Assembly (NCBI GenBank): GCA_945898275.1
Contig: CAMDHZ010000027.1
Location: forward strand, 1 to 37,174
Direction: 5' to 3'
DNA: 37,174 nucleotides
Source of the DNA: Chitinophaga pinensis
GTDB lineage: Bacteria; Bacteroidota; Bacteroidia; UKL13-3
A program made the translations under genes and the position numbers. Shown here one piece after another: positions 1 through 37,174 of this stretch (the first letter of the stretch is position 1; the number at the start of each line of letters is the position of its first letter). The notes beneath the pieces were generated by a model. The model was not told where the DNA came from, did not search any database, and was given only the letters and a program-made list of their open reading frames with translations.

Positions 1-738
1 CAATATATTGAAAAGGCTTGGAAGCAATTTCCTAAAGGAGAAATCGTGGTGCATTGCTGGCGGGGCGGACTTAGAAGCAGAATCATGGGAGATTTACTTT
101 CTACTGCCGGGTATGATGTTTACCAATTAAAAGGTGGATACAAAGCTTATCGAAATTATGTGTTGAGTTTTTTTGAAAATGAATTCAAATTTAAAGTCCT
201 AACTGGCTATACTGGTTCTGGGAAAAGCGAGAAATTGGAACAAATGGAGCAAGAAGGTATGCAAGTTTTACACCTAGAGCGCATTGCAAATCATAAAGGT
301 TCTGCATTTGGCTATCTGGGAATGGGAGAGCAACCAAGCCAAGAACTTTTTGAAAATAATTTATTTGAAACCTTGTTTCGGTTTGACCCAAGCCAAGAAA
401 TATGGACAGAGGATGAAAGTAGAAAAATTGGTAAACTGGTTTTACCTCTGAATTTATTCGAGATTATTAGAAAAGGCGATTTTACTTTTTTAAATGTTCC
501 ATTTGAGCAAAGGGTTAAAAACATCATTGAGAATTATGGTTGTTTTGATCCTAAACAATTGATTGAAGTTACAGAGAAATTAAGGAAAAGAATGGGTGAC
601 TTAGAAAACCGAAAAGCAATTGAATTTTTGGTTCAAGCCGAAATAGAAAACTGGGCTGTAGCAATGCTTATGCATTATGATAAGCAGTATAAATATAGCT
701 TAAGTTTACGTCCCAATTTGAGTCATTTTGTTGCATAA
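1..738 (+). CDS. selU: tRNA 2-selenouridine synthase, 3' part (5' end outside window)
   Basis: The frame is open from base 1, so the gene is cut by the window edge; 245 residues are visible of a family usually about 350 long. The first visible part is the end of a rhodanese domain with the active-site loop HCWRGG (Cys at residue 18 of the visible part), followed by LKGGYKAYR. A P-loop, TGYTGSGKSE, begins about residue 68. The pairing of rhodanese and P-loop domains, and the motif ANHKGSAFG after it, are typical of SelU/MnmH (YbbB). That enzyme replaces sulfur by selenium, via a geranylated intermediate, in 2-thiouridine at the tRNA wobble position. It ends just before a hairpin terminator it shares with the convergent gene. 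Assignment is secure; the start cannot be seen. Confidence 0.93.
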   Translation, partial: QYIEKAWKQFPKGEIVVHCWRGGLRSRIMGDLLSTAGYDVYQLKGGYKAYRNYVLSFFENEFKFKVLTGYTGSGKSEKLEQMEQEGMQVLHLERIANHKGSAFGYLGMGEQPSQELFENNLFETLFRFDPSQEIWTEDESRKIGKLVLPLNLFEIIRKGDFTFLNVPFEQRVKNIIENYGCFDPKQLIEVTEKLRKRMGDLENRKAIEFLVQAEIENWAVAMLMHYDKQYKYSLSLRPNLSHFVA

Positions 739-739
739 A

Positions 740-770
740 AAAAGGCGGAAGTAATTAACTTCCGCCTTTT
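740..770. terminator. Bidirectional hairpin terminator between selU and the LruC gene
   Basis: A perfect 13-bp inverted repeat, AAAAGGCGGAAGT (740-752) against ACTTCCGCCTTTT (758-770), has a 5-base loop. It is flanked by A-runs on the left and T-runs on the right, so it can end transcription both ways. It lies between two convergent genes. A near-identical hairpin at 2923-2953 follows the paralogous LruC gene. Confidence 0.85.
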
Positions 771-788
771 TCAAATATCGAATTACAA

Positions 789-2270
789 TTATTTTACACC
801 TTCAAGGTAAATCAATAACTTGTTTTCTCTAAAACCTTTTTCAGCATCGTACCAGTTTTCATATTCTTTACCTTCGCTCTTTGCCCAATCAGCTAACTTA
901 GGATAGCCTGTTAGGATGTCTTGCTTTTCTACCATGTGTGGAAGCATACCTTCAACCTTTAAAGCAAACGGAAGATTGTTTTTGGTTTTGTAATAAGTTC
1001 CTTTTTCAGGATTAGAGTTATCTGCACCCGTTCCGAATAATTTTTTAGAAGCTAAATTTGTGGGTGCATAGTCTGGTAAATGCACCTCAACTTCTCTTTG
1101 ACCATTCACAATGATATAAGGATTTAAATTTAAATCTTTAACTTCAATTGCAAATTCTTTGTCAGTATTAAATTCAACTGTAACTTCTACGGTTTCTGGC
1201 TTAACAAAAGGACCTTCTGGGTTTACATTGATTCCGCTTCCACCAGCTGATTTAAGTACTGAAGAGGTTTTGTCAAAAATAATGATGTTGGCAAAATCCT
1301 GGTTTTCTTCTGAACCTACTTCATTGAGTTTAACCCACTCTGAAGATCCAAGCACACTTCCATTTACCATGTTAAGTCTACCTACATTTAAACCATCAAA
1401 TTGTACTGCAAATCCATTGTCAAAGCTAGCTCCAACCGCATTTAGTTGGGTTGTAATAATAACTTCAACAACTTTATTCTCTGCATTTGTTACGGCTCTT
1501 GCTTGGTAAATGGCAACAAAATCATTAAAATCATAATCACCAGTTGCAGGCCAAAGGTCTTCAAACATCAAGGTAGAAGGAGTAGCATTAGGTATTTGCA
1601 CGATGTAGGCTTTTTCTTTGTCTTCTGGAAAAGCGTCATCTCCATCTGCAACACCATCACCATCTTTGTCTGAAATTTGAACTAATGGTAAACAGTTGTT
1701 GGTTGGGTCAGAAAAATAAGTAGCAGGTATAGAAATATCATCCGCAAAGGCTCTGCTATTTCCGCCTACACCAACAAAGCTAATTAGGATTTTGTATTGG
1801 GTGCTGCTGTTAGCAATGGCAGAAGGAATTGGAACTGTTAAGGTTTGAACATTGATGTTTAGCGGAGTTGGAAAGGCATAAGTGTAAAATTGTGTGCCTT
1901 TTCCTTCTTTGTAAATTGTATCTGTTATAGGATCATATGGAATGTAAGTCATGATGATACCGCGAGAAGTACCGCTAGCATTTTCTAACCTTGCTTTCAT
2001 GGTAATATTACCTGAACCCACTTTAACCCAAGGTGTTTTTACCCAAGCAGCAGAAGTTAATGAGCTGGTTAATTGGTTTGTTCTAATGCTCCAAAAACCT
2101 GCAATTCTAAATTCTAAATTAGAGTAGGCTGTTGCTCCAAAACCCCAGCAATTTGCTTGCTCAATTTTCCTATCTCCAGATTCGCAATTCAAAATAGGTA
2201 GTGCTGTTTGTGCCTGTGTATTGGCTGTTAACAACAAACCAGTTACAATTGATAATAATAGCTTTTTCAT
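789..2270 (-). CDS. Secreted LruC-domain protein, copy A
   Basis: 493 residues. A signal peptide (MKKLLLSIVTGLLLTANTQAQ) is followed by a beta-rich region of about 160 residues that I cannot assign. An acidic calcium-binding-like loop, DKDGDGVADGDDAFPEDKE, lies at about 201-219, of the thrombospondin type-3 kind. The LruC/DUF4842 domain then starts with STLMFEDLWPATGDYDFNDF at about 232-251 and runs to the C terminus. LruC domains occur in surface-exposed proteins of Leptospira and Bacteroidota; the biochemical role is unknown. There is no type IX secretion C-terminal signal that I recognise. The gene is 20 bases downstream of a small lipoprotein gene, and the pair is repeated at 2972-4893, so co-transcription and shared function at the cell surface are likely. 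Confidence 0.82.
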   Translation of the reverse strand: MKKLLLSIVTGLLLTANTQAQTALPILNCESGDRKIEQANCWGFGATAYSNLEFRIAGFWSIRTNQLTSSLTSAAWVKTPWVKVGSGNITMKARLENASGTSRGIIMTYIPYDPITDTIYKEGKGTQFYTYAFPTPLNINVQTLTVPIPSAIANSSTQYKILISFVGVGGNSRAFADDISIPATYFSDPTNNCLPLVQISDKDGDGVADGDDAFPEDKEKAYIVQIPNATPSTLMFEDLWPATGDYDFNDFVAIYQARAVTNAENKVVEVIITTQLNAVGASFDNGFAVQFDGLNVGRLNMVNGSVLGSSEWVKLNEVGSEENQDFANIIIFDKTSSVLKSAGGSGINVNPEGPFVKPETVEVTVEFNTDKEFAIEVKDLNLNPYIIVNGQREVEVHLPDYAPTNLASKKLFGTGADNSNPEKGTYYKTKNNLPFALKVEGMLPHMVEKQDILTGYPKLADWAKSEGKEYENWYDAEKGFRENKLLIYLEGVK

Positions 2271-2290
2271 TTTATTGGTAATATGTATTT

Positions 2291-2698
2291 TTAGTCAACT
2301 AAAGTTGGAAGAATGTCAAATGCAATGATAGGCAGACTTGTGCTGAAAGATTTGGTAACAGCACCATATTTAACCACAATATTTTTCATGTTTGTAGGAA
2401 TGGCAAGTTTTGTTTCAAAATTTGAAGACATTAACTGAGTTCCTGAGTATAAAACAACTTTTCCATCTTCACTGACAATGCTTAATGTTGTTTTGATTGG
2501 TTCAATTGTTGGAATACCATTGTATTTGAACGTAACTTCGTTTGTAGTTTTCCAATCGAAATTCTCACTGGTTTTAATTTCAGAGAATTTTTTTGCAGAT
2601 GATACATTTTTAGGTAATTCTTGATGTTCATTGAATTGCTTTTTGCAAGAGGTTAATCCAACTAAGGCAAACATTGATACGATTAATAACTTTTTCAT
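2291..2698 (-). CDS. Small lipoprotein of unknown function, copy A
   Basis: 135 residues. A short signal peptide ends in the lipobox LTSC, so Cys18 is the predicted lipidated residue, followed by KKQ. The rest is soluble and beta-rich, with the conserved block SENFDWKTTNEVTFKYNGIP and a C-terminal SFSTSLPIIAFDILP. No domain is recognised. It is the first gene of a two-gene operon with the LruC-domain protein that starts 20 bases later. Copy B at 4486-4893 has the same length, lipobox and blocks. It may anchor or assist the secreted LruC partner, but that is inference from pairing only. Confidence 0.78.
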   Translation of the reverse strand: MKKLLIVSMFALVGLTSCKKQFNEHQELPKNVSSAKKFSEIKTSENFDWKTTNEVTFKYNGIPTIEPIKTTLSIVSEDGKVVLYSGTQLMSSNFETKLAIPTNMKNIVVKYGAVTKSFSTSLPIIAFDILPTLVD

Positions 2699-2733
2699 TT
2701 TGTTTGTTGTTTTTTTTATTTATTCTATTATTT

Positions 2734-2748
2734 CAAACTGAGTGCCAT
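2734..2748 (-). promoter_or_regulatory. Conserved block upstream of lipoprotein A, possible -7 region
   Basis: Read on the minus strand, ATGGCACT is followed at once by TCAGTTTG, one base from the Bacteroidota -7 consensus TAnnTTTG. The same ATGGCACT plus TAAGATTG occurs at the same place before copy B (4926-4940). The conservation in otherwise diverged DNA supports a promoter or operator. The -33 TTG is not well placed (16-base spacing here), so the call is tentative. Confidence 0.35.
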
Positions 2749-2857
2749 AGTTTATCGCAAAATTTTATTAAGTTAATATTTTGATATTGATCATTTTATA
2801 CTCATGTTTGAAATAAGTTGCTTTCTAGATTTGTTTCATTTTGAATTTAATTTCCAC

Positions 2858-2901
2858 TTTTGATTCATAGTGTCGTTTTGATTCTAAGTTTTGCTTAGAA
2901 T
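2858..2901. repeat. Repeated TTTTGATTC and small inverted repeat in the intergenic region
   Basis: TTTTGATTC occurs at 2858-2866 and 2876-2884, 18 bases start to start. The second copy runs into an 8-bp inverted repeat, ATTCTAAG (2881-2888) against CTTAGAAT (2894-2901). The region is upstream of the lipoprotein A gene and downstream of the terminator of the LruC B gene. Binding sites for a regulator are possible, but the AT-rich context makes chance repeats easy. Confidence 0.3.
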
Positions 2902-2922
2902 TTGGGTTCAAACCAAAACAAA

Positions 2923-2953
2923 AAAAGGCGGAAGTGATTAACTCCCGCCTTTT
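2923..2953 (-). terminator. Hairpin terminator after LruC copy B
   Basis: AAAAGGCGGAAGT (2923-2935) pairs with ACTCCCGCCTTTT (2941-2953) with a single A-C mismatch. It lies about 20 bases past the stop codon of the minus-strand gene 2972-4465. It matches the terminator at 740-770 almost base for base, which suggests that gene and terminator were duplicated together. Confidence 0.8.
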
Positions 2954-2971
2954 ACAAAAATTTTGTATAGA

Positions 2972-4465
2972 TTATTTTATACCTTCTAGGTAGATCAATA
3001 ATTTATTTTGCCTAAAGCCTTCAGAGTTATTATACCAGTTTTCATATTCTTTACCTTCACTAGTTGCCCAATCAGCCAACTTTGGATAGCCAGTTAAGAT
3101 ATCTTGCTTTTCTACCATGTGAGGTATTAAACCTTCAACTTTAATTGCAAAAGGTAAATTGTTTTTGGTTTTATAGTAAGTCCCCTTTTCAAAACTTGAA
3201 TTGTCTTTTTCTGTGCCAAAGATTTTTTTATCTGCCAAACTACTTGGAATATTGTCAGACAAATGCACTTCAATGCCTCTATTTTGATTTACAACAATAT
3301 ATGGATTTAGTTTAAGTTCTTTTACCTCAATAGCAGATTCTTTTGCAACATTGAAAGAAACTATTACAGAAACTTTTTCAGAGGTATAAAATGGTCCTTC
3401 TGGATTAACATTAATTCCTGATCCACCTGCACCTGGGAATTGCTTTCTGGCTTGATCGAATATTAAAACATTTGCATAATCTTGTTCTGATTCTGTGCCG
3501 TTATCATTAAACTTAAACACCTCAGTAAAATTGGTCACATTACCTTTAACACCTGTAATCAACTCAGGTTTTAAACCATCAAATTGAACAGCAAATGCAT
3601 TGTTGTAACTTGCGCCAATGGCTAAAACATTAGTAGTAATTTTTACTTCTACTACTTTATTATCTGCATTGGTAACAGCAATTGCGCCATAAGCAGTAAC
3701 AAAATCGTTAAAGTCGTAATCGCCAGTTGCAGGCCATAGGTCTTCAAACATTAAAGTAGATTCTCCGGCATTAGGGATTTGAACGTCATATGCTCTGTCT
3801 TTGTCTTCTGGGTATGCATCTTGGTTATCTGCAACACCATCGCCATCTTTATCTAAAATTTGAACTTGCGGTAAACAATTATTCGTAGGGTCTGCATAGT
3901 AAGTGCCTGGAATTGAAATATCATCTACAATTAATCTAGAACCTGAATTTCCACCTACACCCACTAAACTGATCATAATTTTATAAGGTAAAGTTGAATT
4001 AGCAATTGCAGCAGGAATAGCAAACGACAGGTTCTGTGCAGTTGTAGGAAAAGGGCTAGAATAGCTGATAGAATCAAATCTTACTAAAGTTCCTTCTTTG
4101 AACTGGCCCGGGTCTGCTGCATTGTATGGAATATAAGATAATATAATGCGTCTAACAGAACCAGCAGTAGCAGCTTGATTTTTATATTTTAAAGTGATGT
4201 TGCCAGATCCTGGCTTCATCCAAGGTGTTTTTACCCAACATGCACCAATGGATGGATTTGAAGGGGAATTACTAAGGATTGACCAACTGCCAGTGATTGG
4301 CAGCCCAGCTGAATTTGTGTAAGTAGCAGAACCAAATGCCCAGCAATTGGCTTGCTCTAAAGATCTATTTCCTGACTCTGCGGTCAATACAGGTAGTGCC
4401 GTTTGCGCGCCAAGGTAAGCTGTAAATAGTAAACTGCTTACAATTGATAATAATAGCTTTTTCAT
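2972..4465 (-). CDS. Secreted LruC-domain protein, copy B
   Basis: 497 residues, a paralogue of the product at 789-2270 with the same architecture. It has a signal peptide (MKKLLLSIVSSLLFTAYLGAQ), an unassigned beta-rich N-terminal region, and the acidic loop DKDGDGVADNQDAYPEDKD at about residue 205. The LruC/DUF4842 domain begins STLMFEDLWPATGDYDFNDF. The C terminus (GYPKLADWATSEGKEYENWY, then LLIYLEGIK) is nearly the same in both copies, while the N-terminal regions have diverged strongly. The fast change in the N-terminal part suggests it carries the variable binding function; that is inference. It is transcribed with the lipoprotein gene 20 bases upstream. Confidence 0.82.
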   Translation of the reverse strand: MKKLLLSIVSSLLFTAYLGAQTALPVLTAESGNRSLEQANCWAFGSATYTNSAGLPITGSWSILSNSPSNPSIGACWVKTPWMKPGSGNITLKYKNQAATAGSVRRIILSYIPYNAADPGQFKEGTLVRFDSISYSSPFPTTAQNLSFAIPAAIANSTLPYKIMISLVGVGGNSGSRLIVDDISIPGTYYADPTNNCLPQVQILDKDGDGVADNQDAYPEDKDRAYDVQIPNAGESTLMFEDLWPATGDYDFNDFVTAYGAIAVTNADNKVVEVKITTNVLAIGASYNNAFAVQFDGLKPELITGVKGNVTNFTEVFKFNDNGTESEQDYANVLIFDQARKQFPGAGGSGINVNPEGPFYTSEKVSVIVSFNVAKESAIEVKELKLNPYIVVNQNRGIEVHLSDNIPSSLADKKIFGTEKDNSSFEKGTYYKTKNNLPFAIKVEGLIPHMVEKQDILTGYPKLADWATSEGKEYENWYNNSEGFRQNKLLIYLEGIK

Positions 4466-4485
4466 ATTTATATATGGTTGTTTTA

Positions 4486-4893
4486 TTATTCGTTAGTTAC
4501 GGTAGGAAGAATATCGAATGAGATTATTGGAAGACTAGTACTAAATGTTTTGCTAACTGCACCATATTTTACCACTAGGTTGTTCATATTTGTTGGAACA
4601 GCTAATTTCATTTCAAAACTTTTAGCCATTTCTTGGTTTCCGGCATAAAAGATTTTTTTGCCATCTTCGCTGCTAATCGTTAAAGTAGTTTTTACTGGTT
4701 CAATAGTTGGAATGCCAACATATTTAAAGGTGATTTCATTAGTGGTTTTCCAATCGAATGACTCACTGGTTTTAAGCTCAGAGAATTTTGTAATGGAGTT
4801 TTTCGTTGGAGTGTCTTGTTTTTCTGTTAATTGCTTTTTGCATGAGGTTAAACCTACAATTGCAATTAGGGAAAGAATCATTAGTTTTTTCAT
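4486..4893 (-). CDS. Small lipoprotein of unknown function, copy B
   Basis: 135 residues, a paralogue of 2291-2698. The signal peptide ends in the lipobox LTSC with Cys18 followed by KKQ. The blocks SESFDWKTTNEITFKYVGIP and TFSTSLPIISFDILP are shared with copy A; the stretch after the Cys is variable. It is the first gene of the second lipoprotein-LruC operon. The conserved block at 4926-4940 lies upstream in the same position as for copy A. Confidence 0.78.
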   Translation of the reverse strand: MKKLMILSLIAIVGLTSCKKQLTEKQDTPTKNSITKFSELKTSESFDWKTTNEITFKYVGIPTIEPVKTTLTISSEDGKKIFYAGNQEMAKSFEMKLAVPTNMNNLVVKYGAVSKTFSTSLPIISFDILPTVTNE

Positions 4894-5263
4894 GTTTTTG
4901 TTTTTTGGTGTTTTCCACTACTTTTCAATCTTAGTGCCATTAATTTTTAAAATTAAAAGCATAGTTTAAAATATTGCTGGTCAATAATTTATGTTTTTTT
5001 ATTTATTTTAAGTAAAAGATATTTTGGTTCATTTTGGTTCAATTTTTTCAAAATTGGATTAACCTTAAGTTGAATTAATCTTTTTTTTGAACCTATTTCT
5101 TGTTTTACTTTTTACTATTCAAATATAAGATTCATTTTGATTATTAGGTCTAATTGAAATTTGATTTTGAACTTCGTTTTATTGGAAAGACTAATTTTAT
5201 AAACACTTGTTTATGGTAAAAAATAGGAATAAAAATCTGTTTCTATTATCCTTGTCTAAATTG
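4894..5263. other. AT-rich non-coding region between divergent genes
   Basis: About 370 bases without a credible gene, between the minus-strand lipoprotein B gene and the plus-strand kdnA. It holds the promoter-like block 4926-4940 (minus: ATGGCACT then TAAGATTG). It also has a tandem repeat of ATTTTGGTTC at 5021-5030 and 5031-5040. A partial inverted repeat around CTTAAG (about 5054-5078) is present. No RNA gene or riboswitch is recognisable. Confidence 0.6.
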
Positions 5264-5271
5264 TATTTTTG
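5264..5271 (+). promoter_or_regulatory. Probable -7 element of the Kdo8N cluster promoter
   Basis: TATTTTTG matches the Bacteroidota consensus TAnnTTTG exactly and lies 19 bases before the kdnA ATG. The expected -33 region contains only TTTC near 5240, so the upstream half is weak. Confidence 0.5.
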
Positions 5272-5290
5272 TAACCTTTATTTATAGATT

Positions 5291-6496
5291 ATGGCAGGAA
5301 CAGAATTTTATGGCGCTGAAGAGCGCAAAGAAATCAACGATGTATTAGAAACAGGCATCTTTTTTAGGTATAATCACGACCAACAGCGTAATAATATTTG
5401 GAAGGCAAAAGAATTTGAAGCAGAAGTTGCCAAATTAGTCGGCGCTAAATATGCACATGCTGTATCTAGTGGTTCAACAGCCGTTTCTTGCGCTTTGGCC
5501 GCGGCTGGTATTGGAGCTGGAGATGAGGTAATAGTGCCTCCTTTTACTTATATTGCTTCTGTTGAAGCGGTAATTTTTGCTGGTGCATTGCCTGTTTTTG
5601 CAGAAATAGATGAAACCCTGTGTCTTAGCGCAACAGGTATTAAAAATGCAATTACACCCAAAACAAAAGCGGTATTATTAGTTCATATGTGCGGCCAAAT
5701 GGCACAAATGGATGAAATCATGCAAGTTGTAAAAGAGCATAACCTAGTTTTGGTTGAAGATGCAGGTCAGGCCATGGCTGCCAGCTACAAAGGCATTAGC
5801 ACAGGTTTGTTTGGTAAAACAGGTTGCTATAGTTTCGATTTTTTCAAAATTGCAACAGCAGGCGAAGGTGGCGTTATGGTTACCAATGATGAAGTTGCTT
5901 ACAAACTTGCAGATAACTTTGCAGACCATGGACATGATCATATAGGTTCAAACCGAGGCATGGAAAACCATCCAATTGTAGGTTTTAACTATAGAATATC
6001 AGAATTACATGCTGCAATTGGTTTGGTTCAAACCCGCCGTGTGCCAATGATAAAAGAGAAAAATAACATGCATAAGAAGTTTATGATGCAAGAATTAGGC
6101 AAAATTTCAGGGGTTACATTTGCCTCAATTCCTGATGAAAATGGTGATTCTGCAACTTTCTTAAATATGCTTTTGCCTGATACTAATGCAGCTCAAAAAG
6201 TGGTAGATGCATTTAATGCCAATGGAGTGGGTGGTTTTAATTATTGGTTTACAAACATGTACCATTTTATTAACCAATGGAACCATATCAAAGAGGGAAA
6301 AGTGGCGGCCAAAACCAACGTTCAATTATTAGGTGCTCCTCAAGATTATAAAAACCTGGATTTGCCAAAAACACAAGAGACGATTGGAAGGCTAATTTCT
6401 TTCGGAATTCGCGCCAGCTGGACAGAGCAAGAACTTAAAGAACTTGTGGCGAAAATGACCGCAAGCATCAACCAAGCAATGTCTCAAACAGCCTAA
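5291..6496 (+). CDS. kdnA: Kdo8N transaminase (8-amino-3,8-dideoxy-manno-octulosonate), DegT family
   Basis: 401 residues, a PLP-dependent DegT/DnrJ/EryC1 sugar aminotransferase. Visible features are SGSTA (60-64), the PLP-ring Asp157 in VEDAGQ, and the Schiff-base Lys186 in SFDFFKIATAGEGG; the fold continues through GFNYRISELHAAIG. Members of this family transaminate many keto-sugars, so the substrate comes from context. The next two genes are a KdnB-type alcohol dehydrogenase and KdsA. In Shewanella oneidensis, KdnA uses glutamate to convert 8-oxo-Kdo to Kdo8N for LPS. The gene follows a probable promoter and is 9 bases from kdnB. Family is certain; the Kdo8N role is very likely. Confidence 0.86.
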   Translation: MAGTEFYGAEERKEINDVLETGIFFRYNHDQQRNNIWKAKEFEAEVAKLVGAKYAHAVSSGSTAVSCALAAAGIGAGDEVIVPPFTYIASVEAVIFAGALPVFAEIDETLCLSATGIKNAITPKTKAVLLVHMCGQMAQMDEIMQVVKEHNLVLVEDAGQAMAASYKGISTGLFGKTGCYSFDFFKIATAGEGGVMVTNDEVAYKLADNFADHGHDHIGSNRGMENHPIVGFNYRISELHAAIGLVQTRRVPMIKEKNNMHKKFMMQELGKISGVTFASIPDENGDSATFLNMLLPDTNAAQKVVDAFNANGVGGFNYWFTNMYHFINQWNHIKEGKVAAKTNVQLLGAPQDYKNLDLPKTQETIGRLISFGIRASWTEQELKELVAKMTASINQAMSQTA

Positions 6497-6505
6497 TTAA
6501 TCAAT

Positions 6506-7588
6506 ATGGCACACAAAAATTTTAAGTCGATTGATAAAACAGTTTTTGGCAGGGGAAGTTTTTCTCAATTGGCAGAAATAGTTGCACCAATAAGAGATAG
6601 GAACAAGCAGTATTTTGTTTATATCGTAGATAATTATTTTAAAGGAAAAGCACTCGAAAACCAATTGCAAGAGCTTCCTGGGGATTTGATTTATTTTATA
6701 GATGTTGATCCACATGAGCCAACTACAGAGCAAATAGACCATTTGCGTGACGAGATTTTATCACAAAAAGGTCTACCTAGCGGTTTAATTGGAATTGGAG
6801 GCGGAAGCATTATGGATATTGCAAAAGCCTTGGCCTTGATGCTTACCAATGAAGGTTCATCTGTTCAATATCAAGGTTTGAACCTAATTAAAAAACCGGG
6901 TATTTATCACCTTGGTGTGCCTACCATTTCTGGCACTGGCGCAGAATGTAGCATGACTGCTGTGCTCACAGGACCAGAGAAAAAGTTAGGTTTAAAGTGC
7001 GATTGGACCATATTCGACCAAGTTATTTTAGACTCAGAGTTAACTGAAAGTGTTCCTACCGATAAATGGTTTTATACAGGAATGGATACTTTTATTCATT
7101 GCATAGAAAGTAGAGATGGAATGCTCAATAACGCCTATAGTTTTGCTTATGGCGAGCAATCACTCAAACTTTGTAGAGAGGTTTATCTTGGCGAAAATGC
7201 CGGTAGAAGCGCAGAGAATGATGATAAATTAATGGTGGCTTCTTTAATGGGTGGTTTGAGCCTAACCTATTCAGAAGTGGGCGTTTGTCATGCATTGAGT
7301 TATGGATTAAGCAAGATTTTTGGCGAGAAACACTGTTATGCAAATTGTTTAGCGTTTCAACATTTGGGAGATTATTACCCAGAAGGTGTGGCGGAGTTTA
7401 AAACGATGCTAACCCAACATGGCGTAACTTTGCCACAAGGATTAAGCGCAAATTGGACTGATGCAGAAATAACTGCAATGGCAAATGTTGCCTATAATTT
7501 GCCGCATATGTGGAACCACGCCATTGGCACAGATTGGAAAGAAAAGATTACCTTAGATACTATTAAAGATTTATTTAGAAGATTATAA
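6506..7588 (+). CDS. kdnB: Kdo 8-oxidase, iron-type alcohol dehydrogenase family
   Basis: 360 residues, group III (iron-containing) alcohol dehydrogenase fold. The nucleotide-binding GGGS is at 98-101. The usual metal ligands are all present: Asp194 and His198 in GMDTFIHCIES, His262 in VCHALSYG and His276 in GEKHCYAN. In Shewanella, KdnB oxidises the C8 hydroxyl of Kdo to the aldehyde, which KdnA then aminates. The direct neighbours kdnA (9 bases upstream) and kdsA (2 bases downstream) fit this role and argue against a general alcohol dehydrogenase. The start is the first ATG after the kdnA stop. Confidence 0.86.
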   Translation: MAHKNFKSIDKTVFGRGSFSQLAEIVAPIRDRNKQYFVYIVDNYFKGKALENQLQELPGDLIYFIDVDPHEPTTEQIDHLRDEILSQKGLPSGLIGIGGGSIMDIAKALALMLTNEGSSVQYQGLNLIKKPGIYHLGVPTISGTGAECSMTAVLTGPEKKLGLKCDWTIFDQVILDSELTESVPTDKWFYTGMDTFIHCIESRDGMLNNAYSFAYGEQSLKLCREVYLGENAGRSAENDDKLMVASLMGGLSLTYSEVGVCHALSYGLSKIFGEKHCYANCLAFQHLGDYYPEGVAEFKTMLTQHGVTLPQGLSANWTDAEITAMANVAYNLPHMWNHAIGTDWKEKITLDTIKDLFRRL

Positions 7589-7590
7589 AC

Positions 7591-8421
7591 ATGACAAAAA
7601 TTGTAAAAGTTGGAGACATAGAATGTGGTTCGAAGGAATTATTCCTTATCTCTGGACCTTGTGTAATAGAAGATGAAATGATAATGATGAAAACTGCGGA
7701 GAAATTGAAAGAGGTTTCTGAGCGGTTAAATATTAAATTAATATATAAATCATCATTTCAAAAGGATAACCGTAGTAGTTTAAAATATTATGATGGTCCA
7801 GGCCTTGCGGCGGGAGTTAAGTTGTTGGCAAAAATTCGTGAACAGTTTGGCTTCCCTATTTTAACCGACGTACATTATCCAGACCAAGCCACTGCTGCTG
7901 GAGAAGTGGTTGATGTAATTCAAATACCTGCGTATTTATGCATGCAAAGCACTTTGTTGGTTGCTGCAGCAAAAACCAATAAGGTTGTGAATATTAAGCA
8001 TGGCCAGTTCTTGGCACCCGATAACATGAAGCACCCAGTTGCTAAATGTGTAGAAAGCGGAAATGACCAAGTGATTTTAACAGAGCGTGGTTATACTTTT
8101 GGGTACAATGATTTAATTGTTGATCCAAGAAGTTTTTACCATTTGAGAAATATTGGATATCCAGTAGTGTTTGACGTTACACATTGTGTGCGCAAATATG
8201 GTACCCCAAGTGCCGATCCAAATGGAGGTGCACGTGAGTTTTTGCCAGTATTGAGCAGGGCAGGGGTAGCTTCAGGTATTGATGGTATTTTTATTGAAAC
8301 CCATCCTGACCCTGCAAAAGCTTTATGCGATGCCGCATCTCAATTGTGTGTTTATGATTTAGAAGAGTTTTTAAAACCTTTAATTGAATTGCATCAAGTT
8401 GAATTAAAATACCGTGTTTAA
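7591..8421 (+). CDS. kdsA: 3-deoxy-8-phosphooctulonate synthase (Kdo8P synthase)
   Basis: 276 residues, full length for KdsA. It condenses arabinose 5-phosphate with PEP to Kdo 8-phosphate in the cytoplasm. Recognisable blocks are ISGPCVIE, YKSSFQKDNRSS, IQIPAYLCMQ, KHGQFLAP and FIETHPDP. Cys24, His198, Glu236 and Asp247 match the metal ligands of the metal-dependent class (as in Aquifex), rather than the Asn-containing metal-independent class of E. coli. It starts 2 bases after the kdnB stop, so it is in the same operon. The A5P-forming enzyme KdsD is not in the window. Confidence 0.96.
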   Translation: MTKIVKVGDIECGSKELFLISGPCVIEDEMIMMKTAEKLKEVSERLNIKLIYKSSFQKDNRSSLKYYDGPGLAAGVKLLAKIREQFGFPILTDVHYPDQATAAGEVVDVIQIPAYLCMQSTLLVAAAKTNKVVNIKHGQFLAPDNMKHPVAKCVESGNDQVILTERGYTFGYNDLIVDPRSFYHLRNIGYPVVFDVTHCVRKYGTPSADPNGGAREFLPVLSRAGVASGIDGIFIETHPDPAKALCDAASQLCVYDLEEFLKPLIELHQVELKYRV

Positions 8422-8422
8422 T

Positions 8423-9091
8423 ATGAAAACAAATTTCTTTTTCTTTGGCTTCGTTTTTTTGTGTTTACTTTTGGTTCAACCCAACACCACATTTGGACAA
8501 TACGAAAGGCCAAGGGAAGTAAGCAATAATAATGGTAAAAGAGCCAATATTTACCTGAGTTTGGGTTCTGGATTGCAATACAAATATGGTATGATTGGCG
8601 GAGGAGTAGGAATGTATATTGGAGAAAACACATTAGGTGAATTAACCTTTGGCTTAGGCGGATATGGCTTTAAAACTGGAGTTAACATGGTTTTTAATAC
8701 CGGTTCCAACAAAAAATGGCGTCCAACGCTAGGATTTGTAAGAGGTTCTGGTGTTAGCAACTTTGAAACTGAGGTTGAGGTGGTTTATAATTTAGAGGTT
8801 AAGGATGTAACCACAAAAATTAACTTACCTGCCGCATATGCTTTAACCCCTGGCGTTCAGCGAATAATCATGTTTAGAAATGGAAGTAGCTTGGCCTTAG
8901 ATTTAGGGATTGGAATTTCGCTTAATCAACATGAAGCCACTTTTTCTGAAGACCAGGTTCTGTTCGATGGCGTTTTAAGACCTTCACAATTGATTTCTTT
9001 CAGTGATTTACAAAAGACCACATTCAAAGTGATGGGACCATCAGGCATTATTTGTGGTGTGAGTTACAATTTTGGACTAGGCTTGAAATAA
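8423..9091 (+). CDS. Predicted outer-membrane beta-barrel-like protein, unknown function
   Basis: 222 residues from the ATG at 8423; an in-frame start at 8414 would overlap kdsA and is less likely. An N-terminal signal peptide (MKTNFFFFGFVFLCLLLV to about TFGQ) is followed by alternating polar and hydrophobic, glycine-rich strands (IYLSLGSGLQYKYG, GVGMYIGENTLGELTFGLGGYGF). It ends in a strand with an aromatic residue (VSYNFGLGLK). This pattern fits a small outer-membrane barrel. No family is recognised. It follows the kdsA stop by one base inside the Kdo8N cluster, so a role at the LPS-bearing outer membrane is plausible but unproven. Confidence 0.7.
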   Translation: MKTNFFFFGFVFLCLLLVQPNTTFGQYERPREVSNNNGKRANIYLSLGSGLQYKYGMIGGGVGMYIGENTLGELTFGLGGYGFKTGVNMVFNTGSNKKWRPTLGFVRGSGVSNFETEVEVVYNLEVKDVTTKINLPAAYALTPGVQRIIMFRNGSSLALDLGIGISLNQHEATFSEDQVLFDGVLRPSQLISFSDLQKTTFKVMGPSGIICGVSYNFGLGLK

Positions 9092-9159
9092 GGAATGCAA
9101 AAAAATCGACCTAAAAGATTATTTTCGCGTTCATTCTATCAATCGACTAAAGGAAAAAA

Positions 9160-10170
9160 ATGGAATTATATTTAGATTCAGCAAACTTAAAAGAAATTGA
9201 AGAAGCCTTTAAATTAGGCATTCTTAATGGTTTAACCACTACACCAACCTTCATGCAACGCGAAGGAATTACTGACGTAGACGGGATGATTGTAAAATTG
9301 TCAAAAATAGTACCTGTGCTTCAGATTGAAGCTTTGGGAGATACTGCCGAAGATGTTTTAGCAGAAGCAAAAAGACAATTGGCTTTAGGTTTAGACCCAA
9401 CAAAGACTGTTTTCAAAATACCTGTTTCTTTAGAAGGTGTAAGAGCATGTCGTTTGTTAAGAAACGAAGGTTTATTGGTTAATGTTCACTTGGTTTATAC
9501 CTTACAACAAGCTTATATGGCTATGCATGCTGGGGCAACTTATGTTTGTCCTTTGGTTGGCCGTTTGCAAGACCAAGGGCATGATGCCTTAGACTTAGTG
9601 GCTCAAATTGTGGATGCCGTTAATGATTATGGTTATGATACTAAAGTTATGTTTTCTTCAGTGAGAAATGTAGAACATGTTAGAAATGCCTTAAACTTGG
9701 GCGTACACACAATAACTGTTCCTTTAAAGATATTAAAGCAGTTAACAGAAAATCACTTTACTACTGTTGGTACCGAGCAGTTTATTCATGATACACGCTT
9801 AATGACAGTTAAAGTACGTGAAGCCATTAATGGTGTAAATCCGTTAGTAAGTGCAGATACAACTTTGGTAGATGCTATTATTAAAATGACTGAGTATGGT
9901 TTTGGTGCCATTACAATTGTGAATGCAGATGGTAGTTTAAAAGGAGTGTTTACAGATGGTGATTTGCGTCGCAAAATTCAAACAGACGGAAGAGATGTAT
10001 TGAGCAAAAAGATGTCAGACTTTACTTACAGCGATGCTAAGTCTGTAGAAGCAGGTGCTTTATTAAATGATGCTGCTCAAATTCTTAAAGCAACTAAAGT
10101 AGATACACTTTTAGTTACTGAAAATGGCAAACCTATTGGTATGTTAGATATTCAAGATTTAGAAGCATAA
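9160..10170 (+). CDS. Transaldolase/fructose-6-phosphate-aldolase-like domain fused to KdsD-type tandem CBS domains
   Basis: 336 residues. Residues 1-215 match the small TalC/FSA class: MELYLDSAN with Asp6, GLTTTPT, the Schiff-base Lys86 in VFKIPVSLEG, NVHLVY, YVCPLVGR and ITVPLKI. Residues 220-336 are two CBS domains with GVFTDGDLRRKIQ and PIGMLDIQDLEA, which closely resemble the CBS pair at the C terminus of arabinose-5-phosphate isomerase KdsD. Compared with E. coli FSA (from memory), Lys and Asp are kept, but Asn28, Thr109 and Tyr131 correspond to Thr28, His110 and Leu132. Substrate choice has therefore probably changed. The gene is 68 bases after the outer-membrane gene, with AGGA before the ATG. 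It lies among Kdo genes in a window without kdsD. A role in supplying A5P is a hypothesis; ordinary transaldolase activity is the alternative. Confidence 0.85.
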   Translation: MELYLDSANLKEIEEAFKLGILNGLTTTPTFMQREGITDVDGMIVKLSKIVPVLQIEALGDTAEDVLAEAKRQLALGLDPTKTVFKIPVSLEGVRACRLLRNEGLLVNVHLVYTLQQAYMAMHAGATYVCPLVGRLQDQGHDALDLVAQIVDAVNDYGYDTKVMFSSVRNVEHVRNALNLGVHTITVPLKILKQLTENHFTTVGTEQFIHDTRLMTVKVREAINGVNPLVSADTTLVDAIIKMTEYGFGAITIVNADGSLKGVFTDGDLRRKIQTDGRDVLSKKMSDFTYSDAKSVEAGALLNDAAQILKATKVDTLLVTENGKPIGMLDIQDLEA

Positions 10171-10187
10171 AACTTTATAATTTTAAG

Positions 10188-10212
10188 AAAGCCGCCTTGT
10201 GCGGCTTTTTTT
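10188..10212 (+). terminator. Hairpin terminator between the aldolase-CBS gene and the kdsC-like gene
   Basis: AAAGCCGC (10188-10195) pairs with GCGGCTTT (10201-10208) around a 5-base loop, followed by a T-run to 10212. It lies 17 bases past the aldolase-CBS stop and ends 10 bases before the next ATG. It may end the main transcript or attenuate expression of the phosphatase gene. Confidence 0.75.
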
Positions 10213-10222
10213 ATACTTACTT

Positions 10223-10930
10223 ATGAACGAAATAAAATCTGTTTTCGAAAGTATTGGCGGCCAATTTTGTACGCCTATCTCTCAATTATCTGAACGATTG
10301 GCTACCATTAAAGCTTTTGTTTACGATTGGGACGGCGTGTTTAACAATGCCGTTAAAAACGAAAATAAAAGCAGTAATTTTAATGAAGCAGATAGCATGG
10401 GAACCAATATGCTTCGGTTCAGCCATTACCTAAAACACCAGCAGCTTCCCCAAACTGCTATTATTTCAGGTGAGAAAAATGAATTTGCTTTTTACTTTTC
10501 TGAAAGAGAGCATTTTGATGCTTGCTATTTCAAAGTACCCAATAAAATTATTGCACTGGACCATTTTTGTGAACATCATAATTTGAAACGAGAAGAGGTT
10601 TGTTATACATTTGACGATGTACTTGACCTTAGCGTGGCTGCGGTTTGCGGACTTAGAATGATGATTAACCGCAAAGCAAATCCATTGTTTAAGAATTACC
10701 TTGTTAAAAACAACTTAGCAGATTATATAACAGCTTCTGAAAGTGGCAATTTTGCTGTAAGAGAAGTTTCAGAATTATTAATGGGCTTGAACCAAAACTA
10801 TGATAGTTGCCTAGATGAACGCAAAGATTTTACAAGTATTTACCGTAATTATTTAGATTTTAGACAAGCCTTAAACACCTCATTTTTTACCATTGAAAAT
10901 GAAAATGTTAAAAGTGTTGCAAGACCCTAG
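10223..10930 (+). CDS. kdsC: KdsC-like HAD phosphatase (Kdo 8-phosphate phosphatase)
   Basis: 235 residues from the ATG at 10223; an upstream in-frame GTG lies inside the terminator hairpin and is rejected. HAD motifs resemble KdsC: AFVYDWDGVFNNAV (motif I, DxD), AIISGEKN (motif II), the Lys in FKVPNKIIAL, and YTFDDVLDLSVAAVCGL (motif with the paired Asp residues). KdsC releases Kdo from Kdo 8-phosphate, the step between KdsA and KdnB. The enzyme is longer than the usual 170-190 residues, with about 25 extra N-terminal and 40 extra C-terminal residues of unknown role. The stop codon overlaps that of the convergent ppk1 in the tetramer CTAG. Function is strongly supported by context but motifs are somewhat diverged. 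Confidence 0.75.
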   Translation: MNEIKSVFESIGGQFCTPISQLSERLATIKAFVYDWDGVFNNAVKNENKSSNFNEADSMGTNMLRFSHYLKHQQLPQTAIISGEKNEFAFYFSEREHFDACYFKVPNKIIALDHFCEHHNLKREEVCYTFDDVLDLSVAAVCGLRMMINRKANPLFKNYLVKNNLADYITASESGNFAVREVSELLMGLNQNYDSCLDERKDFTSIYRNYLDFRQALNTSFFTIENENVKSVARP

Positions 10931-13005
10931 TCTTTGTTTACTAAATAATCATATGAGGCCTGTTGTGAGCCTTGAGACGAAGGTCCAGCATTACCGTTGA
11001 TAAACAAAGTATCATTAATTCCATCCAATTTTCTTGCTTTTGCTACATCCTTTAATTGAATATCCAATATGTCTAAAATTGTTTGTTTAGCCTCTTTATC
11101 ATAGATTGGAAATGCACATTCAACGCGATTGGTAAGGTTTCGAGTCATCCAATCAGCAGAAGCTAAATACACTTTTTCATTCCCATCATTTCCAAAAACA
11201 TAAACACGTGCATGTTCAAGGAATCTATCAATAATACTGATCACTTGGATGTTTTCACTGCTATTTTTAATACCAGGAACCAAGCAACATATACCCCTAA
11301 TAATTAATTTTATTTGAACCCCAGCATTGCTGGCCTCGTAAAGTTTCTTGATTACATCTACGTCAACCAAAGAATTCATTTTTGCTGTTATCCACGCTGA
11401 TTTTCCTTGTTTGGCAAAAGCAATTTCTTTATCAATTAAACTTAAAAACTGCTTTTTCATAAACTCAGGAGCTATAAGCAAATGCTGGTAAGGACCTTTT
11501 CTAATATTTGCAAATAGGAAATCAGCAAGCCAATCCACTTCTTCAGTTAATCGACTATCCTTCGTAAATAAGCAAAAATCGCTGTAAATTTTGGAAGTCA
11601 TGCCATTGTAATTCCCCGTCGACAAATGCGCATATCTTACAGTTTTTCCATCTTCTTTGCGGTATATTAAACACATTTTCGCATGTACCTTTTGACCAGG
11701 TTTCCCAAAATGAACTTGAGCGCCAGCTTCTTGTAATTGGTTGGTCCAATAAATATTAGATTCTTCATCAAACCTAGCCTGAAGCTCCATTAATACAATT
11801 ACCTTCTTGTTGTTTTTTACTGCATTGATAAGCGCATTTACAACATTACTATGTTTTGCAACCCTATAAAGTGTGATAAAAATAGTTGTAACTTTTGGGT
11901 CAATAGCCGCCTCTCTCAAAAATCGAATCAAATAATCAAAGCTTTGGTAAGGCATATGCAACAAAATATCCTTTTGGGTAATGGCATCAAAAGTAAGTTG
12001 CGTACTTTCAAATGCCTTAACTGGAATTTGCGTAAGAGATTTGTAATAGAATTCAGGTTTTGAGATTTTAGGAAAATCCATAAAATCCTTGAAATTGTGA
12101 TATCTACTGCCAGGAATTAGGTTTACATTTCTAAGGTCGAGTTTTTTGATAAGCAGCTCAAGCATATCTTTAGGCATTGCCTCATCATAAACAAATCGAG
12201 TGGGAATTCCCTTTGAGCGTTGCTTTAGACTTTTTTGAAGCTTATCCAAAAGATTAACCTGATAGTCGTTGTCATCTCTGCTTATTTCGTATTCTGCATC
12301 CCTAGTAATTTTAACGATATATCCTTCAAAAGAGGAATAATCAAAAATGGAGAAAATCCTTTTTAGGTTCAACCTAATTACATCTTCTAGTAAAACAATA
12401 TGTATGTCATTTTGGGTAAGCGGCAAAGAATAAAATCTGCTAATAATATGTGTAGGAACCTCGATGATAGCATGTTTTGGTGCAATGCCACTCGAACTTT
12501 GTTTCATCCTCACAGCCAAATAAATACTTCTATCTTTTAGGTGAGGAATGTGTTTAAGATCATCTATTACAACTGGAAAAAGTTGGTTTAATACAGTTGA
12601 TTTAAAATATTCTCGGATAAGGTCTCTTTCGGTTTCAGTTACTTGTGCTTCATTCATTAAAAAAATACCATTTCTATTGAGCTCAGGCAATAGAATTTGG
12701 TCATAAATTTCATTGAACTTGTTTTGAAGTACCATCACATTTCTCTGGATTTCAGACAATACTTCATCAGGAGAGTTTTGATATTCCGAAATTGCTTTGT
12801 TCCCATTCACACGTTGTAGACGTCTGATTTGGGCGACACGAACCCTGAAAAACTCATCTAGATTAGAGGAGAAAATGGCAAGAAACTTAATTCTTTCCAT
12901 CAAAGGATTACTAGGATTTTCAGCTTCTTGCAAAACCCTTTCGTTGAAACTAAGCCAACTGATTTCTCTGTCTTTAAATAAATGTCCTTTTCGGTCTTTA
13001 ATCAT
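10927..13005 (-). CDS. ppk1: Polyphosphate kinase 1
   Basis: 692 residues from the ATG at 13005 (MIKDRKGHLF). It makes polyphosphate reversibly from ATP. The N-terminal domain has REISWLSFNERVLQEA and SSNLDEFFRVRVAQ. The two phospholipase D-like catalytic domains carry His441 (KVHAKM, the phosphorylated His, E. coli His435) and His598 (LEHARV, E. coli His592). The constant offset of 6 residues from E. coli supports this start. A longer reading from 13047 would include the promoter at 13012-13041 inside the coding sequence and adds a non-conserved leader, so it is rejected. The gene faces the kdsC-like gene and shares CTAG with it. Confidence 0.95.
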   Translation of the reverse strand: MIKDRKGHLFKDREISWLSFNERVLQEAENPSNPLMERIKFLAIFSSNLDEFFRVRVAQIRRLQRVNGNKAISEYQNSPDEVLSEIQRNVMVLQNKFNEIYDQILLPELNRNGIFLMNEAQVTETERDLIREYFKSTVLNQLFPVVIDDLKHIPHLKDRSIYLAVRMKQSSSGIAPKHAIIEVPTHIISRFYSLPLTQNDIHIVLLEDVIRLNLKRIFSIFDYSSFEGYIVKITRDAEYEISRDDNDYQVNLLDKLQKSLKQRSKGIPTRFVYDEAMPKDMLELLIKKLDLRNVNLIPGSRYHNFKDFMDFPKISKPEFYYKSLTQIPVKAFESTQLTFDAITQKDILLHMPYQSFDYLIRFLREAAIDPKVTTIFITLYRVAKHSNVVNALINAVKNNKKVIVLMELQARFDEESNIYWTNQLQEAGAQVHFGKPGQKVHAKMCLIYRKEDGKTVRYAHLSTGNYNGMTSKIYSDFCLFTKDSRLTEEVDWLADFLFANIRKGPYQHLLIAPEFMKKQFLSLIDKEIAFAKQGKSAWITAKMNSLVDVDVIKKLYEASNAGVQIKLIIRGICCLVPGIKNSSENIQVISIIDRFLEHARVYVFGNDGNEKVYLASADWMTRNLTNRVECAFPIYDKEAKQTILDILDIQLKDVAKARKLDGINDTLFINGNAGPSSQGSQQASYDYLVNKD

Positions 13006-13011
13006 CTTACA

Positions 13012-13041
13012 CAAAACTAAGCTTATAAACCACTTTTTCAA
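13012..13041 (-). promoter_or_regulatory. ppk1 promoter (Bacteroidota -33/-7)
   Basis: On the minus strand, TTG (13041-13039), 19 bases, then TAGTTTTG (13019-13012) match the consensus TTG-N19-TAnnTTTG. The -7 box ends 6 bases before the ATG at 13005, so the transcript should start almost at the start codon. Confidence 0.7.
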
Positions 13042-13082
13042 CCCCATCGAGCTTTTGTGGGTATTAAATTTTTGTTATGGTT

Positions 13083-13112
13083 GGTTTGAACCAAAAGGGT
13101 TTGGTTCAAACC
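13083..13112. repeat. Inverted pair of GGTTCAAACC elements; seed of a dispersed repeat family
   Basis: GGTTTGAACCAAA (13083-13095) and TTTGGTTCAAACC (13100-13112) form a perfect 13-bp inverted repeat with a 4-base loop in the gap between ppk1 and osmC. It could act as the terminator of the minus-strand redox operon, although no T-run follows. Its core GGTTCAAACC occurs exactly at 2905, 5945, 6025, 13103, 15728, 22600 and 25316 (plus orientation). The reverse form starts at 6875, 13083, 17667, 29862 and 30530. The 9-base form GGTTCAACC is at 8473, 12366, 18486, 23701, 27543 and 29647, and reversed at 33861. Confidence 0.8.
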
Positions 13113-13178
13113 GAAACTTGAAAAAATGCCTGCAAAGGTTAGTTTTGTTGTGAAGTCAATGATTGGGATTCAACCCAG

Positions 13179-13601
13179 CTACACATATTCAATACTCGAA
13201 ACAATTGGGCAAACCATGGCCAACATTGCACTTACGCCGCAATATTTGTCTTTAGATAAATTTACTGCCTTCTCCATTTTGTCTCTATCCGCTTCAGCAA
13301 TTTTAATCTTATAAACCATTCTTATCTCAGTATAAATCCTTGGATGCTCGTCTCTTAAATCGGCTTCAACGTTTACGCTAAAGTCGCTAAAGTTTACATG
13401 CATTTTATTCAATAAAGATACCACATCCATGCCGGTACAACCACCTAAAGAGGTTAATAACAAAGGTTTTGGACTAGGTCCAGAATCATTTCCACCGCCT
13501 GCTTCTGTGGTATCTATGGTTATCTCATGTGCGCCATTAATTTGGCTCACAAACTGCATCCCCGCAGTAAAGCGGGTTGCTGCTTGATGTAAGGTCGACA
13601 T
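13179..13601 (-). CDS. OsmC family protein
   Basis: 140 residues, the length of OsmC/YhfA-type proteins. The two conserved cysteines are visible in LGGCTGMDVVSLL and in KYCGVSAML near the C terminus. Family members reduce organic hydroperoxides or react with other thiol-directed oxidants in the cytoplasm using these Cys residues. It is the last gene of a minus-strand group, 11 bases after the rhodanese gene. This pairing suggests handling of sulfane sulfur or oxidised thiols. The start is the ATG of MSTLHQAATRF; no stronger candidate exists. Confidence 0.85.
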   Translation of the reverse strand: MSTLHQAATRFTAGMQFVSQINGAHEITIDTTEAGGGNDSGPSPKPLLLTSLGGCTGMDVVSLLNKMHVNFSDFSVNVEADLRDEHPRIYTEIRMVYKIKIAEADRDKMEKAVNLSKDKYCGVSAMLAMVCPIVSSIEYV

Positions 13602-13612
13602 AAAAAAGTTAT

Positions 13613-13915
13613 TTAGTTCAAACTGTGCCAGCTACCACCATTGTAAGCCTTAACACCATTTTGGTTTAAGAAATTTGTTCCTTGAGCACTTCTCATGCCG
13701 CTTGCACACACACAAACCACTTCTTTGTTAAGCTTTTTTATGGTATTAAGTTGACCCGAAAGTTTGTTCAAAGGAATATTTTTAGAGCCTTTTACATGTC
13801 CGCCTGCAAATTCCCCTTCGCTGCGCACATCAATAATTACAGCGCCATTTGCTAAAGCTGCTTTCATTTCTTCATTGGATTTACCCCCAAATAGGTTTTT
13901 TAAAAAGTCCATCAT
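13613..13915 (-). CDS. Single-domain rhodanese-like protein
   Basis: 100 residues, one rhodanese domain: AVIIDVRSEGEFAGGHVKGSKNIPLN, then the active-site loop VCVCASGMRS, and a C-terminal YNGGSWHSLN. Single-domain rhodaneses transfer sulfane sulfur via a persulfide on the loop Cys. The start could be Met1 or Met2 (MMDFLKNLFGG). It is located between the thioredoxin remnant (24 bases upstream) and osmC (11 bases downstream), consistent with a cytoplasmic sulfur-transfer or sulfide-detoxification operon. Confidence 0.88.
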   Translation of the reverse strand: MMDFLKNLFGGKSNEEMKAALANGAVIIDVRSEGEFAGGHVKGSKNIPLNKLSGQLNTIKKLNKEVVCVCASGMRSAQGTNFLNQNGVKAYNGGSWHSLN

Positions 13916-13939
13916 TTTATTTTTTTTATTGTGAAAAAA

Positions 13940-14071
13940 TTAGTTTCCTGTGGCCGATTTGATAATACTTACCAATTGCCCTGTTGGCACTACACCAGAC
14001 TGACGCCAAAGTGTTTGGCCTTTTTTAAATTCTGGCGTTTCGCCATTGATCAATTCATTGAAGTTATTCAT
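13940..14071 (-). pseudogene. Internally deleted thioredoxin (43-residue open frame)
   Basis: A 43-codon frame from the ATG at 14071 to the TAA at 13940. The first 13 residues, MNNFNELINGETP, match the N-terminal helix region of Bacteroidota thioredoxins. They continue directly into FKKGQTLWRQSGVVP and QLVSIIKSATGN, which match the C-terminal strand and helix. About 60 residues between, including the WCGPC active site and the cis-proline, are missing, yet the frame is intact. It starts 4 bases after the DUF6132 stop and is followed by rhodanese, so it keeps its operon place. It is either a decayed thioredoxin gene or a small protein made from the two ends. A full-length thioredoxin would be expected here. 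Confidence 0.72.
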
Positions 14072-14075
14072 CGTT

Positions 14076-14291
14076 TTATGATTTAGTTTCTTTCTCTGTT
14101 TTCTTTGCAGCAATATCTCTTGCTGTATCTCCTAATAAGCCGCCCATAAATACACCGTATAAAGTGCTATTGATTGGGTTGGAAGTAATGGCGCAGGTTC
14201 CACTCGCGCAGCCTACAAAATAATAATAGGCATACCCGGCTGCCGCACCAATGGCCACACCTGCTGTTATAAAAATAATTCGTTTATTCAT
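14076..14291 (-). CDS. DUF6132-type small membrane protein
   Basis: 71 residues. An N-terminal hydrophobic segment (IIFITAGVAIGAAAGYAYYYFVG) is followed by the Cys pair in GCASGTCAITSNPINS, then a glycine-rich second hydrophobic segment (LYGVFMGGLLGD) and a charged tail. The GC-x3-TC-AITSNP motif is typical of DUF6132 proteins, whose function is unknown. It sits between the ArsR regulator and the thioredoxin remnant in a redox cassette, so the two Cys residues may take part in sulfur or thiol chemistry at the membrane (inference). Confidence 0.75.
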   Translation of the reverse strand: MNKRIIFITAGVAIGAAAGYAYYYFVGCASGTCAITSNPINSTLYGVFMGGLLGDTARDIAAKKTEKETKS

Positions 14292-14348
14292 TTCTTTGAG
14301 TTTATATTAAAACATGAACATTTATACATATTTGAATCCTAAAAAAAA

Positions 14349-14642
14349 TTACATCTGACAATTACACTTTTCAATACAATCTAGCACCGAGCCTAAATTG
14401 GTTTCTTTTAGCTTGTAATAAGCCGAGGTTCCAACCTTTCTAACTTCCAATAATCCTTTAATTTTCATATTTATTAAATGATGCGAAAGCAAGGATTGTT
14501 CACAACCTGTTTTTTCCATCAACTCATTAACCGTAAGTTCTGGGTGCAATTGTAACTCACCAATCACTGCCAATCGGGTAGGGTGGGCAATGGTTTTGAG
14601 TATAAAAGCTGCCTTTTCTAGTTTGTGTTTATCAGGTCTCAT
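14349..14642 (-). CDS. ArsR/SmtB family transcriptional regulator
   Basis: 97 residues from the ATG at 14642 (MRPDKHK). Longer readings from 14675 or 14723 would run through the promoter and operator and are rejected. The winged-helix domain is clear: LKTIAHPTRLAVIGELQ, LTVNELMEKTGCEQSLLSHHLINMKIKGLLEVRKVGTSAYYKL. Cys47 lies in the helix before the recognition helix, and Cys89, Cys93 and Cys95 are near the C terminus, so a thiol, persulfide or metal could be the signal. It heads the DUF6132, thioredoxin-remnant, rhodanese and OsmC genes. A palindrome in its own promoter points to autorepression. SqrR/BigR-like sulfide sensing is possible; arsenic or metal sensing cannot be excluded. Confidence 0.87.
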   Translation of the reverse strand: MRPDKHKLEKAAFILKTIAHPTRLAVIGELQLHPELTVNELMEKTGCEQSLLSHHLINMKIKGLLEVRKVGTSAYYKLKETNLGSVLDCIEKCNCQM

Positions 14643-14652
14643 TTTTCGTCTA

Positions 14653-14682
14653 CAAATATATGAACATGCATTCATATTGCAA
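14653..14682 (-). promoter_or_regulatory. Promoter of the arsR-redox operon
   Basis: On the minus strand, TTG (14682-14680), 19 bases, then TATATTTG (14660-14653) match the Bacteroidota consensus exactly. The -7 box ends 10 bases before the arsR ATG at 14642. Confidence 0.75.
14658..14677. promoter_or_regulatory. Probable ArsR-type operator
   Basis: ATATGAA (14658-14664) and TTCATAT (14671-14677) form a 7-bp inverted repeat with a 6-base spacer, resembling the ATATGAACA-type operators of ArsR/SmtB regulators. It fills the spacer between the -33 and -7 elements of the arsR promoter, so bound protein would block RNA polymerase. Confidence 0.68.
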
Positions 14683-14710
14683 GTTATTTTTTTTATTTCC
14701 TTCCTAACCG

Positions 14711-14718
14711 CACCTTTG
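14711..14718 (+). promoter_or_regulatory. Possible -7 element of the glycosyltransferase gene
   Basis: CACCTTTG, one base from TAnnTTTG, ends 5 bases before the ATG at 14724. There is no TTG at the right distance upstream, so only half the promoter is seen. Confidence 0.35.
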
Positions 14719-14723
14719 CGCAA

Positions 14724-15842
14724 ATGTTTATTGGCTTCGACGCAAAGAGGGTTTTTAACAACCGCACGGGTTTGGGTAATTACAGCAGAATTCTGTTAAG
14801 AGATTTGCATGCCCTTCAATCGCCGCCGCAAATGGCTTTGTTTACCCCTAAGGTTTCACTTGAACACGATTTTCTTTTACATCAGCAAGGGGTGAAGCGG
14901 ATTTTACCAAAAGCAGGATTTAAACATTTTGGAAGTATTTGGCGCAGTTATCAAATGGCGAAGGAGGCCAAAGTTGTAGGTGTAAACCTTTTTCATGGTT
15001 TGAGCAATGAATTGCCGCAGGGTTTAGAAAAATATAAGATTCCGTCTGTAGTAACTATCCATGATTTGATTTTTCTAGAAAGGCCTGAGTTATATGCTGC
15101 AGCTGATCGACTAATTTATAAACACAAATTTGAGCAAGCCTGCAAAAAAGCAAACCTAGTTTTGGCCACCAGCGAAGCCACCAAAAGAGATATTATAAAG
15201 CATTTTAAAATCAAGGAAAAGAAGGTTGAGGTGCTTTATCAAGACTGTCATGATGGGTTTGCCCAAAGTTTTTCTATACAAGAAAAGGAATTGGTGCTAA
15301 GACAATTAAGTGTTACAACTCCCTATATCCTAAGTGTTGGAACCCTCGAAAAAAGGAAAAATCACTTAAGATTGATTAAGGCCTATCATGAAAATAAGTT
15401 ATTTTCTCACCAATTAATTTTAGTTGGAAGAAGAGCTGATGCCGCACCAGAAATTGATGCTTATATTGCTCAACACAAACTTGAAAATTTTGTAAAAATC
15501 ATTGAGGGCATTGATTTACATAAGCTCCAAGTATTGTATTCGTCTGCTGCAGTTTTTGCATATATCAGTGAAATCGAAGGTTTTGGTATTCCAGTGCTAG
15601 AAGCCATGAAAGCTGGTATTCCCACACTTTGTTCAAATATTTCTTCTATGCCAGAGGTGGCAGGAAATGCAGCGCTATTGGTTAATCCGCTTAATTTACC
15701 TGAAATCAAATCTGCTTTATCGGAGTTGGTTCAAACCGAAACCACCAGAAACGAGCTTAAGCTGAAGATGCCTGAGCAAGTAGAAAAATTTAATGGAAAG
15801 AAATTAGCCTCACGATTACTTTCTATGTATGAGTCGATCTAA
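14724..15842 (+). CDS. Glycosyltransferase family 4 protein
   Basis: 372 residues with a GT-B fold. The N-terminal half starts GFDAKRVFNNRTGLGNYSR, and VVTIHDLIFLERPELY is typical of mannosyltransferase-like GT4 enzymes. The C-terminal half has the nucleotide-sugar site ILSVGTLEKRKNHLRLIKAY and the EX7E motif in EIEGFGIPVLEAMKAGIP. These enzymes add a sugar from a nucleotide donor with retention, usually for LPS, capsule or glycolipid; the donor and acceptor cannot be told from sequence. There are no membrane segments. It is divergent from arsR and shares no obvious function with cca, 27 bases downstream. Confidence 0.9.
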   Translation: MFIGFDAKRVFNNRTGLGNYSRILLRDLHALQSPPQMALFTPKVSLEHDFLLHQQGVKRILPKAGFKHFGSIWRSYQMAKEAKVVGVNLFHGLSNELPQGLEKYKIPSVVTIHDLIFLERPELYAAADRLIYKHKFEQACKKANLVLATSEATKRDIIKHFKIKEKKVEVLYQDCHDGFAQSFSIQEKELVLRQLSVTTPYILSVGTLEKRKNHLRLIKAYHENKLFSHQLILVGRRADAAPEIDAYIAQHKLENFVKIIEGIDLHKLQVLYSSAAVFAYISEIEGFGIPVLEAMKAGIPTLCSNISSMPEVAGNAALLVNPLNLPEIKSALSELVQTETTRNELKLKMPEQVEKFNGKKLASRLLSMYESI

Positions 15843-15857
15843 ATGCCATTAATCTCT

Positions 15858-15865
15858 TAACTTTG
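15858..15865 (+). promoter_or_regulatory. -7 element directly before cca
   Basis: TAACTTTG is an exact match to TAnnTTTG and ends 4 bases before the GTG start codon at 15870, a spacing that implies a leaderless transcript. The -33 position holds TCG instead of TTG, so the strength is uncertain. Confidence 0.5.
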
Positions 15866-15869
15866 CACA

Positions 15870-17285
15870 GTGTTAGTTGAATTAAAAGACCCTATTTTCC
15901 AGAAGTTATCAAACTTAGCCCATGCAAAAAACATAAAAGCTTATGTAGTAGGTGGTTTTGTTAGAGATTTATTGTTGAACCGAGCCTCGAAAGACATAGA
16001 CATTGTGGTACTAGGCGATGGCGTTGATTTTGCCCAAGAATTTGCAAATTCGCTTCCGCACAAAACCGACTTTGCCGTGTTTAAAACCTATGGCACTGCT
16101 ATGGTTAAAACCCCTGAGTGGGAAATAGAATTTGTGGGTGCCCGAAAAGAAAGTTACGTGAAAGAGAGCAGAAAGCCAGATGTATTGCCAGGCACTTTAT
16201 CTGATGATCAATTGAGACGGGATTTTACCATTAATGCTTTAGCTATTTCCTTAAATCAAGAGAATTTATTTGAATTAATAGACCCCTTTAATGGGGTAGA
16301 AGATCTGCAAAATAAGTTATTGCGAACCCCTTTAATTCCCGGAGAAACCTTTGATGATGACCCTTTGCGCATGATGCGTGCCATTAGGTTTGCTACCCAA
16401 TTGCAGTTTAGCATTCATGTGCAAACCTATGAGGCCTTGTATACGTTTTCTGAACGATTGAGCATTGTTTCTCAAGAACGTATCATTGATGAGTTTAATA
16501 AAATATTGGCAAGTAAAAAGCCTTCTATTGGACTGCAAATGTTGCATGAAACGGGTTTGCTGAAGTTGTTCTTTCCTGAATTAGAGGCAATGGCTGGAAT
16601 TGAAATTGTAAATAAAAAGGCCCACAAGGATAACTTTATTCATACCTTAAAAGTGGTAGATAATGTTTGCAAAGAAACCGATAACCTTTGGTTGCGTTGG
16701 GCTACTTTGTTGCATGATATTGGAAAACCTACCACCAAAAGGTATATACCAGAGCAAGGCGGTTGGACCTTTCACGGGCATGAAGATAAAGGGGCAAGAA
16801 TGGTTTCAAGGATATTTAGAAACCTTAAGTTGCCGCTTAATGAGAAGATGAAGTATGTGGAGAAGTTGGTTTCGTTGCACCACAGGCCAAAAGTTTTGGC
16901 GGAAGAAGGCGTTACTGATGCGGCCATCAGAAGGTTAATTGTTGATGCTGGAGAAGATTTGGACGATTTGTTTACTTTGTGCAGAGCAGACATGACTAGC
17001 AGATTCCCAGAAAAAATTGCCTTGTTTAGAGCCAACTTAAATAAAGTGCAACAATTGGTTAAAGAGGTTGAAGAGCGCGATACCTTGCGCAATTGGCAAC
17101 CTCCGATTTCTGGTGAAGATATCATGGCATACTTTAATTTGTCACCAGATAGAATGGTTGGAATAATTAAGCTTGAAATCAGGGAAGCAATCTTGGATGG
17201 TAAAATTCAGAATAATCTTACAGAAGCTACAAATTTGATGGCAGAAATTGGGGCAAGATTGGGTCTAAAAAAGCATGAATCTTAA
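15870..17285 (+). CDS. cca: CCA tRNA nucleotidyltransferase with HD domain
   Basis: 471 residues starting with GTG. The class II nucleotidyltransferase head has VVGGFVRDLLL (motif GGxVRD, 28-33) and the metal-binding KDIDIVV (DxD, 42-44). RRDFTINALAI and DDPLRMMRAIRFATQ are the next conserved blocks of the tRNA head/neck. The C-terminal part is an HD domain with HTLKVV and WATLLHDIGKPTTKR. The enzyme adds or repairs the 3' CCA of tRNAs; the HD domain suggests phosphohydrolase activity. It appears to head a plus-strand run with the 2-hydroxyglutarate oxidase, thioesterase and yihY genes, spaced by 33 bases or less. Confidence 0.93.
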   Translation: MLVELKDPIFQKLSNLAHAKNIKAYVVGGFVRDLLLNRASKDIDIVVLGDGVDFAQEFANSLPHKTDFAVFKTYGTAMVKTPEWEIEFVGARKESYVKESRKPDVLPGTLSDDQLRRDFTINALAISLNQENLFELIDPFNGVEDLQNKLLRTPLIPGETFDDDPLRMMRAIRFATQLQFSIHVQTYEALYTFSERLSIVSQERIIDEFNKILASKKPSIGLQMLHETGLLKLFFPELEAMAGIEIVNKKAHKDNFIHTLKVVDNVCKETDNLWLRWATLLHDIGKPTTKRYIPEQGGWTFHGHEDKGARMVSRIFRNLKLPLNEKMKYVEKLVSLHHRPKVLAEEGVTDAAIRRLIVDAGEDLDDLFTLCRADMTSRFPEKIALFRANLNKVQQLVKEVEERDTLRNWQPPISGEDIMAYFNLSPDRMVGIIKLEIREAILDGKIQNNLTEATNLMAEIGARLGLKKHES

Positions 17286-17318
17286 TTATATTAGCAACGC
17301 CTTTAAAGGCAATTTTAA

Positions 17319-18521
17319 ATGAATATGGCTAAATACGATTTTATTATAATTGGCGGGGGAGTAGTTGGCTTAGCTACAGCTTGGCAAATGCTAAAAAGCA
17401 AGCCAAACCTTAAGCTTGCAATCATCGAAAAGGAGCATGAACTTGCGGCGCATCAAACTGGGCATAACAGCGGTGTAATTCATAGTGGGATTTATTATAA
17501 GCCAGGAAGTTTAAAGGCTAAAAATTGCATCAATGGCTACAATCTTTTATTGGATTTCTGCAATACCTATGAAGTTCCTTATGAATTGTGTGGCAAGTTA
17601 ATTGTTGCTACCAGCGAGCAAGAAATTCCAGAATTAGACAAATTGTATAGTAGGGGTTTAGAGAACGGTTTGAACCAAATTAGCATGATCTCGCAAGCGG
17701 AGGCAAATGAAATTGAGCCTCACCTTAAAGTGGTAAAGGGCATTAAGGTTCCCTATACTGGTATTATTGATTATACGGCAGTTTGCTTGAAGCTCGGCGA
17801 ATTGGTTGTAGGTTTAGGCGGAGAAATTTTCCTAGGCCATAAAGTAGAAGACATTGTTTTAGGTTCAAATGAGGTGAGTATTGTAACTGACCAAAGAACA
17901 TTTGAAACGTCTAAATATATCAATTGCGCAGGTTTGTACAGTGATAAAATTGCTGGGCTTACCCAAAAGCAAATGGATACTAAAATCATTCCGTTTAGAG
18001 GAGAATATTTTATGCTCAAACCAGAGAAACGGTATTTGGTTAAACACTTGGTTTACCCTGTGCCTGATCCAAATTTTCCTTTCTTGGGCGTTCACTTTAC
18101 CAGAATGATTGGTGGTGGAATAGAGGCTGGTCCGAATGCTGTATTTGCATTTAAGCGCGAAGGTTACCACATGTGGGATGTTGATTTAACAGAAATGTTT
18201 GAATCGCTAGCCTGGCCTGGGTTTAGGAAAGTAATGGCAAAATATTATAAAACAGGCTTAGGAGAGTTTTACCGTTCTTTTTCAAAGCCAGCTTTTACAA
18301 GAGCCTTACAAAAATTGGTACCAGAAATTCAAGAAAATGATTTGGTTCCAGCCGAAGCAGGCGTTCGGGCGCAAGCTTGTGATAAGTTTGGTGGTTTACT
18401 GGATGATTTTAAAATTATTCATGAAAGGCAAGCCATCCATATTTTAAATGCTCCTTCTCCAGCCGCCACTTCTAGCTTAAGCATTGGTTCAACCATAGCC
18501 AATATGGCTTTAAATCCCTAA
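17319..18521 (+). CDS. lhgO: L-2-hydroxyglutarate oxidase
   Basis: 400 residues, a DAO-type FAD-dependent oxidoreductase. The FAD-binding motif DFIIIGGGVVGLATAW is at 6-21, followed by HQTGHNSGVIHSGIYYKPGSLKAKNC, the signature of LhgO/L2HGDH. CINCAGLYSDKIA-like sequence and RAQACDKFGG near the end also fit. The enzyme oxidises L-2-hydroxyglutarate to 2-oxoglutarate and passes electrons to the membrane quinone pool. Two starts six bases apart (MNMAKYDF or MAKYDF at 17325) cannot be separated. The 33-base gap from cca contains the 12-base palindrome GCCTTTAAAGGC. It is followed 2 bases later by a thioesterase gene. Confidence 0.9.
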   Translation: MNMAKYDFIIIGGGVVGLATAWQMLKSKPNLKLAIIEKEHELAAHQTGHNSGVIHSGIYYKPGSLKAKNCINGYNLLLDFCNTYEVPYELCGKLIVATSEQEIPELDKLYSRGLENGLNQISMISQAEANEIEPHLKVVKGIKVPYTGIIDYTAVCLKLGELVVGLGGEIFLGHKVEDIVLGSNEVSIVTDQRTFETSKYINCAGLYSDKIAGLTQKQMDTKIIPFRGEYFMLKPEKRYLVKHLVYPVPDPNFPFLGVHFTRMIGGGIEAGPNAVFAFKREGYHMWDVDLTEMFESLAWPGFRKVMAKYYKTGLGEFYRSFSKPAFTRALQKLVPEIQENDLVPAEAGVRAQACDKFGGLLDDFKIIHERQAIHILNAPSPAATSSLSIGSTIANMALNP

Positions 18522-18523
18522 CT

Positions 18524-18934
18524 ATGTTTGTATCAGAATGTCAAATACGCGTGCGTTACGCAGAAACAGACCAAATGGGTTATGTTTATTACGGCAATTA
18601 TGCTACCTACTTTGAGGTAGCTAGGGTAGAAGCCTTAAGGCAAGTTGGCTTAACTTATAAGATGTTTGAAGACAGTGGCACCATGATGCCAGTGGTTCAT
18701 TTGAATTGCAAGTATAAAAAGCCGGCAAAATATGATGATTTGCTAACCATAAAAACCACTATAAGAGAAATGCCAAGCACTAGGATTTTTTTCTATCATG
18801 AAGTGTATAATGAAGCGAATGTATTGCTGCACGAAGGCGAAACAACTTTAGTTTGCATTGATATGAAATCGGGTAGACCTGTTCTTTGCCCAGAAATTTT
18901 GGCCAGCCAATTGCGTCCATTTTTTAATTCATGA
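18524..18934 (+). CDS. Acyl-CoA thioesterase, YbgC/4-hydroxybenzoyl-CoA type
   Basis: 136 residues with a single hotdog fold. The family signature is RVRYAETDQMGYVYYGNYATYFEVAR, with the catalytic Asp in ETDQMG. Substrates of this family are short- or medium-chain acyl-CoA or acyl-ACP thioesters; the exact one cannot be inferred. It starts 2 bases after lhgO, and its stop TGA overlaps the ATG of yihY in ATGA, so translation of the two is probably coupled. Confidence 0.9.
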   Translation: MFVSECQIRVRYAETDQMGYVYYGNYATYFEVARVEALRQVGLTYKMFEDSGTMMPVVHLNCKYKKPAKYDDLLTIKTTIREMPSTRIFFYHEVYNEANVLLHEGETTLVCIDMKSGRPVLCPEILASQLRPFFNS

Positions 18935-19929
18935 AAACTGATAAATACCTATTAATGCGTCCGGTAAAGTGGGTGGTGAAAAAGACCACGGCCATGAGTA
19001 TGCCTGGAAATAGGGAAGTTTCTGTATATGCTGTGTTGGAGTTTTTTATTAGGAATATTTTTAAAAGTGATTTAAACCTAAGGGCATCAGCCTTATCTTT
19101 TACTTTTTTCTTGGCTTTGTTTCCAACCGTTATTTTCTTTTTTACCTTAATCGCTTATTTGCCGTTAAGTTATACCCATGAAGAGATTCTATTTTTTATT
19201 GCAGAATCTATTCCAAGGAATGTGTATGAAACCATTCAAGAGACCTTAAATGATATTCTGAAAAATCAGCGAAGTGGATTGTTGTCTGTGGGTTTTGTAT
19301 CAGCCATGTATTTTTCTACCAATGGGTTTCATACCTTAATGAATTTATTGAATAAGTATAGTCATATCCAAGAAAGCAGGCCCTTTTGGAAACAAAGATT
19401 GGTAGCCATTGGACTCGCTTTTTTCATATCTATTTTAATTATCGTTTCGGTATTGATGGTTACCACTGGAACCATTTTAATTTCTTACCTAGAAAAGGTA
19501 AAGTATTTTCCTTCGGGTATTATTCCATTTTTGATTTCAGGTTTTAATATTTTCATTGTGGGATTAATTGTAATGGGAATAGTTAGTGCTATTTATTACA
19601 TCGCACCGGCTAAAAGACCCAATTGGAATTTCCTCTCTACAGGTTCTCTTTCGGCCACGATTATTATTTTAATCACAACGTATGGGTTTTCGCAATATGT
19701 CAATAATTTCAACTCCTATAATAAAGTTTATGGGTCAATTGGAGCCTTGATAGTGATTATGATGTTAATTTATATCAATACCTTTATTCTATTGATGGGT
19801 TTTGATTTGAATGTGGCCGTTGACCAAGCCATAAATAAAGCCAAGAAGAATGAAAGGTCGAGGAAAAAGGAGAATAAAATTATATACATTAAAGAAGCTA
19901 GCTCCGAAGAAGAATTAAGCAATAAATAA
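18931..19929 (+). CDS. YihY/BrkB family inner-membrane protein
   Basis: 332 residues with about six membrane segments: around ASALSFTFFLALFPTVIFFFTLIAYL, ISILIIVSVLMVTTGTILI, FNIFIVGLIVMGIVSAIYYIA, and ALIVIMMLIYINTFILLMGFDLN. The LRASALSFTFFLALFP block and the Tyr-rich SATIIILITTYGFSQYV region are typical of the family once misnamed RNase BN. Function is unknown. The tail after residue 305 is highly charged and cytoplasmic. The ATG overlaps the thioesterase stop. Confidence 0.88.
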   Translation: MKTDKYLLMRPVKWVVKKTTAMSMPGNREVSVYAVLEFFIRNIFKSDLNLRASALSFTFFLALFPTVIFFFTLIAYLPLSYTHEEILFFIAESIPRNVYETIQETLNDILKNQRSGLLSVGFVSAMYFSTNGFHTLMNLLNKYSHIQESRPFWKQRLVAIGLAFFISILIIVSVLMVTTGTILISYLEKVKYFPSGIIPFLISGFNIFIVGLIVMGIVSAIYYIAPAKRPNWNFLSTGSLSATIIILITTYGFSQYVNNFNSYNKVYGSIGALIVIMMLIYINTFILLMGFDLNVAVDQAINKAKKNERSRKKENKIIYIKEASSEEELSNK

Positions 19930-19966
19930 GGCTGTTTAAAATCATTTTTTGTTGTTGTGTGTTAAG

Positions 19967-19974
19967 TAATTTTG
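19967..19974 (+). promoter_or_regulatory. -7 element before the solute-binding-like gene
   Basis: TAATTTTG matches TAnnTTTG and ends 6 bases before the ATG at 19981. TTG triplets lie at 19949-19957 but the spacing (15 bases or fewer) is short for a -33 element. Confidence 0.4.
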
Positions 19975-19980
19975 AAAGCC

Positions 19981-20880
19981 ATGTTAGAACAACAAAGTAT
20001 GAAAAAAATAGTGCGCGTGGGCGGGGTTCCAGAGCACTTTAACCTTGCTTGGCATCTTGCCAATGAGAATGGGTTATTTACAGAAAAAGGAATTGAAATT
20101 GTTTGGAAAGATGTTCCTGGTGGAACAGGTGCCATGTGTGCCGCTTTGCGTGCAGGAGAACTAGACATTGCGGTTACCCTAACAGAAGGAATCATTGCGG
20201 ATATCATTTCGGGCAATCCAGCTAAAATTGTACAGTTTTACGTAAACTCGCCTTTGCGTTGGGGAATCTATACCTCAGTAAAGAATCCTATCCAAACCTT
20301 GCAAGAAATTGAAGGCAAGAAATATGCAATCAGTAGGTATAAGTCGGGTTCGCATTTAATGTCCTTTGTAAATGCGAGAAATTTGGGTTTTACCCTTAAC
20401 CCCGAAACAGATTTTGTGGTGGTTGGCAACATGGACGGTGCCAGAAAATCCTTGGCATCCCTAGAAACAGATGTGTTTATGTGGGAGAAATTTATGACAA
20501 AGCCCTTGGTAGATGCAGGAGAGTTTAGATTTTTAGGAGAATGTAGTACACCTTGGCCATGTTTTGCAGTGGTAGCTACAGATGAATTGATAGAAAAAGA
20601 CAAGGAACTTTTAAAGCAGGTGCTAGAAATTGTAAATGCAGCCTGTTATAACTTAAAGTATCACGAACAAGAAGCCATTCAAATGGTGGCTTGGCGCTAT
20701 AACTTAAAGCTTGCAGATGCCAAGCAATGGTTTAGCGAATTAGAATATAATTACTCAGAAGAAATTGATGAAATTCAAATGATGGGAATCCTCAATGAAT
20801 TAAAATCATTGGGCATTATTAATGAATTGCCAAGTTTAGAAAAGGTTTGTTTTGAACCAAACTTGTTGGAGAATGTGTAG
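19981..20880 (+). CDS. NMT1/THI5-like (ABC-type) substrate-binding-fold protein without signal peptide
   Basis: 299 residues from the ATG at 19981; ATG 19999 (MKKIVRVGGVPEHFN) is an alternative. The pattern GLFTEKGIEIVWKDVPGGTGAMCAALRAGELDIAVTLTEG, then a second lobe with FVVVGNMDGARKSLASLETDVFMWEK, is that of the periplasmic-binding-like NMT1/THI5 and SsuA group. No signal peptide or lipobox is present, and no ABC permease or ATPase is adjacent. The protein is therefore expected in the cytoplasm. It could be a sensor, a scavenging partner or an enzyme like MqnA/MqnD of this fold; none of their specific motifs is recognised. Function is unknown. Confidence 0.72.
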   Translation: MLEQQSMKKIVRVGGVPEHFNLAWHLANENGLFTEKGIEIVWKDVPGGTGAMCAALRAGELDIAVTLTEGIIADIISGNPAKIVQFYVNSPLRWGIYTSVKNPIQTLQEIEGKKYAISRYKSGSHLMSFVNARNLGFTLNPETDFVVVGNMDGARKSLASLETDVFMWEKFMTKPLVDAGEFRFLGECSTPWPCFAVVATDELIEKDKELLKQVLEIVNAACYNLKYHEQEAIQMVAWRYNLKLADAKQWFSELEYNYSEEIDEIQMMGILNELKSLGIINELPSLEKVCFEPNLLENV

Positions 20881-20884
20881 CTTT

Positions 20885-20909
20885 GGGGTTTGCATTTATT
20901 TGAAACCTC
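20885..20909 (+). terminator. Weak hairpin between convergent genes
   Basis: GGGGTTT (20885-20891) can pair with AAACCTC (20903-20909) with one G-U wobble around an 11-base loop, followed by TTT. It lies between the solute-binding-like gene and the vapC stop. The stem is short and the T-run poor. Confidence 0.3.
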
Positions 20910-20910
20910 T

Positions 20911-21315
20911 TTAATTATAGTTGTACAATTTCAGTTTGTCAATAAACCTATAATCTTTAATATTATAGGTGAACAATTCTAACTCAATGATTTTAGTGGT
21001 AGCGGCTATAATTGCATCTGGAATTGCTAATCCATGACTAAGACGGTATTTTTCTATCAATTCTATGGCCTCTTCAGAAATATTATTATTGATCAAGGCA
21101 ATATTAAATCTTTGCAGTCTATATTGAATTTTAGACTCATTCTCTTTATTTCCTGCACCAATTAGTAACTCCATTTTAGTTATTGCGGAAATAAAAATAT
21201 TGTCTAAACCAAATTCTTTTTCTAATATTTCTTTTGTTTTAAAATGTCTTTTACTTTTTGTGTCCCAGTAATCTATCATTACATCCGTATCACAAACTAA
21301 CTGTTTCTTAGCCAT
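20911..21315 (-). CDS. VapC-type PIN-domain toxin
   Basis: 134 residues. PIN-domain acidic residues are visible in LVCDTDVMIDYW, in ITKMELLIGA (Glu) and in LAIPDAIIAATT (Asp), followed by TYNIKDYRFI. PIN toxins cut RNA, often tRNA or rRNA, when not bound by the antitoxin. The first 19 bases overlap the end of the antitoxin gene at 21297-21548. The AT-rich character and the position between unrelated genes suggest an acquired module. Confidence 0.88.
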   Translation of the reverse strand: MAKKQLVCDTDVMIDYWDTKSKRHFKTKEILEKEFGLDNIFISAITKMELLIGAGNKENESKIQYRLQRFNIALINNNISEEAIELIEKYRLSHGLAIPDAIIAATTKIIELELFTYNIKDYRFIDKLKLYNYN

Positions 21316-21548
21316 GCGTCACTCCGAAGTTTCTTTGAGTTAATGCTTTTCCCTGAAAAAATTGATTCAAGTTCTGATGTATCTATTGTACCATCAAAAG
21401 GCAAAATAGTTACTCCATTAATTTCTGTTTTATTTTTAGTTTTTGAGCTAATTTGAGGCGTCTCAACTGAAAAATTGAAATACTTCGCCAATTCCTTTAA
21501 TACCTCTAAAGTCTTTTTGTTTTTATATTTTATAATTAATTCAGGCAT
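21297..21548 (-). CDS. Antitoxin partner of the PIN toxin
   Basis: 83 residues. The N terminus MPELIIKYKNKKTLEVLKELAKYFNFSVE is typical of small antitoxins seen before PIN toxins in Bacteroidota. The rest is charged and probably disordered until it binds toxin: DTSELESIFSGKSINSKKLRSDAWLRNS. Its stop lies inside the toxin gene (19-base overlap), the usual order of antitoxin before toxin. The DNA-binding fold cannot be named with certainty. Confidence 0.78.
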   Translation of the reverse strand: MPELIIKYKNKKTLEVLKELAKYFNFSVETPQISSKTKNKTEINGVTILPFDGTIDTSELESIFSGKSINSKKLRSDAWLRNS

Positions 21549-21664
21549 TACAAAAGCAATTTACTCAAAAAATACTAATTATAACAAATTTTAGTTTTGA
21601 TCCGATAAATTAAAAATCGGGTAATTAAGATGTTAGCGATTAGGCCTTATTTTGCATAAACCTT

Positions 21665-22090
21665 TTACTCCCCAAAATACTCTACATAGTTATTCTCAGT
21701 TTCGATGAGTTTAATGCAGTGCAGGTTTCCATTTTCAATGTGTGGGGCTAAAATATCCCAAATGGCAACTACAATGTTTTCTATTGAAGGCATCATGCCT
21801 TTGAGAAAATCAACGTCTTCATTGAGGTTGCGGTGGTCTAATTTTTCGGTGATTAACTCCTGAATAATCTTCTTAAGCTTCTTCAAATCCATTACCATTC
21901 CCGTTTCTGGGTTGGCAATGCCTTTGATGGTTACCAATAACTCAAAATTGTGTCCGTGGTAATATTTATTGGAACATTTGCCAAAAAAGGCTTCATTTTC
22001 TGCTTCTGTCCATTTTGGATTATAAAGCTTGTGCGCCGCGTTAAAACGTTCGCGACGGGTGATATAAACTATTTTTTCTTTTGTTGCCAT
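21665..22090 (-). CDS. queD: 6-pyruvoyl tetrahydropterin synthase family, 6-carboxytetrahydropterin synthase-like
   Basis: 141 residues from the ATG at 22090 (MATKEKI); the open frame extends to 22126 but that part overlaps the promoter. His residues for zinc are in RFNAAHKLY and in YYHGHNFEL, with the catalytic Cys in FGKCSNKYYHGHN. MVMDLKKLK, LDHRNLN and PSIENIVVAIW are the other family blocks. QueD converts dihydroneopterin triphosphate to 6-carboxytetrahydropterin in queuosine synthesis. The 6-pyruvoyl tetrahydropterin synthase activity of the same family is the alternative, as no other queuosine genes are near. It is divergent from hldD. Confidence 0.86.
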   Translation of the reverse strand: MATKEKIVYITRRERFNAAHKLYNPKWTEAENEAFFGKCSNKYYHGHNFELLVTIKGIANPETGMVMDLKKLKKIIQELITEKLDHRNLNEDVDFLKGMMPSIENIVVAIWDILAPHIENGNLHCIKLIETENNYVEYFGE

Positions 22091-22121
22091 TGAAATCAGG
22101 CCACAAATATTCATACTTTCG
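22090..22121 (+). promoter_or_regulatory. Possible hldD promoter
   Basis: TTG (22090-22092), 21 bases, then TACTTTCG (22114-22121), one base from the -7 consensus. The box ends 17 bases before the hldD ATG at 22139. It is face to face with the queD promoter, so the two may compete. Confidence 0.4.
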
Positions 22122-22133
22122 TGCAATTGTCAA
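22104..22133 (-). promoter_or_regulatory. queD promoter
   Basis: On the minus strand, TTG (22133-22131), 19 bases, then AATATTTG (22111-22104), one base from TAnnTTTG. The -7 box ends 13 bases before the queD ATG. It overlaps the presumed hldD promoter on the other strand. Confidence 0.5.
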
Positions 22134-22138
22134 AACTT

Positions 22139-23107
22139 ATGATAGTAATAACTGGTGCAGAAGGATTTATTGGAAGCTGTTTAGTAGCCCATTTAAACCA
22201 TTTTCATTACAATGATTTGGTGTTAGTAGATGATTTTGGCCATGTTGAAGGCCGTGAAAAAAATCTTTTAAATAAAAAATTCACCCTAAAGGTAGAACGA
22301 ACAAATTTTATAGAATGGCTTTCTGCCAATGCCAATTTGGTGCAATTTGTCTTTCATATTGGGGCTAGAACCGACACCACCGAAAAAGATGAAGCTATTT
22401 TTAAAACCTTAAACCTAGATTATTCAAAGGCTCTTTTTAACATTTGCGCCAAAGAAGGCATTCCAATGGTGTATGCCAGTAGCGCTGCTACCTACGGAAA
22501 TGGTGAGTTTGGATATAAAGACAGAGAAGATTTTCTAGACCAATTGCAGCCTATGAATCCGTATGGTCGCTCCAAAAATGATTTTGATAAATGGGCTTTG
22601 GTTCAAACCGAAACCCCTTATTTTTGGGCTGGATTGAAGTTTTTTAATGTTTATGGACCAAATGAATACCACAAAGGAAGAATGGCCAGTGTTATCCTTC
22701 ATGCCTACCACCAAATTAAAGATACGGGTAGCGTGAATTTATTTGAAAGTCACCGCCCCGATTACAATAATGGAGAGCAAATGCGCGATTTTATTTATGT
22801 AAAAGACCTTTGTGAGGTTTGCCTTTTCTTGATGAAAACCCGCAAAAACTCTGGTTTATACAACCTTGGAACAGGAAATGCCAGAACTTGGAACGATCTA
22901 GCTGGGGCAATTTTCAATGCATTAGGCATGGAAACCAAAATAAATTATATTCCCATTCCAGAAGACATTAGAAATACCTATCAATATTTTACAGAGGCAA
23001 ACATGGAGAAGCTAAAGCAAATTGGATATGACAAACCCTTTACTTCCATTGAAGCGGGCGTGAAAGAATATGTGGTTCAATACCTCGAAACAGGTAAATA
23101 TTATTAA
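22139..23107 (+). CDS. hldD: ADP-L-glycero-D-manno-heptose 6-epimerase
   Basis: 322 residues from the ATG at 22139 (MIVITGAEGFIGS), which fits the conserved N terminus better than the GTG at 22121. The Rossmann motif GxxGxxG is at residues 6-12. IGARTDTTEKDE, the Ser-Tyr-Lys catalytic set in YASSAATYGNG and NPYGRSKNDFD, and KFFNVYGPNEYHKGRMASV are diagnostic of HldD. It converts ADP-D-glycero- to ADP-L-glycero-D-manno-heptose for the LPS inner core, the same part of LPS that receives Kdo8N from the cluster at 5291-10930. The histidine kinase gene starts 5 bases after it. Confidence 0.95.
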   Translation: MIVITGAEGFIGSCLVAHLNHFHYNDLVLVDDFGHVEGREKNLLNKKFTLKVERTNFIEWLSANANLVQFVFHIGARTDTTEKDEAIFKTLNLDYSKALFNICAKEGIPMVYASSAATYGNGEFGYKDREDFLDQLQPMNPYGRSKNDFDKWALVQTETPYFWAGLKFFNVYGPNEYHKGRMASVILHAYHQIKDTGSVNLFESHRPDYNNGEQMRDFIYVKDLCEVCLFLMKTRKNSGLYNLGTGNARTWNDLAGAIFNALGMETKINYIPIPEDIRNTYQYFTEANMEKLKQIGYDKPFTSIEAGVKEYVVQYLETGKYY

Positions 23108-23112
23108 TACAA

Positions 23113-26100
23113 TTGCTTTCTAAACCAGTTAAATATCTTGTAGGTCTTTTAAGCGCCTTGATGCTCTTGGTGCTTTTGTTTGCTACTGAAATTGGGATAC
23201 TTAAAAACACTAAACAACAAGAGGCTCAAAACCTGAATGAAGTTCAGTTTTTGATGAATGAGAAGGAAGCCGAAAGCAAAGACCTTATTTATGCAGTTTT
23301 ACAAGATACTTCTCACTTAAATTGGCATTGGCTAGATTACTTAGAAAGGGCCAGAAATCAACACTTTGTATTAAGTGTTTTTAGAAATGATACCTTAATT
23401 GGTTGGTCAGACCAACTGATAAACTCAGGAAAACTTGTAAGTGGTATTAAGGATGGATTTAACTACATCAACACCAATAATGGCGCTTATTGGGTTTCTT
23501 CGTTAAGCAAAGGGAGTTATAAAATTGCGGTTTTCTATCAACTTAAGACCAATTATAAATTTCAGAATCAATACATAAAAAACCACATCAACGAAGAGTT
23601 GAAATTCATTGGTTCTGCCTTGTTTAGTCCTTCTCCTATCCAAGATTTTGTGGATTTAAAGGATAGAAGAGGCAATTATATTTGCTCCATTCAACTTTTT
23701 GGTTCAACCAAAACCACGCCTTATTGGTTGCAATTTGCTTTTGTAGTTTGCACCCTGCTAATTGCCTGGTTTTTTCACCAATTTAGCAGTCAAGTTATTC
23801 AATGGAATTTTAGCGTTGGTACCTTATTTTTTGTTGGTTTGACCCAAACCGCGCGCTGGTTATTTTTAAAGTATAAGATTCCGATTTTTGTATACGCTAA
23901 TCCGCTATTTAACCCAGTGGTTTATGCCTCTTCTACGTTTAATCCTTCTTTAGGAGATTTTTTAATAGCAGCATTTTTATTGCTTTGGTATCTTTTGTTA
24001 ATTAGGGAAACAGCTTTGCAGGTATCCCCAAAAAGAAGCATCTACTACTTACATTTAATATTTGCCTCCCTAATTTCAATGGTATTGGCAGATGGTGCGT
24101 TTGATGCGATAAAAAGTATTGTTTTTGACTCGCAAATTTTATTTGATGTAAAGAATATTTATGTATTGGATATCTTTACTTTTTTGGCCTTGTTGCTAGC
24201 TTTTATCATTCTACTGAGTTGTTATCAAATTTTCTTAAGGCTATACCGTTTAATCATTGTAGGAAGCATCAATGCCTTTGAAAAGGCCATTATTATTGGC
24301 TTGGTATTCTTCTTTATAGAACCTTATTTGGTTAAACACTTGTTTGAAAGACCCATTAATTATGTTAATGTAAGTAGTGCTTTGTTACTTAGCTTTTTTG
24401 TGTTTTTGCATTGGATCAAACCAAAATTAAATAGGTTTCAAGGGTATTTTATTTTGGTATTGCTTATATCTGTTTTTACCTCTATGTCATTGTATTATTT
24501 TAGTAAAGACAAAGAGCATGAAAACCGCATCACATTTGCTGGAAATATCGTTTCTCAGAATGATGTGAATGCAGAGTATTTTTTAAAAGACATTGAAGAT
24601 AATATTGCTAAAAGCACGGTTATAAAATCTTATTATTTCAATCCAATTTCCTTGAAATCGCAATTGGTAAAGCACTTGCAACAGCTCTATTTTTCTGGTT
24701 ATTTAAGTAAGTACAGTGTTTCTATTTATGATTTTGATTCGTCTTTTAACCATTATCATTCTCGCAATCCCTATTCTTATCGTCAGGTAGATTTTATCTA
24801 TAAACAATTAGGTGCTCCTACCTTAAATAGATATTTTAGATTCTTAAAAAACAATGCCTATTTAAAAGGATATTTGGGTAAGTTTAACATTCGTAGCCAA
24901 GGCAAATTTTTGGGTTGTGTTTACATTCATCTTCAACCCAAATTACAACAAGACATTACCCGCTTTGATGAATTGTTGATAGATGGATTTAAAAATTCTA
25001 AAAACAAAACTACGGAGTATTCTTATGCCATTTATAAAGATTTGCAACTCTTAAGTCAGAGTGGTCATTATGCCTATCGCACCACTTATACTTGGAATGC
25101 CATCAAGAACAAATCTGATTTAATTGAAGAGAATGGATACCAACATTTGGTGTTTAAAGAGAATGAACAGTTATTGGTGGTTGTGAGTGAAAAGTCGCCC
25201 AATTGGTATGATCCTTTTGGCTTGTTTTCATTGTCTTTTACCTTCTTTAATATCCTGTTGATTGGTTTAATTGGCTTGTATATTTTGTTCAATAACAATT
25301 GGGTTAAAAACAGTTGGTTCAAACCGAAACCATACTTGCAAAAGTTACAAGCCTTGATTAATAAACTACTATTTTTTAAGGAAGGGGATTTAAAGTTTAT
25401 TCGAACACAAATACAATTAGGGATTATTTTGATTGTGTTTTTAACCCTTGCCATTACAGCATATTTTACCATAGAATTTATCACCAATCAAAACTTACTG
25501 AAGCAAAATGACAAGTTGGTTAGGAAGTTAAGAAGTGTAACCAATGCTCTTGAGAATGAAAGTCAGGAAGTGAATTTTAAAGGCAGGGTAAGCGATGCAG
25601 AGGCGAGTCTTAACCAAATTGCAGATTTTTACAATACAGACATTAGCTTTTTTAACCCGAGTGGAAATTTAATAGCTTCTACCATTAAGAAAGTATACGA
25701 GGCAGATATCATTGCACCTTTGATGAATCCTGAGGCATTTTTTCACTTGAATAATTTAAGGGAGTCTCAGTACATTCAGAAGGAAGCCATTGCTACATTT
25801 TCTTACACTGGGGCCTATGCGCCAGTATTCTCAAGGAACAAGGAATTATTGGGTTTTGTGCAATTGCCAGATTTTTACCAAACCTCTGATTTGAATGCAG
25901 AAATTTCTTCTATCATGGTTGGGTTTATCAATTTATATGCCTTGATGTTTTTTGTGATTGGTGCCATGGCATGGTTGGTTTCAAGAAATATTTCTTATCC
26001 ACTTAGGTTGATCCAAAAGCAGTTGGCGCAAACCACCATAGGAAAGAAAAATGAACCTATTGATTGGAATCGGAATGATGAAATTGGGGAATTGGTGAAG

Positions 26101-26835
26101 GCCTACAATAACATGATTGACCAATTGCAAGAAAGTGCAGAAAAATTGGGTAGAAGCGAAAGGGAAGGGGCTTGGCGAGACATTGCAAGGCAGATTGCGC
26201 ATGAAATTAAAAATCCGCTTACGCCCATGAAGCTAAGTGTGCAGCATTTGGAAAGGGCTTGGAACGATCAATCTCCAAAGCTGCCAGAAACCTTTAAAAG
26301 GGTCACTAAAACGCTCATTGCGCAAATAGATATTTTAAGTGAATTGGCCACTGAGTTTAGCAGTTTTGCTAAAATGCCTGCACCAGAATATGAGGCCATT
26401 GTATTAAATGAAATGATTGAGCAAGTCATTCATTTGCAAGGTCAGTCTTTTGAAGGAAAGCTTTTATTTAATTTAGACGAGGAAATTACTTTGTTTTTTG
26501 ATAAAGGTTATCTCAACAGAACACTCACCAATTTGGTTAAGAATGCCATTCAAGCTATTCCAGAAGACAGGGAAGGAGTGATTGAAATTGTGGCCAACAC
26601 GAATGAAAAGAACCAACTGCATCTTAAGGTGATAGACAATGGAACGGGCATTCCGAAAGCACAGCAAGAGAAAATCTTCTTGCCATATTTTAGTACCAAA
26701 GTGATTGGAATGGGCCTTGGATTGCCAATTGTAAAGAGCATGATTGAAAGTGGGGGTGGTGAAATTTGGTTTGAAACCGAGGAAAACATAGGTACAACAT
26801 TCCATATTTTGTTGCCGTTAACTAGGGAAGAATGA
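23113..26835 (+). CDS. Very large multi-pass sensor histidine kinase (NtrY-like core)
   Basis: 1240 residues with a TTG start (MLSKPVKYLVG). One N-terminal membrane helix, an extracytoplasmic segment to about residue 200, and then a block of about eight membrane helices (about 205-475) come first. A second large extracytoplasmic region follows to about 700, then two helices near 710-800. A third short sensor region, a helix at about 935-955 and a HAMP linker (SRNISYPLRLIQ) come next. The kinase core has the phospho-acceptor His1030 in IARQIAHEIKNPLTPMK, an N-box LVKNAIQAIPE and the ATP lid IDNGTGIP with GMGLGLPIVKSMI. No response regulator is adjacent. Its stop TGA overlaps the ATG of the outer-membrane protein gene, so the two are translationally coupled. 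The signal is unknown. Confidence 0.9.
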   Translation: MLSKPVKYLVGLLSALMLLVLLFATEIGILKNTKQQEAQNLNEVQFLMNEKEAESKDLIYAVLQDTSHLNWHWLDYLERARNQHFVLSVFRNDTLIGWSDQLINSGKLVSGIKDGFNYINTNNGAYWVSSLSKGSYKIAVFYQLKTNYKFQNQYIKNHINEELKFIGSALFSPSPIQDFVDLKDRRGNYICSIQLFGSTKTTPYWLQFAFVVCTLLIAWFFHQFSSQVIQWNFSVGTLFFVGLTQTARWLFLKYKIPIFVYANPLFNPVVYASSTFNPSLGDFLIAAFLLLWYLLLIRETALQVSPKRSIYYLHLIFASLISMVLADGAFDAIKSIVFDSQILFDVKNIYVLDIFTFLALLLAFIILLSCYQIFLRLYRLIIVGSINAFEKAIIIGLVFFFIEPYLVKHLFERPINYVNVSSALLLSFFVFLHWIKPKLNRFQGYFILVLLISVFTSMSLYYFSKDKEHENRITFAGNIVSQNDVNAEYFLKDIEDNIAKSTVIKSYYFNPISLKSQLVKHLQQLYFSGYLSKYSVSIYDFDSSFNHYHSRNPYSYRQVDFIYKQLGAPTLNRYFRFLKNNAYLKGYLGKFNIRSQGKFLGCVYIHLQPKLQQDITRFDELLIDGFKNSKNKTTEYSYAIYKDLQLLSQSGHYAYRTTYTWNAIKNKSDLIEENGYQHLVFKENEQLLVVVSEKSPNWYDPFGLFSLSFTFFNILLIGLIGLYILFNNNWVKNSWFKPKPYLQKLQALINKLLFFKEGDLKFIRTQIQLGIILIVFLTLAITAYFTIEFITNQNLLKQNDKLVRKLRSVTNALENESQEVNFKGRVSDAEASLNQIADFYNTDISFFNPSGNLIASTIKKVYEADIIAPLMNPEAFFHLNNLRESQYIQKEAIATFSYTGAYAPVFSRNKELLGFVQLPDFYQTSDLNAEISSIMVGFINLYALMFFVIGAMAWLVSRNISYPLRLIQKQLAQTTIGKKNEPIDWNRNDEIGELVKAYNNMIDQLQESAEKLGRSEREGAWRDIARQIAHEIKNPLTPMKLSVQHLERAWNDQSPKLPETFKRVTKTLIAQIDILSELATEFSSFAKMPAPEYEAIVLNEMIEQVIHLQGQSFEGKLLFNLDEEITLFFDKGYLNRTLTNLVKNAIQAIPEDREGVIEIVANTNEKNQLHLKVIDNGTGIPKAQQEKIFLPYFSTKVIGMGLGLPIVKSMIESGGGEIWFETEENIGTTFHILLPLTREE

Positions 26836-29800
26836 AATTCGCCCTTTGCTTTTGTGTATGCTTAATGCTGCTGTTTTCTGCAAAGGAAACGAAGGCTCAA
26901 TACCAATTGCCAAGGCAACAAAAATTCATCATTTTACAAGCAGATACCTTGCAATTAGATTCATTTTTAGTAGTAAAAGGTAGCCTTTTGGTAAATGGGT
27001 ATACAGAGCAAATAGACTATGAGTTTAACTACTATACTAGTACTTTTATCAATAAGAAAATTCCGCTAGGAAGCAGCTTGTATGTTTCTTATCAGCCCAT
27101 AAATACTGGACTTTTAAAGGTTTATCAAAAGAAAGATGTTAAACTATTGCTGCCAGATATTAAGGCAAATCCGAACCCTTTTCAATACGTACCAGGCAAT
27201 AGACAATTTGATTTAGGCCTAGAAAAGGATGGTGTTTTGGTAAATGGCAGCATCATGCGTGGATTGAGTTTGGGGAACAATCAGAATGCTATTGTGAATG
27301 CAAATTTAAACTTACAATTAAGTGGAAGAATAAACAATGAAGTAGATATTTTAGCCGCCATTAGTGATGATAACAATCCCATTCAGCCCGAAGGAAACAC
27401 CCAAGACATCCAAGATTTTGACCAAGTATTTGTGCAACTAAGCAAAGGCAGTAATCGGGTAGTGGTTGGAGATTATTTAATCAACCGTCCTAAAGATTCG
27501 TACTTTCTAAACTATCAAAAAAAACTACGTGGTATTCAGGTTGGTTCAACCCAAACCTTTAAAAACAAGCAAACTTTAACTGTTGAAGCTGAAGCTGCAT
27601 TATCGCGTGGAAGGTTTGTTAGAAATACCATTCCGGGAGTAGAAGGCAATCAAGGACCGTATCGATTGAGCGGTCCCAATGGCGAATTGTTTATCATTAT
27701 TGTATCGGGTACGGAGGTGGTTTATTTGGATGGGGAAAGGTTAACCAGGGGCGAGCAAAACGATTATATCATTGATTATAACACAGGGGAAATCACTTTT
27801 ATGCCCAAACGTTTAATAACAGGATATGCAAGAATTGTGGTAGAGTTTCAATATGCGGATAGGTATTATGCAAGAACCGCTTTGGGCACCCATGTGCAAT
27901 GGCAAGGGGCAAAGTTCAAAACTTATTTTAACTATTTTACCGAAACCGACAATAAAAATCAGCCTTTTCAACAACTGCTTTCTGATAGCAACAAATTAAT
28001 CTTGGCAAATGTGGGCGACCAACTCTCGCAAGCATTTACAGAAAGTGCTGTAGCTGTTTTTCCGTTTGACCCAAAGCGAATATTATATAGAAAAATAGAT
28101 AGCATTGGTTTCAATAATGTTTATGTGCATGTTCCCGCTGCCACAAATGAAACTGTGTATTACGAGTTGCGGTTTACTTACGTAGGTCCAAATAAAGGGA
28201 ATTATAAGCAAGCAGCTTCTGCAAGTAATGGTAGAGTTTTTAGTTGGGTGAGTCCTGTAAATGGTATTGCGCAAGGAGATTTTGAACCTGTAACTTATTT
28301 GGTTGCTCCCAATAGAAAGCAATTGCTAAGCGCTGGAACACTGTTGCAAATGCATAAAAACCACTTGGTAAAAGTTGAACTTGCCATGAGTGATAACAAT
28401 AAAAACTTGTTTAGCGAGAAAGATAAAGATGATAATTTAGGGTATGGGTTAAAAGTGGAATCCTTTCATAAGTATTATCTCGCGGATACTAATTTTAGGT
28501 TTGAAAGTCAGTTGTTTTATGAAGTAGTAACCAAAACTTTTAGAAATATAGAAAGATATAGGTCGGTAGAGTTTGACAGGACTTGGAGCAGGCAATTGCA
28601 AAATACGGCTAACCAAGACACGGGCAACCAAGAGCATATTGTTAATTGGAGAATAGCCTTTGTAAATAAGAACAAATGGTTGCTGCAATATCAGTTGGGT
28701 TATTATAACAGAGGTGTTGCCACGTATTTAGGTTACAGACATCAAGCAGGTTTGCGTTACAAGGATGAATTAAATAGCTTTGATTTAAGCGCTGAAATAG
28801 TGCAAGGAAAGCAGAAGCCTTTTGCATTTGTAGATGGATTTGGCAACAAGGTAAAAGTAATGCAAGGTCAATACACCCGAAACCTATTTGGGCAATTGTT
28901 AAGTGCACGAATTCTACTTGACGAAAGTAGATTTCTAACTTCAAAGGATAGCCTATTGAGTGGTTCTTATGCTTATACAGAATATGGTTTTGCCCTTCAA
29001 CCCAAAGATTCAAGCAAGTATTCCTATTATTTGGAATATAAGAATAGGGTGGATCAATTGCCAACTGAAAATGCATTTAAACAACACACCGTAGCAAATG
29101 AGTATAAGGCTGGTGTTAGCATGGTTCAAAAAAACTTTAACAGGTTAAGTACCGACATAGCCTTGCGTGATTTTAAGGTGCTAGATACAGCCTTTGCAGG
29201 TCTAAAACCCGAATTGACTTTCTTAAGCAGAATAACGTATGATTATGGCTTTTTTAAAAGGAAGGTTACGGCAAATTCTTACTTGCAGTTGGGTTCAGGT
29301 AATGAATTGCGTCGGGATTTTCAATACTTTCAAGTTCCAGTAGGGCAGGGTTTATATGTTTGGAAAGATTTCAATGAAGACGGCATACAGCAATTAAACG
29401 AGTTTCAATTGGCTTCTTTTGCTGATAAAAACTTGGCTGATTATATTAAGGTGTTTTTGCCAACCACTTCTCTTATTAGCACGTACACCACACAGGTAAG
29501 CCAAACCATTAATATCAATTTTGGTTCACCTTCTAGTCAACAAAGAAATTTCAAGAATTTTGTCAAGCGATTTAGCAATCAATCTGGCGTAAGATATGAA
29601 AAGAAAACAGGCGCCGCAGAGAGTTTAAACCTAAGTCGCTTCACTCGGTTCAACCCTAATGATACTAACCTAATCACCTTAAATTCTGTGCTTAGAAATA
29701 CCTTGTTTTTTAACCGGAGTTCTGCCGTTTGGGGTATGGATTTTAATTGGAGCAATCAATCTTCCAAATCATTGCTTACCAATGGATACGAGTTAAGAAC

Positions 29801-30326
29801 CAAAGAGGAATATGGACTCAATTTTAGGTTTAACCTCAATCAAAGTTGGACCTTTAACAATGGTTTGAACCAAGGATTTAAGCGCTTGAATTCTGATTTT
29901 TTTGCAGAGAATAATTTCCAGTATCGCTTTTTAGAAACCAAGCCAAAGTTAACGTATCAGTTAAATCAAACTTGGCGTATCAGCATAAATTATATGCACT
30001 CACAAGCCAACAATTTACCAGAATTAGGAGGGGAGCAGGCTTTGGTAAATCAGGTGGGCACAGAATGGCGGTTTTCCAAACCCAAGTTAGGGGTTTTAAC
30101 CATTAACTATAATTTCTATGAAGTAAATTTTGATGGAAGCTTAAATAGTCCTTTGGCCTATGACATGCTACAAGGTTTAAGCATTGGCAACAACCAAATA
30201 TGGACTTTTAATTTACAGCAAAGAATAGGGCAAAACCTCCAAATTAACTTTAATTATGAAGGCAGAAAAAGTGGAGAAATCCCAATTATCCATGTAGGCA
30301 AGATGGAAGCTCGATACCTGTTTTAA
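26832..30326 (+). CDS. Large outer-membrane protein with SprA-like segments
   Basis: 1164 residues. A signal peptide (to about residue 22, KAQ) is followed by a beta-rich domain. The block GSIMRGLSLGNNQN, then INNEVDILAAISDDNNPIQPEGNTQDIQDFDQVFVQL and VVVGDYLINRP resembles the repeated plug-like segment of the gliding/type IX secretion protein SprA. A second block, YLDGERLTRGEQNDYIIDYNTGEITFMPKR, occurs in other large envelope proteins of this phylum. From about residue 600 to the C-terminal YLF the sequence looks like many beta strands of an outer-membrane barrel. It is about half the length of SprA, so it is a relative, not SprA itself. Coupled to the histidine kinase upstream; role unknown. 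Confidence 0.72.
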   Translation: MKFALCFCVCLMLLFSAKETKAQYQLPRQQKFIILQADTLQLDSFLVVKGSLLVNGYTEQIDYEFNYYTSTFINKKIPLGSSLYVSYQPINTGLLKVYQKKDVKLLLPDIKANPNPFQYVPGNRQFDLGLEKDGVLVNGSIMRGLSLGNNQNAIVNANLNLQLSGRINNEVDILAAISDDNNPIQPEGNTQDIQDFDQVFVQLSKGSNRVVVGDYLINRPKDSYFLNYQKKLRGIQVGSTQTFKNKQTLTVEAEAALSRGRFVRNTIPGVEGNQGPYRLSGPNGELFIIIVSGTEVVYLDGERLTRGEQNDYIIDYNTGEITFMPKRLITGYARIVVEFQYADRYYARTALGTHVQWQGAKFKTYFNYFTETDNKNQPFQQLLSDSNKLILANVGDQLSQAFTESAVAVFPFDPKRILYRKIDSIGFNNVYVHVPAATNETVYYELRFTYVGPNKGNYKQAASASNGRVFSWVSPVNGIAQGDFEPVTYLVAPNRKQLLSAGTLLQMHKNHLVKVELAMSDNNKNLFSEKDKDDNLGYGLKVESFHKYYLADTNFRFESQLFYEVVTKTFRNIERYRSVEFDRTWSRQLQNTANQDTGNQEHIVNWRIAFVNKNKWLLQYQLGYYNRGVATYLGYRHQAGLRYKDELNSFDLSAEIVQGKQKPFAFVDGFGNKVKVMQGQYTRNLFGQLLSARILLDESRFLTSKDSLLSGSYAYTEYGFALQPKDSSKYSYYLEYKNRVDQLPTENAFKQHTVANEYKAGVSMVQKNFNRLSTDIALRDFKVLDTAFAGLKPELTFLSRITYDYGFFKRKVTANSYLQLGSGNELRRDFQYFQVPVGQGLYVWKDFNEDGIQQLNEFQLASFADKNLADYIKVFLPTTSLISTYTTQVSQTININFGSPSSQQRNFKNFVKRFSNQSGVRYEKKTGAAESLNLSRFTRFNPNDTNLITLNSVLRNTLFFNRSSAVWGMDFNWSNQSSKSLLTNGYELRTKEEYGLNFRFNLNQSWTFNNGLNQGFKRLNSDFFAENNFQYRFLETKPKLTYQLNQTWRISINYMHSQANNLPELGGEQALVNQVGTEWRFSKPKLGVLTINYNFYEVNFDGSLNSPLAYDMLQGLSIGNNQIWTFNLQQRIGQNLQINFNYEGRKSGEIPIIHVGKMEARYLF

Positions 30327-30339
30327 TTTATAAAAATAC

Positions 30340-30347
30340 TAAACTTG
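30340..30347 (+). promoter_or_regulatory. Possible -7 element of the AI-2E family gene
   Basis: TAAACTTG, one base from TAnnTTTG, ends 5 bases before the ATG at 30353. No TTG is seen at the -33 position, which falls at the end of the upstream gene. Confidence 0.33.
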
Positions 30348-30352
30348 CGCTT

Positions 30353-31414
30353 ATGAATGATGCCAACCAAACACGAAAGACTGTAGATTTAATAATAAGA
30401 ATTGGGCTATTAATGGGCTTATTTTTTTGGTGCTTTCTCATCATTAAACCTTTTGTTGAACCCTTTATTTGGGGCATCGTAATTGCGGTGGCACTGCAAC
30501 CATCTCACCAATGGTTGGTACAAAATTTCGGTTTGAACCGAAGGTTGGTTTCAACCCTAATTTGTGCATTATTGATACTTGGGCTCTTAATACCAGCCTA
30601 TGGGTTTTTTGCAACCGTTACCGAACTCATTTTAGAAACCAAAGCCAATTTTGAAGCAGGAACCTTGGTAATTCCAGAATTGCCTGAAGAGATTAAGAAC
30701 CTGCCCATTATTGGAGAAACGATTACCAAGTTTTTTGGAAATTTGCACCAGAATTTAAAGCAGTTATTAATCGATTATCAATCAGAAATATTAACAGTAC
30801 TCAGAAATTTTGCTAGTTTATTATTGGATACAGGTATCAATATAGTATTGTTAGTATTAGCAATTTTAATAGCTGGATTTTTATTGGCTTATGAAGGTTT
30901 GGAAGATTGGGCAGACAAACTCTTTAACAGGGTGATTGGCGCAGAAGGATACATGTATGCAGAACTAAGTGCAAGAACCATTAGAAGTGTGGTAAAAGGC
31001 GTGATTGGCGTTGCTGTAATTCAAGCGCTTTTGGCTGGTTTGGGCTTAACTTTATCTGGCATACCACATGCACCTATTTGGGCTTTGGTTGCCTTGTTTT
31101 TCTCTATCATACAAATTGGTCCATCCATTGTAATGGCTGGCGCTGCAGTGTATTTGTTTTTAAATGAAAGCGTGCTTTTTGCTTCTTTATGGACAGCTTA
31201 TTTTGTTTTGGTCTCTTTTTCTGACAACTTAATGAAACCATTTTTATTGGGCAAAGGTGCAGAAGTACCAATGCTAGTCATCTTCATTGGTGTAATAGGC
31301 GGGTTCCTACTATCCGGATTCATTGGCATGTTTGCAGGCGCAATCGTACTAAGTATTGGATACAAGTTGGGTCAAAAGTGGATAGAAGAAAATGCCACTC
31401 CCAAGCCTAATTAA
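30353..31414 (+). CDS. AI-2E family transporter (PerM/YdiK type)
   Basis: 353 residues with about seven to eight membrane helices: [61 protein letters not shown], then a soluble loop, and a C-terminal bundle. Family blocks are [41 protein letters not shown] and [25 protein letters not shown]. Members include the AI-2 exporter TqsA and Na+/H+ antiporter-like proteins, so the substrate is open. The stop codon shares TTAA with the convergent leuS stop. Confidence 0.9.
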
Positions 31415-34311
31415 ATCACAATATTTACAATTTTACCTTTTACATATACCACCTTTTTAGGCGTATTTCCTTCCAACCATTTTATAACAATTTCATCTGC
31501 CAATACTGCTTTGCTGATTTCTTCTTGAGAGCTTGCCAAAGAAAATTCAATATTGGTGCGGTGTTTTCCATTGATAGAAATTGGATAACTAAAACTGTCT
31601 TCCACTAAATATTCTGCTTTAAATTCTGGGAAGCTAGTTGTAACAATGCTGTCTGAATAACCAATGGCATGCCATAATTCTTCTGCAATATGCGGCGCAT
31701 ATGAACTTAAGCAGATCAACAAGTCTTTAAGAATGCTTTTCTTATTGCATTTTAACTCACCCAATTCATTTACACAAATCATAAAGGTACTCACAGAGGT
31801 GTTAAAGGAGAAGTTTTCTATGTCTTCACCTACCTTCTTTATAGTTTTATGTAGTGCTTTTAGTTCAGGTTTTGTAGGTTCATCATCTGTAATAATTAGC
31901 TTTCCGTCTTTATCATAAAACAAACGCCAAAGCTTTTTTAAGAACCTATGAACGCCTTCAATGCCTTGGGTATTCCAAGGTTTACTTTGTTCTATTGGAC
32001 CAAGAAACATTTCATACAAACGTAAAGTATCAGCACCATACTGCGCAATAATGGCATCTGGTGTAACCACATTCCATTTGTTTTTACTCATTTTTTCTAC
32101 TTCCCAAGGGCAATGGTATAGATTGTTTTCTAATACAAAAACAGCATCCTTAAAATCAGCTCTCCAACCTTTAAAAGCTTCAATATCCAGCACATCATCC
32201 TTCACAATGTTTACATCTACATTTAGTTTTACCACCATTATCTTGGTAAAGTCTAAACGACTGTTCTGATTGTTTTGCTTGTTGAATTGTTCGAATAAAA
32301 TTGGAATGTTTTTTATGTTCCCAACTTCATCTATATAACCTTTCGAGGCAAAAAAGCTCAATTCTTTTTTATCTCCTAAGAAGCAATCTATTCTAAATAC
32401 AAAATTACTTCTACCTTGAATCATCCCTTGGTTGATGAGTTTTTTGGCTGGTTCGTCTTTTGGAATCAATCCTAAATCAAATAAGAATTTGGTCCAAAAT
32501 CTAACATACAACAAATGGCCGGTTGCATGCTCGCTGCCACCTAAATATAGGTCAACTTGCTCCCAATATTTTACCGCATCTTTGGATACAAAACCTTGTT
32601 GGTTTTTATTGTCCATATACCTTAAAAAGTACCAACTGCTACCAGCCCAACCAGGCATGGTACTCAACTCGTAATCATACATACCTTGATACTTCCAATT
32701 TTCTGCCCTGCCTAAAGGTGGCTCGCCTGTTTCGGTTGGCAAAAACTTATCTACTTCTGGCAAAATTACAGGTAAATCTTCTTCTGCTACGGGGTAAGGC
32801 ATTCCTTCTTTGTAGTATATTGGAATGGGTTCACCCCAATACCTTTGACGCCCAAAAATGGCATCTCTTAACCTATAATTCGTTTTCCCTTTACCAATTG
32901 CGCGATCCTCAATTTCTTGGATGGCTTTTTTGATAGCCTTTTTAACTCCTAAGCCATTTAAGAAAGCAGAATTAATGCAATTGCCTTCTTTGCCATCATA
33001 ACTTCCTTCATTGTAATCATGTGGCTGAGGTCCTTCAATTACTTGGAGAATAGGCAAGTTAAAGTGTTTGGCAAATGCATAATCTCTTGTATCATGTGCT
33101 GGTACGCCCATTACAGCGCCTGTTCCGTATCCCCCTAAAACATAATCTGCTACCCAAATTGGAACTTCTTTTTGGGTAAATGGATGTATGGCATAGGTGC
33201 CTGTAAATACACCACTGATTCTTTTAACATCACTTTGTCTTTCTCTCTCGCTTCTGTTTTTGGCTGCAGTAACATATTCTAAAACTTCATCCAAATGGCT
33301 TGATTCAACCAATTGATCAAGCATTTCATGTTCTGGTGCAATGGCAATAAAGCTCACGCCAAAAATAGTATCAGGCCTTGTCGTGAAAACTTCTACAGAA
33401 AATTTATGGTCTTGCACATCAAAAAGCACACTAGCTCCTTGAGATTTTCCTATCCAATTTCTTTGGCTTTCTTTAATGCTATCCGACCATTGGATGTCCT
33501 CTAATCCATTTAACAAACGCTCTGCGTAAACTGTAATTCTAAGGCTCCATTGGTTCATGAGTTTGCGTTCAACTGGATAACCTCCTCTTTCGCTCACACC
33601 ATCTTTTACCTCATCATTGCTCAATACAGTTCCAAGTTCTGGGCACCAATTCACATAAGCTTCGCTCAAATATGCCAATCTAAATCCAAGGAGAATCTTT
33701 TGTTTGGTTTTTTCATCAAACCTTTTCCATTGTTCACTGGTGAAAGCTGGGTAATCAAACTCAATCCCTCCAGTTAAAATGCTATCATCACTTCCTTGAA
33801 AGCCAAGGGTCTCAAACTTTTCCAACAAAGTTGAGATAGGTTCAGCTTTCTGTGTGTTCGGGTTGAACCAACTGTTGAAGAGTTGAATAAAAATCCATTG
33901 TGTCCATTTATAATAATCAGGGTTTGAAGTTCTCACTTCTCTATCCCAATCATAACAAAAACCCAATTGGTCGAGTTGTTCTCGGTATCTTTTGATATTA
34001 TTCTCAGTGGTAACAGCAGGGTGTTGCCCAGTTTGAATGGCATATTGCTCGGCAGGCAACCCAAAGGCATCATAACCCATTGGGTGTAGCACATTAAAGC
34101 CTTTAAGCCTTTTGTATCGACTAAAAATATCAGTGGCAATGTAGCCCAAAGGGTGACCTACATGCAGCCCTGCTCCACTTGGGTATGGGAACATGTCTAG
34201 CACATAAAATTTTGGTTTTTGGGTATCTTCTGTTACTTGGTAAATCTTTTCGTTTTTCCAATATGATTGCCATTTAGCCTCAATTTCGCTAGGTTTATAT
34301 TCATTGCTCAT
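31411..34311 (-). CDS. leuS: Leucyl-tRNA synthetase
   Basis: 966 residues from the ATG at 34311 ([19 protein letters not shown]), which fits LeuRS N termini; the frame is open to 34398 but that part covers the promoter. HVGH (50-53) in [17 protein letters not shown] is the HIGH motif. The CP1 editing region follows the catalytic insertion ([16 protein letters not shown], then [16 protein letters not shown]). The second ATP motif is KMSKNKWN at about 740, with Asn in place of the second Ser of KMSKS. Its leucine-specific insertion between [10 protein letters not shown] and KMSK is long, which is common in this phylum. It attaches leucine to tRNA-Leu. Confidence 0.96.
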
Positions 34312-34336
34312 GTGCAGGGTACCGTTTAAAAGTCTG

Positions 34337-34368
34337 CAAAAATAGACGGAGTCGGCTCCTTTTCCAAA
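34337..34368 (-). promoter_or_regulatory. leuS promoter
   Basis: On the minus strand, TTTG (34368-34365), 20 bases, then TATTTTTG (34344-34337), an exact -7 match. The box ends 25 bases before the leuS ATG, so a short untranslated leader is expected. Confidence 0.68.
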
Positions 34369-34385
34369 GTGTGGGTTAAATAATC

Positions 34386-34415
34386 TTTGCAGGCCCAATT
34401 TGATTTATATTTTTG
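34386..34415 (+). promoter_or_regulatory. ftsX operon promoter
   Basis: TTTG (34386-34389), 18 bases, then TATTTTTG (34408-34415). The box ends 21 bases before the TTG start of ftsX. Together with the leuS promoter it makes the 125-base gap a divergent promoter region. Confidence 0.6.
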
Positions 34416-34436
34416 TTGAACCTAATTTAGACGATT

Positions 34437-35300
34437 TTGACTGCTACCGTAAAGAAAAGAAGGAAGTTTAGTTACTTCTCTGCAATCCTCAGTATTTCAA
34501 TGGTTTTGTTGATGCTTGGCCTATTTGGCTTTTTGTATATTGGCAGTCAAGCTGCTGAGAAATACATTAGAGAAAATTTAACTGTGCAGGTTTATCTCGA
34601 CCCAAATGTATCAGATTCTTTGATTACTGAATATGAAGCCAAGTTAAAGTCGGAGCCTTTTGCTGCTTCAGTAGTATACATTAGTAAAGAAAGGGCTGCC
34701 ATAGAGTTTAGCAATGAATTAGGGCAAGACTTCACCAGTTTTTTGGGGTTCAATCCCCTCATGGGTAGTTTTCAAATAAAGCTCAATGAAGGTTTTAACC
34801 AAGCTGAGCAACTTGTTCAAATTGAAGCAGAACTTAAAAAATTTACTGGTATTACCGATGTGAACTATCCTAAAGCGGCTTATGGAAATGCCCAAGACAA
34901 TATCAAGCGGGTTGGATTATTGTTCATAGGACTTTCGGTTATTTTTGGAATTATTGCGGTGGTTTTAATACACAATACCGTTCGCTTAAATTTATATGCA
35001 CGTAGGTTTACCATTAAAAGTATGCAATTGGTTGGGGCTACCTCTGGGTTTATCATTAGGCCTTTTTTGGTTCGAGGCTTATTAAATGGCCTTTGGGGTT
35101 GGCTCATTGCAGTGCTTTTACTTTGGCTTATTCAAAGTGGGTTACCCGTTTGGATTCCAGCTTGGGAGAACTTTTTCAATGGATTAATGGACATAAGTTT
35201 GCTTGGCGGATTGCTGTTAATTGGCCTACTTATTAGTTTGACAAGCAGTTTTTTGAGCACAAGAAAATTCTTAAATACCCGTTTAGACGATTTGTATTAA
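34437..35300 (+). CDS. ftsX: Cell division protein FtsX
   Basis: 287 residues with a TTG start. One N-terminal membrane helix (SYFSAILSISMVLLMLGLFGFLYIGS) is followed by the extracytoplasmic domain with ENLTVQVYLDPNVSDS and FLGFNPLMGSFQIKL. Three C-terminal helices include IKRVGLLFIGLSVIFGIIAVVLIHNTVRLNLYARR, the permease region. FtsX pairs with the ATPase FtsE and controls cell-wall hydrolases at the division site. No ftsE is adjacent, as is common in this phylum. The downstream order DUF3098, uppP, truB is conserved in many Bacteroidota. Confidence 0.92.
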   Translation: MTATVKKRRKFSYFSAILSISMVLLMLGLFGFLYIGSQAAEKYIRENLTVQVYLDPNVSDSLITEYEAKLKSEPFAASVVYISKERAAIEFSNELGQDFTSFLGFNPLMGSFQIKLNEGFNQAEQLVQIEAELKKFTGITDVNYPKAAYGNAQDNIKRVGLLFIGLSVIFGIIAVVLIHNTVRLNLYARRFTIKSMQLVGATSGFIIRPFLVRGLLNGLWGWLIAVLLLWLIQSGLPVWIPAWENFFNGLMDISLLGGLLLIGLLISLTSSFLSTRKFLNTRLDDLY

Positions 35301-35334
35301 TTGTAAAATCATTAAAAATTTAGATATTGCACCC

Positions 35335-35565
35335 ATGAGTAAAGAAAAATTGAGCGCAAAGAAGATTGAAGTGGCCGGAGAGCCAAACTTTGTATTTGGC
35401 AAACAAAATTATATGCTGATGATCGTCGGAATCCTTGTAATTATTGCAGGTTTCGCTTTAATGGTAGGTTCAGAAGATATTTTCAATTTTCAGAAATTAA
35501 CCTTAGCTCCCATTTTGGTGTTGGTAGGTTTCATTATTGAAATCTATGCCATCATGAAAAAATAG
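35335..35565 (+). CDS. DUF3098 small membrane protein
   Basis: 76 residues. A soluble N terminus ending FVFGKQNYMLMIVGI leads into a membrane helix (MLMIVGILVIIAGFALMVG), then EDIFNFQKLTLAPILVLVGFIIEIYAIMKK with a second helix. This matches DUF3098, a family of unknown function found after ftsX in Bacteroidota. It is 34 bases after ftsX and 29 before uppP, so probably in one operon and perhaps related to division or wall synthesis. Confidence 0.9.
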   Translation: MSKEKLSAKKIEVAGEPNFVFGKQNYMLMIVGILVIIAGFALMVGSEDIFNFQKLTLAPILVLVGFIIEIYAIMKK

Positions 35566-35594
35566 CCATTTTTAACCGTTAAGGCTAAACACAT

Positions 35595-36383
35595 ATGAAT
35601 TACTTTGAGGCAATTATCCTTGCCATTGTTGAAGGGTTAACAGAGTATTTGCCTGTTAGCTCAACGGGTCACATGATTATCGCCTCTTCCATTATGGGAA
35701 TTCAGGCAGATGAGTTTGTAAAGCTATTTACCGTAGCCATTCAGTTTGGTGCCATTCTTTCGGTAGTTGTATTGTATTGGAAGCGATTTTTTCAAAGCTT
35801 AGATTTTTACTTTAAACTATTAGTTGGATTCTTACCTGCAGCTATTTTGGGCTTTTTGCTAAATGATTATATCGATGCCATGCTCGAAAATGTAATTGTG
35901 GTTGCAGCCAGTCTAATGGTGGGAGGAATCATTTTACTTTTTGTCGACACTTGGTTCAAACAGGAAGAAAAAGATACCCAAGAATTAACTTATTTGAAAT
36001 CGTTTATCATTGGTTGTTTTCAAGTAATTGCTATGATACCTGGTGTTTCTCGGTCGGCCGCCACCATTATTGGCGGTTTGAGCCAACACCTAAACCGCAA
36101 GGCTGCTGCAGAGTTTTCATTCTTCCTTGCAGTGCCAACCATGGCCGCTGCCACTGGCTATAAAATGCTAAAATACCACCTAGAGTTTGGCTTTACTACT
36201 GAGAATCTGCCAGTTTTATTGGTTGGAAACATTGTAGCATTCATTGTTGCGATGGTGGCCATCAAAGGGTTTATCAATTATTTGAGCAAGCATGGCTTTA
36301 AAGTATTTGGGTGGTACCGAATTGTTTTGGGAGCCGCCATCTTATTGCTGTATGCACTAGGCTACGAATTGCAAATCATGTAA
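35595..36383 (+). CDS. uppP: Undecaprenyl-diphosphatase UppP (BacA)
   Basis: 262 residues, full length, with about eight membrane helices. The two conserved active-site blocks are present: [16 protein letters not shown] at 13-28 and [14 protein letters not shown] at about 148-161. It dephosphorylates undecaprenyl diphosphate to recycle the lipid carrier for peptidoglycan and O-antigen, and gives low-level bacitracin resistance when overproduced. It lies between DUF3098 and truB, 10 bases from the latter. Confidence 0.95.
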
Positions 36384-36393
36384 TGTATTTCCT

Positions 36394-37161
36394 TTGATAT
36401 TAGAAATCAATGAAGACCCGGGAACCGTTATTTTGGTGCATAAACCCTTGGGGCTAACAAGTTTTGATGTTACGTATAAAATAAAGCGCTTTTTACAACG
36501 CCGCTGGCGCAAGTTCTTGCCCGAGGCCCAAGCCAAAAAGAAAAAGGTAAAAGTAGGGCATGCGGGTACCTTAGACCCTTTGGCCACCGGACTTCTCATT
36601 GTGTGTGTGGGCAAAGAAACTAAGAATATTGAGGCCTATATGGGTCAGGATAAAACCTATACAGGCACCATTGTGCTTGGAGCAACTACTCCTAGTTTTG
36701 ATAGAGAAACGGAAGTGGACCAAAAGTACGAAACGTCTCATATTACGGCCGAAGCTATAGCCGAGGCTGCAAAAGTACTTACAGGAGAAATAGAGCAGTT
36801 ACCTCCGGCTTTTTCGGCCATAAAAATTGAAGGTAGACGTGCCTACGTGCATGCAAGGGCAGGAGAGGAGCCGGCGTTAAAATTGCGAAATGTAACCATA
36901 CATGCCTTCGAAATAGAAAAGGTAGAAGGAAATGTAGTTCACTTTGAAATTAAGTGTAGCAAGGGCACTTATATTAGGTCGATTGCTCGAGATTTTGGCA
37001 GAATCTTAGACAGTGGTGCTTATTTGGGCAGTTTGCAGCGCACTAAAATAGGAGAATACGACTTAAAAAGTGCGTTTACCTTGGAAGAAATAGCAGATTA
37101 TTTTGGGGAGAAAGTTGAAATTAAAGAAAGGGTAAAAATAAGAAACTTTGGTTTTCAGTAG
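36394..37161 (+). CDS. truB: tRNA pseudouridine-55 synthase
   Basis: 255 residues with a TTG start at 36394; an ATG just upstream is out of frame. VHKPLGLTSFDVTYKIK and the catalytic block VGHAGTLDPLATGLL (with the nucleophilic Asp) are diagnostic of TruB. DKTYTGTIVLGATTPSFDRE, LPPAFSAIKIEGRRAY and CSKGTYIRSIARDFG are further conserved blocks. It isomerises U55 in the T-loop of tRNAs. It is the last complete gene, with 13 bases left in the window. Confidence 0.95.
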   Translation: MILEINEDPGTVILVHKPLGLTSFDVTYKIKRFLQRRWRKFLPEAQAKKKKVKVGHAGTLDPLATGLLIVCVGKETKNIEAYMGQDKTYTGTIVLGATTPSFDRETEVDQKYETSHITAEAIAEAAKVLTGEIEQLPPAFSAIKIEGRRAYVHARAGEEPALKLRNVTIHAFEIEKVEGNVVHFEIKCSKGTYIRSIARDFGRILDSGAYLGSLQRTKIGEYDLKSAFTLEEIADYFGEKVEIKERVKIRNFGFQ

Positions 37162-37174
37162 GTTAATTAGAATA

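Follow-up and report, generated by a model that had tools for sequence, protein, structure and literature searches.

A transaldolase/fructose-6-phosphate aldolase-type barrel joined to a KdsD-type CBS pair: a candidate replacement for arabinose 5-phosphate isomerase in Kdo gene clusters of Bacteroidota

Organization of the Kdo gene cluster

The stretch of DNA analysed (the window) comprises 37,174 nt of contig CAMDHZ010000027.1 from assembly GCA_945898275.1 (Chitinophaga pinensis, Bacteroidota). The presence of an open reading frame of 336 aa at 9160-10170 of its + strand, coding for the fusion protein described here, was confirmed. The two parts of the fusion and the neighbouring genes are the following:

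5291..6496, + strand, KdnA homologue, 8-amino-Kdo transaminase (best PDB match 5k8b)
6506..7588, + strand, KdnB homologue, Kdo 8-oxidase (Fe-ADH; best PDB match 5k8c)
7591..8421, + strand, kdsA, encoding a Kdo 8-phosphate synthase that belongs to the fusion-associated clade (two curated models over cut-off)
8414..9091, + strand, 225-aa ORF separating kdsA from the fusion gene (pathway role not indicated)
9160..9810, + strand, Schiff-base TIM barrel of the fusion, TAL_FSA family (residues 1 to about 217, of which 3-201 match the family)
9805..10167, + strand, KdsD-type CBS pair of the fusion (residues 216-336)
10199..10930, + strand, KdsC-like HAD phosphatase, divergent (NF007019)

Upstream of kdsA lie two genes whose nearest counterparts are KdnA and KdnB; they mark the cluster as one of 8-amino-Kdo type, a point absent from the preliminary description of this DNA. 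The product of 5291..6496 matches 5k8b, an 8-amino-3,8-dideoxy-alpha-D-manno-octulosonate transaminase, over residues 1-389 with an E-value of 1.6e-128 (next best 1.5e-48). That of 6506..7588 matches 5k8c, a 3-deoxy-alpha-D-manno-octulosonate 8-oxidase, with an E-value of 6.3e-119; it is followed by 3rf7, named only as an iron-containing alcohol dehydrogenase (3.5e-115), and then by matches from 2e-23. In Shewanella, 8-amino-Kdo synthesis begins with KdnB, a Kdo 8-oxidase (PMC5125639). With homologues of both enzymes encoded beside the fusion, the 8-amino-Kdo (Kdo8N) pathway is predicted from sequence at this locus.

KdsA of the window exceeds the cut-offs of NF003543 (348 bits, cut-off 242) and of TIGR01362 (331.7 bits, cut-off 314). 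It keeps the KxNRSS motif, which we take to be linked to arabinose 5-phosphate (A5P). The KdsC-like protein matches the KdsC model NF007019 with an E-value of 4.2e-14 and 52.6 bits, below the cut-off of 208, and at least 60 of the 61 aligned relatives retain the residues that correspond to D32, D34, K102, D125 and D126 of E. coli KdsC. The fusion gene had been placed between kdsA and the kdsC-like gene; this position is right, but the additional ORF 8414-9091 separates it from kdsA. Neither Pfam nor NCBIfam has a match to the product of that ORF. A scan of the GTDB collection gave at least 552 stretches encoding a relative of the fusion, of which the best 80 named loci were read, and an ORF similar to 8414-9091 lies beside the fusion in 14 of these 80 (28-91% identity there). 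The window holds no SIS isomerase, as first noted: all SIS/KpsF matches of the genome lie outside it, bar the fusion's own CBS part.

Architecture of the fusion protein

The assignment of the amino terminus to a TalC/FSA-type barrel that keeps Lys86 and Asp6 was borne out by the match of TAL_FSA (PF00923) to residues 3-201 (E-value 4.2e-36 in the Pfam scan). In the NCBIfam scan the fructose-6-phosphate aldolase model TIGR00875 (fsa_talC_mipB) covers residues 1-212 with 166.3 bits, below its cut-off of 245.95. The best PDB matches of the barrel are 3r8r and 1vpx. An AlphaFold model of the whole protein has a mean pLDDT of 86 and a pTM of 0.58, with residues 198-207 below 50; in a structure search its barrel matches the TalC-type proteins 1vpx, 3s0c and 3r8r with Z 29 and an rmsd of 1.3-1.4 over 193-195 residues.

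The carboxyl terminus matches CBS in two stretches (E-value 4.3e-15 in the Pfam scan). The kpsF model TIGR00393 matches the fusion only over residues 215-329, with 65 bits and a cut-off of 203.7. Among the matches listed for the full-length model there were only barrels, and the CBS pair was therefore folded and searched alone (pLDDT 88). Its best matches by fold are the CBS pairs of A5P isomerases 4o9k and 3k2v, and its three best PDB matches by sequence are likewise A5P isomerase CBS pairs, namely 4o9k, 3k2v and 3fna; the ligand in 4o9k is presumably CMP-Kdo. The resemblance to the CBS pair of KdsD that had been proposed is thus found in sequence and in fold. As to the further statement that the chimera kept the KdsD CBS module, the module is KdsD-like in both respects, while its descent from a KdsD gene is a matter of deduction.

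TAL_FSA and CBS are the only Pfam domains of the fusion, the SIS catalytic domain being absent, and each of the Pfam and NCBIfam models listed for the protein covers one half only. A recent gene join in a single genome was ruled out as the origin of this architecture, 87 distinct full-length fusions having been read. A viral or plasmid gene was rejected as well: no relative was found in viral contigs with a single-protein query that detects close relatives only, and none of 86 plasmid records had a match covering 80% of the query.

A remodelled active site

The comparison set of the barrel comprised 12 TalC proteins from 12 relatives, five of them fusion genomes, plus one FsaA. Residues D6, E57, K86, N108, R135, S167 and R169 are invariant in all 87 distinct full-length fusions and common to them and the 12 TalC. 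Seven further positions, T28, H110, C130, L132, Q137, F165 and S166, are likewise invariant in 87/87 fusions; there TalC has N, T, S, F, D, A and A (12/12) and E. coli FsaA has N, T, A, Y, D, A and A. None of the 12 TalC has T28, H110, C130 or L132, which are also absent from FsaA. The three substitutions relative to E. coli FSA that had been proposed (Asn28 to Thr28, Thr to His110, Tyr to Leu132) are real when FsaA is taken from the genome record, and a fourth one, Ala (Ser in TalC) to Cys130, is added here. Hence Asn28, Thr110 and Phe/Tyr132 of the TalC/FSA active site are not retained in any of the 87 fusions. We take the residues at positions 110 and 132 to participate in catalysis in TalB/FSA; with both changed, ordinary aldolase activity of the fusion cannot be assumed. 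As judged from this pattern, the active site is remodelled, not lost. In a tree with the 12 TalC, 22 chosen fusion barrels form one clade with support 100/100.

KdsD and the Kdo pathway in the genome

The assembly searched has 3.52 Mb in 106 contigs and is 98% complete. The search for a SIS-domain KdsD/KpsF that had been suggested, carried out with SIS family and TIGR00393 profiles, found no KdsD in this assembly. Apart from GmhA, all proteins matched by TIGR00393 carry CBS domains, and no score reaches the cut-off. Three SIS matches were obtained at E-values up to 1e-3: GmhA (over the NF001628 cut-off, with phosphoheptose isomerases as PDB matches), MurQ (over that of TIGR00274) and a protein resembling phosphoglucose/phosphomannose isomerases, whose TIGR02128 score of 208.5 bits falls short of the cut-off of 213.9. 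No GlmS is listed among them. A KdsD hidden as a single-domain SIS isomerase was rejected, all three matches being assigned elsewhere. KdsA over cut-off, in the window, and a WaaA domain (PF04413) on contig C8 point to a Kdo pathway in this genome. A stand-alone TalC (about 220 aa) is listed for it too.

Distribution of the fusion and of KdsD

Sixty relatives, this genome (G000) included and 19 sharing a genus, were searched for the fusion, KdsD and KdsA. The fusion is present in 28 of them (cut by a contig end in one, G017) and KdsD in 23 at E-values up to 1e-30, 22 being over the cut-off and the other, G058, having a broken match of 150 bits. KdsA is over its cut-off in 50 of the 60 relatives: 28 have the fusion, 21 have KdsD (G058 included), none has both and one (G033) has neither. 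The KdsA of G033 hardly differs from the one encoded by G021, which has KdsD, so an assembly gap is likely behind this exception. The ten relatives without a full KdsA are two KdsD genomes, seven that lack KdsA, KdsD and the fusion, and G048, where contig ends truncate both a KdsA and, next to a KdsC-like gene, a CBS end resembling that of the fusion. The WaaA domain is found in six of the seven genomes lacking all three, and WaaA alone is thus no proof of Kdo synthesis.

A sample of the phylum (395 genomes, 287 with KdsA) gave the same picture. Its 287 KdsA genomes divide into 276 with KdsD, six with the fusion, none with both and five with neither; seven genomes have KdsD but no KdsA. Fisher p values for the exclusion are 3e-13 (relatives) and 6e-10 (phylum sample), computed on genomes that are not independent. 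The six fusion genomes of the sample span five families, each of which also has KdsD members (those of family f1 come from the set of relatives, those of the four others from the phylum sample), so that the state changes within families.

Fifty-eight (8 + 50) of the 80 named fusion loci, themselves the best 80 of at least 552 stretches, had genomes that were searched for KdsD, which is over the cut-off in five (1/8 + 4/50). The KdsD gene of these five adjoins a recQ-looking gene in four, a name that is our own reading, and is cut by a contig end in the fifth. Both proteins can therefore coexist, unless assemblies are mixed; the five dual genomes may reflect gain of the fusion before loss of KdsD, two routes, or mixed assemblies. 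One of the fusion genomes, CP075895.1 (from a cultured Chitinophagaceae strain, as is NFUW01), is titled a complete chromosome and gives no KdsD match that reaches the cut-off. Taken together, the recommended survey of the fusion and kdsD gave near-exclusion, with KdsD in 0/28 relatives, 0/6 genomes of the phylum sample and 5/58 named genomes. A normal KdsD in all fusion genomes, which would have counted against a replacement, was looked for and is not the case.

A separate TalC (about 220 aa) is found in 23 of the 28 fusion relatives and in all 32 other relatives, so that ordinary transaldolase is covered by another gene in those 23. It is not listed for G006, G011, G016, G017 and G041, two of which are 96-97% complete; in these genomes the fusion might also serve as transaldolase, or TalC might lie in a gap.

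Linkage to Kdo genes and the associated KdsA clade

The 80 named loci (best 80 of at least 552) have beside the fusion KdsC-like in 55, KdsA in 51, KdnA in 45, KdnB in 45, KdsB in 34 and KdsD in none. Among the 56 with at least 4 kb on both sides the counts are 42, 35, 32, 32, 25 and 0, respectively. Twelve of the 80, two of them on short contigs, have no Kdo gene near the fusion. In two relatives (G022, G034) kdsA lies elsewhere than beside the fusion and is 81-82% identical to kdsA of the window. Four loci (L034, L035, L058, L060) have the fusion beside KdsA and no KdnAB within the 15-kb stretch, which indicates that the fusion does not depend on KdnAB; a role of the fusion as part of the KdnAB step was rejected on this ground.

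A tree of 85 KdsA proteins, from which identical and short ones had been dropped, places 61 of the 62 rows from fusion genomes in a single clade, supported at 100/100 on a stem of 1.04 changes per column and set apart from all 22 rows of KdsD genomes. The odd row is a second KdsA copy of G024. Two KdsA rows of KdsD genomes (G052, G058) have long branches and an unusual make-up. The division of KdsA by genome type indicates that a change of A5P supplier goes along with a change of KdsA type.

Proposed function of the fusion

We consider it on balance probable that the fusion is a non-homologous replacement of KdsD, in which a remodelled TalC/FSA-type barrel supplies A5P to KdsA, most likely through Schiff-base aldol chemistry, and the KdsD-type CBS pair senses the pathway. 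The exclusion between fusion and KdsD, the type of the CBS pair and the fixed changes of the active site argue for the fusion as the A5P source. Against it speak the 5/58 named fusion genomes that have KdsD, the 12/80 loci without Kdo genes and the 5/28 fusion relatives without a separate TalC. The preliminary description had the fusion replace the KdsD catalytic domain: the fusion does stand in KdsD's place, in a genome where no KdsD was found and with near-exclusion elsewhere, while that its product is A5P is what we infer.

A narrower version, with somewhat less than even support in our estimate, is that the fusion acts as a dedicated A5P synthase by C-C bond formation or transaldol release, feedback-controlled through its CBS pair, and provides the precursor for Kdo and 8-amino-Kdo. 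In the main reading, the long-diverged and strongly remodelled barrel would supply D-arabinose 5-phosphate to KdsA, with Lys86 forming the Schiff base. The main reaction would be the aldol addition of glycolaldehyde to glyceraldehyde 3-phosphate (G3P), giving A5P. The second choice would be a transaldol route, in which A5P is released from an octulose 8-phosphate made by transketolase, by our own carbon mapping. The CBS pair would sense the state of the Kdo/8-amino-Kdo pathway, probably via the CMP-activated end product.

A5P corresponds to fructose 6-phosphate without its C1 hydroxymethyl, the remaining centres having the same configuration, and the distance from the Schiff-base carbon to the phosphate is unchanged. 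It thus fits the lysine-to-phosphate-site register of the TAL/FSA family with no shift. The pocket would be freed from holding the C1 hydroxymethyl group, which could be a reason for the changes round it. Both this register and the kept aldol residues favour the aldol route, and the source of glycolaldehyde is its weak point; free glycolaldehyde is generally regarded as scarce relative to Kdo demand. The precedent cited in the preliminary description, that FSA joins glycolaldehyde and G3P to A5P in vitro, agrees with the literature: in the available part of one report glycolaldehyde is the preferred donor of E. coli FsaA and FsaB, with G3P as acceptor and A5P as product (PMC6298115), and FsaA forms A5P from the same substrates in the excerpted text of a synthetic-pathway paper, where its glycolaldehyde affinity is described as insufficient for flux (PMC9947464). 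The title of PDB entry 3upb names a transaldolase in covalent complex with "Arabinose-5-P".

Alternative explanations

Sequence alone does not choose among the aldol, transaldol and isomerase routes. If the fusion replaced KdsD as an isomerase, it would turn ribulose 5-phosphate into A5P through a proton transfer catalysed by Glu57 and His110, in which Lys86 would act as the electrophile, on the model of triosephosphate isomerase, which uses Glu, His and Lys. The KdsD reaction would be retained, no scarce donor would be needed, the fixed His110 would be accounted for, as would the absence of Asn28 and Phe/Tyr132, and exclusion and linkage data would serve it equally. We nevertheless regard this as unlikely: the Schiff-base set including Asp6 and Lys86, invariant in 87/87 fusions, would be unneeded for isomerisation, ribulose 5-phosphate would have its phosphate a carbon too close to the lysine if the R135/R169 site is unchanged, and we know of no TAL/FSA member that acts as a ribulose 5-phosphate/A5P isomerase. 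That the fusion makes no A5P at all, being a regulated transaldolase or an accessory protein while A5P comes from another enzyme, for instance the SIS domains of GlmS, able in eukaryotes to isomerise ribulose 5-phosphate, is rather improbable in our judgement. The near-exclusion of fusion and KdsD and the A5P-isomerase-like CBS pair would be left unexplained, as would the fixed active-site changes, which occur in 23/28 relatives beside an ordinary TalC; moreover, the SIS matches of this assembly are GmhA, MurQ and the phosphoglucose/phosphomannose isomerase-like protein, with no GlmS listed. It draws on the five KdsA-positive genomes of the phylum sample with neither KdsD nor fusion, which gaps may explain, on the five of 28 fusion relatives for which no separate TalC is listed, and on the precedent of GFAT for A5P formation by isomerisation. 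One report (PMC11301363) describes human GFAT as converting ribulose 5-phosphate into A5P; an E. coli mutant deprived of A5P isomerase was rescued there with the GFAT genes of several species. As GFAT can make A5P, a KdsA genome without KdsD is no proof that the fusion makes it.

The long stem of the fusion-linked KdsA clade (1.04 changes per column) and the divergence of the KdsC-like phosphatase would also suit a fusion that makes another aldose phosphate, from which the associated KdsA clade would build another sugar acid, then modified by KdnB and KdnA. We see this as very unlikely, given that KdsA of the window is over the cut-offs of two Kdo 8-phosphate synthase models and keeps KxNRSS, that KdnA and KdnB here match Kdo enzymes of Shewanella, and that the four loci named above have KdsA and no KdnAB in 15 kb. 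Hardest to credit is that KdsD is merely missing from incomplete assemblies and the rest coincidence. Many fusion genomes are indeed titled MAGs, and the present assembly is itself in 106 contigs and 98% complete, but KdsD occurs in 0/28, 0/6 and 5/58 fusion genomes versus 276/281 other KdsA genomes of the phylum sample, and the fusion-bearing chromosome CP075895.1, complete by its title, yielded no KdsD above the cut-off.

Relationship to known systems

The fusion resembles KdsD/KpsF/GutQ in its place in the Kdo pathway by gene context, in a carboxyl-terminal CBS pair of the same type and in its presumed product, A5P, and the two alternate across genomes. It differs in having no SIS domain, its catalytic part being a TAL/FSA barrel, so that TIGR00393 matches the CBS part only. 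TalC-type proteins (B. subtilis 3r8r, T. maritima 1vpx, T. acidophilum 3s0c) have the same fold, 35-36% identity over the aligned barrel and share D6, E57, K86, N108, R135, S167 and R169 with the fusion, which in contrast adds a CBS pair, carries seven fixed substitutions and forms a separate clade (100/100). E. coli FsaA/FsaB belong to the same family and form A5P from glycolaldehyde and G3P in vitro, as stated in the excerpts cited above; FsaA is 27% identical to the fusion, has Gln, Thr and Tyr where the latter has Glu57, His110 and Leu132, and carries no CBS pair. Shewanella KdnA/KdnB (8-amino-Kdo) are the closest solved relatives of the two upstream genes, which are found here with the fusion in Bacteroidota. 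A transaldolase fused to a different partner domain is known from the bifunctional transaldolase/phosphoglucose isomerase NF007080, which has a TalB-type barrel and was compared by model name only.

As far as seen, the protein family and the pathway step are known, while the fusion architecture and the replacement of KdsD are apparently undescribed: titles and abstract openings of the open-licence literature gave no account of such a fusion or route. We know of no physiological route to A5P for Kdo that bypasses ribulose 5-phosphate isomerisation, and a synthase of this kind, taking the place of KdsD in part of the Bacteroidota, would be the first. An aldol or transaldol route, if true, would be a new route to A5P and a new physiological use of FSA-type chemistry. 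A regulated non-homologous replacement would, if true, fill a pathway hole in many Bacteroidota (at least 552 stretches with a fusion relative). According to PMC10448790, A5P isomerases catalyse the first committed step in making Kdo and might serve as drug targets. The fusion might also give a natural A5P aldolase to the field of glycolaldehyde assimilation, for which the authors of PMC9947464 point to an A5P aldolase of higher affinity for glycolaldehyde as a way forward. Finally, the cluster predicts 8-amino-Kdo in Bacteroidota.

Genes next to the fusion and in its vicinity

Features of the window upstream of the aldolase–CBS fusion gene include:
5291-7588, forward strand, homologues of KdnA and KdnB
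8414-9091, forward strand, ORF without an assigned family, between kdsA and the fusion

The product of ORF 8414-9091 shows 28-91% identity among relatives, a conservation below that of the neighbour genes. The KdnA and KdnB homologues lead to the prediction, based on sequence, that 8-amino-Kdo (Kdo8N) would be present in the LPS of the Bacteroidota that carry both. One paper describes Kdo8N as a hallmark of Shewanella (PMC6357163). The window also codes for DUF4842 proteins of 493 and 497 residues, each with an adjoining ORF of 135 codons (789-2698 and 2972-4893); the two pairs are neighbours and resemble the products of a tandem duplication.

Kdo and SIS-domain genes in the genomes searched

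GlmS is nearly universal. The search of the whole Chitinophaga pinensis assembly (G000) found no GlmS-like protein among the SIS family matches, which may reflect an assembly gap, a search miss or a true absence. One fusion genome, G024, carries an additional synthase gene:
L179 4812-5633 (G024, contig C9), second KdsA, of the KdsD-associated kind in the KdsA tree

The 10-kb stretch around it (L179) has no KdsD, and this second KdsA is possibly a remnant of the older pathway. The WaaA domain (Kdo transferase) is found in six relatives (G031, G038, G043, G045, G050, G059) whose genome searches yielded neither KdsA over the cut-off, nor KdsD, nor the fusion.

Among the best 80 of at least 552 stretches from the GTDB collection, seven loci with no KdsA nearby (L084, L086, L087, L091, L093, L094, L095) feature a conserved ORF of 188-209 codons, cluster c9, immediately upstream of the fusion. 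The fusion of L101, a locus filed as Candidatus Saccharibacteria, shares 82% identity with the window protein, and that of L123, filed as Azovibrio restrictus, shares 79%; both loci probably come from mislabelled or mixed assemblies.
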